Below the pieces are notes generated by a model, which ran no database searches, had not been told where the DNA came from, and worked only from the letters and a program-made list of their open reading frames with translations. Below are positions 1-43,245 of a DNA stretch of 43,245 nucleotides, one piece after another. Both the position numbers and the translations under genes were made by a program. Positions within the stretch are counted from its first letter, which is position 1. Every line of letters begins with the position of its first letter. The DNA is taken from positions 1-43,245 of the IMG/VR virus record IMGVR_UViG_3300031772_000073, one strand, 5' to 3'. The DNA is from a virus.

Positions 1-130
1 GCTCCAGGGTCGCGCAATTAAAAAGCAAAAGAATGAATAAAAAAACCGTCTTCTTCACCCAAATATATTAGCCAAAAAAAGGGAGATGTCAAGAAAGAAT
101 AGTGTTGCTGATTGCGAAAAATTAAAACTG
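1..130. other. Left flank outside the proposed phage end, probably host DNA
   Basis: This stretch lies outside the proposed phage terminus at 131. It is AT-rich with several A-runs, and I see no credible gene, RNA or promoter in it. Its host origin is inferred only from its position beyond the terminal repeat. Confidence 0.5.
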
Positions 131-147
131 TGATCGTGTCATTTGGT
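131..147 (+). repeat. Phage terminal inverted repeat (conventional right end)
   Basis: The sequence TGATCGTGTCATTTGGT starts with TG. It matches, in inverted orientation, the 17 bases ending at 43112 at 14 of 17 positions, including an unbroken 12-base core at 136-147. Mu-family transposases cut next to 5'-TG...CA-3' ends, and the encoded transposase is of that family. No matching 5-base target duplication is visible outside the two ends (AACTG here, TAATC at the other end). Confidence 0.75.
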
Positions 148-159
148 CAGTTTTAAGTC

Positions 160-227
160 TGTCAAAATATTGTCAAAAGTGTCAACTTTTTGCACAATTT
201 TAGTGCTTTTGACCCCAAAAGTTGACA
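160..227. repeat. Sub-terminal repeats TGTCAAAA and an 11-base inverted repeat
   Basis: TGTCAAAA occurs at 160-167 and 171-178, and the related TGTCAACT at 180-187. TGTCAACTTTT (180-190) is repeated inverted at 217-227. Clusters of related short sites next to a Mu-type end are expected to be transposase binding sites. The 11-base pair, with a smaller GCAC/GTGC pair inside its loop, could also form a hairpin after the last late gene and help end minus-strand transcription. Both roles are inferred. Confidence 0.45.
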
Positions 228-232
228 GTCAT

Positions 233-1732
233 TTAAGCAGCCTTTTTTACCGTTTTAATGACCAACTCCTGGCTTATTTGGAGACTATTAATCCGGTCAT
301 TGGCCATCTTTACGTACTCGGGGTTAATCTCAATCCCCAGGTAATCCCGCCCCAATTTCAGAGCCACCACGGCCGTTGTCCCACTGCCCATAAAAGGGTC
401 CAGGACGATGCCCTTATGCCATCCTGCGTTACATCCGCAATCAGTCCACCCCTTTGTATAGTGTTGCCCAAATGCACGTCCAAATTTCATCGCTGAGGGC
501 CCAGAGAAAGATCCGCTGCGCCGGGCCTCTTTACTGAGCATCTTACTTAACGGATTCTTCTGCCCAGCATGAATGTATTTGGCCTCTGAGACTCTTACTC
601 TGGGTTTCCCGCATTTGTTGCAGATTTGTAGTGGGCATCCGGCTTTGATCATCGGTTCGATAAGTTTTTCGGGATAGGTAGCAAAGTGTTTACCAGGGAA
701 AGCATGAGTTGGTATGAGCCAAACATCGCCGGGGTTTTTCCCGGCCGGATTCAAATCGATCATTTTTTGATCTAAATTTAATTTCATCGATCCGGCCATC
801 CGACAGCCAATACCCTTTCCGCCATCACCATAAGGTGCCAGGGGATATTTAATACGTTTGACGGTCGATAGACTATGCGGAATTCTCACCGCGTCCAGAT
901 CAAACCAATAGTCGAGGCCATGCCAAAATGACCGCTTTATGCGTCCGTTACCAGAGCATCTCGCGCATACAATAGATCGTTTCCTCCCGGCCAATTTTCC
1001 GCGTCCTTCACACCTTGGACATCTACTCCATTTCCAATCAAGGTTGCGTTTTAATACCTCGGGTTTAAAGGTCGCTGACTCCATGGTCTTTTCATTAAAA
1101 TAGAACTGTGTTTCCGTGTTTTTAACGACCATAAAAACCGAATCGTAAGCGTTGGCAAAACGGTCTTTCATGCTCGATGGCATGTGATTGGGTTTATGCC
1201 AGATGATGACGTTTCTTAAAACCCAATCCTGACGATCGATCATATCGGTAATCAAACGATAATTTTGTAAAAGCATTGACTTGGCTGGGTATTCCCGGGT
1301 TCGTGCACGACCGCAATAGGTGCCCGATTTTCCTCCGTATTTATTATTTTCAAATTGTTTTATTCCATTGGAGGCGTAAGCATCGCCATGATTCCAGAAC
1401 ATCACGCCGGTTGGTTTTAATACGCGGTGTAATTCGAGGGTGATTTGAATAAAGTGATCGATGAACATTTCCAGTGTTGGTTCCAATCCCAATTGACCGA
1501 ACCACGCGTTGCATTTCATGCACATACCGGTATGATCGCAGTTCAATGCCCACTCATGCGCGCAGTCCGGAGTCCCGTCAAATATGGCTTTGGTTTGCTC
1601 ACCATAATTGCGTAATCCCCAATAAGGCGGACTGGTGATGATGGTGTCGATGCTGTCGTTCGGCAGTTGCCGGAGTTCCGTTAAAACATTGCCCTGGATG
1701 ATTTGGTTTCGGAATATAGGGGCTATTTCCAT
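233..1732 (-). CDS. DNA methyltransferase with zinc-knuckle inserts (SPPY type)
   Basis: A beta-class DNA amino-methyltransferase of 499 residues. Catalytic motif IV is SPPY at residues 34-37, and the AdoMet-binding motif DPFMGSGTT is at about 445-453, followed by the acidic GIEINPEY strand. SPPY is usual in N4-cytosine enzymes but also occurs in N6-adenine enzymes. Inserted between the motifs are cysteine clusters: C57/C65/C71/C74, a DnaJ-like CxxCxGxG pair (C238/C241 and C256/C259), and a further CNKC near residue 375. It is the last gene of the late operon, next to the phage end, where Mu carries its mom modification gene. With no nuclease beside it, it most likely protects phage DNA from host restriction. 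The ATG start follows the upstream stop by one base. Confidence 0.85.
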   Translation of the reverse strand: MEIAPIFRNQIIQGNVLTELRQLPNDSIDTIITSPPYWGLRNYGEQTKAIFDGTPDCAHEWALNCDHTGMCMKCNAWFGQLGLEPTLEMFIDHFIQITLELHRVLKPTGVMFWNHGDAYASNGIKQFENNKYGGKSGTYCGRARTREYPAKSMLLQNYRLITDMIDRQDWVLRNVIIWHKPNHMPSSMKDRFANAYDSVFMVVKNTETQFYFNEKTMESATFKPEVLKRNLDWKWSRCPRCEGRGKLAGRKRSIVCARCSGNGRIKRSFWHGLDYWFDLDAVRIPHSLSTVKRIKYPLAPYGDGGKGIGCRMAGSMKLNLDQKMIDLNPAGKNPGDVWLIPTHAFPGKHFATYPEKLIEPMIKAGCPLQICNKCGKPRVRVSEAKYIHAGQKNPLSKMLSKEARRSGSFSGPSAMKFGRAFGQHYTKGWTDCGCNAGWHKGIVLDPFMGSGTTAVVALKLGRDYLGIEINPEYVKMANDRINSLQISQELVIKTVKKAA

Positions 1733-1733
1733 C

Positions 1734-2054
1734 TTAATCGGGGATAATCCCGCCGGTGGCCGTGATCGTAATATTTATTCGGTTATTTGTTGGATCGTCC
1801 ACAACGGTGATCTGGATTCCGGTCCCGGCGATAAAATTTATTTGTCGTCGTTGTCCAATCACCTCACCCTCACCCTGAACGACAATCTCGGCATTTTTAC
1901 CGGTAAGGATACTCGGTATGCCTTGCAGAGAAATCATCTTATTTAAAAAATCGATGAATGGAAATTGATTTTTTATAAGATGCCATAACGCAATGGTGCT
2001 CTGACCAAGATCGGCATATCCTCCGTGCCTTTTGACGGTTTTATCAATCCCCAT
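1734..2054 (-). CDS. Small tail-fibre-associated protein
   Basis: 106 residues, between the tail fibre gene and the methyltransferase. The second half carries a pattern seen in many phage fibre and baseplate proteins: FIAGTGIQITVVDDPTNN followed by an alternating beta segment (about residues 74-98), a structure that often ends or caps fibre modules. It has no signal peptide or membrane segment. Position and motif suggest a short fibre, fibre tip or fibre-assembly protein. I cannot assign it to a named family. Confidence 0.6.
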   Translation of the reverse strand: MGIDKTVKRHGGYADLGQSTIALWHLIKNQFPFIDFLNKMISLQGIPSILTGKNAEIVVQGEGEVIGQRRQINFIAGTGIQITVVDDPTNNRINITITATGGIIPD

Positions 2055-2068
2055 GGAATATCACCTCT

Positions 2069-4576
2069 CTATGGAGTGGGTATCGTATAGGTCCATTCAT
2101 CAAAATCCAATAAATCACCCGCATCGAAGAGGACGTTACTTATATTGTTCAGTGCTCCGTAGTCATATCCCGCAGATCCTGCCGGCGCAACAGTATAAGA
2201 ATTATGAGCCATTTTTATGAGTGTTCCGCTGGAACGAATAGCCGGAGCTAAATTCGCAGCACTCATGATGCAATGTAGTATTTTTGCATAAGCACAACCG
2301 GAAGCATTTGTGATGACTGCCTTGGTGGTTACATTGGGGCTGTCTGCCTGGAATTCCGAGTTAAGTATTTTAAATTTACCGGTGCCAACCACCACACCAA
2401 TTTCAGCAGTTGAATTATCACCGCTGGCCCTCATATAACAATTTTTGATTAATAGTTTCGAAGGGCCGAGAGTGTAAAATGCTCTATCACCCGCTGCAAT
2501 TGAATTGTTGATGAAAGCACAATTTCTCACCTCCAAATACTCGTTCTTATTTGTAGGAGCGCCAGCATAATGGAACGGGTCATAACCGCTCGAACTATTA
2601 ATAATCCGCAACCCTTCCATCAAAATTATATTTTGCCAGTCACCAAGAGCCGTATCATTATTAATGCTGCCGTATAAAACAGCACCAAAACTACGGAACA
2701 TGAGAAATGCCTTGCCAACGGTTGACACTCTTTCCACATACACTCCGGGCATTATCCATATCTCATATTTATTGGGAACCCCCGAAGCATAATCCGGGAC
2801 GCTATTAACCGCCGCTTGAATTGTTTGATAAGCCGTTCCATTCTTAGCGACAACTCTGGTATATTCCCAATCGATGTTTGATAAGGATAAACTGGTTATC
2901 CGTTCACCAATCGTAGCAAAACCGGCCCGTGCATCGCCGATTTCCGTTTCCGCTTCCATGATTGCCTTATTCTTTCCGGATGCCTCCATGCTTATGCTCA
3001 TTCGATCATTCAAGGTTGGAGCACTACCCCGCGCGGTTTTTAATTCGGTAATGTATGTTTCGATGTTTCCGAGATATTTTTTCGCGATTGTCGGGGTAAT
3101 CGAAATCGGCGTTACGCAATGCCGGCCCGCTTTATCCACCGCCCGGAGTTTCGCCTTAACGGTGATGTTTGTAAGGTCCGTCGAATGCTTCGAAGGAATG
3201 ACGATCGCTTTTCGATCCGTAAAAACTTTTTTATGTCCGAGGGTATCAAAATCTGGGTCCGACCCATCATCCGTCCACACGATCTCCAAACCAGCCACGT
3301 CGTTGACGTATGTATTCTCAATATCCCAGGAAATACGAACACCATCATCCTCAGCTGTAACAACTACGTCCTTGACCGTACTCGCGCAATTATCAGGAAT
3401 CACTTTCGTTCCGCCGGCCGTGATCGTTTGTGCTGCGGAGAATGCCGACCACTCGTCCTGGAACCAACCACCCCGGCTGGCCACCTTTATAGAATATTTA
3501 ATATCCGGCGTCAAACCATGCCAGATATATTCCATCTTTACCGGCGATTCCGCAGCGGATGCCTCTGCTTCTATCGTTCCCTGAACAGTATCATCGGTAG
3601 GATCCAAGATTTGCAACATAAATTTATAACCGGCGGCCAGCGGGCCCAACCAGAAAATACCGGTCACCGGTACGGCAGCCGCCTCGAGGGTCAACGTATT
3701 GGATGTATTGGAAACGACTTTCCATGAATTGCCGTCGGAGCAGGTTAAATAGTAGTTGGCCCATTCGTTCGTCGTCCAGTTACCGATCCGGTTTGTAACC
3801 CAGGCGAATGTATTTCCCGTAGCGTTCCCTGAACCCTGGTCTCCGAAGATGATTTTGATATAAGCCGGCCGCACGCTCAGCAAGCCGGCCGCTTCACCGT
3901 TCTTGCGATATATTTGATCCCAGCCGGTTGACAGCGTTAACCGGGTCGGGACCGGCGGCGCAAATTGTTTGACCAATACTTTTCTTCCCGTGCCGGCTGG
4001 ACCGCCCACATAGAAGTCCGAATCCGGGGTATAATTAGGCCAGCATTCCGGATTGAATTTTAAATATAACCGGTAATCATTGGTCACTACCAGCTGACCG
4101 GATACCTTCGCCACCCGGGCCAGTTTGATTTCACTGATCGACTGGATGTATTGCGATTCTTTGGTCGCGCCCAGTTCAAAGGAATCCACCTTCCATACGG
4201 TATAAGGCTGCCCTGTGATGTAGTGATTCCGCACCGCATTAGGATCGCTCGAATCGATCAGTTTATATTTGAGCCAGATGATATTCGCTTCAGTTTCGAC
4301 GTCCGTCAAATTGACCGTCTGGACCGCAGAGATCAAAACCTTCTCACCCTGGACATACGCCGCACCCGCCTTCACCTTGCAAATTAAAAACTGAGCCGGA
4401 TCATCGATGTAAACTTGGATCTCGTCACTAACTCCCTTTAAAATTCCGGAACCGCCGATCGCGTTACCGGTCAGATCCAAAATATGATCTTTGATCGCGG
4501 CTTCTTTAGCATCCCGCTCAAAATGAAAATCTTCCTTCGAAGGTTTCAAACCCGAAAAATGTTCCAAATGTTTCAT
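2069..4576 (-). CDS. Tail fibre / baseplate protein (DUF4815-like N-terminus, beta-helix C-terminus)
   Basis: 835 residues, the largest virion protein here. The first ~170 residues resemble the DUF4815-type domain that anchors fibre proteins to the baseplate. The middle (about 200-500) contains fibronectin-III-like beta-sandwich stretches. The C-terminus (from about residue 575) has a pectin-lyase-like beginning, YQTIQAAVNSVPDY then EIWIMPGVYVERV, followed by repeated short beta strands typical of a right-handed beta-helix. That layout fits a host-recognition fibre with possible glycan binding or depolymerase activity, though no catalytic residues can be named. A strong GAGGAGG ribosome site precedes the start, which overlaps the upstream stop as ATGA. 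Confidence 0.8.
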   Translation of the reverse strand: MKHLEHFSGLKPSKEDFHFERDAKEAAIKDHILDLTGNAIGGSGILKGVSDEIQVYIDDPAQFLICKVKAGAAYVQGEKVLISAVQTVNLTDVETEANIIWLKYKLIDSSDPNAVRNHYITGQPYTVWKVDSFELGATKESQYIQSISEIKLARVAKVSGQLVVTNDYRLYLKFNPECWPNYTPDSDFYVGGPAGTGRKVLVKQFAPPVPTRLTLSTGWDQIYRKNGEAAGLLSVRPAYIKIIFGDQGSGNATGNTFAWVTNRIGNWTTNEWANYYLTCSDGNSWKVVSNTSNTLTLEAAAVPVTGIFWLGPLAAGYKFMLQILDPTDDTVQGTIEAEASAAESPVKMEYIWHGLTPDIKYSIKVASRGGWFQDEWSAFSAAQTITAGGTKVIPDNCASTVKDVVVTAEDDGVRISWDIENTYVNDVAGLEIVWTDDGSDPDFDTLGHKKVFTDRKAIVIPSKHSTDLTNITVKAKLRAVDKAGRHCVTPISITPTIAKKYLGNIETYITELKTARGSAPTLNDRMSISMEASGKNKAIMEAETEIGDARAGFATIGERITSLSLSNIDWEYTRVVAKNGTAYQTIQAAVNSVPDYASGVPNKYEIWIMPGVYVERVSTVGKAFLMFRSFGAVLYGSINNDTALGDWQNIILMEGLRIINSSSGYDPFHYAGAPTNKNEYLEVRNCAFINNSIAAGDRAFYTLGPSKLLIKNCYMRASGDNSTAEIGVVVGTGKFKILNSEFQADSPNVTTKAVITNASGCAYAKILHCIMSAANLAPAIRSSGTLIKMAHNSYTVAPAGSAGYDYGALNNISNVLFDAGDLLDFDEWTYTIPTP

Positions 4577-5235
4577 ACAACCTCCTCGGCCACTTGTTCA
4601 TTCGGAAAAAACACGAATGCTTTTGTATAAGGCGGTTTAACCTGCTTCAAAATCGATTTGACATCCTGCTTGGCATACGGACTTGCGCCCGATAACCGCA
4701 CGATAAACATAAAATCTTCGCAGTCCTCGAGCCCGTAGCCCCGATCTCCGCGCACGTACGGATCTTCATCCCCAAGACCGAAAACGTGCGACAACTGGTC
4801 CTCCGTTATGCTGCATTGATCCGCCAAGGCTAAAACGACGAACCGGTTACGTTCATCTCTCAATTCCTCGATGGAATCCACGGTCAAGCCGGTCCGCTCC
4901 AACTCCTGGATGATCCCGGCCCGGGTCCCGAACCAGCGAACGTCAGTCGGGAAAAATCTTAACCGCGTTTCAAAATCATCCCAGGTCTCTTCGTCTCGTT
5001 TAAAAACGAAACGCGAGGCGCCGATTAGATTCAGGTCCGCAGGGCGTTGCGCTGATGTATAATACGCGTCGAATCCGGTAAGCCGGTTAGCCATGAGTTG
5101 GGCCTTCAATAATTGCGCGGCGGTAATTGCTTGGTCCAGGGACTCACCAATTGCCTGGCAGATATCCTGGACTCCGCCTGATGCCCGTTTCAAGAAGCCG
5201 GGTAGGAATTGCTCGATGCGATTACCAGTCAGCAT
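4573..5235 (-). CDS. Baseplate-to-fibre linker (Mu gp48 / P2 gpI-like)
   Basis: 220 residues, directly after the baseplate J gene and before the fibre gene, the slot of Mu gp48 and P2 gpI. The N-terminal NRIEQFLPGFLKRA and the middle ETRLRFFPTDVRWFGTRAGI fit this mostly helical adaptor family. A C-terminal stretch predicts the usual small alpha/beta domain (SILKQVKPPYTKAFVFF). It probably joins the fibre to the baseplate rim. It overlaps the J gene by 14 bases and the fibre gene by four (ATGA), indicating translational coupling. AGGAG precedes the start. Confidence 0.75.
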   Translation of the reverse strand: MLTGNRIEQFLPGFLKRASGGVQDICQAIGESLDQAITAAQLLKAQLMANRLTGFDAYYTSAQRPADLNLIGASRFVFKRDEETWDDFETRLRFFPTDVRWFGTRAGIIQELERTGLTVDSIEELRDERNRFVVLALADQCSITEDQLSHVFGLGDEDPYVRGDRGYGLEDCEDFMFIVRLSGASPYAKQDVKSILKQVKPPYTKAFVFFPNEQVAEEVV

Positions 5236-6052
5236 ATTGCGTCTCTCCTGACTTGGATTGGATTATGCAGCGCCCGAGTAAAATGGTTTGCAACGGCGAG
5301 CCGGTTACGTTATTTTTCGGTTTGCCGATCGTTATATCCTTGACTCCGGTTACAGCCATGATCGATGCCAAGAGCTGAGCGACAATTAGATTTTCGTTAA
5401 GCCCAAGACCGCTAAAGAAAGTCATTACGGCCGCCTTGACGTTTTCACTGATCACCGAGAAGGTATAACCGGTTTCCACTTCGAGATAAATGAACACGTC
5501 CTGGATGATCCCGGCCGGCTTTTCAACCAGCACTTTTGTGCAGATCGGTTTTCGCTCATCCAGATAATCCTGCACCGTCGTCACTAGGCTGTCCGAACCC
5601 GGAACCAGCGTCCCCGATTCGTTCCGGGCCCAGATCAAAACCTTGACCGTTCCCGGCCCCTGGTAACAAGCTATAGCCTGGGCTTCGGCGACACCCGTCA
5701 CCTCGAGCGCCATCGACCGAAAAGATTCTTCGCACCCGCCCCAACTCGTCCCGTACCATCTCAGGACCAGCCGTTTACGCAGACTGTCGTCATCCTCAAT
5801 ATCGGCGCCACCTGTAATTGGATTCAAATTAATAATCGTATCCACCTGCGCGATCGCTTGCGGCAGGTACGTAACCTTATTCGCCTCTTGATTACCGTCC
5901 GCACCCGCCGTCTTTGCTTCGACCAGCACGTCGACGTAACCGGTTTGGGCGGATATCTGTTTTTCCTCAGTGGTCAGGAATTCAATAATTGGTTCTACCG
6001 CCGGTTCTGTTGAGCAGATCGTCCCAACTGGGATGATCGGAGCATTCCCCAT
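5222..6052 (-). CDS. Baseplate protein J, C-terminal part, after an in-frame TGA
   Basis: 276 residues covering most of the P2 gpJ / Mu gp47 baseplate-wedge fold, including AGADGNQEAN and the central GGADIEDDDSLRKRLVLRW typical of this family. Its ATG follows directly on the TGA ending the preceding 92-residue reading frame, in the same frame. The two parts together (about 368 residues) equal a normal full-length J protein. No Shine-Dalgarno sequence lies before this ATG (ACGTGCGCTTTTCCACGTGT is upstream). Translation as a separate protein is therefore doubtful: a point mutation, sequencing error or read-through are alternatives. Confidence 0.8.
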   Translation of the reverse strand: MGNAPIIPVGTICSTEPAVEPIIEFLTTEEKQISAQTGYVDVLVEAKTAGADGNQEANKVTYLPQAIAQVDTIINLNPITGGADIEDDDSLRKRLVLRWYGTSWGGCEESFRSMALEVTGVAEAQAIACYQGPGTVKVLIWARNESGTLVPGSDSLVTTVQDYLDERKPICTKVLVEKPAGIIQDVFIYLEVETGYTFSVISENVKAAVMTFFSGLGLNENLIVAQLLASIMAVTGVKDITIGKPKNNVTGSPLQTILLGRCIIQSKSGETQYADW

Positions 6053-6331
6053 TCAACACGTGGAAAAGCGCACGTAGCCGGTTGCCTTCTGTGCGGCCCG
6101 ACGCTGGACGCCGAGTTCCAATGCCCGCAGATCCAGATCATCGGTCCGGGCCGTCGCCGCGAAAAGCCCTTGGTACATGGAATCGATGCGGAACCAGATT
6201 TCCTCAATCGGGAGCGCGACCGCTTCGAAAAGCGAACGGATCCGCGAACCCACGTTGAAGTTTGTAATTGCCTGGTTCAGGGTTAAAAATTTATTCCGGA
6301 TGGTCTGATAAATATCGCTTGCGTATTTCAT
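6053..6331 (-). CDS. Baseplate protein J, N-terminal part, ending at an in-frame TGA
   Basis: 92 residues that match the N-terminus of the J / Mu gp47 family: a helical start (YQTIRNKFLTLNQAITNF), GSRIRSLFEA, then LDLRALELGVQRRAAQKATGYVRF, which normally runs on into a turn and an IPxGT segment. Here the frame stops at TGA (6053-6055), and the expected continuation (APIIPVGT) follows in the same frame in the next entry. The start overlaps the upstream baseplate gene as ATGA. Alone this fragment could not make a complete wedge protein. Confidence 0.8.
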   Translation of the reverse strand: MKYASDIYQTIRNKFLTLNQAITNFNVGSRIRSLFEAVALPIEEIWFRIDSMYQGLFAATARTDDLDLRALELGVQRRAAQKATGYVRFSTC

Positions 6332-6714
6332 GCCATCTCCAGTTCAAACGGGAAAACCAGGTTGCCGATCACCTGGCCGGTCACGGTCTTGATCCCCGCC
6401 GAAACATAAAATATCCGGCCTTCCGCCGTGCCCTCGATGTAAGTCACTTCTGCCACCCGGGGATCCTTAAGCAGTTCGTGTTTCACGGTTACTACCGTGT
6501 CATCGATCCGGTCCTGGGATAAGGGCAGGCTCACCTTATCCATCAATCCGGCGCCGAAATCCGGATGCATAATCAGTTCGCCGATCCCTGAAAAAACCCG
6601 GTCCAGAAGATTCCCGGACAATCCATCCAATCCCGCAACGATTCCGATATCGCCGTTCTCCACAGCCAGCGCGCCTTCCGAATCCAAGCCGATATCCGAA
6701 CCGAGATATTTCAC
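6328..6714 (-). CDS. Baseplate wedge protein (GpW/gp25-like, Mu gp46 position)
   Basis: 128 residues with the gp25/GpW lysozyme-like wedge signature: GSDIGLDSEG..., ELIMHPDFGAGL, and a C-terminal FYVSAGIKTVTGQVIGNLVF beta region. It sits between the gpV-like spike region and J, where Mu has gp46. In related phages this protein forms the inner wedge that opens on contraction. The start is GTG at 6712-6714 and overlaps the upstream TGA as GTGA, so coupling rather than its weak ribosome site probably drives translation. Confidence 0.78.
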   Translation of the reverse strand: MKYLGSDIGLDSEGALAVENGDIGIVAGLDGLSGNLLDRVFSGIGELIMHPDFGAGLMDKVSLPLSQDRIDDTVVTVKHELLKDPRVAEVTYIEGTAEGRIFYVSAGIKTVTGQVIGNLVFPFELEMA

Positions 6715-6923
6715 AGGACCTGCCCGGGCGTTGTTGTCGAGCCGCTAACCGCACCAGCCGGACACGCACCAACCACCGTGATACCCGGCGCCACCTGGGC
6801 GTTCTGCTGTATGTATTGCACAAGCACCCGGCACAGGATCCGGATATTGTTCTCCGCGTCTGCCGGCACCGTTCCCAGCTCAGCGAGTAATTGAGCTGCC
6901 AACGCATCACCGTTCATAGCCAT
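6711..6923 (-). CDS. Small conserved-looking baseplate-region protein
   Basis: 70 residues with a helical N-terminal half (GDALAAQLLAELGT, then a helix with ILCRVLVQYIQQN) and a small-residue-rich tail ending TTTPGQVL. I do not recognise a named domain, but short proteins with this tail are common between the spike (gpV) and gp46/gp25 genes of Mu-like phages, so a baseplate assembly role is likely. AAGGGGG precedes its ATG, and its end overlaps the next gene by four bases. Confidence 0.55.
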   Translation of the reverse strand: MAMNGDALAAQLLAELGTVPADAENNIRILCRVLVQYIQQNAQVAPGITVVGACPAGAVSGSTTTPGQVL

Positions 6924-6932
6924 TTTTCCCCC

Positions 6933-7547
6933 TTATGGTATAAGAACATTTGCCTGCTCGATTTCCGTTTTCTGGACCTGAGTGAGCGGAGTCGCCGGCG
7001 CGGGCGGCGGAGGTATCGGCGCCCCCAGATTGCCAACCTGGGTATGGGTATTGAAAACTTGGACAAAGGCATTAACTTCCTGAACGATTTGGTTTAACCG
7101 CTGGGTCATCCGCTGCGCGGTCGGGCAGGTATCGGATGCGTTCTCCTCGAGCAGGTGGATTTTATCCGGCGTCTCGATAATCACCGCACCATTTTTACGC
7201 ACGATGATTTTTGTCCCGCTCTTATGATGGAGGACGATTTCCTCTTCGGTCGCGACCGGCGGCGCATCCTTGCCGAATAGCCGGCTAACCACGATACCCT
7301 GGCCGGCGGGATCGCCGGTCGGAAAACAAATCAGGATCTCGTCGCCGATATTCGGCGCCATGCACAAACCGAAATCCGCGCCGGAATATGCGGTCCCGAT
7401 TCTTAACCAGTTTGTCTTCATCCCGGTCGTCAAAATTTCTGCCGCCACCAGGTAATTCGGCAGGTCGACTTTGGTTATCTTGCCAACCGCGAAAAACTGA
7501 AGCTTGGCCAGTGCCTTATTGATTTGTTCTTGAATTTCCCGGATCAT
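6933..7547 (-). CDS. Baseplate assembly / tail spike protein V (Mu gp45-like)
   Basis: 204 residues. The N-terminal OB-fold (AVGKITKVDLPNYLVAAEI...TNWLRIGTAYSGADFG, then PNIGDEILICFPTGDP) and the following beta-repeat (HHKSGTKIIVRKNGAVIIETPDKIHL) match the gpV / Mu gp45 spike that pierces the outer membrane. The C-terminus is proline-rich (APIPPPPAPATPL) rather than carrying the metal-binding tip of some spikes. The start overlaps the preceding hub gene as ATGA. The beta-helical stretch is short, suggesting a stubby central spike. Confidence 0.8.
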   Translation of the reverse strand: MIREIQEQINKALAKLQFFAVGKITKVDLPNYLVAAEILTTGMKTNWLRIGTAYSGADFGLCMAPNIGDEILICFPTGDPAGQGIVVSRLFGKDAPPVATEEEIVLHHKSGTKIIVRKNGAVIIETPDKIHLLEENASDTCPTAQRMTQRLNQIVQEVNAFVQVFNTHTQVGNLGAPIPPPPAPATPLTQVQKTEIEQANVLIP

Positions 7548-8548
7548 GCTTCCACCGTCTTTGCCTCGGTTAAAACTTTGCTCGCGAATTTGACCGTCGT
7601 CAGGAATCCTTGGACTTCATAATCGATGTCGACGTCGGTCACATAAAATTTACCGGCCAGCTTGATTCCTTTAATCTCGATGCCGTCGCCGGGTTCGAGA
7701 TCCGGATCCACCGGAATGATAAGTGATCCGGTCGTGAGTTCTTTGGAATACTGGCGGAGCAGAGCTTCCGCCCGGGCCGCCACTTCCTTCTTGGTTTTGA
7801 GCGTTTCGTCCCACACCGTAATGATTTTATAGTTTTCCCGGTTGCATTTATTCGATGCCGCGATATAACTGATCCGGTATTTTTGGGTAGGATCATAACC
7901 AATCACCTGGACTTTAAGCGCCAGGGTTAAAGTTTTGTCCTGGGTAATTTCCAGCTGGCTGGGTACGATCCCCAATTTCGGATCCGGTGAATATACCCGT
8001 TTGATATTCGAGGAGATCTCGCGTTTTTTGAAAACGACCACCTTATCCTTGGTAACGTAGGCGTCGAAGCCTTCTTTTTCGGCCAGGCTTCGGATCACAT
8101 CCCAGGCCGGCATGCCGCCCGCATATAATTTATCTTCCAGGTAGGTATTCGCAGTTGCCTCGAGATCCTTTTTGAATCCGTATTTATCCGCGATGACCCC
8201 GACGATCTGCGAAGCGGTCTTGCCGGAAAAATATATTGCCAGTTCTGAAGATACAATCTGGTCGATCAGGAGTCCTGTATAATCCCGGCCGCTGACCGTG
8301 ATCATCTCCTGCGGAATGTATGGGAAATCCGCCGTATCGACAAAACCCCGGAAACAGATCGTCCCGATGATCTCCACCTGGATCAGCTCGCCCGAAGTCT
8401 GATAAAAAATATCGGTATAACGGTCCCCGCCATTTTCAATCGTAAAATTGAAATCATTTGCCTCGGCCCGGGTATTTTTTCCGAGGTGGAGTGACTGCAC
8501 CCGGGTAATCTCCTTGTCGTCGAGCAGGATCCGGATGTCATCGTTCAT
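7544..8548 (-). CDS. Baseplate hub protein (late-control D / Mu gp44-like)
   Basis: 334 residues of the gpD/gp27-type hub fold. Characteristic pieces are the start DIRILLDDKEITRVQSLHLGK, FNFTIENGGDRY, CFRGFVDTADFPYIPQEMITVSGRDYTGLL, and the domain switch near residue 130 (ASQIVGVIADKYGF) leading to WDVIRSLAEKEGFDAYV. It forms the trimeric ring that carries the spike. It lies between a LysM-tailed baseplate protein and the spike gene, matching the Mu N-P-gp45 order, and both junctions overlap by four bases. Confidence 0.82.
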   Translation of the reverse strand: MNDDIRILLDDKEITRVQSLHLGKNTRAEANDFNFTIENGGDRYTDIFYQTSGELIQVEIIGTICFRGFVDTADFPYIPQEMITVSGRDYTGLLIDQIVSSELAIYFSGKTASQIVGVIADKYGFKKDLEATANTYLEDKLYAGGMPAWDVIRSLAEKEGFDAYVTKDKVVVFKKREISSNIKRVYSPDPKLGIVPSQLEITQDKTLTLALKVQVIGYDPTQKYRISYIAASNKCNRENYKIITVWDETLKTKKEVAARAEALLRQYSKELTTGSLIIPVDPDLEPGDGIEIKGIKLAGKFYVTDVDIDYEVQGFLTTVKFASKVLTEAKTVEA

Positions 8549-9459
8549 ACCGGGATCTCCAGTTCCTGGCCGACTACGATCAATGTCGGGTCCAGAATAT
8601 CGTTGGCGGCCGCGATCTCCGACCAGCGGTTCGGCGTGTTGTAATACTTTACCGAGATCCCCTGCAGCGTATCGTCATCCCGCACGGTGTACGTCTGCTC
8701 CTTCTTCGGCACGGCCAGACATGCCGTGTACATCACCCCGCCCTCCGTGGCGATCGCCTGGACGTACTGGTAGACGTATTTGATCATTTCCTCGGCCGCG
8801 GAATAATTTCGCTGCGGCGCGTCCAGAATTCTTTTCGCTTCCTGTTTGATGATATCGCACTGCAGAAGGCAAATCCCGAGTTCGAATTTCAGGAGGTTCA
8901 GTTGGTTGGCCGGCAATTCGGCCAGTTCCCGGATATCCCGGATCATGTTTTTTATCTTGGCCAGACCTTCCTCGAGCTTCCAGATCGCATTATGGACCTG
9001 AGCCAACGCGCCCCGGAGTTCGAATCCCTTCGCCTGGAGTTTGATCAAGGCGATCCAAGCCTGCATCCGGTCCGGCGCATAGATCTCCGGCTGCGGCATG
9101 AATACAAATTGTTCGGGTTCGGACACTTCGACCAGATCCATGGTGTACCGGATATTGCCCCGACGCAGGAGATCAAAATTAAACTGCTGGATCCGAACCT
9201 TCCAGGAAGCATCTTGGCCGATCGCAAAGATAATCTCTTCGCCTTTCCGTTTCGTCTCATCGAAAGCGAGCGCGAGTTTGATCCCGCCGTCTGATGCCCT
9301 GAGGATCCCGCCCAGGGAAAACCGCTTCGGACCGGGTCCGAAATCCTGGAATGCATTCTGGGTATGCGGCAATTCGATCTCCGCGATCTTCTGCGGCGAC
9401 TGCACAGTCAAACTATCCGGCAGTGGATTCAAAGACGTACTTCCGATCTTAACGTTCAA
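8545..9459 (-). CDS. LysM-tailed baseplate / tail-tube-terminator-like protein
   Basis: 304 residues. The C-terminal ~50 residues form a LysM domain (TYTVRDDDTLQGISVKYYNT, then IAAANDILDPTLIVVGQELEIP), a fold that binds peptidoglycan-type glycans and is often present in proteins joining tape measure to hub (T4 gp53 style). The N-terminal part is mixed beta; the middle (about 150-215) is helical. The start is TTG at 9457-9459, overlapping the tape-measure stop; no better start fits the coupling pattern. Its place equals Mu gp43 (N). Confidence 0.75.
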   Translation of the reverse strand: MNVKIGSTSLNPLPDSLTVQSPQKIAEIELPHTQNAFQDFGPGPKRFSLGGILRASDGGIKLALAFDETKRKGEEIIFAIGQDASWKVRIQQFNFDLLRRGNIRYTMDLVEVSEPEQFVFMPQPEIYAPDRMQAWIALIKLQAKGFELRGALAQVHNAIWKLEEGLAKIKNMIRDIRELAELPANQLNLLKFELGICLLQCDIIKQEAKRILDAPQRNYSAAEEMIKYVYQYVQAIATEGGVMYTACLAVPKKEQTYTVRDDDTLQGISVKYYNTPNRWSEIAAANDILDPTLIVVGQELEIPV

Positions 9460-11576
9460 AACCGCCTCGCTTCGGCCTTTAACCGGCGATCCAATTTGGC
9501 CATCACCAGCCGGGCAATATTTTCCGCATCCGTCATCGTCGAGCCGCTTGAAATTAAATTGATTGTAATCCCGCCCAGGTTAATATTTGATTCAGCGTTT
9601 GAGCGGCTGGCCATGGACTTATTCCGGATCTCTTCGCCTTCATGCACGATTGCCAGCCCGGTTTTATTCACGCGAGCCGTCCCGGCTTGGTGCTGGGGTA
9701 TCGGCGTTGCACTGCCACCCGAAGCACCGCTGATTATGGCCGGTGTTGCGTTCCTGCTCGAGGCACCGCTGATTACACCTGGCGACGGTATCTTTATCCC
9801 GCTGTATTTACGGGCCTGTTCTTCGGATATCCCCGAGCGTACTAATTTCGCAATAAAATCCTCATTCAACGGACCATAACTTTTTGCAATCCGTGATTCG
9901 ATCTCAATATATTTTTTTATCGTCTCTTCTGGCAGTTGTACACCCTTTTTTAATTCGGCTCGGATATTGCCGAGTCTTGAATAAACACTATTTTCCTGCT
10001 CCTCGCTGATAAATTCCTTACCCTGGAGATGTGCGATTAATTTCTGTACTGCTTCATCCAACCCCGGGATCTGTCGGAGCAGAGTGCCGATCTCCCAGCC
10101 TGCAAAAGCGGCAGTAGCAACCACACCCACCTTGGAAAGCATGCCAACTAATCCGGAGGTTGAACCGGTTAAATTTTTCATTTGCGAATTGATGTTTCCG
10201 ATCGGCGCGCCACCCAAAATTGCTTCGCGGTTCAATCCCGCCTGTGCTATTCTTGTCAGGTCTGCTTGAAGTCTCCACATTTTAAATGCGCCGAGCAGAG
10301 TTACCATGGGCCCCGCGATCGTCGCAATTGCGCCGCCGATGCCGATGATTGCGCCAGCCACACCCAGAATGCCGGCCGCCAGTTTATTTTCCGATAACCA
10401 TTTTGCCAGGCCGCCCAAGGCCTTACTGAATGCTTCCGTCAAGGGTAATAATGATGTCGCCAGGGCTTCTTTGAGTTCGCCCAATCGGGCATTCAATATC
10501 ACCTGGCTTTTTTCCCAGTTTTTGGTCTGCTCATTCGCATCCTTGAAAATTTGGGATCCCTTATCGGTCTGGGCGCTTAAATCGGTTAAGGTTTTTTTCT
10601 GGGTTTTCAGATCCTCGAGGTTGGAAATAAAATATTGCACCATGTCGGCGCTCGAACCGAAATACCGGGAGAGGAAAGCCAACTGTTGCTGGGTGTCCTT
10701 GATTCCGAGTTTCGCCATCGCGCCCTTCATGTCCTCGAGGAAAACGATAAAATCATTATTTTTTCGGAAGTTCGGCATCAGGGAAAGCAGACCCGGCGAT
10801 TTGCTACGGAGTTTGGTCATCGTATCCAGGATATTATCCATGGCGGCGCCGCCCATTTTTAATTTTACCGCATCCTTGCCCAGGATCGCGGCCGTGGCCA
10901 GCACCGTCTCCATGGACTGGCCGGCGCTTTTCGCCTTGATCGAAGTTGACCCCAGATATAGGTTTAGACCCTCCCAGTTGCCGCCCAGCCGCTTCATTAC
11001 TTCGGATAGGACGTTACCCGTACCGATCATCTTTTCTTCGTCGGAGAGGCCTTTATCCATCCGATCGCTAAACTGCATGAACGTCGTCGTCAACATGTTG
11101 GTCGCCGATCCCAGATCGATACTTCGTGCGGTCGCCAGGACGGCCGCGATGCTGGTCGCTTCAATCCCTTTCGCATAATCACCAAACCGGCCGCCGGCCG
11201 CGCGCATGGAATCCGATATTTCGCCGTCGGTCATGCCCCAGGTCGTTTTGATTTCGGAAAAAGCTTTCTTGATCATCTCCTTCGAGACGTTCGCCGATTC
11301 GCCCATGTCGATCAATACCCGACTGATCGCCGATTCGGTTTCGCCGGCTTGTTCCACGGCACCCTTCATATAATTCGTAATCGCAACGCCGGCCGCAGTA
11401 ATTCCCAGCCCGATCGCTCCGATCTTTTTCGCCTGGTTAAAACTTTTGGTGAACTCATCGGCGGATTTCTGGGAGACGTTTCTTAAAGCACCGAGATCCC
11501 GCTCGGCCTTTGCCACGACTTTCGAATACATATCCCGGGCCAGCAGGACGACGCCGACTTCAAAGGCGGTTCTCAT
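9456..11576 (-). CDS. Tail tape measure protein
   Basis: 706 residues. The N-terminal ~350 residues match the phage tape-measure core (FEVGVVLLARDMYSKVVAKA, then a heptad-rich helix). Two hydrophobic segments follow at about 395-435 (LAAGILGVAGAIIGIGGAIA and TIAGPMVTLLGAF) and another near 475-495, as in tape measures that enter the inner membrane. The tail is rich in Ser/Gly/Ala/Pro. Its length predicts a contractile tail of roughly 100 nm if the usual ~1.5 Å per residue holds. Its ATG overlaps the stop of the frameshifted chaperone product (ATGA), a strong sign that the frameshift is real. Confidence 0.9.
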   Translation of the reverse strand: MRTAFEVGVVLLARDMYSKVVAKAERDLGALRNVSQKSADEFTKSFNQAKKIGAIGLGITAAGVAITNYMKGAVEQAGETESAISRVLIDMGESANVSKEMIKKAFSEIKTTWGMTDGEISDSMRAAGGRFGDYAKGIEATSIAAVLATARSIDLGSATNMLTTTFMQFSDRMDKGLSDEEKMIGTGNVLSEVMKRLGGNWEGLNLYLGSTSIKAKSAGQSMETVLATAAILGKDAVKLKMGGAAMDNILDTMTKLRSKSPGLLSLMPNFRKNNDFIVFLEDMKGAMAKLGIKDTQQQLAFLSRYFGSSADMVQYFISNLEDLKTQKKTLTDLSAQTDKGSQIFKDANEQTKNWEKSQVILNARLGELKEALATSLLPLTEAFSKALGGLAKWLSENKLAAGILGVAGAIIGIGGAIATIAGPMVTLLGAFKMWRLQADLTRIAQAGLNREAILGGAPIGNINSQMKNLTGSTSGLVGMLSKVGVVATAAFAGWEIGTLLRQIPGLDEAVQKLIAHLQGKEFISEEQENSVYSRLGNIRAELKKGVQLPEETIKKYIEIESRIAKSYGPLNEDFIAKLVRSGISEEQARKYSGIKIPSPGVISGASSRNATPAIISGASGGSATPIPQHQAGTARVNKTGLAIVHEGEEIRNKSMASRSNAESNINLGGITINLISSGSTMTDAENIARLVMAKLDRRLKAEARRF

Positions 11577-12015
11577 CGGTTACGTTTCTCCTCGAGCTGC
11601 CGGATTTTTTCCGCCCGTTCTTCTTCCATCAGTTCACGCTCCGCAATCGGCATCATCAGGATATCCTTTATGCTGTACCCGAATTCTTCAGCGAGGAGTT
11701 TAAGCCCGGCCCGAAACCGAAAAAACCGTTCAGGTCCTCGATCTCCTTCGGCGTCAGGATGTTCAATTGGTTGTAGGCCATAAGCAGGGCGGTCATATCC
11801 TTATTTGATAGGTCGAGCAGATCCTCATATCCCTTGGGCTTGGGCTTGCCTTCGATCTCGACGATGCAGAGTGCGATGTCGTTGAAAACCTTTAAATCTT
11901 TTTCATCATTGGACTTACCGATGAATTTCCGGATCGTCGTCACCTGGTCGAGGCCCGTCATTTCCCGCATCTTGACTTTTTTTCCGCTCGGCAGTTTGAA
12001 TTCGATTTCCTTCAT
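11573..12015 (-). CDS. Tail assembly chaperone, -1 frameshift fusion product
   Basis: Joined reading frame: codons 1-99 of the chaperone gene, a -1 shift at TTTTTTC (11719-11725), then 48 codons in the other frame, giving 147 residues. The added part reads FRAGLKLLAEEFGYSIKDIL, then a charged helix with ERELMEEERAEKIRQLEEKR, and stops at 11573-11575, overlapping the tape-measure ATG. This is the gpG/gpGT and Mu gp41/42 arrangement, where the minor longer product recruits tape measure and tube subunits. The extension has no start or ribosome site of its own that would serve it better. Confidence 0.85.
11668..12015 (-). CDS. Tail assembly chaperone, unshifted product (gpG / Mu gp41-like)
   Basis: 115 residues: a short beta start (EIEFKLPSGKKVKMREMTGL) followed by helices. 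I place the start at 12013-12015 because AGGAG lies eight bases upstream; a longer frame to 12066 runs into the hairpin region and adds residues unlike the family. It lies between tail tube and tape measure, the fixed place for this chaperone. The unshifted form is expected to be the major product. Confidence 0.8.
   Translation of the reverse strand: MKEIEFKLPSGKKVKMREMTGLDQVTTIRKFIGKSNDEKDLKVFNDIALCIVEIEGKPKPKGYEDLLDLSNKDMTALLMAYNQLNILTPKEIEDLNGFFGFGPGLNSSLKNSGTA
11719..11725 (-). other. Programmed -1 ribosomal frameshift site TTTTTTC
   Basis: On the minus strand the codons GGT TTT TTC (codons 97-99) contain the slippery heptamer T TTT TTC, a standard X XXY YYZ site. Slipping back one base lets both phenylalanine tRNAs re-pair with TTT TTT and opens a 48-codon extension that ends on the next gene's start. 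No obvious stable stem-loop directly downstream was found by eye. Confidence 0.85.
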
Positions 12016-12035
12016 GTGATCTCCTTTCTTTGACC

Positions 12036-12064
12036 GAGGGGCTCCTGGTGGCAAGGAGCCCCTC
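12036..12064. terminator. Hairpin between tail tube and chaperone genes, not a classic terminator
   Basis: GAGGGGCTCC (12036-12045) pairs perfectly with GGAGCCCCTC (12055-12064) around a nine-base loop. No T-run follows on either strand, so it is not a standard intrinsic terminator. It sits between the highly expressed tube gene and the chaperone, where an mRNA-stabilising or partial-termination hairpin would reduce chaperone output relative to tube. That function is inferred. Confidence 0.5.
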
Positions 12065-12104
12065 AAGCCTGGTCCCGCCTGTGGCGGAACCGCCCTGGCC
12101 CTGG

Positions 12105-12524
12105 TTATGCCAGAATTTCCATGTCCTCAGCCACCCAGTCCAGATCTTCGGTAACGTAATTACCCCGGCTGATCGATTCGCCCAGCTTCGGGAACAGGAC
12201 TTCCTTAAACATCTTCACCTGCACCGTGCCGTCGTTATAGATCGTGGTGACGACCAGGATGTGGCGGGGAGGATCCACAATGCCCGGGTGCGCCGTATCC
12301 CATGCGAGTTGCGCGAGTACGCCGTCATACTCACCGCGCTTCAGAGATCCCGAGTATTTTGCTCCTTCCACCAGGTATTCGGTCGAGCCGTCAATCGGTT
12401 TGTGCTCGACCGTTTCGAGTTCCTGGTTGTTCGTCACCTCATCCCACTTGCCGACGTCGACCGGTCCGTTGGGCCCGACGATCTGGGCCATGGCCTGCCT
12501 GGAAACAATTGCTCTCTTAGGCAT
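12105..12524 (-). CDS. Tail tube protein
   Basis: 139 residues, directly after the sheath gene as in all contractile-tailed phages. It has the compact beta composition of tube proteins: a start rich in small residues, TVEHKPIDGSTEYLVEG, SGSLKRGEYDGVLAQL and a C-terminal strand pair KMFKEVLFPKLGES. It stacks as hexameric rings inside the sheath. The downstream hairpin may stabilise its message. Assignment rests mainly on order and length, since tube sequences diverge widely. Confidence 0.75.
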   Translation of the reverse strand: MPKRAIVSRQAMAQIVGPNGPVDVGKWDEVTNNQELETVEHKPIDGSTEYLVEGAKYSGSLKRGEYDGVLAQLAWDTAHPGIVDPPRHILVVTTIYNDGTVQVKMFKEVLFPKLGESISRGNYVTEDLDWVAEDMEILA

Positions 12525-12536
12525 GATTCACCTTCC

Positions 12537-13997
12537 TTATTCTTCCGTCGTCACGATGACGTTCGGCCCGATTTCTGCCTGGAAGTCGATGTAGTCCATG
12601 ACGTTGAACAGTTTCACGCCATAGCGGACGATGAGCTTGCGCGCCGCCTGAACAGCTGGCGGGTTGTTGTCCTCGTCGCACTTGACGTAGAAACCCTCGA
12701 TCCACTGCGCGAGCTGCAGGTTCCGGAACCAGCTGGTCAGACCGGTCAGAACCGCCTGCCGGTTCTCCGGCGTGATCGGCAGCGATACGGCCCAGCCGAA
12801 CGAATCCTCGACCGATTCCATTACGTAGTCGGTCATCCGGCGGCGGTAGACCTGGCTCAGGTTTGCGTTCGATGAGAGATTGGTTCCGTTGCGGACCCGG
12901 ATCCCGCGCGTACCCCAGATGTAGGTCGGCGAGATCTTCGAGTTCTGCAGGCTGACCAGGTCCGCCCGCGACAGCTGACGCTCGAGTCCGATCACCGTAT
13001 ATTCCTGGTGATTGCACGGCGACAGGTACGGATCGAGCCGGGCCAGCAATCCGGCGCGGAAACCAGCCGGTCGCATCGACCGCGCGACCTGCATGACCGG
13101 ATCATATACAACCAGCCAAGGATAGGCCAGGACGGCCCGGTCCTCGTCCAGCGCATCGCCGAGCACCTTGACCTCAGCGACGGTCATGAAGATCGACGGG
13201 TTGAGCACCGTGATCCGGTCCGCCATCGTCTGGCAATGCGCGACCTGCAAACTGCGCGTGTTCGAATCGTCCTTATCCGTGATGACGACATTGATATCGT
13301 CGTCCAGCTCCAGCAGATCGATGCCTTCCTTGGACCCGGATCCGGTGTAAATCGGTTCCGCGCCGCTTGCCATGTCGTTCGTACCGGCAACCGGCAGGTG
13401 CCCGGGCGGCGTTTGACTGGCCGGCGCCAGGTCCTCGACTACGATCATATTGCTCGAGGCGTTGATGATCGTCGGGAAATACCGCGCCGCGGTCGATACG
13501 ATGGAAAGGTTATCCCAGGATTCGATGTGTTCGAGTTGAACGCCCTTTTCCCAGTAATAGAATTTCACGGTCAGCCTGAAGGTATTCGTGATCGATCCGT
13601 CGGCGACGATCGCCTGCATACCGACCTTGGGCGACGCGGCATAATTCGCCCAGACGCCATCGATGAGCGCGGTGATCTTGAGTTTATTCACCGGTGTCGG
13701 TGTCTGCCGGTCCACGATCGTCTTGGTCGCCTGGGTGCCTTTCACGCGAACGACGACCATGGCCGGGCACTTATTTTTGAACGCGGCCATTGCGTCGTAC
13801 GCTGCGCCGCCGATCGCGAGCCCGCCGAAATTCAGGACCAGGTCTTCCCAGGTCCCGATCCGGATCGGTTTGTTGATATCGCCCTGTTTGAATTTTCCGA
13901 CCAGGCCGACGGTCCCCGTACCCACGCCCTGGACCGGCGCTCCGGACGGCGCGATTTCTTCGGAATAAACATCGGGTAGATCAAAAGTAGGTGGCAT
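12537..13997 (-). CDS. Contractile tail sheath protein
   Basis: 486 residues with the sheath hallmarks: an N-terminal LPDVYSEEIAPSGAPV-VGTGTVGLVGKF followed by GDINKPIRIGTWEDLVLNFGG, a variable middle protease-resistant domain, and a C-terminal domain with SPTYIWGTRGIRVRNGT, RRRMTDYVMESVEDSFGWAV and a final beta hairpin (VRYGVKLFNVMDYIDFQAEI) that links neighbouring subunits. AAGGAGGAATA precedes its ATG, one of the best ribosome sites here, as expected for an abundant structural protein. Confidence 0.93.
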   Translation of the reverse strand: MPPTFDLPDVYSEEIAPSGAPVQGVGTGTVGLVGKFKQGDINKPIRIGTWEDLVLNFGGLAIGGAAYDAMAAFKNKCPAMVVVRVKGTQATKTIVDRQTPTPVNKLKITALIDGVWANYAASPKVGMQAIVADGSITNTFRLTVKFYYWEKGVQLEHIESWDNLSIVSTAARYFPTIINASSNMIVVEDLAPASQTPPGHLPVAGTNDMASGAEPIYTGSGSKEGIDLLELDDDINVVITDKDDSNTRSLQVAHCQTMADRITVLNPSIFMTVAEVKVLGDALDEDRAVLAYPWLVVYDPVMQVARSMRPAGFRAGLLARLDPYLSPCNHQEYTVIGLERQLSRADLVSLQNSKISPTYIWGTRGIRVRNGTNLSSNANLSQVYRRRMTDYVMESVEDSFGWAVSLPITPENRQAVLTGLTSWFRNLQLAQWIEGFYVKCDEDNNPPAVQAARKLIVRYGVKLFNVMDYIDFQAEIGPNVIVTTEE

Positions 13998-14006
13998 TAT
14001 TCCTCC

Positions 14007-14213
14007 TTATCTCTTTTTGCCGCTCGAGGCGGGTCTACCTTCACCCGGATCTTCGGCTGGTTTTACTTCCTCGAGCCATCCTTTTTGCAACGCTTCCTTT
14101 ACTTCCATGTTATCGCGCGGCACTTTCCCGAAACCGACGACCGTGTGATAACCCTTATCGTCCCGGAAAGTGAATTCCGGCAGATTCACCTTCACGTCGA
14201 TTAAATCCCTCAT
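14007..14213 (-). CDS. Small protein upstream of sheath (Mu gp38 position)
   Basis: 68 residues: a beta-rich N-terminal half (DVKVNLPEFTFRDDKGYHTVVGFGK), an amphipathic stretch (MEVKEALQKGWLEEV) and a basic, glycine-rich tail. I choose ATG at 14211-14213 because AAGGAG is seven bases upstream; an in-frame GTG six bases earlier is too close. It occupies the place of Mu gp38 (DUF2635), also a short protein before the sheath, but the sequence is too short to be sure of homology. Confidence 0.55.
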   Translation of the reverse strand: MRDLIDVKVNLPEFTFRDDKGYHTVVGFGKVPRDNMEVKEALQKGWLEEVKPAEDPGEGRPASSGKKR

Positions 14214-14215
14214 GG

Positions 14216-14755
14216 TCACGCTCCTTGGTTCAAAACTGTGGCACTGGTTGAAACTTCGCCCTGGTATTCTACGGTGCCCGGACCGGTCACGAGTTTGTCG
14301 GTCATGGTCCCGGAAACCTCCAGGCTAAAAATTCGTTCAAAAACTCGTTCGCCCGCCGGATCCGGCAGCACGTCATGGAAGGCCGGGTTGGCGGTAAAAT
14401 GAAATTCTTCGTCCTCGCCGAAATATTTGATCTTCATAATTTGAGATATAAATCTTATAGCCAGCTGCTCGAGCTGGACCTTGGAAGTCGACACCAGGTG
14501 AAAATTAAAAATCATTTGCGCTTCGCAGACCGCGGTTTCCACGATCAGTTTGTCGCCGTCCGTGGTCACGGTCTCCGGACAGCCGTCCTCGATCCAATCT
14601 TCGATCTTGGCCGAACCGATCATTACCGCACCGTGCGGATATCCAAATTTCTTTTTCCACTCTGCATCCGGCACACCGATCGTTATGGGCACGATCGGAG
14701 ATTGAAAGACACTTTCGACTACCCGCTTCAGTTGTCGTTCGGCGGCTTCGAACAT
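14216..14755 (-). CDS. Tail terminator / completion protein candidate (Mu gp37 position)
   Basis: 179 residues. The N-terminal helix (MFEAAERQLKRVVESVFQ) and the alternating strands after it (PHGAVMIGSAKIEDWIEDG; LVSTSKVQLEQLAIRFISQ) fit the general outline of tail-terminator proteins. Mu places gp37 in this slot between gpG and gp38. It abuts the gene upstream with no gap. The role, capping the tail before joining to the head, is inferred from position. Confidence 0.55.
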   Translation of the reverse strand: MFEAAERQLKRVVESVFQSPIVPITIGVPDAEWKKKFGYPHGAVMIGSAKIEDWIEDGCPETVTTDGDKLIVETAVCEAQMIFNFHLVSTSKVQLEQLAIRFISQIMKIKYFGEDEEFHFTANPAFHDVLPDPAGERVFERIFSLEVSGTMTDKLVTGPGTVEYQGEVSTSATVLNQGA

Positions 14756-15187
14756 TTACGCTCCCGCCTTCAGCTCAGCCAAAAACACTCTGCGGATCTT
14801 ATCGAGATTCTCATTCGCCGCCGGCTCCAGGTATGACCGCGCCGGAATCGTAATATTATTGTTCGCGCCGGCGGATGTGGTTCCGAACTCATGCACCGGC
14901 GCATATTTTAAGCCGCTGCCGATCACCCCGCGCGTTGCCTCAACTTCGCTGTGGATGGACCACAAGAGCGTGCCTTTATCCCACAGCATCCGGTTATCTT
15001 TTTTCCGGAGCAGGGTCAGCGGCGAAAGCGCCGGCCAATCGGTGCGGCCGTTCCGGATATTCTCCTTGGCGGCCGTCTCCACGACGAGCGTCGCCTTTTT
15101 CATAGCCCGCTCCATGCGCGTCTCCGCATCGTCACCGATTTTCTTTAGAAATGCCTGGGCCCGCTCGAAACCGAATACCGTTTTCAT
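14756..15187 (-). CDS. Virion morphogenesis protein (Mu gpG / HK97 gp10-like)
   Basis: 143 residues with a helical start (FERAQAFLKKIGDDAETRMERA), the tight segment WPALSPLTLLRKKDN, then LLWSIHSEVEATRGVIGSGLKYAPVHEFG and a C-terminal helix preceded by IPARSYLEPA. The YAPVHEFG and PARSYL motifs are the signature of phage virion morphogenesis / tail-completion proteins such as Mu gpG. It lies in the correct place between head-joining and tail genes. Likely role: neck or tail completion. Confidence 0.82.
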   Translation of the reverse strand: MKTVFGFERAQAFLKKIGDDAETRMERAMKKATLVVETAAKENIRNGRTDWPALSPLTLLRKKDNRMLWDKGTLLWSIHSEVEATRGVIGSGLKYAPVHEFGTTSAGANNNITIPARSYLEPAANENLDKIRRVFLAELKAGA

Positions 15188-15579
15188 TGCGCGCTCCGGA
15201 TCAAAAGCCTGAGCACCCGCATCCCGCGCAGCGGCATCTCGACCGTTTCCTTGACTTCATACTCGAGTCCCCGGATCACCAGGATATCCTGGACGTGGAC
15301 GTCAGTCGCATCCGGGACGTGGACATACGCGTCCGCGGTCTTGCCGGCGCCGAAGATCTCCTGCAAAGTTTTTTCCGTGACGTTCCAAAAAACCTTGCCC
15401 CGGAAATTCAGCACCAGATATTCGTTTTCGCCTTCCTTCACGACTTCGCCGAAATCGGAATCGTAGGATTCCGGCGGCACCGACGTTTTGAGCCGCCGGC
15501 GCGTGATGAGTTCGCCGGAGCCTTCGATGATCTCCTGCGAATTTGCCTTGACGAAATCGAAGTCGTCTTTGATCATCAT
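15184..15579 (-). CDS. Head-closure-like neck protein
   Basis: 131 residues, mostly beta: FDFVKANSQEIIEGSGELITRRR, LVLNFRGKVFWNV, DIFGAG-type turn, and DVHVQDILVIRGLEYEVKE near the end, reminiscent of SPP1 gp16-type stopper folds. It overlaps both neighbours by four bases. Named only from position between adaptor-like and completion genes and from fold-like pattern, so moderate confidence. Confidence 0.45.
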   Translation of the reverse strand: MMIKDDFDFVKANSQEIIEGSGELITRRRLKTSVPPESYDSDFGEVVKEGENEYLVLNFRGKVFWNVTEKTLQEIFGAGKTADAYVHVPDATDVHVQDILVIRGLEYEVKETVEMPLRGMRVLRLLIRSAQ

Positions 15580-16172
15580 AATTTTATGGAGATCCCCACG
15601 GCCCGCTGGTTGATGAATTGAATCGCGTCGACGGACAAGTTCGAGATTATCCGTAAATCGATGCCGGCACCGGGTCCCATGCTGTTGACGTAATAACCGC
15701 AGACGCCGAACCGCCAGACCTCGATTACCCGGAGTTTAAATCCGAATCCGATCGTTTTGAAATCGCTGACCGCAGTAAAATGCAACGTCGGCGAGATCCG
15801 GATCAAAGCCGGCCGGGTTAGGGTCACGATGACATTTGCGCTTTCCGGCTTGACGTAAACCTCTTCGCCACCCGGGATCAGTAATTTGGTCGTGTCATTG
15901 GACGGCGGGACGATGATCTCAAGGCGCGGTTTCCCGTCCTGGCCGATCAGTCTTTGCTTGATGATCGCTTTTACCGGCCGGGCCGCTTCCGGATTCTCCG
16001 GCTTCGCCCAGTTGTGATCCTCGACCTGCTCGATAGTCTGCCCGATGCTTTTCACGGCCTTCACGGTCTTATTGCAACCCCGCAGCAGCACGGCCAGGTA
16101 AAATATGCAGACCAGGGCGATTATGCCGATTACCGCCATTACAATCCACTTGATCCATTTTATGGTGTTCAT
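15576..16172 (-). CDS. Membrane-anchored protein of unknown function inside the neck gene cluster
   Basis: 198 residues beginning with a strong transmembrane segment (about residues 9-31: MAVIGIIALVCIFYLAVLL within it), followed by a soluble domain with a proline-rich linker and a glycine-rich beta C-terminus (FGVCGYYVNSMGPGAGIDL). No phage-neck family fits. Its four-base overlaps show it is translated with the neck genes. It may be a host-envelope moron or an assembly factor tethering virion parts to the inner membrane. Function unknown. Confidence 0.65.
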   Translation of the reverse strand: MNTIKWIKWIVMAVIGIIALVCIFYLAVLLRGCNKTVKAVKSIGQTIEQVEDHNWAKPENPEAARPVKAIIKQRLIGQDGKPRLEIIVPPSNDTTKLLIPGGEEVYVKPESANVIVTLTRPALIRISPTLHFTAVSDFKTIGFGFKLRVIEVWRFGVCGYYVNSMGPGAGIDLRIISNLSVDAIQFINQRAVGISIKL

Positions 16173-16522
16173 TCTTCCTCCGTTTCCGACGGGTCGACTT
16201 TTTTAATCTGAAACAGAACCGGCTTCCCGTCGAACTGGTCTTTGATCGTATCCCAGAGCGTCTGGTATAATTCCATAAACATTTTCGGGGTCATGGACTT
16301 GTCCACGCTTTCCGTGCCCTGGGTATATTTGAAATAGGTCGCGGTATCGGTGGCCAGCGCCAGGTAGCAGGAGCAGAGGGCAAGTTTGAGGATTATCTCG
16401 TCATCCTTGCCCTCTGCCAGCCCGTACTGATTCTTTGCCGAATCGATATAATCCTGCAGCTCCGGCGCTTCGAATGCCGTAACGAACTTTCTGAGCCGGA
16501 TCCGCAGCCGATCGATCAGCAT
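16169..16522 (-). CDS. Head-tail adaptor candidate (Mu gp36 position)
   Basis: 117 residues, mostly helical: IDRLRIRLRKFVTAFEAPELQDYIDSA near the start, then DDEIILKLALCSCYLALATD and FMELYQTLWDTIKDQF. Helical adaptor proteins that bind the portal have this size and character, and Mu gp36 is in this slot after the major capsid gene. The assignment is positional. The ATG lies 12 bases past the capsid stop. Confidence 0.5.
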   Translation of the reverse strand: MLIDRLRIRLRKFVTAFEAPELQDYIDSAKNQYGLAEGKDDEIILKLALCSCYLALATDTATYFKYTQGTESVDKSMTPKMFMELYQTLWDTIKDQFDGKPVLFQIKKVDPSETEEE

Positions 16523-16534
16523 CGTTTCATCCCG

Positions 16535-17533
16535 TTAACTGAACGTGATCTTGATCCCGTAATCCGTGGACAGGATCACGCCGTTGCCCCGGTAATACCA
16601 GGCGTACGCCTCGGCATCGAGCATGATGTCCTTTTCGGTTTCGGTCCGGAACGCCTCGCGCTCCTGGTGGATGAACCGGCGTTTCGGGATCAGGACGTAC
16701 ACCTTCTTGTCACCGTCCGCAACGTAGGTGGAATCGATTATGTCCGGGACCATGGTCAGCCGCTCGCCCCGGGCGCCGGCAACCAGTGCGTCCTTGACCG
16801 CCTGGACGATCGCTGCGAGTTTCTCGACCGGGCAAAGCACGACCGGCGTGACGTTCGGTAGCAGCGTTTTCTTTTTCTTGAGTTCGGCGAACGCCAGGTT
16901 GAGCGAGTTGATCCAGGATGTGGCGTAGTTCACGTTGGACCAGCCGGCGGCCGTAAGCAATGCGTACATGTAGGTCGCGAGCGCATCCCATTGTGCGATC
17001 TTCGCCTCGGTGATTATTTCCTCGATCTTCCAGATCTCGTTGTCCTCGATCCACTCGCGGTGCATACCGAAAGCCGCGCCCCATTTCAGGTTCGGGACGA
17101 AGCTCGCGGCCTGGGTGATCGTGCCGAGCTTCGGCTTCTCGCCTAGCTTCAATTGGGTGAAGGTGATACCCGCGGAAGCCTGTTCGTAGGTTTCGCCCGC
17201 CTTATCCGACGTAATCGTGCGGAAAATCTGCATCCACTGGGTATCCGCCGGCACTTCCGGGAAGAATACCTCCTTGCGTTGGATCCCGACCGCGGCGCCG
17301 GCCGTGATATCGCCGGCCGCGATGTATTCCCCGACCAGCCGCTTGAGCATATCCGCCGGCGTCTTCGCGATCATCTCCGCGCCGAAGCCCCGGGCGCCGG
17401 GCGGAATAAGCCGGCCTTCCTTGTCGTAAAATCCCGAGCGCAGGTAATTGGTGATCGCCGCACCGACGATCTTCCGGTTTTCCGGCTTCGCCATTACCTC
17501 GCGGAGGATTATGCCTTTTTTAAAGATTCTCAT
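16535..17533 (-). CDS. Major capsid protein (Mu gpT-like)
   Basis: 332 residues in the expected place after protease/scaffold and decoration genes. Features of the gpT-like subset of the HK97 fold include RGFGAEMIAKTPADMLKRL, AGAAVGIQRKEVFFPEVP, GAAFGMHREWIEDNEIWKIE and a C-terminal LDAEAYAWYYRGNGVILSTDYG strand. A strong ribosome site (AAGGAGACCAAG) precedes the ATG. The N-terminal ~40 residues are basic and may be a scaffold-binding or cleaved arm; no cleavage site can be seen. Confidence 0.82.
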   Translation of the reverse strand: MRIFKKGIILREVMAKPENRKIVGAAITNYLRSGFYDKEGRLIPPGARGFGAEMIAKTPADMLKRLVGEYIAAGDITAGAAVGIQRKEVFFPEVPADTQWMQIFRTITSDKAGETYEQASAGITFTQLKLGEKPKLGTITQAASFVPNLKWGAAFGMHREWIEDNEIWKIEEIITEAKIAQWDALATYMYALLTAAGWSNVNYATSWINSLNLAFAELKKKKTLLPNVTPVVLCPVEKLAAIVQAVKDALVAGARGERLTMVPDIIDSTYVADGDKKVYVLIPKRRFIHQEREAFRTETEKDIMLDAEAYAWYYRGNGVILSTDYGIKITFS

Positions 17534-17546
17534 CTTGGTCTCCTTG

Positions 17547-17897
17547 TTATCGTCTCACGATGATCTGCCACCAGTAGGATTTATTCGTATCCGTAACTGC
17601 CGTGGTGGTTAGGATCACGCTCGAATCGTCGAGCACGCTGGCCGTCAAGAAACCGGCCGTCGCCGTTCCGGTTATAAAAACCGCTGTGCTTTCCCCGTCC
17701 ACGGTGAAACCCCGGGCTTTGGAAAAGATCAACGTATCCGCCTGGTGCAGGTCGTTGAACCGGTTCCGGTCAAAATAGATCGTAGTTCCCGGAACCGCGC
17801 TGAACTTATTGTAGGTAGGTGTCGTCACGCTGAGCACGTCCGCACTAACTACCTGGAGCGCGATCACCATGAGGAACATAATAAAGATTTTTTTCAT
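17547..17897 (-). CDS. Exported small beta protein between decoration and capsid genes
   Basis: 116 residues. The start is a clear Sec signal peptide (MKKIFIMFLMVIALQVVSA, probable cleavage after SA at about 19). The mature part is all-beta (TTIYFDRNRFNDLHQADTLI... DDSSVILTTTAVTDTNKSYW). CCAGGAGATAACG gives a good ribosome site. A secreted protein inside the capsid cluster is unusual; it belongs with the other exported proteins at 25.4-28.9 kb as a possible host-surface factor. Confidence 0.65.
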   Translation of the reverse strand: MKKIFIMFLMVIALQVVSADVLSVTTPTYNKFSAVPGTTIYFDRNRFNDLHQADTLIFSKARGFTVDGESTAVFITGTATAGFLTASVLDDSSVILTTTAVTDTNKSYWWQIIVRR

Positions 17898-17955
17898 CGT
17901 TATCTCCTGGTTAAATTGTCCATCGCTTTTGAGATCATCCGCCTTCGGACGGATC

Positions 17956-18294
17956 TTAGTACAGCTCCGGCATGAGATCCACGATCACCGTCGTCGTCCC
18001 GTTGCCCGACGCCTCGATAACCTTGCCGATCTTCACACCTTCGTCGTGTTTCTGGACCTTGCCGCCGGTTACGAATTCGACGACATCGCCGACCGCGTGC
18101 ACCTCAGTCGCGGCGTTTTTGGTCAGCTGGAACCCGCCGCGATAGTGCAACATGCCCGCCGCGCCGCTGAGTGTAGTATCCACGACTACGCCGTAGACGA
18201 GTCCTTCGTGCACCAGGTCGCCGGCCGCGCGGTCCGCGGACGCCGTAAAGGGTACGGTTTCGACCCATCCCCAGTATTTTTGGTTTTTAGCCAC
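17956..18294 (-). CDS. Capsid decoration / head stabilisation protein (DUF2190-like)
   Basis: 112 residues with the DUF2190 pattern: VPFTASADRAAGDLVHEGLVYGVVVD, a central FQLTKNAATEVHAVGDVVEF and VQKHDEGVKIGKVIEASGNGT. In related phages this class forms short capsid fibres or trimeric caps on the head. The start is GTG at 18292-18294 with AAGGAGG five bases before it. It sits between protease-scaffold and capsid genes, as decoration proteins usually do. Confidence 0.78.
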   Translation of the reverse strand: MAKNQKYWGWVETVPFTASADRAAGDLVHEGLVYGVVVDTTLSGAAGMLHYRGGFQLTKNAATEVHAVGDVVEFVTGGKVQKHDEGVKIGKVIEASGNGTTTVIVDLMPELY

Positions 18295-18324
18295 TTTGGC
18301 CTCCTTGCCTTGGCTCTGCCGGGA

Positions 18325-18732
18325 TTACAGCAGATCCTCGTTCACGAATTCGGACCCCGGTTTTTTACCTTCGGCGGCGCCCGTGATGATCGGCATGCCC
18401 GGCTTTTCGATCTTGCCCAGTTTCTCTTTGACCAGTTTCCAGTTCTCGTCCAGTTTCTCGGTCGTCTCGCCCGTGAGCAATCCGTCCGCGAGTGCCCGGA
18501 CGTTCTCGTCCTTGATCTCGGCGAGCAACACAACCCGATGGGTATCGAGGATCTTCTTTTTCAGATCGACGTTCTCCTTCTCGAGCGTCTCGGTCTTCTT
18601 TTTTTCCTCGTCCCGGTTTTTCTTCTCTTCGTCGCTTTCCTGCATTTCGGATTGCAGGGTTGTAACGAGATCCGGCCGCTCCTTCTTGATGTCCGCAAGC
18701 GAAAGCGCGGCGATGATTTCCTCTCTTGTCAT
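18325..18732 (-). CDS. Nested scaffold protein (in-frame internal start of the protease gene)
   Basis: 135 residues sharing stop and frame with the protease gene. The ATG at 18730-18732 has a perfect AGGAGG at 18738-18743, five bases away, so independent initiation is likely. The sequence is almost wholly coiled-coil and highly charged (EMQESDEEKKNRDEEKKKTE), ending with GMPIITGAAEGKK. Nested scaffold starts inside head-protease genes are known in Mu (I/Z) and lambda (C/Nu3). It would shape the prohead and then be degraded. Confidence 0.85.
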   Translation of the reverse strand: MTREEIIAALSLADIKKERPDLVTTLQSEMQESDEEKKNRDEEKKKTETLEKENVDLKKKILDTHRVVLLAEIKDENVRALADGLLTGETTEKLDENWKLVKEKLGKIEKPGMPIITGAAEGKKPGSEFVNEDLL

Positions 18733-19353
18733 TGTATCCTCCTGGTTACTTTTTTGTTCGCTGCTAACTGTAGTGACCTGGGCACCCGGGATGCCTTCCA
18801 TCTTATCGTTCGCCCAGTCCACGGAAAGCGCTTGGATGTTAAGTACATCATGAACCTCGCCCTGCAGTTTGAGCTGCATGAAACCCAAAATCGAAACCGG
18901 CATGGGTTTTCCAACCTTGAGCGACAGGGCGATCTTCTTACGCAGGTTGTCCTCTTCCGGCGGCACGTAGCCTTTCAGGTACAGCCATTCGCCGTGGATC
19001 GTGCCGCCGATCCAGACCGTCACCGGATTCCGGAATTCGCTGTCTCGATCTTTTTCCTTGATGTGACCCAGGTAACCATAAAGCGGCAGCTGCTTTTTTA
19101 CCTGTTCCAGATTTTCCATGCTGTACCGCCTCTTGTTTCCCGAAACACCGATTCGCATGGCCTTGATCGTCGGGAAAAACGGCGCCGGATCACCCTCGAT
19201 CATTTTTGTGACGTCTACGACCGGATCGATCTTAATGTCTTTTAGGATCTCCTCGCTGCAGAGTTCCGCATCGTCACTGAAAAAAAGCGTCTCGGCATCA
19301 AGTATTTTCTTCGGGGGTGTTTTAAGTATTTCGCCGCAGAATAATCGTTTCAT
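18325..19353 (-). CDS. Head maturation protease fused to scaffold (Mu gpI-like)
   Basis: 342 residues from the ATG at 19351-19353, chosen for its AAGGAGG ribosome site; 16 codons upstream are in frame but lack one. Residues 1-200 form the serine protease part: AMRIGVSGNKRRYSMENLEQ, the histidine in GYLGHIKE (H97), and a serine in KPMPVSILGF (about S154), the likely catalytic pair. Residues 208-342 form the scaffold domain, also made alone from an internal start. The protease cuts the scaffold during head maturation. Confidence 0.85.
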   Translation of the reverse strand: MKRLFCGEILKTPPKKILDAETLFFSDDAELCSEEILKDIKIDPVVDVTKMIEGDPAPFFPTIKAMRIGVSGNKRRYSMENLEQVKKQLPLYGYLGHIKEKDRDSEFRNPVTVWIGGTIHGEWLYLKGYVPPEEDNLRKKIALSLKVGKPMPVSILGFMQLKLQGEVHDVLNIQALSVDWANDKMEGIPGAQVTTVSSEQKSNQEDTMTREEIIAALSLADIKKERPDLVTTLQSEMQESDEEKKNRDEEKKKTETLEKENVDLKKKILDTHRVVLLAEIKDENVRALADGLLTGETTEKLDENWKLVKEKLGKIEKPGMPIITGAAEGKKPGSEFVNEDLL

Positions 19354-19363
19354 ATTTTCCTCC

Positions 19364-20038
19364 TTAAACGAGCGAGATCCCATCCAGGTAAATGAACTCA
19401 CCCGCCGACGGCTTCAAGACCACGTCGGTGTAGGGCAGCATCTGGGAAATGGCGAGCTGGGTGGCGGCATTGGTTATCTTGGCGCCGGAATAATGCGCGT
19501 AGATGATGTAATCGGCCGCGCCCATGCCGACGACCGTGCAATGCATGTACAGCCCCTGCATGTATTCCTTTTCGATCTCGAGGCACTTGATTTCCTGCTC
19601 GCTGCCGATTCCCGCGTACACCCGGTGATCGTCGAGCCGGATCTGGCTGGCCTCATCCGCCCACAGGTAAACCGCGACGTTCAAAACCGCGTCCGCCGGA
19701 TCCACCTGGTAAATAAGCTCGGACTTGGCCAGGGTTCCGCCCTGGAGGATCTCAAATCCGGTGGACCGGTCGATCACCTTGACGCCGTCCACCCAGATCT
19801 CGTACTTGATCGTGTGCGGATCCACGGCATCCAGGTTGGTGAAATTCAAATCCACCTTGCCCGCGGCGCGCTTGACCTTGATCTCGTTGCAGGTCGAAGT
19901 CTTGGGCGTATAAGGGATGTTCGCCGCGTAAGCGATCTGCGCATTGGTCGGTTTCGTGATATCCGTGATCACCAACGCATCCGCGACCGATCCCGAATCG
20001 GCCAACCCCAATATTGCTTCCTTGAAAGCTAAACTCAT
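19364..20038 (-). CDS. Unknown virion-region protein between portal and protease
   Basis: 224 residues, no family recognised. It occupies the slot between portal and protease that Mu gives to gpF and others. Residues 60-160 look like beta-sandwich strands (KVDLNFTNLDAVDPHTIKYE; LNVAVYLWADEASQIRL). A strong GAAGGAGG ribosome site precedes it, hinting at a structural protein made in quantity. No signal peptide. It could be a head accessory or a capsid plug. Confidence 0.65.
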   Translation of the reverse strand: MSLAFKEAILGLADSGSVADALVITDITKPTNAQIAYAANIPYTPKTSTCNEIKVKRAAGKVDLNFTNLDAVDPHTIKYEIWVDGVKVIDRSTGFEILQGGTLAKSELIYQVDPADAVLNVAVYLWADEASQIRLDDHRVYAGIGSEQEIKCLEIEKEYMQGLYMHCTVVGMGAADYIIYAHYSGAKITNAATQLAISQMLPYTDVVLKPSAGEFIYLDGISLV

Positions 20039-21345
20039 GCTGAACCTCCTTCGGTCAAATTTTTCGTGGCTGCTTTTTCCTTCTTGATCCGCTCGGTCTC
20101 CTTGTCCGGATCGTCGATGACTTCGGGCAAGGCTTTCCGCGCGGACTCGACGGACATGATCCCCAGCTCACTCAACACCGCCACGGCTTTGGATTTCTTG
20201 TCCAGGACATCCGCATCTTCTGCCTTGTCCTTTTCGAAAATCACGCCCCAGGATATCGTGGTATCGTAAGTTGTCGCCTTTTTGCCGTCGTGATATTCGC
20301 GCATCCGGAGCAGGATCTCGTTTCCCTTCTGCAGCGCCTCGGTCCACACCAGCCGCCGGCGCTCGGTCTTGCGCTCGACCGGCGCCCGCTGCTCCTTGGT
20401 CGACGCCTGGCTCGAGGGGATATGAACGCCGAGCATGAACTCCGGCGTTTCGGATTGGATGACGAAGTTATAAAAAATCTTTTTCAGCAGTTCGACCGCG
20501 TTCTCCACGGACCGGGTGGACTCCAAAAACTTGACATCCGAGTCCTTGTTCGGCAGAAATAATCCCATGCCCGGTTTCCAGCTCTCTTCATCCTCCAGTT
20601 TCTGCTGCAGCTCGGTAAAATTCTTGACGCCCTTGAAGATCGGGATCGGCGAGCCGTGATATTCCTCGATCGCCACGCCGTTATCGAGCACGGTTTTATA
20701 TTTCTCGGCCATGTCGTAGAGCGCCTCGTCCACTTCGCCGGTGCCGTAAACCTCGTCCGAAAAACGGATCTCGGCAATATGCACGATCGGGAGGATCCCG
20801 TAAGGATTCTCCCCGCCCTGATCCGTTTCCCGGCCGTTGATCCGGATCGTATAGTTTTCGGTGGTAATCAATTCCTCGATCGTCGTGTCACCGATTTTGG
20901 TTTTGATCGCGTAACCCATAATTACCCAGGGCTTATCCTTATCGAAGACCGGCTTGACCGAACCGGGATGCAGGATCTTCATTTGATTTTTATCGGCGGG
21001 CGGATCGTACTCGAACGCCAGGTACGTGTTGCCGAAAAGCCCGCCCTCGATCCCGCCCTGTAAAAGGCTGAGCCGGTTCCGGTTCCAAAAGTCGTTTAAA
21101 TATTCCTGCGCGTCTTCGTCCTCGGATGTGACTTCGAACCAGTTGGCGAACAGGAACGACGCCGAGAGATTGATCACCGGCCGGATCCCCTGTTTTTGCC
21201 GGTACGCTTTTTCCAACGCCTCATAATCGTACTGGTCCAGGGACTTACTTTTCGGGCTGAAATACTTCCAGATATCGACCATCGACTGGCGGACCTTGCC
21301 CAGGGTCTCGCCGGCCAAAATCCGGGCAATAATACCCTTTTTCAT
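20035..21345 (-). CDS. Portal protein
   Basis: 436 residues from ATG at 21343-21345 (GAGGTGG before it); a longer frame starts 19 codons earlier without a ribosome site. Family features include the N-terminal RPVINLSASFLFANWFEVTSED, WNRNRLSLLQGGIEGGLFGNTYLAF, and the C-terminal stem region (VIQSETPEFMLGVHIPSSQAS) with charged helices. It makes the dodecameric DNA gateway at the head vertex and docks terminase. It follows the large terminase gene, as usual, after a 145-base gap. Confidence 0.85.
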   Translation of the reverse strand: MKKGIIARILAGETLGKVRQSMVDIWKYFSPKSKSLDQYDYEALEKAYRQKQGIRPVINLSASFLFANWFEVTSEDEDAQEYLNDFWNRNRLSLLQGGIEGGLFGNTYLAFEYDPPADKNQMKILHPGSVKPVFDKDKPWVIMGYAIKTKIGDTTIEELITTENYTIRINGRETDQGGENPYGILPIVHIAEIRFSDEVYGTGEVDEALYDMAEKYKTVLDNGVAIEEYHGSPIPIFKGVKNFTELQQKLEDEESWKPGMGLFLPNKDSDVKFLESTRSVENAVELLKKIFYNFVIQSETPEFMLGVHIPSSQASTKEQRAPVERKTERRRLVWTEALQKGNEILLRMREYHDGKKATTYDTTISWGVIFEKDKAEDADVLDKKSKAVAVLSELGIMSVESARKALPEVIDDPDKETERIKKEKAATKNLTEGGSA

Positions 21346-21490
21346 AGCGCCACCTCGTTTTGGGCATGTCTGATGCCCGTTATACCCGCCCTGTTTGCGC
21401 ACAAAACCGTGTCAATTTTGGTCAAGTCGTTTTTAAGCGGTAAGTATCGGCAGGAGGGCTTAAATCGCCTTAAAATGGCCGGTTTTAGCG
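21346..21490. other. 145-base gap between large terminase and portal
   Basis: No gene fits. A short GGGCAT/ATGCCC inverted pair lies at about 21362-21377, without a T-run. Reading on the minus strand, TTGACA occurs, but no convincing -10 is at the right distance. I see nothing that can be named with confidence. Confidence 0.4.
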
Positions 21491-23014
21491 TCATTTCTCC
21501 GTCCCGATCCCGGCCGGTTGCCGGCCCCGGAGCCGGTTCCACCATTCCATGAAGCCGGCGCCCTTTTTCGGGATCATCCGCGGGCCCAGACTTACGGTCC
21601 CGCTTTGGTTGTCTTCCAGATACTTGGTCGCGGCCAAGGCCGCGTCGCAATGGTGATCATTTTTCTTCACGATCTTGCCTTCCTTGCCCCGGCGCCAGTT
21701 GCTCATTTGAGATAAGGTCCGAGTCAAACGGCGCGGTGCCTTATACCGCTCCCGCTCCATCAGAAATCTCAACCAGCCCGCACCCGTTTCCTTATATGCG
21801 CCGAACACTACTTCATCCACGTCAAAACCCTCGTTCTTCAGATGATTGTTTTCGAAAGGATGCGAGGAATCCGCATAGACCCGGTTCGTTCCGCCCAGGA
21901 TAAGACTCTGCTCCCGCAGGTATTCCACGATGAGCGGCAGGGCGATCTCCGTGAACTCCGCCGCATCGATGAGCTGCATTAGGTCGCCGAATTGCTGGTA
22001 GGAATGAATCGCGGTCATGCCCTTGAAGCCCCAGTCGATTCCGAACCAGTGGTTGGCGGTAATATCGATTCCGATGTCGTCGTTGTCGAATGCCAGCTTG
22101 ACTTTCTCGAGCGGCAGGACCATGCCCTCGCCGCTGGGCCGCATGCCCATATCCTCGACTTCGAACCACTCCCGGGGTGATTCGATAAACGCCTGCCGGA
22201 TGTTCGATATCGGCAGCCAGCCCTTGCCTTTCTTCGCCTTGCCGCCGCAATACGCAACGAATTCTTTTTCCCGTTCCTTGATGTCCGGGCGGATGCCGTA
22301 ATAATCCGATAGGCAGGTCGCGCAATCCTCCGTGCATTTTTCCGCGACGTCGAAAGAGTCCCAGCCGTAAAGCCGGTAGCCGTATTTTTCATGGTTGTCC
22401 ACCAGCTCCGCGAACGTCCCGGAGATCTTGTGAAAGGTCGACAGTCGGAGGATGATACAGGGCTTTGCGTCTTTGGCCACTTTAAGCGCGGAGCGGACGA
22501 TCGCTTCGTCCATTTCCGCTTCCTCGTCCAGGATCAAGAGCATGCCCCGGCCCTTGGCGTGCAGGCCGCGGATCGCCTTGGTCGATGCCGGCGACGCCTT
22601 GATCCAGTTGCCCCACTTGCCCTTGATGATCGTCTTCGTCTCTTCCGGCACGTAATCCACAACCTCGGGCTCGCCGGATATGTCCTGGCAGTATTCGATG
22701 GTCCGGAGCGCCTGCTCTTTGGAGCCGGCGACCACGCCGACGTTCCACTGCTTGAAAAAGAAAAAACAGAACGCGAGACCCGAGGCGATTTGCGTCTTGC
22801 CGCCGGCGCGGCAGGATTTGACCACCGCGTACTGGACTTTCTCGGAAAATATGTCTTCGAATAATTCTTTGATCTTGTCCGGGAACCGGTAACCGTATTG
22901 CTCCAGGAATTTTATCGGCCGGCCCTGGTATTTATCCACCAGTTGGTCGCGCTTCAGTAATTCGTCTTTGAGCTGCGACAGGGCTTGCTTTTCCGCGCGC
23001 TTCGTCGTCCTCAT
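21491..23014 (-). CDS. terL: Terminase large subunit
   Basis: 507 residues with both engine parts. ATPase: Walker A SCRAGGKT (67-74) and Walker B MLLILDEEAE (158-167). Nuclease: the first metal aspartate in WFGIDWGFKG (D327) and a late aspartate in NDHHCDAALA (about 463). A cysteine cluster (C227, C231, C234) in the linker may bind zinc, which is less usual. In Mu-like phages it cuts packaged DNA by headful and takes host flanks along with the phage. It overlaps the small subunit gene by four bases. Confidence 0.9.
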   Translation of the reverse strand: MRTTKRAEKQALSQLKDELLKRDQLVDKYQGRPIKFLEQYGYRFPDKIKELFEDIFSEKVQYAVVKSCRAGGKTQIASGLAFCFFFFKQWNVGVVAGSKEQALRTIEYCQDISGEPEVVDYVPEETKTIIKGKWGNWIKASPASTKAIRGLHAKGRGMLLILDEEAEMDEAIVRSALKVAKDAKPCIILRLSTFHKISGTFAELVDNHEKYGYRLYGWDSFDVAEKCTEDCATCLSDYYGIRPDIKEREKEFVAYCGGKAKKGKGWLPISNIRQAFIESPREWFEVEDMGMRPSGEGMVLPLEKVKLAFDNDDIGIDITANHWFGIDWGFKGMTAIHSYQQFGDLMQLIDAAEFTEIALPLIVEYLREQSLILGGTNRVYADSSHPFENNHLKNEGFDVDEVVFGAYKETGAGWLRFLMERERYKAPRRLTRTLSQMSNWRRGKEGKIVKKNDHHCDAALAATKYLEDNQSGTVSLGPRMIPKKGAGFMEWWNRLRGRQPAGIGTEK

Positions 23015-23529
23015 TTGGTCACCGCCGGTTCTGCAACGCGACGCTCCGCTTCCGGCTTGCTTAGTTCCTTGTTGATCGTGGCCACGATCTCGTCCTTGTA
23101 TTTATCGAGGACGATTCCGATTTTGGGATGATCGAAAAGCACTTTTAAAACCTTGTCCAGGACGTCGCCGACCTTGAGCTCCTTATTCGACGGTTGCAAC
23201 CTCAGGATCAGATTCGTCAGTTGCATGTAGGCTGCGACCGCGCCTTCCTTGGTCCGGAAAATACCGCCTTCCTTGAGTTCCGCGAGCACCTGCTTATGCA
23301 GGTCCACGGCTGAGTCATAAATCTTGGTCAGCATTTCGCCCGCTTTCTCATCGTTCTGATCTTTCACGTCCTCGAGGATCTTGTCCCGACGGGCTTCCCA
23401 GCCTTCGTTCCGCTTCCATTTCAGGAGCGTCTTCTTATTAACTTTCGTCTCCTCCCGGATCTCGTCGAAGCTCGCGCCCTGGACGTACAGCTGAAACGCT
23501 TTTTCTTTTACGTCGACGGGATAGCTCAT
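23011..23529 (-). CDS. terS: Terminase small subunit candidate
   Basis: 172 residues from ATG at 23527-23529, which overlaps the amidase stop (ATGA). The N-terminal ~50 residues are a helix-turn-helix (YVQGASFDEIREETKVNKKT followed by LLKWKRNEGWEARRD), the DNA-binding part. The rest is helical and fits an oligomerisation core. Position directly before terL supports it. It would recognise phage DNA near one end to start packaging. Confidence 0.8.
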   Translation of the reverse strand: MSYPVDVKEKAFQLYVQGASFDEIREETKVNKKTLLKWKRNEGWEARRDKILEDVKDQNDEKAGEMLTKIYDSAVDLHKQVLAELKEGGIFRTKEGAVAAYMQLTNLILRLQPSNKELKVGDVLDKVLKVLFDHPKIGIVLDKYKDEIVATINKELSKPEAERRVAEPAVTK

Positions 23530-24131
23530 CGGCTGAATCCCCAATGATTGACGGCCTGGACCAGGGCCTTGGCCATGTTGTCCAGGATCACCTCGTTGTC
23601 GTACCACAGCTCGTCCATGGGATTCGAAATGAAGCCGCCTTCGAACAGACAGCCGGGCACAAGATTCGTATTGATCAAAATGGCGAAACCGCCCGGGTAT
23701 TTATCGGTCTTCGGGTAGATCTCGAAATCGCTCCGGATACAATTAACCGGATCCGGTCGGATATCCGGGACGGTCTTTAATTCTTCGGCCAGCATTTGCG
23801 CGAGTTTCTTGCTGTCGCAGGACGGGTCATGGAACCAGACCGACCAGCCCCGGGCCTTATTAGACGACACGGCGTTGCGGTGCAGGGAAAAGAAGAGATC
23901 CGGCTGCCACTCGAGGATCCGGTTGCCCAGGGCCTTGAACGGCTCGCCGACGCCCTGCTCGAAAATCTTGACCTCGTAGCCCACCTGGAGCAGCCGGCTG
24001 CAGACGAAACCGCCGAAGCGGTTGTTGTCGCTTTCCTCCCGGCTGTATCGGAAATCATTCGTCTTGGCATCGATGCCGTCGATGGCGCCCGGATCGGTCG
24101 GCGTATGCCCGATGTTGATCGCGATCTTCAT
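23526..24131 (-). CDS. Endolysin: N-acetylmuramoyl-L-alanine amidase (Amidase_3)
   Basis: 201 residues, the size of the bare catalytic domain. Zinc ligands are visible: H9 (NIGHT), E33 (SREES) and H84 (FSLHRNA), plus catalytic E164 (CLFEGGFISNP). It cleaves the bond between muramic acid and the peptide stem. No signal peptide or cell-wall binding domain, so export must depend on a holin. It sits directly beside the putative holin genes, forming the lysis cassette, and overlaps both neighbours by four bases. Confidence 0.9.
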   Translation of the reverse strand: MKIAINIGHTPTDPGAIDGIDAKTNDFRYSREESDNNRFGGFVCSRLLQVGYEVKIFEQGVGEPFKALGNRILEWQPDLFFSLHRNAVSSNKARGWSVWFHDPSCDSKKLAQMLAEELKTVPDIRPDPVNCIRSDFEIYPKTDKYPGGFAILINTNLVPGCLFEGGFISNPMDELWYDNEVILDNMAKALVQAVNHWGFSR

Positions 24132-24418
24132 TTTGGTTTCCTCATGTGATCGATTTCAAGTTTCAAATCATCCGCCTTCTGCTTGAGCACCTCGATGTAG
24201 GACTCAGCAATGGAATCGTTCTTTTCATTTTTGAACTGGGCCGTGACGATCCGGATTAGATCCAGCGCGTACTGCTTTTCGCCCTCGAGCAAGCGTTCGT
24301 AGAGCTCCGTGATCTTTACACCCTGCTGGCCGTTCTCCAACCATAATTGCCAGATCAGCCAGATCCCGATCGCCAGCGCCGGCCCGACGGTTTTTAAGAG
24401 ATCCAGGAACTCGGTCAT
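24128..24418 (-). CDS. BhlA-type holin candidate
   Basis: 96 residues: a single N-terminal membrane segment (VGPALAIGIWLIWQLWL, about 11-27) followed by a long charged helix (from about 36 to the end) rich in Glu and Lys, the BhlA/UviB-type holin shape. It lies right before the endolysin gene, which it overlaps by four bases. AAGGTGG gives its ribosome site. Which of this and the other small membrane proteins nearby is the true holin cannot be decided from sequence. Confidence 0.65.
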   Translation of the reverse strand: MTEFLDLLKTVGPALAIGIWLIWQLWLENGQQGVKITELYERLLEGEKQYALDLIRIVTAQFKNEKNDSIAESYIEVLKQKADDLKLEIDHMRKPK

Positions 24419-24469
24419 TGTCGGCCACCTTTAATTTTATGTTCTCACTTGGCTTTGCCGTTCTCGACC

Positions 24470-24709
24470 TTATCCGTCATCCTCATTGTCCAGCTTTTTG
24501 GTGAGTTCGATCTGCGCTTTCAGGAGTTCGTCGATTTTCCGGCTGAACTCAAAATACTTTGACCGCATCGCGCTCTTCAAGAATTTCGGGTCGCGGACCG
24601 CTTTTCGTACTTCCCGGAGTTTCGCTTTCGTCATGTCCAGTAGCATTTCGCTTTGGGCGATCAACTCATCGACCCCGTCGCAGTTGATATTGATGTCGTC
24701 CTTTCCCAC
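24470..24709 (-). CDS. Small coiled-coil protein near lysis genes
   Basis: 79 residues from a GTG at 24707-24709 with AAGGAGG six bases before it; the longer in-frame ATG overlaps the neighbouring gene without a ribosome site. The whole protein is helical and charged (ELIAQSEMLLDMTKAKLREV, then SRKIDELLKAQIELTKKL). No family recognised. Its position between two membrane proteins may point to a lysis accessory. Confidence 0.6.
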   Translation of the reverse strand: MGKDDININCDGVDELIAQSEMLLDMTKAKLREVRKAVRDPKFLKSAMRSKYFEFSRKIDELLKAQIELTKKLDNEDDG

Positions 24710-24719
24710 AATAACCTCC

Positions 24720-24917
24720 TTAGGGTTGGATATCCGTGCCTTCGCCCGGATTACTTTTTTTGGCTTTAACATTCGCGTTATGATACCAGCCGGCTAAACC
24801 AACCAGGGCTCCGCCCAAGGCCGTATAGGCGGTAACCGAATGATCGGTAAAAATAAAACCGACGAAGGCCAGTATTCCGAAAAACATGCAGACCAACCAT
24901 TTCCGTTGTCCGATCAT
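24720..24917 (-). CDS. Small two-helix membrane protein, holin candidate
   Basis: 65 residues with two probable membrane segments, LVCMFFGILAFVGFIF and AYTALGGALVGLAGWY, and a short charged C-terminal tail, which resembles class II holins. AGGAGGAGAATTT precedes the ATG. The presence of both this and the BhlA-like protein suggests a holin plus antiholin or pinholin pair. Confidence 0.6.
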   Translation of the reverse strand: MIGQRKWLVCMFFGILAFVGFIFTDHSVTAYTALGGALVGLAGWYHNANVKAKKSNPGEGTDIQP

Positions 24918-25381
24918 AAATTCTCCTCCTCCGCGTTTCTCAATGAATCCAGGTATATGCGGTCTTGTAACTCCAGGTATTTCATCCGCAGGGTATTGTT
25001 CTCCATCGTCGCCTGTAATTTTTTTTGCTGACGCCGATTCCAGAGCGGTACGCGGATCCCGAATTCCGCGAGTTTTAAAACTGAATAGATCGCCCAGCCG
25101 TTACGCGCCAGGTCGTTTTCTCGCGGCGTCGAATAATGCCGGCGGATTAATGTGGTATTGAAAATTATCAAGTCGGATACGTTCGCGATTAAAAAGGCAG
25201 CCACGTAGCGCTTGGCCGGATGCATATTCGGCCACAGGTAATCGATCGGGATCTTCGCAGTCTCAAAAACCGATTCGGTCGTGAGCATCGGCAGCGAGAA
25301 ATGCGCGAACTCTCCGGATGTTTCCGGCATTGTAAACCCGCCCCAGTTGGTGATTAATAAAAATGAAATTAAAATTATCAT
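24914..25381 (-). CDS. Membrane protein near the lysis cassette, possible spanin-like role
   Basis: 155 residues. A hydrophobic N-terminus (MIILISFLLITNWGGF) and a second apolar stretch (YVAAFLIANVSDLIIF) frame a soluble loop; the C-terminal third is a charged helix (RRQQKKLQATMENNTLRMKY). Gram-negative phages need spanins near endolysin and holin, and a membrane anchor plus helix would suit that. The evidence is position and topology only; overlaps on both sides show co-translation. Confidence 0.45.
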   Translation of the reverse strand: MIILISFLLITNWGGFTMPETSGEFAHFSLPMLTTESVFETAKIPIDYLWPNMHPAKRYVAAFLIANVSDLIIFNTTLIRRHYSTPRENDLARNGWAIYSVLKLAEFGIRVPLWNRRQQKKLQATMENNTLRMKYLELQDRIYLDSLRNAEEENL

Positions 25382-26730
25382 GGTTGATCAATGCTCCAAA
25401 CCGCGCCGGAAATCGTGCCATTGTTGCCAACACCGGAACTATCGCTAGCGACAACTCCATTAAATTCATTCAACTTATACCAAAGTTTTAATGAATCCGT
25501 TGTCATCGGTCTGACATTATTATATAGTCTTTTAATTTGAGCACTCGTTAAAGCAATTTTAAATATCATTGGGTTGCTAATATAGCCAATCATATAGCTC
25601 GATGGATTGCTGTTGGAACCAACATAACAATTCCCCGCCGATGTTATTACCGTTCCACTTAGTGGTATTGCGTTTACGCTATCGCCATCAACGTATTGTT
25701 TAATGTTAATTCCATCATAAGTTAAAGCACCCATATACCACTTCCCGGAAACAATGTTTTGTCCAACTAAAGCTCCTGACGATGTGTTTGTCCAAACTTT
25801 AATCTCGAATTTGTTTACTGACTGCCATCTTAAATAAAATTGTCTATTTGAACCAACATCATCGTTAGCCATCAATTCACAAGTTCCCGATCCTGGAACT
25901 GCATCAAATTTAAACCAACATAATGCAGTCATGGCGTTTGCACCATCCAACATATCCATTGCACCACAATTTATTGCAGTAGTTAATCCGTCGAACTTCA
26001 AAGAACTCCCATGATTCGTTTTCCCCATCGCTACCGGCGTATCGATGTTCCAGGTCGCACCCGATATCGTGCCGTTATTTGCATTGCCGCTTGAGTCTCC
26101 GGCGACCGTGCCGGTAAATTCGGATAACGGTAGCCAGAGTTTCAAAGAATCGGTAGAGTAGATTTTTTCGGGATGATTGTAGAGAAAACTTATTCCAGTT
26201 GCAGTTAGAGTTCTTGTGTATAATTGAACCCCCCCTATCCAACCATTCATATATCGAGTTGCTTCGCCACCAATGACAGTAACAACTCCGGTAGAGTCTA
26301 TGTTTTTATTTTCTCCAGTAGGATCAGCTGTGCATACCAATATACCATCGAGATAAAGATTTTCTCCAGTTGCATTATCTCTATCTACAACAAAAATTAT
26401 ATTATGCCACCTACTATCTATAATTGTATTTGTCGAGCAAGTTACAGCAACGCCATCTGTATTGTCTCTTATTTGGCACATATATTTATTATTAAAAATC
26501 CCAACACCTATTGTCATATTCGTTCCGCTTGTTCGAAGGAACACTCTTTTTGTATTGCTTTGTGTCCATCCAATAGGAATTTTTGCCCATAGATTGATTG
26601 AAAAATCTTTTATTCCAACTAAACCAACATTACTAAAACTTGAAATATTGTCATTTGTTCCATCAAAATACAAACTGCTCCCATGCCCCCATATCAGAAT
26701 CGGTATAATGACAAGCAATAAGCGTTTCAT
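25378..26730 (-). CDS. Exported protein with two LamG/concanavalin-like domains
   Basis: 450 residues. A Sec signal peptide (MKRLLLVIIPILIWGHG) is followed by two tandem LamG-like jelly-roll domains at about 18-215 and 245-445. Both carry the typical SLxFDG start, an FSINLWAKI / ALCWFKF strand, GxW(H/Y) segments, and an end of the form LKLW...DSSG..NNGTISGA.W.ID. The same end unit occurs in the next gene, so the set arose by duplication. LamG domains bind glycans or proteins. The gene is AT-rich compared with its neighbours. It would be secreted by the host, so a role at the cell surface is more likely than one in the virion. Confidence 0.8.
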   Translation of the reverse strand: MKRLLLVIIPILIWGHGSSLYFDGTNDNISSFSNVGLVGIKDFSINLWAKIPIGWTQSNTKRVFLRTSGTNMTIGVGIFNNKYMCQIRDNTDGVAVTCSTNTIIDSRWHNIIFVVDRDNATGENLYLDGILVCTADPTGENKNIDSTGVVTVIGGEATRYMNGWIGGVQLYTRTLTATGISFLYNHPEKIYSTDSLKLWLPLSEFTGTVAGDSSGNANNGTISGATWNIDTPVAMGKTNHGSSLKFDGLTTAINCGAMDMLDGANAMTALCWFKFDAVPGSGTCELMANDDVGSNRQFYLRWQSVNKFEIKVWTNTSSGALVGQNIVSGKWYMGALTYDGINIKQYVDGDSVNAIPLSGTVITSAGNCYVGSNSNPSSYMIGYISNPMIFKIALTSAQIKRLYNNVRPMTTDSLKLWYKLNEFNGVVASDSSGVGNNGTISGAVWSIDQP

Positions 26731-27435
26731 CTATTTTTCCTTTCCGGAAATGACGGGGGTATCGAAAGACCATATGCCGGATGTAATCCATCCGTTATTG
26801 CTGTTCCCGGATGAATCAGCAACAGAAGTTCCAGTATATTCATCTAATTTTAACCAGATTTTTAATGAGTCAGTATTCTTTGGTCGTAAATTCATAAATG
26901 AATAAATTATTTCGGCTTTTGTTATTGCTCTTCGATAAAATCTTATCTCATCCATATACCCTTCATATTGTCCAAACTTCCATACGCTATTATTACCAAT
27001 ACGACCAACAGTAAAAGCGGTTTTGCTATCGTAAACGGTGTCTATATATACTCTTAAACTATCTCCACGGGTAGCGGTTATTACAAAGTGATGCCACCTT
27101 GAATCTCCGCAAGATTTAACACTCGAAATTGTATTTTCAACCGCGTTGCTGTCTCGTACGAAAAAATTCATCTTACCATTTGTTAAAACGTAATTCATAA
27201 ATCCTTGGTCTAACCCGCCAGTTGCTCTTTTAAAACTAAACGCTCTGTTCGCCGGAGGATTGGTGTATTTCGCCCAACATTCCCACGACCAGCTTACGGA
27301 ATCTAAATCTACACCAGCGTTATGATTAACCTGTATGACGGAAGATGTTGATTTAAATAACTCACTGCTCCCGTGTGTCGCTTTACCCTGACCGAAAATC
27401 AGGAGCGGAATTAAGAGAATTAGGAGTTTTCTCAT
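26731..27435 (-). CDS. Exported protein with one LamG-like domain
   Basis: 234 residues: signal peptide MRKLLILLIPLLIFGQG, then one LamG-type domain with SWSWECWAKY, SFKRATGGLDQGFMNY, SRWHHFVITATRGDSLRVY and GYMDEIRFYRRAITKAEI. The C-terminus (LKIWLKLDEYTGTSVADSS then GNSNNGWITSGIW) is homologous to the two units of the following gene. The stop abuts the next start. It is a sister gene of the two-domain protein and low in GC. Confidence 0.78.
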   Translation of the reverse strand: MRKLLILLIPLLIFGQGKATHGSSELFKSTSSVIQVNHNAGVDLDSVSWSWECWAKYTNPPANRAFSFKRATGGLDQGFMNYVLTNGKMNFFVRDSNAVENTISSVKSCGDSRWHHFVITATRGDSLRVYIDTVYDSKTAFTVGRIGNNSVWKFGQYEGYMDEIRFYRRAITKAEIIYSFMNLRPKNTDSLKIWLKLDEYTGTSVADSSGNSNNGWITSGIWSFDTPVISGKEK

Positions 27436-28403
27436 GGTTTGGTTTTCCTTGTGTGGGTGTAGCCTTCAGTTCGACCCTTAAGAGTATCAAGAACGTTGCA
27501 ATAAACAAACAGAGTGTTAACTGCTACACGCTCAGTCAACGGGAATAGCGGCAAGGTCGCACCGTACCAGGCTGGAGAAAACCGATCCGTCGCGGTGACG
27601 CCAACGATAACGGTTGTGTCGATTATTCGTGTTCCACCAAAGGTTTCTGTTCCCCAACAATCACCCATAAGTGATCCGGGTTTTAATCCACTCGTATCCG
27701 CACCGGAAAAAATCATAAAACTTGGATTCTTTCCTGCGACGGTAGTTGAACAAATATAGGCTTTGCCATATGGTGCCGGTAGAGATCCCAATGAACTCGA
27801 TGTTGAATCGTTGGTTACCGGTTTAGTCTGATCAAGTAACATCCAGCCAGGCTTGAATAAAACGCTGGCCTGTGCCAAGTTCAAAAAATAGGATCCCTTT
27901 TTCGAAACGATGTAAACCGTGTCGTTGGAAATCCGAAAATACACCGTATCCACCGCGCTCGCAAATCCCAGGGAATCGACCAAAGTCTTGTGCGTGAATT
28001 TCTGCAGATCTGAATTGAACTGCGCCGTATCACCGACCGTCCCGATCACGGTCTTCCCATTGGCCGGAAAAATGGTATCAATCTTCATCCGCCGTCCCTG
28101 TTCGACCACCACATCACCGCCGCCGAGATTAATCTGCGTGCTCAGGATCGTGAGCGGTGAAAAACTAACGATAGAATCCACCGCGAGTTTATGAAAAAAT
28201 GCGGAGTCCACTTTATACACCCGGGATCCGATGATCAAGAAATATCCTTGATCCGCCGTGACTGTATCGAAAATATAGGATCCGCTATTACTTTTCGGCA
28301 GCTGTACCTTGCCGAAATCAAACGGCGCCGGCGTATAACTCCCGGCCGCGAACGCCGCATTTGCAATCACCAGGGCCGCGATGATCAGGATTAGTCGTTT
28401 CAT
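27432..28403 (-). CDS. Exported protein of unknown function
   Basis: 323 residues from the ATG at 28401-28403, chosen for its TAAGGAGC ribosome site. The start MKRLILIIAALVIANAAFAA is a textbook Sec signal peptide. The mature part is mostly beta, with GYFLIIGSRVYKVDSAFFHK, repeated Thr/Val/Asp strands, and no recognised domain. The first half is GC-richer than the LamG genes; the second half is AT-richer. It lies in a run of four exported proteins at the start of the late operon. Confidence 0.7.
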   Translation of the reverse strand: MKRLILIIAALVIANAAFAAGSYTPAPFDFGKVQLPKSNSGSYIFDTVTADQGYFLIIGSRVYKVDSAFFHKLAVDSIVSFSPLTILSTQINLGGGDVVVEQGRRMKIDTIFPANGKTVIGTVGDTAQFNSDLQKFTHKTLVDSLGFASAVDTVYFRISNDTVYIVSKKGSYFLNLAQASVLFKPGWMLLDQTKPVTNDSTSSSLGSLPAPYGKAYICSTTVAGKNPSFMIFSGADTSGLKPGSLMGDCWGTETFGGTRIIDTTVIVGVTATDRFSPAWYGATLPLFPLTERVAVNTLFVYCNVLDTLKGRTEGYTHTRKTKP

Positions 28404-28413
28404 GGCTTGCTCC

Positions 28414-28875
28414 TTAATCATCCGGCAGATCCGGCTGCCACATCGACCAGAGGAATAACTTGACCCAGAGCCGGGCCCGGTTGCCGTGCAGGGTCGCGCT
28501 GGATTTTATGACGACGCGCAGATAACGGTTCGCCACCGGAAAAATCGTGGATGAATGCGCCAGCGTATCGCTCAGCCGGAAGATCGTGTTGCCGGCTTCG
28601 TTACCCAGGGTATCGGACGGCATGAAAAATGAATCGCTAAGCGCGTTCTTGGTCAAAAAATAAACGCGGTAGTTCGTGGAGTCCGCCGGATTGGTTGTCT
28701 TGACCGTGATGCCCGGGTACGGCCAGTGGCCGATCCAGATCGTACCGCTTACCAGGGTCGTATTCTTTTTCAGGGTATCACCGTTCCAGAGCGCGGTCAC
28801 GCCCGGCGCGTCGATTACGCTTTCGGCCACACCCAGGACCGTCAATGCCAGGACCAGAAAAATCATCCGCTTCAT
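28414..28875 (-). CDS. Exported protein of unknown function, first gene of the late operon
   Basis: 153 residues: signal peptide MKRMIFLVLALTVLGVAES, then a small beta domain with LWNGDTLKKNTTLVSGTIWI and NRYLRVVIKSSATLHGNRAR near the end, which recalls beta-sandwich adhesin-type folds without naming one. GCAAAGGAGACTTAA precedes the ATG. It is the first gene after the terminator and probable late promoter at 28.9-29.05 kb. Confidence 0.68.
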   Translation of the reverse strand: MKRMIFLVLALTVLGVAESVIDAPGVTALWNGDTLKKNTTLVSGTIWIGHWPYPGITVKTTNPADSTNYRVYFLTKNALSDSFFMPSDTLGNEAGNTIFRLSDTLAHSSTIFPVANRYLRVVIKSSATLHGNRARLWVKLFLWSMWQPDLPDD

Positions 28876-28896
28876 TTAAGTCTCCTTTGCTTGCAA

Positions 28897-28937
28897 AAAT
28901 AAGGACCCGGCCGAGAGTCATTGATACCGGCCGGGTC
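28897..28937 (-). terminator. Intrinsic terminator between early and late operons
   Basis: GACCCGGCCG (28904-28913) pairs perfectly with CGGCCGGGTC (28928-28937) around a 14-base loop. On the minus strand it is followed by CTTATTTTTGC, a T-rich tract. Read on the plus strand it is followed by TTTGTGCTTT, so it may work both ways. It lies just downstream of the likely late promoter, so the late operon must read through it or be regulated here. Confidence 0.72.
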
Positions 28938-29013
28938 TTTGTGCTTTAGGGGGGTTATTTTGGGATTACATAAGTCCTCCCAGGTTAAGTTTAATGTCCG
29001 CAATCCTTGTCTC

Positions 29014-29043
29014 ATTATATAAAACTGTAAGATGTGTTTCCAA
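29014..29043 (-). promoter_or_regulatory. Probable late promoter
   Basis: On the minus strand a perfect -10 TATAAT (29014-29019) lies 18 bases from the weak -35 TTGGAA (29038-29043). A stronger-looking TTGACA at 29046-29051 is too far away at 26 bases. A good -10 with a poor -35 is the pattern of activator-dependent promoters such as Mu Pm and the late promoters. It would drive the exported, lysis, head and tail genes. Confidence 0.6.
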
Positions 29044-29056
29044 GTTGTCAAGGATT

Positions 29057-29066
29057 AAATGCATTT
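29057..29066. promoter_or_regulatory. Palindrome upstream of the late promoter, possible activator site
   Basis: AAATGCATTT is a perfect 10-base palindrome, centred about 55 bases upstream of the expected late start and touching the MuF stop codon. An activator binding there could compensate for the weak -35. The assignment is only by position. Confidence 0.3.
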
Positions 29067-29872
29067 TAAATCACCCGCGGCGCATAATCACGGCGCCAGA
29101 TCTCGCTCCCAATTACGATGATCTCCTGGCCGATCACGATTACCGCCTCGATATCGCATTCGCAGTTCGGATGAAACGGAATCCGCGGCGCGTCCTTGAT
29201 GTTATAGACGTTGCCGATGTGCGGACCGCAGATCGGGCAGCCGGGATTCTTGCCGATCACCCGGACCCACTCCACGCCGGCCTGGTTGTAATACGCCCGG
29301 CGACCCTCGGTATGCGCCCGGGCCAACTCGGTCCGCGCGATCATATCCGCCCGTTCTGTTACCTTGTCGAATACGCCCTTGGGTAACCCCTCATTGACCA
29401 GCCGCTTGGCGAGTTCCGGTACGCCTTCGCCCTGGATGATCCCGAGCCGGATCTGCGACTTGATCATCTGGCGCACGTCTTCGCCCAAGCCCGTGATTTG
29501 ATCGTAGGTATAATCCTGGACGAACGCCAGCGCCGGCTTGTCGATGAGCGGAAATTGCCGGTAGATCCCCAGCTGATCCATACCGTCCCGGACACCCGTT
29601 TCAAAGATTCTCACGAGCGGCAGCGTTTCCAGCATCTGCTTGGCGAGCGGCGGGACCGTGACCAGAAGCTTGCCCGACGGCAGCCGCTTGCGCTCGCCGT
29701 CGATCAGCCGGTCGACCTCTGCCACCGCGCTGCGCATCCATTTAAGTTTTTTCGTTTCGGCGGCCGGCAGTTCTGTGATCTTTTCCAGCATTCGGCGTCG
29801 CGTATCGGCCAGGACGCGTCGCAGGTCGCGGTAACTTTTTTCAGTTAGGAATTTTAAATCAGTTCCGGCCAT
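29066..29872 (-). CDS. MuF-like minor head protein (Mu gpF / SPP1 gp7 family)
   Basis: 268 residues from ATG at 29870-29872; a longer frame covers the previous gene and has no family match. The C-terminal MuF domain is clear: ADMIARTELARAHTEGRR, VRVIGKNPGCPICGPHIG, and RIPFHPNCECDIEAV, with CxxC and HPNC(x)C metal-type residues. The N-terminal part is helical. MuF proteins are normally next to the portal and are packed into the head; here the gene is 8 kb away at the end of the early operon, before the early/late terminator. Confidence 0.85.
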   Translation of the reverse strand: MAGTDLKFLTEKSYRDLRRVLADTRRRMLEKITELPAAETKKLKWMRSAVAEVDRLIDGERKRLPSGKLLVTVPPLAKQMLETLPLVRIFETGVRDGMDQLGIYRQFPLIDKPALAFVQDYTYDQITGLGEDVRQMIKSQIRLGIIQGEGVPELAKRLVNEGLPKGVFDKVTERADMIARTELARAHTEGRRAYYNQAGVEWVRVIGKNPGCPICGPHIGNVYNIKDAPRIPFHPNCECDIEAVIVIGQEIIVIGSEIWRRDYAPRVI

Positions 29873-30131
29873 TATGGTTACGCTCCACGGCCTGCCGGAA
29901 AAGCGGCAGGATGTAGTGGCTGTTCCGGCGATAATACGGCAGCCGGTTGTAAAGCCGAAGCAGGAATCGGACGTCGTCGCGCCGGAGGAATTTGATCCGT
30001 TTCCGGGTGACGACGTCGATGGAGGTAATGGGATAGAGCAGGCCTTTCTTCGCCCACTTGGAAAGCGTTCCCTTGCAGATCCCGAACTGCCGGGCCGTCT
30101 CGTCAAACGTCAGGTATTCCTTAACCCGCAT
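29859..30131 (-). CDS. Small MerR/excisionase-like DNA-binding protein
   Basis: 90 residues with an N-terminal winged helix-turn-helix: YLTFDETARQFGICKGTLSK WAKKGLLYP, followed by a basic wing (VVTRKRIKFLRRDD) and a basic tail. It lies near the end of the early operon, immediately before the late promoter, which is where Mu carries its late activators. It may thus regulate late genes, but it does not look like Mor or C. It overlaps both neighbours. Confidence 0.65.
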   Translation of the reverse strand: MRVKEYLTFDETARQFGICKGTLSKWAKKGLLYPITSIDVVTRKRIKFLRRDDVRFLLRLYNRLPYYRRNSHYILPLFRQAVERNHNGRN

Positions 30132-30321
30132 GATCGGCGCTCTCCAGGATATCGCCCGCTTGGATTTTTTCCATTTCGCTGTCGCGATGCCCGTCCTTAT
30201 ACCCGCGGTTGTAATTTCTCACTGCGAAGCAGGCGACGATAAACATGCCGACCGCGCCGCCGAGACCGAACATAAGAGCACTGACGGCTATCAATACGTC
30301 TATGCTGACTTTCCCGTGCAT
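30121..30321 (-). CDS. Small single-pass membrane protein
   Basis: 66 residues. One membrane segment (VLIAVSALMFGLGGAVGMFI then VACFAV, about 9-33), followed by a charged tail (NRGYKDGHRDSEMEKIQ). AAGGAGGGTTAA precedes the ATG. Function unknown; an early membrane protein could alter host physiology or block superinfection. Confidence 0.55.
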   Translation of the reverse strand: MHGKVSIDVLIAVSALMFGLGGAVGMFIVACFAVRNYNRGYKDGHRDSEMEKIQAGDILESADHAG

Positions 30322-30740
30322 TTAACCCTCCTTTTTTCACTTTTCAGATACTCAATAAAATTACTGGCCAGGGTCCGGGACAACTCCTCGATCCGCTCGA
30401 TCTTCTGCGATACTAAGTACCCTTTCACCCGGTCTTCGTTCCAACCCGCATCCCGAATCAGCCAGCCGATCTTGTCGCGCTGCGCCGGCGTGCAGCCGAG
30501 CGTCATTCCTTCTTCCCGCATGGCCTGGTCGATCTTTTCACTCGCCCGGTATCCGGGCCGGTCTTCGCCGGCGATGTGGATGAGCAGGTCGATGAACTTA
30601 CGGGCGTCCGCGCGTGAGAGACGGCTGATGTTATCCAAATTTAAGTTATGCTTAAGTACGTAATGCAGCATTTCGCTGTCGAATCCGAGTTGATGCGCAG
30701 TAGCCCAGATCTTGCGGATTTGTCCCGGACTCGCGTTCAT
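30300..30740 (-). CDS. gp16-like protein (DUF1018 type)
   Basis: 146 residues with the pattern of the Mu gp16 / DUF1018 family: SPGQIRKIWATAHQLGFDSE near the N-terminus, a helical middle, and TPAQRDKIGWLIRDAGWNED near residue 90, a duplicated motif in which each half starts with a P-G/A-Q-(R/I)-x-K-I pattern. It is typical of early or middle regions of Mu-like phages. Biochemical role unknown. Confidence 0.7.
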   Translation of the reverse strand: MNASPGQIRKIWATAHQLGFDSEMLHYVLKHNLNLDNISRLSRADARKFIDLLIHIAGEDRPGYRASEKIDQAMREEGMTLGCTPAQRDKIGWLIRDAGWNEDRVKGYLVSQKIERIEELSRTLASNFIEYLKSEKRRVKCTGKSA

Positions 30741-30743
30741 TCT

Positions 30744-31073
30744 TTATGCCACCCGATCCGGGAAAAGAATCCCCTGAATCTTGGTCGCGGTCGCCCGGTC
30801 AAAATCGTGCAGCCGCTCCGCGATCTTGGCCATCCGCGATTTCAATTGTCGCACATAACGCTGGATCTCTTGAGGTGTCCGGGGTAGGAAATACCCGTAC
30901 GGACGCTCCATCGTCGAAGCGATCATCACGCCCCGGCCGATCAATTCCCGCACCAGGCGCCGGACCTCCCGCTCGCTGATTCCCAGGGCTTCGGCGATAT
31001 ACCGGGCCTGGATCGGTTCTGCACTGGATGCCAAAATATTATTGATTTTTTTACGCATCGTGTCGCGATCCAT
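30744..31073 (-). CDS. Winged helix DNA-binding protein
   Basis: 109 residues from ATG at 31071-31073 (AAAGGAGGATTA before it). The N-terminal domain is a winged helix: RKKINNILASSAEPIQARYI then AEALGISEREVRRLVRELIG and a wing (ASTMERPYGYFLP), similar to replication- or repressor-type winged helices. The C-terminal helix has basic residues (RYVRQLKSRMAKIAERLHDF). It probably regulates transcription or assists transposition. Confidence 0.65.
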   Translation of the reverse strand: MDRDTMRKKINNILASSAEPIQARYIAEALGISEREVRRLVRELIGRGVMIASTMERPYGYFLPRTPQEIQRYVRQLKSRMAKIAERLHDFDRATATKIQGILFPDRVA

Positions 31074-31083
31074 TAATCCTCCT

Positions 31084-31434
31084 TTAATCCCCATCCAGGA
31101 TCAGTTCCCAGTTCCCAACTTTGCGGCCGACTTCATGTTCGATGGATCGCTTCAATTCCTCCCGACTTCGGCTATTCTCTCCGGTTTTTAAGTTTAGCCC
31201 GATCCGGCTGTTCCAGATCAGCGTCCGGATGATGTAGAGATTGGTTTCATTCACCGCGCCGGTATTCACGACCCCGATCTTTTTGAGATCGCTGTCGAAC
31301 TCGTCGACCATCTTCTTTTTCTCGATCTGCAGCTCACGCCGGATCCATGCCGTGATCTGGTACGTCCGCACCGCGAAATATCCGATCCCCGCCAAAAGAA
31401 AAAGAACGTTGAGAACCGGCCAAAATTTTTTCAT
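31084..31434 (-). CDS. Membrane-anchored protein of unknown function
   Basis: 116 residues: N-terminal membrane segment (FWPVLNVLFLLAGIGYFAV), then a helical, charged soluble part (IRRELQIEKKKMVDEFDSDL) and a short C-terminal domain. The start overlaps the upstream stop (ATGA). No family recognised. Confidence 0.55.
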   Translation of the reverse strand: MKKFWPVLNVLFLLAGIGYFAVRTYQITAWIRRELQIEKKKMVDEFDSDLKKIGVVNTGAVNETNLYIIRTLIWNSRIGLNLKTGENSRSREELKRSIEHEVGRKVGNWELILDGD

Positions 31435-31805
31435 CGGCCCTCCTGCGCGCAGTTGATCACCGCCTTCACCATATTCGCCGCGTGGTTGATCGCATCCCGC
31501 GTATGGTTAATGAGCGCAACCCGATCGGATCCGTTCCCCGGCCGTTCGAATTTGGCGATCTTGACCCGCAGCAATTCGAGCGCGACGTCGACATCATCCA
31601 GATTCTTAATAAGATCCGCCGGCATCTCTGCGCCAGGGAACGTGACTATTTTCCTCTTCTTGTCCCGACAATCCCCCCGCGCCTGCTTAATTTCATTTTC
31701 AATCCCGTCGACTCGTTCCCGGATATCGGTAATTTTTGATTTCCGCGGCCGCCCCCGCTTTAAGGGATGGATTCGCGGTCGTCCAGGTCTTCTATGCCGG
31801 CCCAT
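31431..31805 (-). CDS. AT-hook DNA-binding protein next to the MuB-like ATPase
   Basis: 124 residues. Two AT-hook motifs lie in the first 22 residues, GRPR at 8-11 and RGRPRK at 17-22, the minor-groove motif that binds AT-rich DNA. The rest is helical and charged. GAAAGGGGGCATAGC precedes the ATG, and the gene follows the MuB-like gene by one base. MuB itself favours AT-rich DNA, so this protein could help choose or condense target DNA. That link is a guess. Confidence 0.65.
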   Translation of the reverse strand: MGRHRRPGRPRIHPLKRGRPRKSKITDIRERVDGIENEIKQARGDCRDKKRKIVTFPGAEMPADLIKNLDDVDVALELLRVKIAKFERPGNGSDRVALINHTRDAINHAANMVKAVINCAQEGR

Positions 31806-31806
31806 G

Positions 31807-32733
31807 CTATGCCCCCTTTCCGGCGCGCTGCGCCACCAGGTCTTCCAGCGCCTCGTTCAATTTAAATTCGTTCGGCTTGCCGGGATACTGGCCGGCCAGC
31901 ATCATCGTCACCGCGCTCCGGGAATAACCGGCCGCGTCGGCCAGTTCCTTGTGGGTGATCCCGTACTGATCCATCTGGGTCCGGATATTCTTAGTCCAGA
32001 TTTCCTTGCACATCTCGGCCGTGATTTTTTTCTCGCCCACGCTTTCACAGATCTCGGCCAACTGGGAAATGATCGACGCGATCCGCAGCGGATTGTGGAG
32101 TTTCCGGCAGATGATCCTGACCGCCGGCGGATCGATCTTGACGTCCTCCCAGCCGGCCACCCACTCGCAGTAATGCTCCGCCTCGCTGTCCGTGAAGCGT
32201 GGCATTTCGATCTTCCGGGTACGCAAATTGATCTCCGGCACGGTCCGCAGTTTCTCGTACAGCTCCGGTTGGGCTACGAGGATGATCGAAAGCAGCCCCA
32301 TCCGGCGGCCGAAGCCCAGCTCCAGCACCCGCTTCAGCGCCCGGAGCGTTTCCCGGCCCAGGGCGTGCGCTTCGTCGATCATCACGCAGATCGGCTTGTC
32401 CTCCTGGGTCTTAACGCCCAGTATCCGGCGCAGCTGCTCGGTCCGCGCCTCGATGTACCGCCGCGGGTCCTCCCCGAAGTGCCGGATGATCACGGCCATG
32501 ATCCCGCCGACCCGCAGCAGTTCCTTTTCCGGCTGGCTGATCCAGATCACGTGGACGCCGGCCTCCTCGATCGTGCCCATCGCGTTATAGACCGCGGTCG
32601 ACTTGCCGACGCCGACTTCGCCGATGATCGCCGTGATCGATCCCGGGTGCATGACCGCGCGCTCGCACGCCTGCGCGATCTGCCGCAGGGCTTTCGTCTC
32701 GAACATTTTTTCCGGATAAGTTACTCGAAACAT
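31807..32733 (-). CDS. MuB-like transposition ATPase with C-terminal helix-turn-helix
   Basis: 308 residues of the AAA+ target-DNA activator family. Walker A GEVGVGKST (38-46) and Walker B ICVMIDEAH (115-123) are intact, with an arginine-rich patch (FGRRMGL) after the second beta strand. Residues 258-284 (GITHKELADAAGYSRSAVTM then MLAGQYPG) form a Cro/XRE-like helix-turn-helix, at the opposite end from where Mu B has it. It follows the transposase gene by 21 bases, as in Mu A-B. It captures target DNA and stimulates the transposase. Confidence 0.88.
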   Translation of the reverse strand: MFRVTYPEKMFETKALRQIAQACERAVMHPGSITAIIGEVGVGKSTAVYNAMGTIEEAGVHVIWISQPEKELLRVGGIMAVIIRHFGEDPRRYIEARTEQLRRILGVKTQEDKPICVMIDEAHALGRETLRALKRVLELGFGRRMGLLSIILVAQPELYEKLRTVPEINLRTRKIEMPRFTDSEAEHYCEWVAGWEDVKIDPPAVRIICRKLHNPLRIASIISQLAEICESVGEKKITAEMCKEIWTKNIRTQMDQYGITHKELADAAGYSRSAVTMMLAGQYPGKPNEFKLNEALEDLVAQRAGKGA

Positions 32734-32754
32734 AAGGTTGCCACCTTTCCGGGG

Positions 32755-34410
32755 CTAAAGCGCCCCGTCTAAATCCCCCGGCGTGTCGCCCGGGAACTCC
32801 TCTTCCACAAACATTATTTCCTTGATCCGGGCGCAGACTTCCCGGACGATATCCCCTGGAACAGTGCCATCCGTCTCCGACGCCTGGGATGTTAGAACCT
32901 CTTGAATAAGAGATTGCGTGGACTCCGGCAGCTGCCCCAGGGGAATTCCGATCTCCTGGCTGATTTTCATTTTCGCCTCGGTGATGGTTAGTTTTTGGTC
33001 TGCGGCTGGCGCCCCGCCCTGCGCCTTCACCTGGTCTACACTCACCGGCTCCGGGTGCACCTTGTCGGACTGCCGGCTGTAATACTGGCCGGGAGTTTTA
33101 CTGATTCCCTCGTCGTCGATGATCCGCTGCAGTTCGTCCTTTTCCTTTTCCCAGAACGTCTTCTGCGGCCGCTCGAAGTCCTGGCCCATCACGTTTGCTT
33201 TGACGCCTTCCTCGAGCGGACCCATGTAGCCGACGAACGGATGATGGATCCAGACCCGGCCGTCGACGTTGATAAACACGTCCACCTGCTCGCCGCATAG
33301 ATCCGACACACCCACCCAGTACGGCTTGCCGCCGTGATAGATACATAGTTCCGGATGGACGCGCCGCTGTGTCTCGTGCGCCGCGGTCAGGTTCATAAAG
33401 ATCTCGCGCGGCGGGCAGCTGCGCAGGTCTTCAGGATGGATCTCCAGCCACTTTTCGAACCGGGTCTTGACGTCGCCCCGGCGCTTCTTGTTGTTCTCGT
33501 CGACGGAAAATTCGAAAAGCCAGCGGTTAAAATCGTCCAGAGAAGGCCAGTCCCGTTCGTTAATCCGGGTTCGGATCAATCCTTCCAGTTTCTGGGTCTG
33601 CTGAACGCTTTTTTCCGCCATGCCGGTGGCGCGCGCGTTACCCGGCATGTGCAAGTGCAGTTCGATGCCGAGCCGCGCCAGGAGCGCCCGGAAATGCCCG
33701 GATTTGAACGGCGAGCCCTGGTCCACGTACAGGTTCCAGGGCAGGCCGTGCATCGGGAAATCCGCGCCTTTCTTTTCGAACGCCCGGTACAGGAAGTCGG
33801 TCGCGATCAACGTGTTCTCGCCCAGGGCCTCGAACGCAAACCAGTATTTCGCGGTCGAAAACATTTCCACGTACGTGCCCAGGATGATCTTCTGCTTCGG
33901 CTCTTTTTTGGAATGATACTTGAGGTTGCGGAAATGCACGCGCATGTTTTTCAGGTAAAAGCATTGCGCCACCGTAAAGTCCGCCTGGCCCCACGTATTC
34001 GGGCCCGGCGTAGTCAGACGAACGCACGGGCGGGCCATGCGCAGGTGCCTTTCGTCGACCCCCAGGGTCCGCGCGATCTCATCGACCCGGGCCCGGTTGA
34101 TTTTTTTCCCCGGTTCGCGGCCGGCGATCATCTCGCGCAGCCGGACTTCCGCGATCGCCATCTCGGTCGAGATCCTTTGGTGCTTCAGGCCCCGGCTCTT
34201 ATATTTTAAGACCAGCACCTTTTGCGCCGCCGCTTTATCGGCATCCGTCAGGCGGACCGTCTTCGGTCGGCGCTCATATTTTTGCAGGGCGCGGTAAACC
34301 GTCGCCGCGCTCACCTTGTAGGCGATGCTCGTCTGCCGGATCAGTTGCGTCCGATCCTTTTTAAAAGGACTGTTGGAGATTTCCCGCAGATTTTCTTGAG
34401 GGATCTTCAT
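32755..34410 (-). CDS. MuA-like DDE transposase
   Basis: 551 residues, somewhat shorter than Mu A. Residues 1-130 contain DNA-binding helices (TSIAYKVSAATVYRALQKY; ARTLGVDERHLRMARP). The catalytic core has D144 (WGQADFT), D230 (LYVDQGSPFKS) and E266 (ATGMAEKSVQQT), with exactly 35 residues between the second D and the E, the DD(35)E spacing. The beta-barrel Mu-C part follows (about 350-420), and the tail is long and acidic, as in forms that bind MuB/ClpX. It cuts the phage ends and joins them to target DNA. Confidence 0.93.
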   Translation of the reverse strand: MKIPQENLREISNSPFKKDRTQLIRQTSIAYKVSAATVYRALQKYERRPKTVRLTDADKAAAQKVLVLKYKSRGLKHQRISTEMAIAEVRLREMIAGREPGKKINRARVDEIARTLGVDERHLRMARPCVRLTTPGPNTWGQADFTVAQCFYLKNMRVHFRNLKYHSKKEPKQKIILGTYVEMFSTAKYWFAFEALGENTLIATDFLYRAFEKKGADFPMHGLPWNLYVDQGSPFKSGHFRALLARLGIELHLHMPGNARATGMAEKSVQQTQKLEGLIRTRINERDWPSLDDFNRWLFEFSVDENNKKRRGDVKTRFEKWLEIHPEDLRSCPPREIFMNLTAAHETQRRVHPELCIYHGGKPYWVGVSDLCGEQVDVFINVDGRVWIHHPFVGYMGPLEEGVKANVMGQDFERPQKTFWEKEKDELQRIIDDEGISKTPGQYYSRQSDKVHPEPVSVDQVKAQGGAPAADQKLTITEAKMKISQEIGIPLGQLPESTQSLIQEVLTSQASETDGTVPGDIVREVCARIKEIMFVEEEFPGDTPGDLDGAL

Positions 34411-34414
34411 TGGA

Positions 34415-35518
34415 TTATTTTTCAGCAGCCTTCTTCTTTTCCGCTTCCCGCTTCACCTTGCGCTCCGCCTTCATCCTCTCGAATAATGCATCGGTCTCCG
34501 CAGCCGTTTTATCGGCGTAATCCTGACGCATTCTTTCGGTCGCCTTGTCCATGTGATACCGGAATGACCCTTCGTGCCATTCCTCGTAATCCTTCGGCTG
34601 CAGTCCCTTCTCCGCCATTGTCGCCGCCACCCGCTCTTCGCAATCCTCCAGGAGCCGGCGGATCGTATCCGTATAGGCGCGGAATTCGACCCACTGTTCG
34701 TGAGTCGATAATTCGATTGAACCGATCTTGCTGAAAATCGCCGCGCAGTCCGTGATCGCCGTCATGGCATGGTCAATTCCGAACTGGCCCTTGAGCGTCA
34801 GTCTTTGGTGGGCGAACAAGAGCTTTTCCATCTCGGCCACCCGAAGCACCAACTGTTTATTTTCTCCGATCAGCTCGTTTTTATCCTTGTCCGGCGACGT
34901 GACTTTTTTCAGGTCGCCGACGGTTGCCTCCAGCTTTTCGAGTTGGTCGACCAGCTCGTCCTTCTCTTCTTCCATCGTATCAAGCTTTTCCTTGAGCAGG
35001 AGGATCTTCCCCTGCTGGTCCCGGTACCGATCACGGGAGACGTTCGGACGGTCGAGATCCGAGGGTCCGCGGCCGCCGTCCCGTTTCCGGTCATAGCCGG
35101 TCAATTTAACGAGTTGTTTCTTGAAATCGTCTGGGGGTAGGATCATCAAGTCTTCGACCTGAGCTGCCGTCAAATTAAAGCCCTCCGTGTCATTTGGTAG
35201 GAGGGCTAAAAGACGTCCCAGATTAGCTTTGGCTGATTTCTGACATGATGTCAGTAACCCTTTTGGCAATTTCTCGGCTACCGCTAAATATCTCCAAGCA
35301 TTTCGTTCACTCATACCCCATCTCTGGGTTGTGTAATCTTCCATGTTTTCATAACCCAAAACTTTCCAGCCAACCTCGGTTGCCAGGTCTTTCATGCCCC
35401 TGAGACCCATGCTGATATTCAGGATGGATTCAAAATTCTGCTTGGCTCCCAGGGCGATCAGGGCTTCGTTCTCCGCCACCCGCTGAACCACTTCGCTTTT
35501 TTCTAATTGCTTGCTCAT
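34415..35518 (-). CDS. Early coiled-coil protein of unknown function
   Basis: 367 residues. The N-terminal ~95 residues resemble domains of phage/plasmid early proteins (LATEVGWKVLGYENMEDYTT, RWGMSERNAWRYLAVAEKLP). A long coiled coil spans about 165-230 (KILLLKEKLDTMEEEKDELV; LEKLEATVGDLKKV), then a helical domain and a basic C-terminal helix. It precedes the transposase by four bases and is likely co-expressed. Inside it lies an internal copy of the phage terminal repeat core. Confidence 0.6.
   Translation of the reverse strand: MSKQLEKSEVVQRVAENEALIALGAKQNFESILNISMGLRGMKDLATEVGWKVLGYENMEDYTTQRWGMSERNAWRYLAVAEKLPKGLLTSCQKSAKANLGRLLALLPNDTEGFNLTAAQVEDLMILPPDDFKKQLVKLTGYDRKRDGGRGPSDLDRPNVSRDRYRDQQGKILLLKEKLDTMEEEKDELVDQLEKLEATVGDLKKVTSPDKDKNELIGENKQLVLRVAEMEKLLFAHQRLTLKGQFGIDHAMTAITDCAAIFSKIGSIELSTHEQWVEFRAYTDTIRRLLEDCEERVAATMAEKGLQPKDYEEWHEGSFRYHMDKATERMRQDYADKTAAETDALFERMKAERKVKREAEKKKAAEK
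35185..35200 (+). repeat. Internal copy of the phage-end core sequence
   Basis: GTGTCATTTGGT at 35187-35198 is identical to the 12-base core of both phage ends, and 14 bases (GTGTCATTTGGTAG) match the conventional left end exactly. It is flanked by the inverted pair GCCCTCC/GGAGGGC. It lies in the coding region of the gene before the transposase. Whether the transposase binds here is unknown. Confidence 0.55.
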
Positions 35519-35530
35519 GCCGCCACCTCG

Positions 35531-35746
35531 CTATTTTTTTGTTGGACGCTGCTTTATAAAATCGCAGATGCTCCGCAGGCACGATGCGCTAAAAGCAACA
35601 CCCTCAAAGGTATGCAAACACCAACATCGCCACGGATCGTACCAGTCAATGAAACCAAGAATGTCGCCGGTTTTAGTGTTCACGATATCAAATTTCCCGG
35701 CGTTGGGCTCGAAGTGAATAAATTTATACCTTACCGTTTTGCTCAT
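35531..35746 (-). CDS. Small conserved-looking phage protein
   Basis: 71 residues with the pattern TGDILGFIDWYDPWRCWCLH ... FSASCLRSICDFI, seen in many short phage proteins that share a GxIxWYxxWR core and a C-terminal CLxxIxDFI. No biochemical role is known to me. TAGGGGAGGATTAA precedes the ATG. Confidence 0.6.
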   Translation of the reverse strand: MSKTVRYKFIHFEPNAGKFDIVNTKTGDILGFIDWYDPWRCWCLHTFEGVAFSASCLRSICDFIKQRPTKK

Positions 35747-35757
35747 TTAATCCTCCC

Positions 35758-35847
35758 CTATAAATTAAGTAAAAATTCATCGTCTTCCTCTTCCTCGTCA
35801 AAATCGATATTGTCCAAGGTATATGCCCGATAAATAGCGATTCTCAT
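35758..35847 (-). CDS. Short acidic peptide gene
   Basis: 29 residues, MRIAIYRAYTLDNIDFDEEE followed by EDDEFLLNL. The ATG is fused to the upstream stop (TAATG), so it would be made by translational coupling with the zinc-ribbon gene. Very acidic C-terminal half. No family. Might be spurious, but the fit with its neighbours favours a real gene. Confidence 0.4.
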   Translation of the reverse strand: MRIAIYRAYTLDNIDFDEEEEDDEFLLNL

Positions 35848-36023
35848 TACCGTACCCCCGTAAAGGTTTTACCGCACTTCATGCATTGGACCGGGAAGCG
35901 CGCCGGCAATGAAATTTTAAGACTCACCCGGTCCTCGTGGCATTCCGGACATTTCCATTCCACTTCAATGGCCTTGGTTATCCGGACCGGAATCTCGACC
36001 GGCGCGTCCTTCGACTGGTCCAT
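35847..36023 (-). CDS. Zinc-ribbon protein
   Basis: 58 residues. Two CxxC pairs, KCPECHE (C25, C28) and QCMKCGK (C47, C50), about 20 residues apart, form a treble-clef/zinc-ribbon site. The N-terminal half is beta. The ATG is at 36021-36023; the stop TAA overlaps the next ATG by one base. Likely a small nucleic-acid or protein-binding factor of the early operon. Confidence 0.65.
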   Translation of the reverse strand: MDQSKDAPVEIPVRITKAIEVEWKCPECHEDRVSLKISLPARFPVQCMKCGKTFTGVR

Positions 36024-36027
36024 GCGG

Positions 36028-36498
36028 TTATTTCGGTGAATCCGTATGCTTCAGTTCGACGTACGGACCGTTTTGTTTGATTTTAAGCGCGTTGATGATC
36101 GCGAGCTTTTTCTCATCTTCCTTGTGGTCTTTGGTTTTGGTCAGCAGGTTCAATTCCTTGGTCGGTTTGTAATCGGTCCGCTCTTCAAAAAAGAGATTGA
36201 ATTCCCGGGCTCCGAGTTTGGCTTTGAGCTCCGCCGTTTTCTCCGGGTCCAGGGTGATTTCCTTTTTCCAGGTTACTATCGCCTCGACGATTATTCCGTC
36301 AAGACGAACCATGCGTCCAACGCCATTGCGCGCCACCGCCAGGCCGCCGAGTTCGTCCTTGATCTCCTTTAACTCGTTTTTCAGAGGGTCCATCTTCTCC
36401 TGCAACCGCAGACCCCGGCGGATCAGATTGATCTTGTGAATTTCCTCCAGGGTCAGGACATACTTCTTGCCGTTCAGTCTTATCTCTTTGGTTTTCAT
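36028..36498 (-). CDS. Early protein, weakly DUF3164-like
   Basis: 156 residues: an N-terminal strand region (IRLNGKKYVLTLEEIHKINL), a helix (KMDPLKNELKEIKDELGG), a beta section around MVRLDGIIVEAIVTW, then a lysine-rich helix and a C-terminal GPYVELKHTD. The RLDG...VTWKKEITLDPEK portion resembles DUF3164, an early-region family of Mu-like phages, but only weakly. GAAGGAGAAAGT precedes the ATG. Confidence 0.5.
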   Translation of the reverse strand: MKTKEIRLNGKKYVLTLEEIHKINLIRRGLRLQEKMDPLKNELKEIKDELGGLAVARNGVGRMVRLDGIIVEAIVTWKKEITLDPEKTAELKAKLGAREFNLFFEERTDYKPTKELNLLTKTKDHKEDEKKLAIINALKIKQNGPYVELKHTDSPK

Positions 36499-36794
36499 AC
36501 TTTCTCCTTCTCCTTATGTTGATTACAATCGCTAGGCCGTGGTTCAAATGCCGGCGCCGGCGTCATCGGTTTTCCCGCCCACAGTAAACTTTCGTCGCTG
36601 GTTACCTGTATCCGCGGGTAACAGAATATATGCCCATCGGCAAATCCGACCGCCACCATGTCGCCGGCTACAACGATTGCAACACCCCGGCCCTTGAATC
36701 GACCGCTTTCCCAAATTTCAACCGAATCTCCCGGATGTGTGGGAGATTTTTCATTCTCGCACCATTTACGTTGCTCTTCGGTCATCGTTATCAT
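36495..36794 (-). CDS. Early protein of unknown function
   Basis: 99 residues from ATG at 36792-36794 (AAGGAG five bases upstream); an in-frame ATG 105 bases earlier overlaps the previous gene without a ribosome site. A central beta segment (SVEIWESGRFKGRGVAIVVA, then GDMVAVGFADGHIFCYPRI) suggests a small SH3-like barrel. No family recognised. Overlap with the next gene is ATGA. Confidence 0.55.
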   Translation of the reverse strand: MITMTEEQRKWCENEKSPTHPGDSVEIWESGRFKGRGVAIVVAGDMVAVGFADGHIFCYPRIQVTSDESLLWAGKPMTPAPAFEPRPSDCNQHKEKEKV

Positions 36795-36796
36795 GC

Positions 36797-37021
36797 CTAC
36801 TCCTTTTCCTCGATCACCGCGAACACCAGCTCCTTGCGGTACGATATTTGTTGCACTCGCGAATCCAGGGGCAGAAGTCTTACCCAGCCGTCCTCCCACA
36901 GCACCGAGCCGATCCCGAAGTACACGACGTCCTCGATGTATATCAACGACGCCGCGGCTCCCGAACCTTTTCCTCGCGCCGTCTTCATGTCACCTTTGAT
37001 CAGCTTGACCGTTACTTTCAT
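36797..37021 (-). CDS. Small early protein, unknown
   Basis: 74 residues, all beta and mixed loops: KVTVKLIKGDMKTARGKGSG, then LIYIEDVVYFGIGSVLWEDG and a C-terminal ELVFAVIEEKE. No family recognised. The start overlaps the upstream stop (ATGA), and the stop lies two bases before the next start. Confidence 0.5.
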   Translation of the reverse strand: MKVTVKLIKGDMKTARGKGSGAAASLIYIEDVVYFGIGSVLWEDGWVRLLPLDSRVQQISYRKELVFAVIEEKE

Positions 37022-37287
37022 AGCCGGATCAGTTGGTATTCGGCAGCTGCTCCGCCACCGCCGTTGTATTTGCCGGTATAGACGATCGAGCAGATTATTT
37101 CAGCCTTCATCTCGATGCCGAAGGTTTTTTCGATTTCATTGTCCTCGAGCCACTGGCTCAGTTCGGTAACGGCAACGCATTTACCACCCTGCATGACTTT
37201 TATCCGGATCGGTTTGTTGCTCTCGTGATTGTCGCGCAACTCGTTGAGATATTCCCGTTCCGATTCCCTTCTTTCATTCTCCGTCAT
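37018..37287 (-). CDS. Small early protein, unknown
   Basis: 89 residues: a charged helical N-terminus (ENERRESEREYLNELRDNHE), then a beta-rich half with CVAVTELSQWLEDNEIEKTF and a glycine run (GGGG) near the end. No family recognised. ATAGGGGGATGTT gives its ribosome site. Confidence 0.5.
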   Translation of the reverse strand: MTENERRESEREYLNELRDNHESNKPIRIKVMQGGKCVAVTELSQWLEDNEIEKTFGIEMKAEIICSIVYTGKYNGGGGAAAEYQLIRL

Positions 37288-37299
37288 AACATCCCCCTA

Positions 37300-37623
37300 T
37301 TATTTGTCGCCCAGGACTTCCTGGGCGCTTTTAATGTCCTTCAGTATGTTGTGCAGGATCATCCGGCGCTCGTTGCGCGGATAGCCCGCATTATGCAGTT
37401 TGTGATTGAGTTTTAACAGCATCCGGCGGAGCTGATTCAGGAAAATACCGGCGCGCCACCGGCGCCATTTTTTCGCGATGGTTCGGGGAACGGCAAGAAG
37501 CCGGTTAAAGAAGGATGTGATCCTTTTGAAATTGGGTGAATAATGGATTAGATCACGGTTTTTCCCCTTACCGTTCCCCGAATTTTTAGCTGTCGTGGTG
37601 ATATCTGTCATTCCTGTATTCAT
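37300..37623 (-). CDS. Small basic early protein, unknown
   Basis: 107 residues, strongly basic, with an arginine/lysine-rich helix (KKWRRWRAGIFLNQLRRMLL, about 47-66) and further helices to the end. Basic and helical proteins of this size in early operons often bind nucleic acid. No family recognised. The start overlaps the previous gene's stop (ATGA). Confidence 0.5.
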   Translation of the reverse strand: MNTGMTDITTTAKNSGNGKGKNRDLIHYSPNFKRITSFFNRLLAVPRTIAKKWRRWRAGIFLNQLRRMLLKLNHKLHNAGYPRNERRMILHNILKDIKSAQEVLGDK

Positions 37624-37874
37624 GCATTGACTCCGTACACGTGGATCACCTTCACACCGAGCTGGCCAGCCGCCAGGTTACCGCACCACATTTTGTATTT
37701 TTGGCCGTTTAAAGCGTAGACCAGGTAACCGCCGTAGAAATCCGAGAAGGGATAAAACGCCTCGATCTCCACACCCTGGTCCGCTTTAAGCCACTGGCGT
37801 TCCGTCAGGTGACGGATCTCCTCGATCTTCGCCAGCCGGCTATGACGTCTTTTAGTTATGGTCGCCGTTGACAT
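37620..37874 (-). CDS. Small early protein, unknown
   Basis: 84 residues from ATG at 37872-37874, chosen for AAGGAG ahead of it. N-terminal basic stretch (TKRRHSRLAKIEEIRHLTER), then a beta hairpin region (VEIEAFYPFSDFYGGYLVYA). The start overlaps the end of the Ner-like gene by 23 bases, suggesting coupled translation. No family recognised. Confidence 0.5.
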   Translation of the reverse strand: MSTATITKRRHSRLAKIEEIRHLTERQWLKADQGVEIEAFYPFSDFYGGYLVYALNGQKYKMWCGNLAAGQLGVKVIHVYGVNA

Positions 37875-38097
37875 TTCCTTCTCCTTGCTTGAAGAGCCAC
37901 TTTTCATCATAACCCAGGATCGCCGCGATCTTCTTCCGGTACGGCCAGCCCGGATACCGGCCCACGATCACGTGCGACAGATAAGCTCTGCTCGTACCGA
38001 CCATAAGCGCCAATTCCTGGGCCAGCATCCGGCGTTCTAACAGTGCCTTTTTTAAATTCCAGCGAACTAATTCCGGGTGTTTGATGATCTGCGACAT
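37852..38097 (-). CDS. XRE-type regulator, Ner-like position
   Basis: 81 residues with a helix-turn-helix: NLKKALLERRMLAQELALMV followed by GTSRAYLSHVIVGRYPG. The MLAQELALMVGTSRAYLSHV part is the classical Cro/Ner-type recognition pair. In Mu the first early gene is ner, which represses early transcription after a delay; this gene is at the matching place. AAGGGG lies nine bases before the ATG. It probably binds the palindromes in the control region. Confidence 0.72.
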   Translation of the reverse strand: MSQIIKHPELVRWNLKKALLERRMLAQELALMVGTSRAYLSHVIVGRYPGWPYRKKIAAILGYDEKWLFKQGEGNVNGDHN

Positions 38098-38110
38098 CTA
38101 CGATTTCCCC

Positions 38111-38138
38111 TTGACAGCCTTCCGTATATTATTATACT
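38111..38138 (+). promoter_or_regulatory. Strong plus-strand promoter upstream of the small ORF at 38156
   Basis: TTGACA (38111-38116) and TATACT (38133-38138) are 16 bases apart, close to consensus on both boxes. GGAGGAGAG lies right behind it, then the ATG at 38156. A palindrome overlaps the -10, so this promoter should be repressible. Confidence 0.65.
38124..38137. promoter_or_regulatory. Operator-like palindrome GTATATTATTATAC
   Basis: GTATA/TATAC arms frame a four-base centre, overlapping the -10 of the plus-strand promoter. GTATATTAT recurs in the early promoter at 38531, so the same protein may bind both. Repressor or Ner-like protein could be the ligand. Confidence 0.45.
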
Positions 38139-38155
38139 GATAGACTGGAGGAGAG

Positions 38156-38305
38156 ATGACCGATGAACGAACCGATAAACTGATTGCCGTCTTAGAGTCC
38201 ATCGACAAATCACTCAAGGAGATCGCCGAGACATTGCGGCACATATCTCAAAACCGCCCTGCGTTTAAGAAACCCGCTTCTGACAGTAGTCAGAAGCCAA
38301 CATGA
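38156..38305 (+). CDS. Small plus-strand peptide with its own promoter
   Basis: 49 residues: MTDERTDKLIAVLESIDKSL then KEIAETLRHISQNRP, an amphipathic helix rich in Ile/Leu, and a Lys/Ser-rich tail. GGAGGAGAG precedes the ATG, and a near-consensus promoter lies just before. It is antisense to the end of the minus-strand gene at 38265. Real by its signals; function unknown. It may be an anti-repressor, Cro-like antagonist or antitermination factor. Confidence 0.5.
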   Translation: MTDERTDKLIAVLESIDKSLKEIAETLRHISQNRPAFKKPASDSSQKPT

Positions 38306-38426
38306 TTTCTCTAACCAGGTCCAATACAATATATGATCCGTCGCCTGGGTGTTTCGCGATGATCTCATCGGCGATCGCCCTCGCAAAATCAATCATTTCG
38401 TTTCTTTCTTTCGGTTTTTTAGGCAT
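38265..38426 (-). CDS. First gene of the early transcript, unknown 53-residue protein
   Basis: 53 residues from ATG at 38424-38426: MPKKPKERNEMIDFARAIAD then EIIAKHPGDGSYIVLDLVRE and a tail ending CQKRVS. GAAGGGGGATTTT precedes the start. It is the first frame after the early-leader terminator. Its end overlaps the plus-strand small ORF by 41 bases over an inverted repeat (GCTTCTGAC/GTCAGAAGC, 38276-38297). Unknown family. Confidence 0.5.
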   Translation of the reverse strand: MPKKPKERNEMIDFARAIADEIIAKHPGDGSYIVLDLVREIMLASDYCQKRVS

Positions 38427-38445
38427 AAAATCCCCCTTCGGTTGC

Positions 38446-38482
38446 AAAAAAAATAGAGCCGGATTCCCCATGAATCCGGCTC
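38446..38482 (-). terminator. Intrinsic terminator in the early leader
   Basis: On the minus strand the 10-base stem GAGCCGGATT/AATCCGGCTC (38456-38465 with 38473-38482, loop of seven) is followed by TA and eight Ts (38446-38455), a full intrinsic terminator. It lies about 45 bases downstream of the start expected from the early promoter and before any gene, so transcripts must pass it for the lytic operon to be made. Confidence 0.78.
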
Positions 38483-38510
38483 GGTTGTTGATAAATCAAG
38501 ACCTTTTGGC

Positions 38511-38539
38511 TTGCTCTTCCCTGACTCATGGTATATTAT
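38511..38539 (+). promoter_or_regulatory. Candidate repressor-maintenance promoter
   Basis: TTGCTC (38511-38516) with TATTAT (38534-38539) at 17 bases would drive the repressor gene. Its -10 overlaps the -10 of the minus-strand early promoter, so the two cannot fire at once. The -35 is weak; repressor could aid or hinder it. Confidence 0.4.
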
Positions 38540-38562
38540 ATGTATATTACGATATTTGTCAA
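38535..38562 (-). promoter_or_regulatory. Early lytic promoter
   Basis: On the minus strand TTGACA (38557-38562) and TATAAT (38535-38540) are both perfect consensus, 16 bases apart. It should be strong when free and lies beside operator half-sites. It drives the leader with the terminator and then the Ner-like gene and transposase. Confidence 0.75.
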
Positions 38563-38589
38563 GGGGTAATATCGGTATGACCGATATTA
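38550..38589. promoter_or_regulatory. Repressor operator region with three CGATATT half-sites
   Basis: CGATATT occurs at 38550-38556, inverted at 38568-38574 and again at 38582-38588. The last two form a perfect 10-base-arm palindrome (38567-38576/38580-38589) centred on the repressor's own ATG (38577-38579). The first overlaps the early promoter near its -35. This arrangement suits autoregulation plus lytic repression. Confidence 0.6.
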
Positions 38590-39245
38590 AGGAATCCCCC
38601 AAACTGCCCATCGGCGAGAAACTTCGCACTATAAGAAAAGCACAGAAATTAACGCAAACAGAGTTTGGTAAAAAAATCGGTCTGCAACAAAGCTACGTGG
38701 CTGACTTGGAACGGGGCAGAAATAAACCCTCTTATGACACACTCATTAAAATCATGCAAACCTTTCATGTTAATCCTTATTGGCTTTTATCGGACGAAGA
38801 AAAACATAAAGACACTCCTGTCGTCGTCGCAGACGTAAAGGGTGAATATAAATCCGAAACAAAATATAACGCTCTTCCTATTGTTAATACTGTCCCGGCT
38901 GGATATCCAGACTATCCGCTCGATGATGAAATCCGTTATCATTTTTACATCCCGAACGTACCTAAAAACGCATTTGGTTTGATTGTCGATGGTGCCAGCA
39001 TGGAGCCGGAATTATATACCGGCGACATCGTCATCGTGAATCCCAATATCATGGAATTAAAAAAGGGGGAGATCGGCGTCTTCCGTTACCAGGGCGGAGC
39101 GACAATTAAAATCTGCATGCCCTTGCCCGACAATAAGGGCTTTCTTCTCCAGGCTCGCAATCCCCGCAGCGAGTCATACATTGTAACCGATGAAACCTGC
39201 ACCATCATCGGCAAAGTAATCTTCAAAATAGTGAAGTGTAAATGA
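38577..39245 (+). CDS. LexA/CI-type phage repressor (XRE HTH + S24 peptidase)
   Basis: 222 residues from ATG 38577-38579 (AAGGGG ahead; the upstream TTG frame is less likely). Residues 12-50 form the XRE helix-turn-helix (LTQTEFGKKIGLQQSYVADL). The C-terminal half is a LexA-like peptidase: Ser141 in VDGASMEP, Lys178 in GATIKIC, and an Ala-Gly cleavage bond in VPAGYPD (A108-G109). That suggests RecA-stimulated self-cleavage, so the prophage would be DNA-damage inducible, unlike Mu whose repressor is degraded by ClpXP. It heads the plus-strand cargo operon. Confidence 0.88.
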   Translation: MTDIKESPKLPIGEKLRTIRKAQKLTQTEFGKKIGLQQSYVADLERGRNKPSYDTLIKIMQTFHVNPYWLLSDEEKHKDTPVVVADVKGEYKSETKYNALPIVNTVPAGYPDYPLDDEIRYHFYIPNVPKNAFGLIVDGASMEPELYTGDIVIVNPNIMELKKGEIGVFRYQGGATIKICMPLPDNKGFLLQARNPRSESYIVTDETCTIIGKVIFKIVKCK

Positions 39246-39257
39246 GAAGGAGGAAAA

Positions 39258-39926
39258 ATGCGGTTTTTATATGTCGTTCCTGTTTTTATGCTCTTGTGTT
39301 TGACCTGCCGGCAGTCAATCAAAGAAGGTGATCTAAAACTTGAAATCTTGATGTACTGGAACAATGGTGATGTTGATGATGTGGCAATTACCGACATTTC
39401 CCTTAATGGTAAAACAGCAAAAGTATCCGCCTCTTTAGTTTTTTTAAATGATACTCTGAGAGAATTAATCTACACTTTTGAACGATTTAAGAAAAGCTGG
39501 AAAGTAGTGGATGGTCCGGGAGACAACATGATGCGCATGGCTCTTTCTTCCTACATCAAAGACACCAAACGTAGTGTGTTAAAAAACAATATGCATACTT
39601 TTCAGCTCGCATTGGAGGATTTTTGCACTCTGGCAAACGGCAAATATCCCGCAGACTTAACTGTTACTATTAAAGAAGCATACCCGGACTGTAAATCCTT
39701 CGATTCTTCAACCGTTCTAAAATTACTTCCTTCCCATTTTCTTAATCCGTACGATCGAAACGATCTTGCCGTCTGCTCGTCTAAAAATAAATATTTTGCC
39801 TGGTCGATAGACTGCATTGGTAAGGTTGTTTATATCCCACGGAACTTAAACGGGAAAACTGCTGGGGGTTATATTATCAAAGGAGCGACCGATGAAGGTT
39901 TTTCATCATTGGTCTTGTCTTTTTAA
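39258..39926 (+). CDS. Lipoprotein with a pseudopilin-like region
   Basis: 222 residues. The start MRFLYVVPVFMLLCLTCRQS is a lipoprotein signal with cysteine after LLCLT, to be lipidated in the envelope. The C-terminal section with NNMHTFQLALEDFCTLANGK, then PADL and KLLPSHFLNPYDRND resembles the globular part of GspG-type pseudopilins (YP...NPY). AAGGAGGAAAA precedes the ATG, 12 bases after the repressor. Likely a prophage-encoded surface protein. Confidence 0.7.
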   Translation: MRFLYVVPVFMLLCLTCRQSIKEGDLKLEILMYWNNGDVDDVAITDISLNGKTAKVSASLVFLNDTLRELIYTFERFKKSWKVVDGPGDNMMRMALSSYIKDTKRSVLKNNMHTFQLALEDFCTLANGKYPADLTVTIKEAYPDCKSFDSSTVLKLLPSHFLNPYDRNDLAVCSSKNKYFAWSIDCIGKVVYIPRNLNGKTAGGYIIKGATDEGFSSLVLSF

Positions 39927-39941
39927 TAAAAGGAGGACTAT

Positions 39942-40346
39942 ATGGCATGGACAAAAGAACAGAAGCAACAGATAATACAATCGTTCTGGGCGGGTGGAAA
40001 AGCTTTATGCCCCAATGATAGGGCATTGCTTGACATAAAACAAGAATCAATCCAACAGCTTAAATACGATATTTTACTTGTCAGATGCCCACGTTGTGGA
40101 GAAAATTTTAAATCAACCGAGATTGAACCCATGCCTGGACAAGTCGACGATTACAATGTTGATGAAAAAAAGCATATTGTATCCCTGTATTTTCGTTCTA
40201 AAAACGCCAGTTGTTTACGGGACGCAACACCTTTGACGTTTAATTTTATGGAACATAGTGGAGGTTGGAATCTCTTAGTCACCTGTCCACGATGCGGACG
40301 TTCGTTCCAGTGGACGAGCAAGGATGATTTACAAACAAGGCCTTAG
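39942..40346 (+). CDS. Duplicated zinc-ribbon protein with Cys-x2-Asp ... Cys-x2-Cys sites
   Basis: 134 residues made of two repeats (about 3-60 and 71-125). Each has C-x-x-D (C23/D26; C91/D94), a beta segment, then V-x-C-P-R-C-G-x-x-F (C49/C52; C115/C118). Three cysteines plus one aspartate per repeat would give an uncommon zinc site. Found between the lipoprotein and the methyltransferase on the cargo strand. No family recognised; AAGGAGGACT before the ATG. Confidence 0.7.
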   Translation: MAWTKEQKQQIIQSFWAGGKALCPNDRALLDIKQESIQQLKYDILLVRCPRCGENFKSTEIEPMPGQVDDYNVDEKKHIVSLYFRSKNASCLRDATPLTFNFMEHSGGWNLLVTCPRCGRSFQWTSKDDLQTRP

Positions 40347-40394
40347 CCTGCAACTATACAGTAAGGCAAATAATGAAGGCGATTTCCTATATCT

Positions 40395-40407
40395 ATGACA
40401 TTGTCAT
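40395..40407. promoter_or_regulatory. Palindrome ATGACATTGTCAT before the methyltransferase gene
   Basis: A perfect palindrome with a central base, 28 bases before the ATG at 40435. Its right half with the following bases, TGTCATTTG, resembles the phage-end core. It may be an operator for the restriction-modification genes or a transposase site. No controller protein is seen. Confidence 0.35.
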
Positions 40408-40434
40408 TTGATCAGACCTATAGACACAAGCGTT

Positions 40435-41322
40435 ATGTCAGCTATCTCGCATCCTTCTATATTGTTCCCCGGAGGAACAATTAACCTAAAATTAATGTAT
40501 TCTATTATCAACGGAATTTTATTTTCCGGTGATTGTTTGAAATTATTCCCAATGATAAAGAAAGAATCAATCGATTGTGTGTTTGCCGACCCTCCATTCA
40601 ACTTGGGAAAGGATTACGGTAACGGTTCCGAGAACGACAACCTTGCAAGGGAGAAATATTTAGAATGGTCCTTTTCATGGATTGATGAATGTATAGGGAT
40701 TTTGAAACCCGGTGGATCGCTTTTTATTTATATCCTTCCTAAGTGGGGATACCATTTTGCATCTCACATTGAAAATAAAGGCTTATATTTTAGACATTGG
40801 ATTGCTTTATCAATGAAGGGAAGCTATCCACGGGGAACGAAACTATATCCCGCTCATTATGGATTACTCTATTTTACCAAAGGGATACCAACAACTTTCA
40901 ATAGAGTATATCTCCCCATTCCCAAGTGTCGCCATTGTAAAAAAGATATTAAGGATTATGGCGGTCATAAGAAATATTTAAATCCGAAGGGTTTAAATTT
41001 AACCGATTTCTGGGATGACACGTCTCCAGCGAGACACAAGAAATTTAAAACCAGGTGGCATATAAATGAATTAAAGCCCATGATACCATCTCGCTGCATC
41101 GAAATATCCACAAAAAAATCTGATATTGTTTTGGACCCCTTCGGAGGCGGTGGATCCACTTATGAAGCAGCACAGGAATTGAAACGTAATTGGATCGGGT
41201 CAGAATTGTTAACTTTTCAAGCTATTATAGGTCGGTTTAAACAAAAATATCCCGATTTAAAGGAATCAAAACCAAACTCCAAAATTCAAGCGGTTTTCAA
41301 GGAGAGAATATGCCCAAAATAG
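40435..41322 (+). CDS. DNA methyltransferase of the cargo restriction-modification system (DPPF type)
   Basis: 295 residues from ATG 40435-40437; another ATG at 40495 lies nearer to the family start (MYSIINGILFSGDC), and a TTG at 40408 is possible, so the start is uncertain. Motif IV is DPPF (52-55) and motif I DPFGGGGST (234-242), in the beta-class order usual for N6-adenine enzymes. A cysteine pair (CRHC) and GGH near the middle may bind zinc. It overlaps the restriction endonuclease gene by 13 bases and would protect the prophage and host from it. Confidence 0.85.
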   Translation: MSAISHPSILFPGGTINLKLMYSIINGILFSGDCLKLFPMIKKESIDCVFADPPFNLGKDYGNGSENDNLAREKYLEWSFSWIDECIGILKPGGSLFIYILPKWGYHFASHIENKGLYFRHWIALSMKGSYPRGTKLYPAHYGLLYFTKGIPTTFNRVYLPIPKCRHCKKDIKDYGGHKKYLNPKGLNLTDFWDDTSPARHKKFKTRWHINELKPMIPSRCIEISTKKSDIVLDPFGGGGSTYEAAQELKRNWIGSELLTFQAIIGRFKQKYPDLKESKPNSKIQAVFKERICPK

Positions 41323-41861
41323 AAAAAGAACAATTGGTGAACGGTTTTAAAGAGAAGACCGAAAGATTGGGGTTAACACCATTGATAAATGAAGTAAAGA
41401 CGATCATAACCGATTTTAATTTGTTGATAAAGGAAGAAAAGGATACCAATGGCGCAAAAATGATTCGTGAAATAATTGATGAGCGTTTTGAAAGAAGAGG
41501 AGAATGGATAAAAAAACAAACCGGTGACGTAGACTGGACAAAGTGTAAAATTATTAACGGCACCCGGGTTTGCGTCGGTGTTGAAATTCAACTTTCTGCC
41601 AGGAGTGATTTAGTTACACGCGATTTTATTCATTTGCGAAACGCAATGATCGCCGGCAACATTGATGTCGGAATCATTGTTGTTCCAAGCGATAGAATGT
41701 CGGTTTACTTAACTGATCGGGTGGCAAATTTTTCAACAACAATAAAATATATTCATGAATTACGAGTCGAAGATCTGCCATTTTTAATTATTGCAATCGA
41801 GCACGATGGACCCGGAATCGCATTAATTAAACACGAAAAAAATCCAAAGAAGAGAGGGTAG
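41310..41861 (+). CDS. Type II restriction endonuclease, BglII/BamHI-like
   Basis: 183 residues. Residues 71-100 hold the active-site region (DVDWTKCKIINGTRVCVGVE then IQLSARSD): E92-I-Q94 matches the E-x-Q catalytic pair of BglII-type enzymes, with D75 17 residues ahead, the spacing of BamHI. The beta stretch IDVGIIVVPSDRMSVYLTDR is typical of these enzymes. It follows and overlaps its methyltransferase, the usual R-M layout. Family members cut GATC-centred sites; the exact target cannot be read from sequence. Confidence 0.75.
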   Translation: MPKIEKEQLVNGFKEKTERLGLTPLINEVKTIITDFNLLIKEEKDTNGAKMIREIIDERFERRGEWIKKQTGDVDWTKCKIINGTRVCVGVEIQLSARSDLVTRDFIHLRNAMIAGNIDVGIIVVPSDRMSVYLTDRVANFSTTIKYIHELRVEDLPFLIIAIEHDGPGIALIKHEKNPKKRG

Positions 41862-41945
41862 TGCTTTGTTCCTGTCGTCTGACAATTTAAACAACACGGG
41901 TATTCCGACCACATACACTCAACCCTTAATGTCCGGTTAATTCTT

Positions 41946-42269
41946 ATGCGTTTTTATGTTCATTGTAGGCAGCATCCCCAAGAAAGAATCTATCTTCGTT
42001 TCTCTGGAAGGGAACCTCAACAACGAAGTGAAGTTCCCTTGCATTTTTTTCGTGCTCAATGCACCGCTACCAATGAATTCTATCATTATACTCCGGGAGA
42101 TGTAATCGCAGAAGAGGGCGCACAATTACCCTTAACGGGAGCTGGTTTGGGTGCCCTTCTTTTTTTTATTAGTCCCGTCACGGGGATAATTGGCACCCTA
42201 ATCGGATTAATTGGGGGTCAAACAACGGAAGAAGATAAGGTGCGCACCTTTAATAACTCCCCATCCTAA
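41946..42269 (+). CDS. Small membrane protein of the cargo block
   Basis: 107 residues: an N-terminal soluble part (FYVHCRQHPQERIYLRFSGR ... YHYTPGDVIAE) reminiscent of short beta modules that precede membrane anchors, and a membrane segment (AGLGALLFFISPVTGIIGTL then IGLIGG) at about 66-92. No good ribosome site is visible. Its stop overlaps the next ATG (TAATG), so the two are coupled. Function unknown; superinfection exclusion is a natural guess in this setting. Confidence 0.5.
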   Translation: MRFYVHCRQHPQERIYLRFSGREPQQRSEVPLHFFRAQCTATNEFYHYTPGDVIAEEGAQLPLTGAGLGALLFFISPVTGIIGTLIGLIGGQTTEEDKVRTFNNSPS

Positions 42270-42568
42270 TGAATACTCTCTTTTATTGTTTTTATTGGGG
42301 CATCTATTTACTTCTTCTCACACTGATAACGCTATGGTTCAAAAAATATTATAGAATTAGTTTTTGGGATGCAATTATAGCAAGTAATGGTGTTGTAAAC
42401 TTTCTCATATTGATTGTAACCGTAATTGTCTTTTCGTTGGGATTTAATTGTGGATTACGAGCCGATCCGTCTTCAATAGTTTCCATCGTTGTTTCCTTTT
42501 TGTATTATCAGCTTAAAATCGCTCGAGAGAAGGGACCCCAATCGCCGGAACCGGAATCTGGTAAATAA
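42269..42568 (+). CDS. Small multi-pass membrane protein of the cargo block
   Basis: 99 residues with two or three membrane helices (LFYCFYWGIYLLLLTLITLW; GVVNFLILIVTVIVFSLGF) and a charged C-terminal tail. The start is fused to the preceding stop. It ends three bases before the convergent minus-strand gene. Unknown; likely partner of the preceding membrane protein. Confidence 0.55.
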   Translation: MNTLFYCFYWGIYLLLLTLITLWFKKYYRISFWDAIIASNGVVNFLILIVTVIVFSLGFNCGLRADPSSIVSIVVSFLYYQLKIAREKGPQSPEPESGK

Positions 42569-42571
42569 ATA

Positions 42572-42919
42572 TCATCTCACCGCTTCATGTGATTTTTTAA
42601 ATAATTTTGCAATCCCCCTCAGTGACATACCTTGGCCTTTCCAAAATTTGATCCGATCCTCTGAATATCGTACCCTTTCTTCCTTTATTATTTGGCATAT
42701 CCGCATTTTCGACAGTCCATACTCCTGGCCGATATCCTCATAAGATCGTTTTGGTGATGCGTACTTAATGCAAATTTGTTCCCTGTCTATAGATACTCTA
42801 TTTTGATCTACCGGGAAATAGACCATCAGGCCCGCCGCGATTTTAAAAATTTGATCTCGGATCTCTTGGGGTAAATCCTTAAAGACTTCCTCGGCCTTTT
42901 TAAATTTCACCATCGGCAC
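42572..42919 (-). CDS. Helix-turn-helix regulator at the conventional left end
   Basis: 115 residues with two HTH-like segments: SYEDIGQEYGLSKMRICQII at about 59-78 and SLRGIAKLFKKSHEAV at 99-114, where the protein ends. This resembles sigma-region-4 or Mor-type DNA-binding domains, but I cannot assign either. GGAGGTGCCG precedes the ATG and a near-consensus promoter lies behind it. It faces the cargo genes, its stop three bases from theirs, with no terminator between, so its transcript could interfere with them. Confidence 0.65.
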   Translation of the reverse strand: MPMVKFKKAEEVFKDLPQEIRDQIFKIAAGLMVYFPVDQNRVSIDREQICIKYASPKRSYEDIGQEYGLSKMRICQIIKEERVRYSEDRIKFWKGQGMSLRGIAKLFKKSHEAVR

Positions 42920-42941
42920 CTCCGTAATCCTTCATATATAC

Positions 42942-42969
42942 AGTATAATGCTGAGACTGAAAAAGTCAA
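42942..42969 (-). promoter_or_regulatory. Promoter of the left-end HTH gene
   Basis: On the minus strand TTGACT (42964-42969) and TATACT (42942-42947) are 16 bases apart, each one mismatch from consensus. It lies about 140 bases inside the phage end, so its activity could also be affected by transposase binding. Confidence 0.6.
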
Positions 42970-43095
42970 GGGGTAAAGTAAAGTTTCTATGTAAATTTTA
43001 CGCGGCCTTTTATGGAGAAAAGTAAAGGCAGTTAATTCACTTTACTTTTTGTCTCAAATCTAGACCACTTTTAGACCCCTTCTGGGCCCCTTTCT

Positions 43096-43112
43096 ACCAA
43101 ATGACACCGACA
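43096..43112 (-). repeat. Phage terminal inverted repeat (conventional left end)
   Basis: Read inward from 43112 the end is TGTCGGTGTCATTTGGT, matching the other end at 14 of 17 bases. Related GTCTAAAA/GTCTAGA/GAGACAAAA units lie further in (43050-43080), which could be extra transposase sites. The last two bases outward are CA, as needed for a Mu-type end. Confidence 0.75.
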
Positions 43113-43245
43113 TAATCCCCACCCCTTCTCAATCGTCAACAGAATAGGGATTAGGATTTAGGGCTTGGGGTTTAGTTTAATAAAAATCCAATCTTTTACT
43201 AATTCCTAATCCCTCAGCCCTAATCCCTAATATTGGACAGGGAAG
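43113..43245. repeat. Right flank outside the phage: TTAGGG-like inverted repeats, probably host
   Basis: Beyond the phage end the DNA has repeated GGGATTAGG units: TAGGGATTAGG at 43145-43155, and inverted CCTAATCCCT units at 43205-43214 and 43219-43228. They could form an imperfect hairpin of about 30 bases per arm. No gene is visible. It looks like an intergenic host repeat. Confidence 0.5.

Follow-up and report, generated by a model that had tools for sequence, protein, structure and literature searches.

A block of four putatively exported proteins, two of them LamG-like, in an exchange slot ahead of the lysis genes of a Mu-like phage

Results

Four-gene block at the head of the late operon

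A tight string of four intact genes, E1-E2-LG2-LG3, was found at 28875-25378 on the minus strand of the window (the whole analysed stretch of DNA, 43,245 bp, which is an IMG/VR virus record). The late operon begins with a conserved promoter-like element; the block lies 3' of this element and 5' of the lysis genes (Table 1). We consider it slightly more probable than even that the block is an exported accessory cassette and no virion part, on the basis of the four signal-type N termini, the LamG folds, the late position, the rapid exchange and the foreign GC of the LamG genes. The first-pass annotation had described four consecutive genes of exported type at the start of this operon, and these were recovered with signal-type N termini in all four.

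Table 1. Positions of the block, its boundaries and the reference genes in the window.
Feature	Position	Strand	Description
E1	28414-28875	minus	153 aa; signal peptide MKRMIFLVLALTVLGVA|E; no known family
E2	27432-28403	minus	323 aa; signal peptide MKRLILIIAALVIANAAFA|A; no known family
LG2	26731-27435	minus	234 aa; signal peptide, then one LamG unit (core and C-terminal DSSGN.NNG segment)
LG3	25378-26730	minus	450 aa; signal peptide, then two LamG units, aa 16-239 and 240-450
Late-promoter-like element, left slot boundary	29014-29052	minus	25-nt CTTGACANCTTGGAAACNNATCTTA at 29052-29028 and TATAAT -10-like hexamer at 29019-29014
Leader	28904-28980	minus	Shine-Dalgarno sequence and start-stop codon pair GGAGGACTTATGTAA at 28980-28966; hairpin 28937-28904
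Right exchange junction	25378-25409	minus	LG3 3' end ...GAVWSIDQP and stop, common to L006 about 700-731
Amidase endolysin	23526-24131	minus	
MuF-type head protein	29066-29872	minus	
MuB	31807-32733	minus	
MuA	32755-34410	minus	
Fifth exported small protein	17547-17897	minus	no known family; head gene cluster beside capsid gene, outside slot

The open reading frame of E2 covers 27432-28421, and its Shine-Dalgarno-supported start is the ATG at 28403. Overlaps of 4 bases were found between E2 and LG2 and between LG3 and the next gene, whereas LG3 starts immediately after the end of LG2. No convincing terminator was found between LG3 and the lysis genes. Neither E1 nor E2 had relatives in the viral contigs or in the annotated phages, and the AF2 model of E1 (pLDDT 36.5) was unusable for fold.

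The gene set of the window is Mu-like with a contractile tail. In addition to the genes in Table 1, the minus strand encodes the terminase large subunit (TerL), the portal, the major capsid protein, the tail sheath, the tape measure and a baseplate J-type protein. Behind the baseplate genes, where tail-fibre genes are usually found, is a gene of 835 aa (2069-4576) that matches a tail protein weakly, and therefore adsorption need not depend on the LamG proteins. The Rfam search of the window gave no match.

Export signals

The signal peptides were called with a home-made score, based on the charge of the n-region, the hydrophobic core, the cleavage site and the absence of a second TM segment, and not with SignalP. 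By this score all four block proteins qualified as Sec-exported: each has two basic residues, a core with a mean Kyte-Doolittle value of 3.1-3.7 over 9 residues and no second TM segment. The plausible cleavage sites were GVA|E in E1, AFA|A in E2 and GxG in LG2 and LG3. The occurrence of GxG instead of AxA in the two LamG proteins counts against the export reading.

Signal-type N termini were present in about 6 of the 52 window genes, as counted by reading the N-terminus table with the TM-anchor types at 15576, 24720 and 31084 left out. These are the four block genes, the small protein at 17547-17897 and a lipoprotein-like gene at 39258. Given this frequency, the chance of a run of four signal-type genes was about P = 0.0025. 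The protein at 17547-17897 has a clear signal peptide and is conserved in three related records, L003, L004 and L006. The gene of the lipoprotein-like exported protein (39258-39926, plus strand) is immediately preceded by a divergent HTH gene of repressor type, and its product is a candidate for lysogenic conversion or exclusion.

None of the 26 other LamG matches in viral contigs, some of which are near-copies of one another, had a signal-type N terminus, and export is thus an unusual and specific feature here rather than a habit of the LamG family. The LamG proteins of annotated phages are mostly called structural, virion or hypothetical proteins, and several of those in cyanophages are called structural. 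By title or abstract, the open-access literature searched yielded no paper in which phage LamG proteins are exported.

LamG units and their base composition

Both LamG genes exceeded the gathering cut-off of PF13385 (Laminin_G_3; 27.6 bits). LG2 matched with one unit (61.3 bits, E = 1.6e-16) and LG3 with two stretches (116.3 bits, E = 1.7e-33), in agreement with the three LamG-like units in two genes that had been described from the sequence. The sequence of LG3 had no match in the PDB. Structure prediction, carried out for LG2, resulted in a LamG/ConA jellyroll of moderate confidence (AF2 pTM 0.71, mean pLDDT 65). Foldseek matches of this model were ConA/LamG-like folds, the best one in the PDB being 4dqa, a putative carbohydrate-binding protein of Bacteroides ovatus (E = 1.4e-7). 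The best fold matches aligned over more than 210 columns, which is nearly the whole chain with the C-terminal DSSG segment included; each LamG unit, core and C-terminal segment together, is therefore probably a single complete domain, as judged from the model. LG2 also matched phrog_8510, 'virion structural protein' (5.9e-9). Relatedness to clostridial neurotoxin receptor-binding proteins was rejected, the Pfam match being below the cut-off and the Foldseek matches reflecting generic ConA-like fold similarity. A fimbrial TafC identity (NCBIfam) was rejected as well, with 37 bits against a cut-off of 410 and only the LamG part covered.

Across 14 aligned viral LamG units, the residues D, S, G and N in the DSSG..N motif hardly varied, and the same C-terminal ending was found in unrelated viral LamG proteins (for example, in L007, L019 and L021). 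By these alignments the DSSG..NNG motif is a hallmark of the viral LamG family, and the shared ending alone is no evidence of duplication. The ending on which a duplication within the phage had been proposed is indeed shared by the window units, but it does not serve as proof. The identity of the other two window units to the second unit of LG3 was 28 and 33%. In the tree, the three window units grouped together with a support of 90/92 on long branches, which allows an old duplication. A duplication within the phage is thus only moderately supported by the sequences and, if real, would be old.

The LamG genes were correctly noted as strongly AT-rich: LG2 and LG3 both have a GC content of 38.7% in comparison with 53.8 ± 3.9% in the other genes (z = -3.9; z of GC3 about -4). 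The GC content of E1 was normal and that of E2 slightly low. These values support a foreign composition of LG2 and LG3. Within LG3, the linker (26002-26154) has 53% GC, whereas the LamG cores (26155-26673 and 25504-26001) have 34-37%; this contrast has no clear counterpart in LG2 and hints at a core exchange between conserved joints in LG3.

Exchange of the slot contents among relatives

Only four relatives of the window TerL were found in the viral contigs: L003 (84% identity), L004 (77%), L005 (67%) and L006 (99%). An alignment-based scan with TerL and a scan with MuA recovered the same contigs and no further ones; alignment scans of bacterial genomes with TerL and MuA found no relative, and TerL had no match among annotated phages. 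The phage group is represented by five available records, several of which are fragments.

LamG, E1 and E2 were absent from all four relatives, and a search for the same four-gene block beside the lysis genes accordingly found it in none of them. The slots of L003 and L004 carry phrog_644, other proteins and a minor-tail-type protein, phrog_13352 (2.8e-42), with no evident signal peptides. The slot of L005 is nearly empty. L006 has a fragment of LRR-like type there, together with a small TM protein; this record begins at the contig end and the remainder of its slot lies outside it. A fixed slot with varying contents, the mark of a plasticity region of Mu-like phages, was thus observed, with two other kinds of cargo and one near-empty slot among the four relatives. 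From these comparisons, the slot is an exchange site with differing cargo. Since its contents vary even among the few known relatives, the block looks like a swappable cassette and not a fixed part of the virus. The defined four-gene phage module suggested in the first-pass annotation was not borne out, given this variation, the absence of the block from all four relatives and the lack of viral relatives of E1 and E2.

The window and L006 are collinear with 91.7% identity over 13.9 kb from 25409 onward, and have no similarity before 25409. At 417-731, L006 has a small membrane-protein ORF whose C-terminal residues, GAVWSIDQP, are encoded by the nine final codons of LG3, and the similarity starts exactly at this tail. 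This tail appears to be an in-frame recombination scar of a cassette replacement. The simplest reading of the two sequences is that L006 or its ancestor formerly had a LamG gene and that the slot was later replaced.

Promoter-like element and leader

The exact 25-nt element occurs once in the window, just behind MuF, and in none of 100 shuffles. L003 and L004 have two copies each, flanking the slot cargo: the cargo lies between two direct copies at 5756-8321 of L003 and at 2460-5264 of L004, suggesting that its insertion was accompanied by a promoter duplication.

The order of element, Shine-Dalgarno sequence, ATG directly abutting a stop codon, and hairpin was found in the window (28904-29052), L003 (8297-8480) and L004 (5240-5420). 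The start-stop pair is ATGTAA or ATGTAG, and the hairpin sequences differ among the three phages. By sequence and fold, the hairpin of the window leader is a strong terminator-type structure, GC-rich, of 10 bp and followed by a U tract. Possibly the leader acts as an attenuator for the late operon. It precedes the lysis genes in L003 and L004, where the cargo is on its 5' side, whereas the cargo of the window is on its 3' side.

Discussion

Other explanations of the block were weighed against an exported cassette. In the main rival reading, the LamG proteins, possibly with E1 and E2, would be accessory proteins of the tail or head surface which bind glycans at adsorption, either retaining the hydrophobic N terminus or being added to the virions after lysis. 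The minor-tail-type phrog_13352 protein and the lack of signal peptides in the L003 and L004 slots agree with this, as do the phrog_8510 match of LG2, the frequent annotation of cyanophage LamG matches as structural, and the rapid turnover of the slot, which suits receptor-binding genes. It is opposed by the run of four signal-type N termini, a feature seen in none of the 26 viral LamG matches, and by the fact that Mu-like virions are assembled in the cytoplasm. We regard virion adhesins as possible, though rather unlikely.

The foreign GC of the LamG genes and the absence of the block from close relatives would also suit lysogenic-conversion morons, that is, surface proteins which alter host adhesion or exclude other phages in the prophage state. 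The cargo of L003 and L004 is even placed as that of a moron might be, between two promoter-element copies and 5' of the terminator leader. The window cargo, on the other hand, lies 3' of the terminator hairpin and runs on into the lysis genes, no convincing terminator following LG3, so that late expression is the simplest assumption. In comparison with the marks of morons used in PMC4378225, unlike composition and absence in relatives were both found, the former only for the LamG pair because the GC of E1 is normal; an own promoter and terminator were not found, the promoter element being common to the lysis genes. Altogether, a moron seems improbable. That the genes are passengers or are decaying, gained by recombination and of no current use, is very improbable: E1 and E2 have no relatives found, the block is not conserved and L006 has seemingly lost its LamG gene, but the four ORFs are intact and tightly coupled and have an export signal in common.

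If the exported cassette is the right reading, the plasticity slot of this Mu-like phage, which follows the late promoter and immediately precedes the lysis genes, would supply four soluble Sec-exported proteins, two of them LamG proteins of ConA-like fold. These would be exported from the cytoplasm in late infection and bind glycans on the host surface or outside the cell. With these glycans occupied, neither fresh virions nor rival phages would adsorb to the dying cell or to cell debris. In view of the late expression and the fast turnover, such masking is the job that we prefer for the proteins, although only tentatively; assistance in the release from exopolysaccharide is the next alternative. 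The sequence does not separate the three roles named in the first-pass annotation, receptor masking, exopolysaccharide binding and adhesion. The block might then be part of a lysis-stage secretome, a speculative picture in which swappable exported lectins, made just before lysis, coat the host glycans and spare the progeny from loss on the producing cell, debris and exopolysaccharide.

Slots of accessory genes are known from Mu-like phages as the regions of genomic plasticity of the D3112/B3-like phages of P. aeruginosa (PMC4378225). The common features are a Mu-like core and defined accessory slots that vary between close relatives. The accessory ORFs of those phages are mostly 34-100 codons long (PMC4378225), in contrast to the window cargo of four exported-type proteins, two with LamG units, behind a late promoter. 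With the viral LamG/ConA-like jellyrolls (cyanophage structural proteins, phrog_8510, PF13385) LG2 and LG3 share the fold and the layout of a core with a C-terminal DSSGN.NNG segment; they differ from the 26 viral-contig matches in having signal peptides and adjoining lysis genes. Llp of T5 is an exported phage protein that blocks adsorption (PMC9586334). As an exported phage protein of the envelope it resembles the block, but the analogy is functional only: Llp is a small, early lipoprotein directed to a protein receptor, whereas the window proteins are larger, soluble, apparently late and lectin-like. The combination seen here, an exported LamG set in a Mu-like slot, was not found in the literature searched.

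LamG proteins are common in viruses, and those with an annotation are often regarded as parts of the virion; the two of the window have export signals, and their genes occupy a slot that is exchanged between nearly identical phages. The boundaries of the slot, with the 25-nt promoter element on one side and the lysis genes on the other, give a simple handle for collecting such cargo. If the proteins are secreted in late infection, they would make up a class of soluble surface proteins that act late and are distinct from the early lipoprotein exclusion factors.
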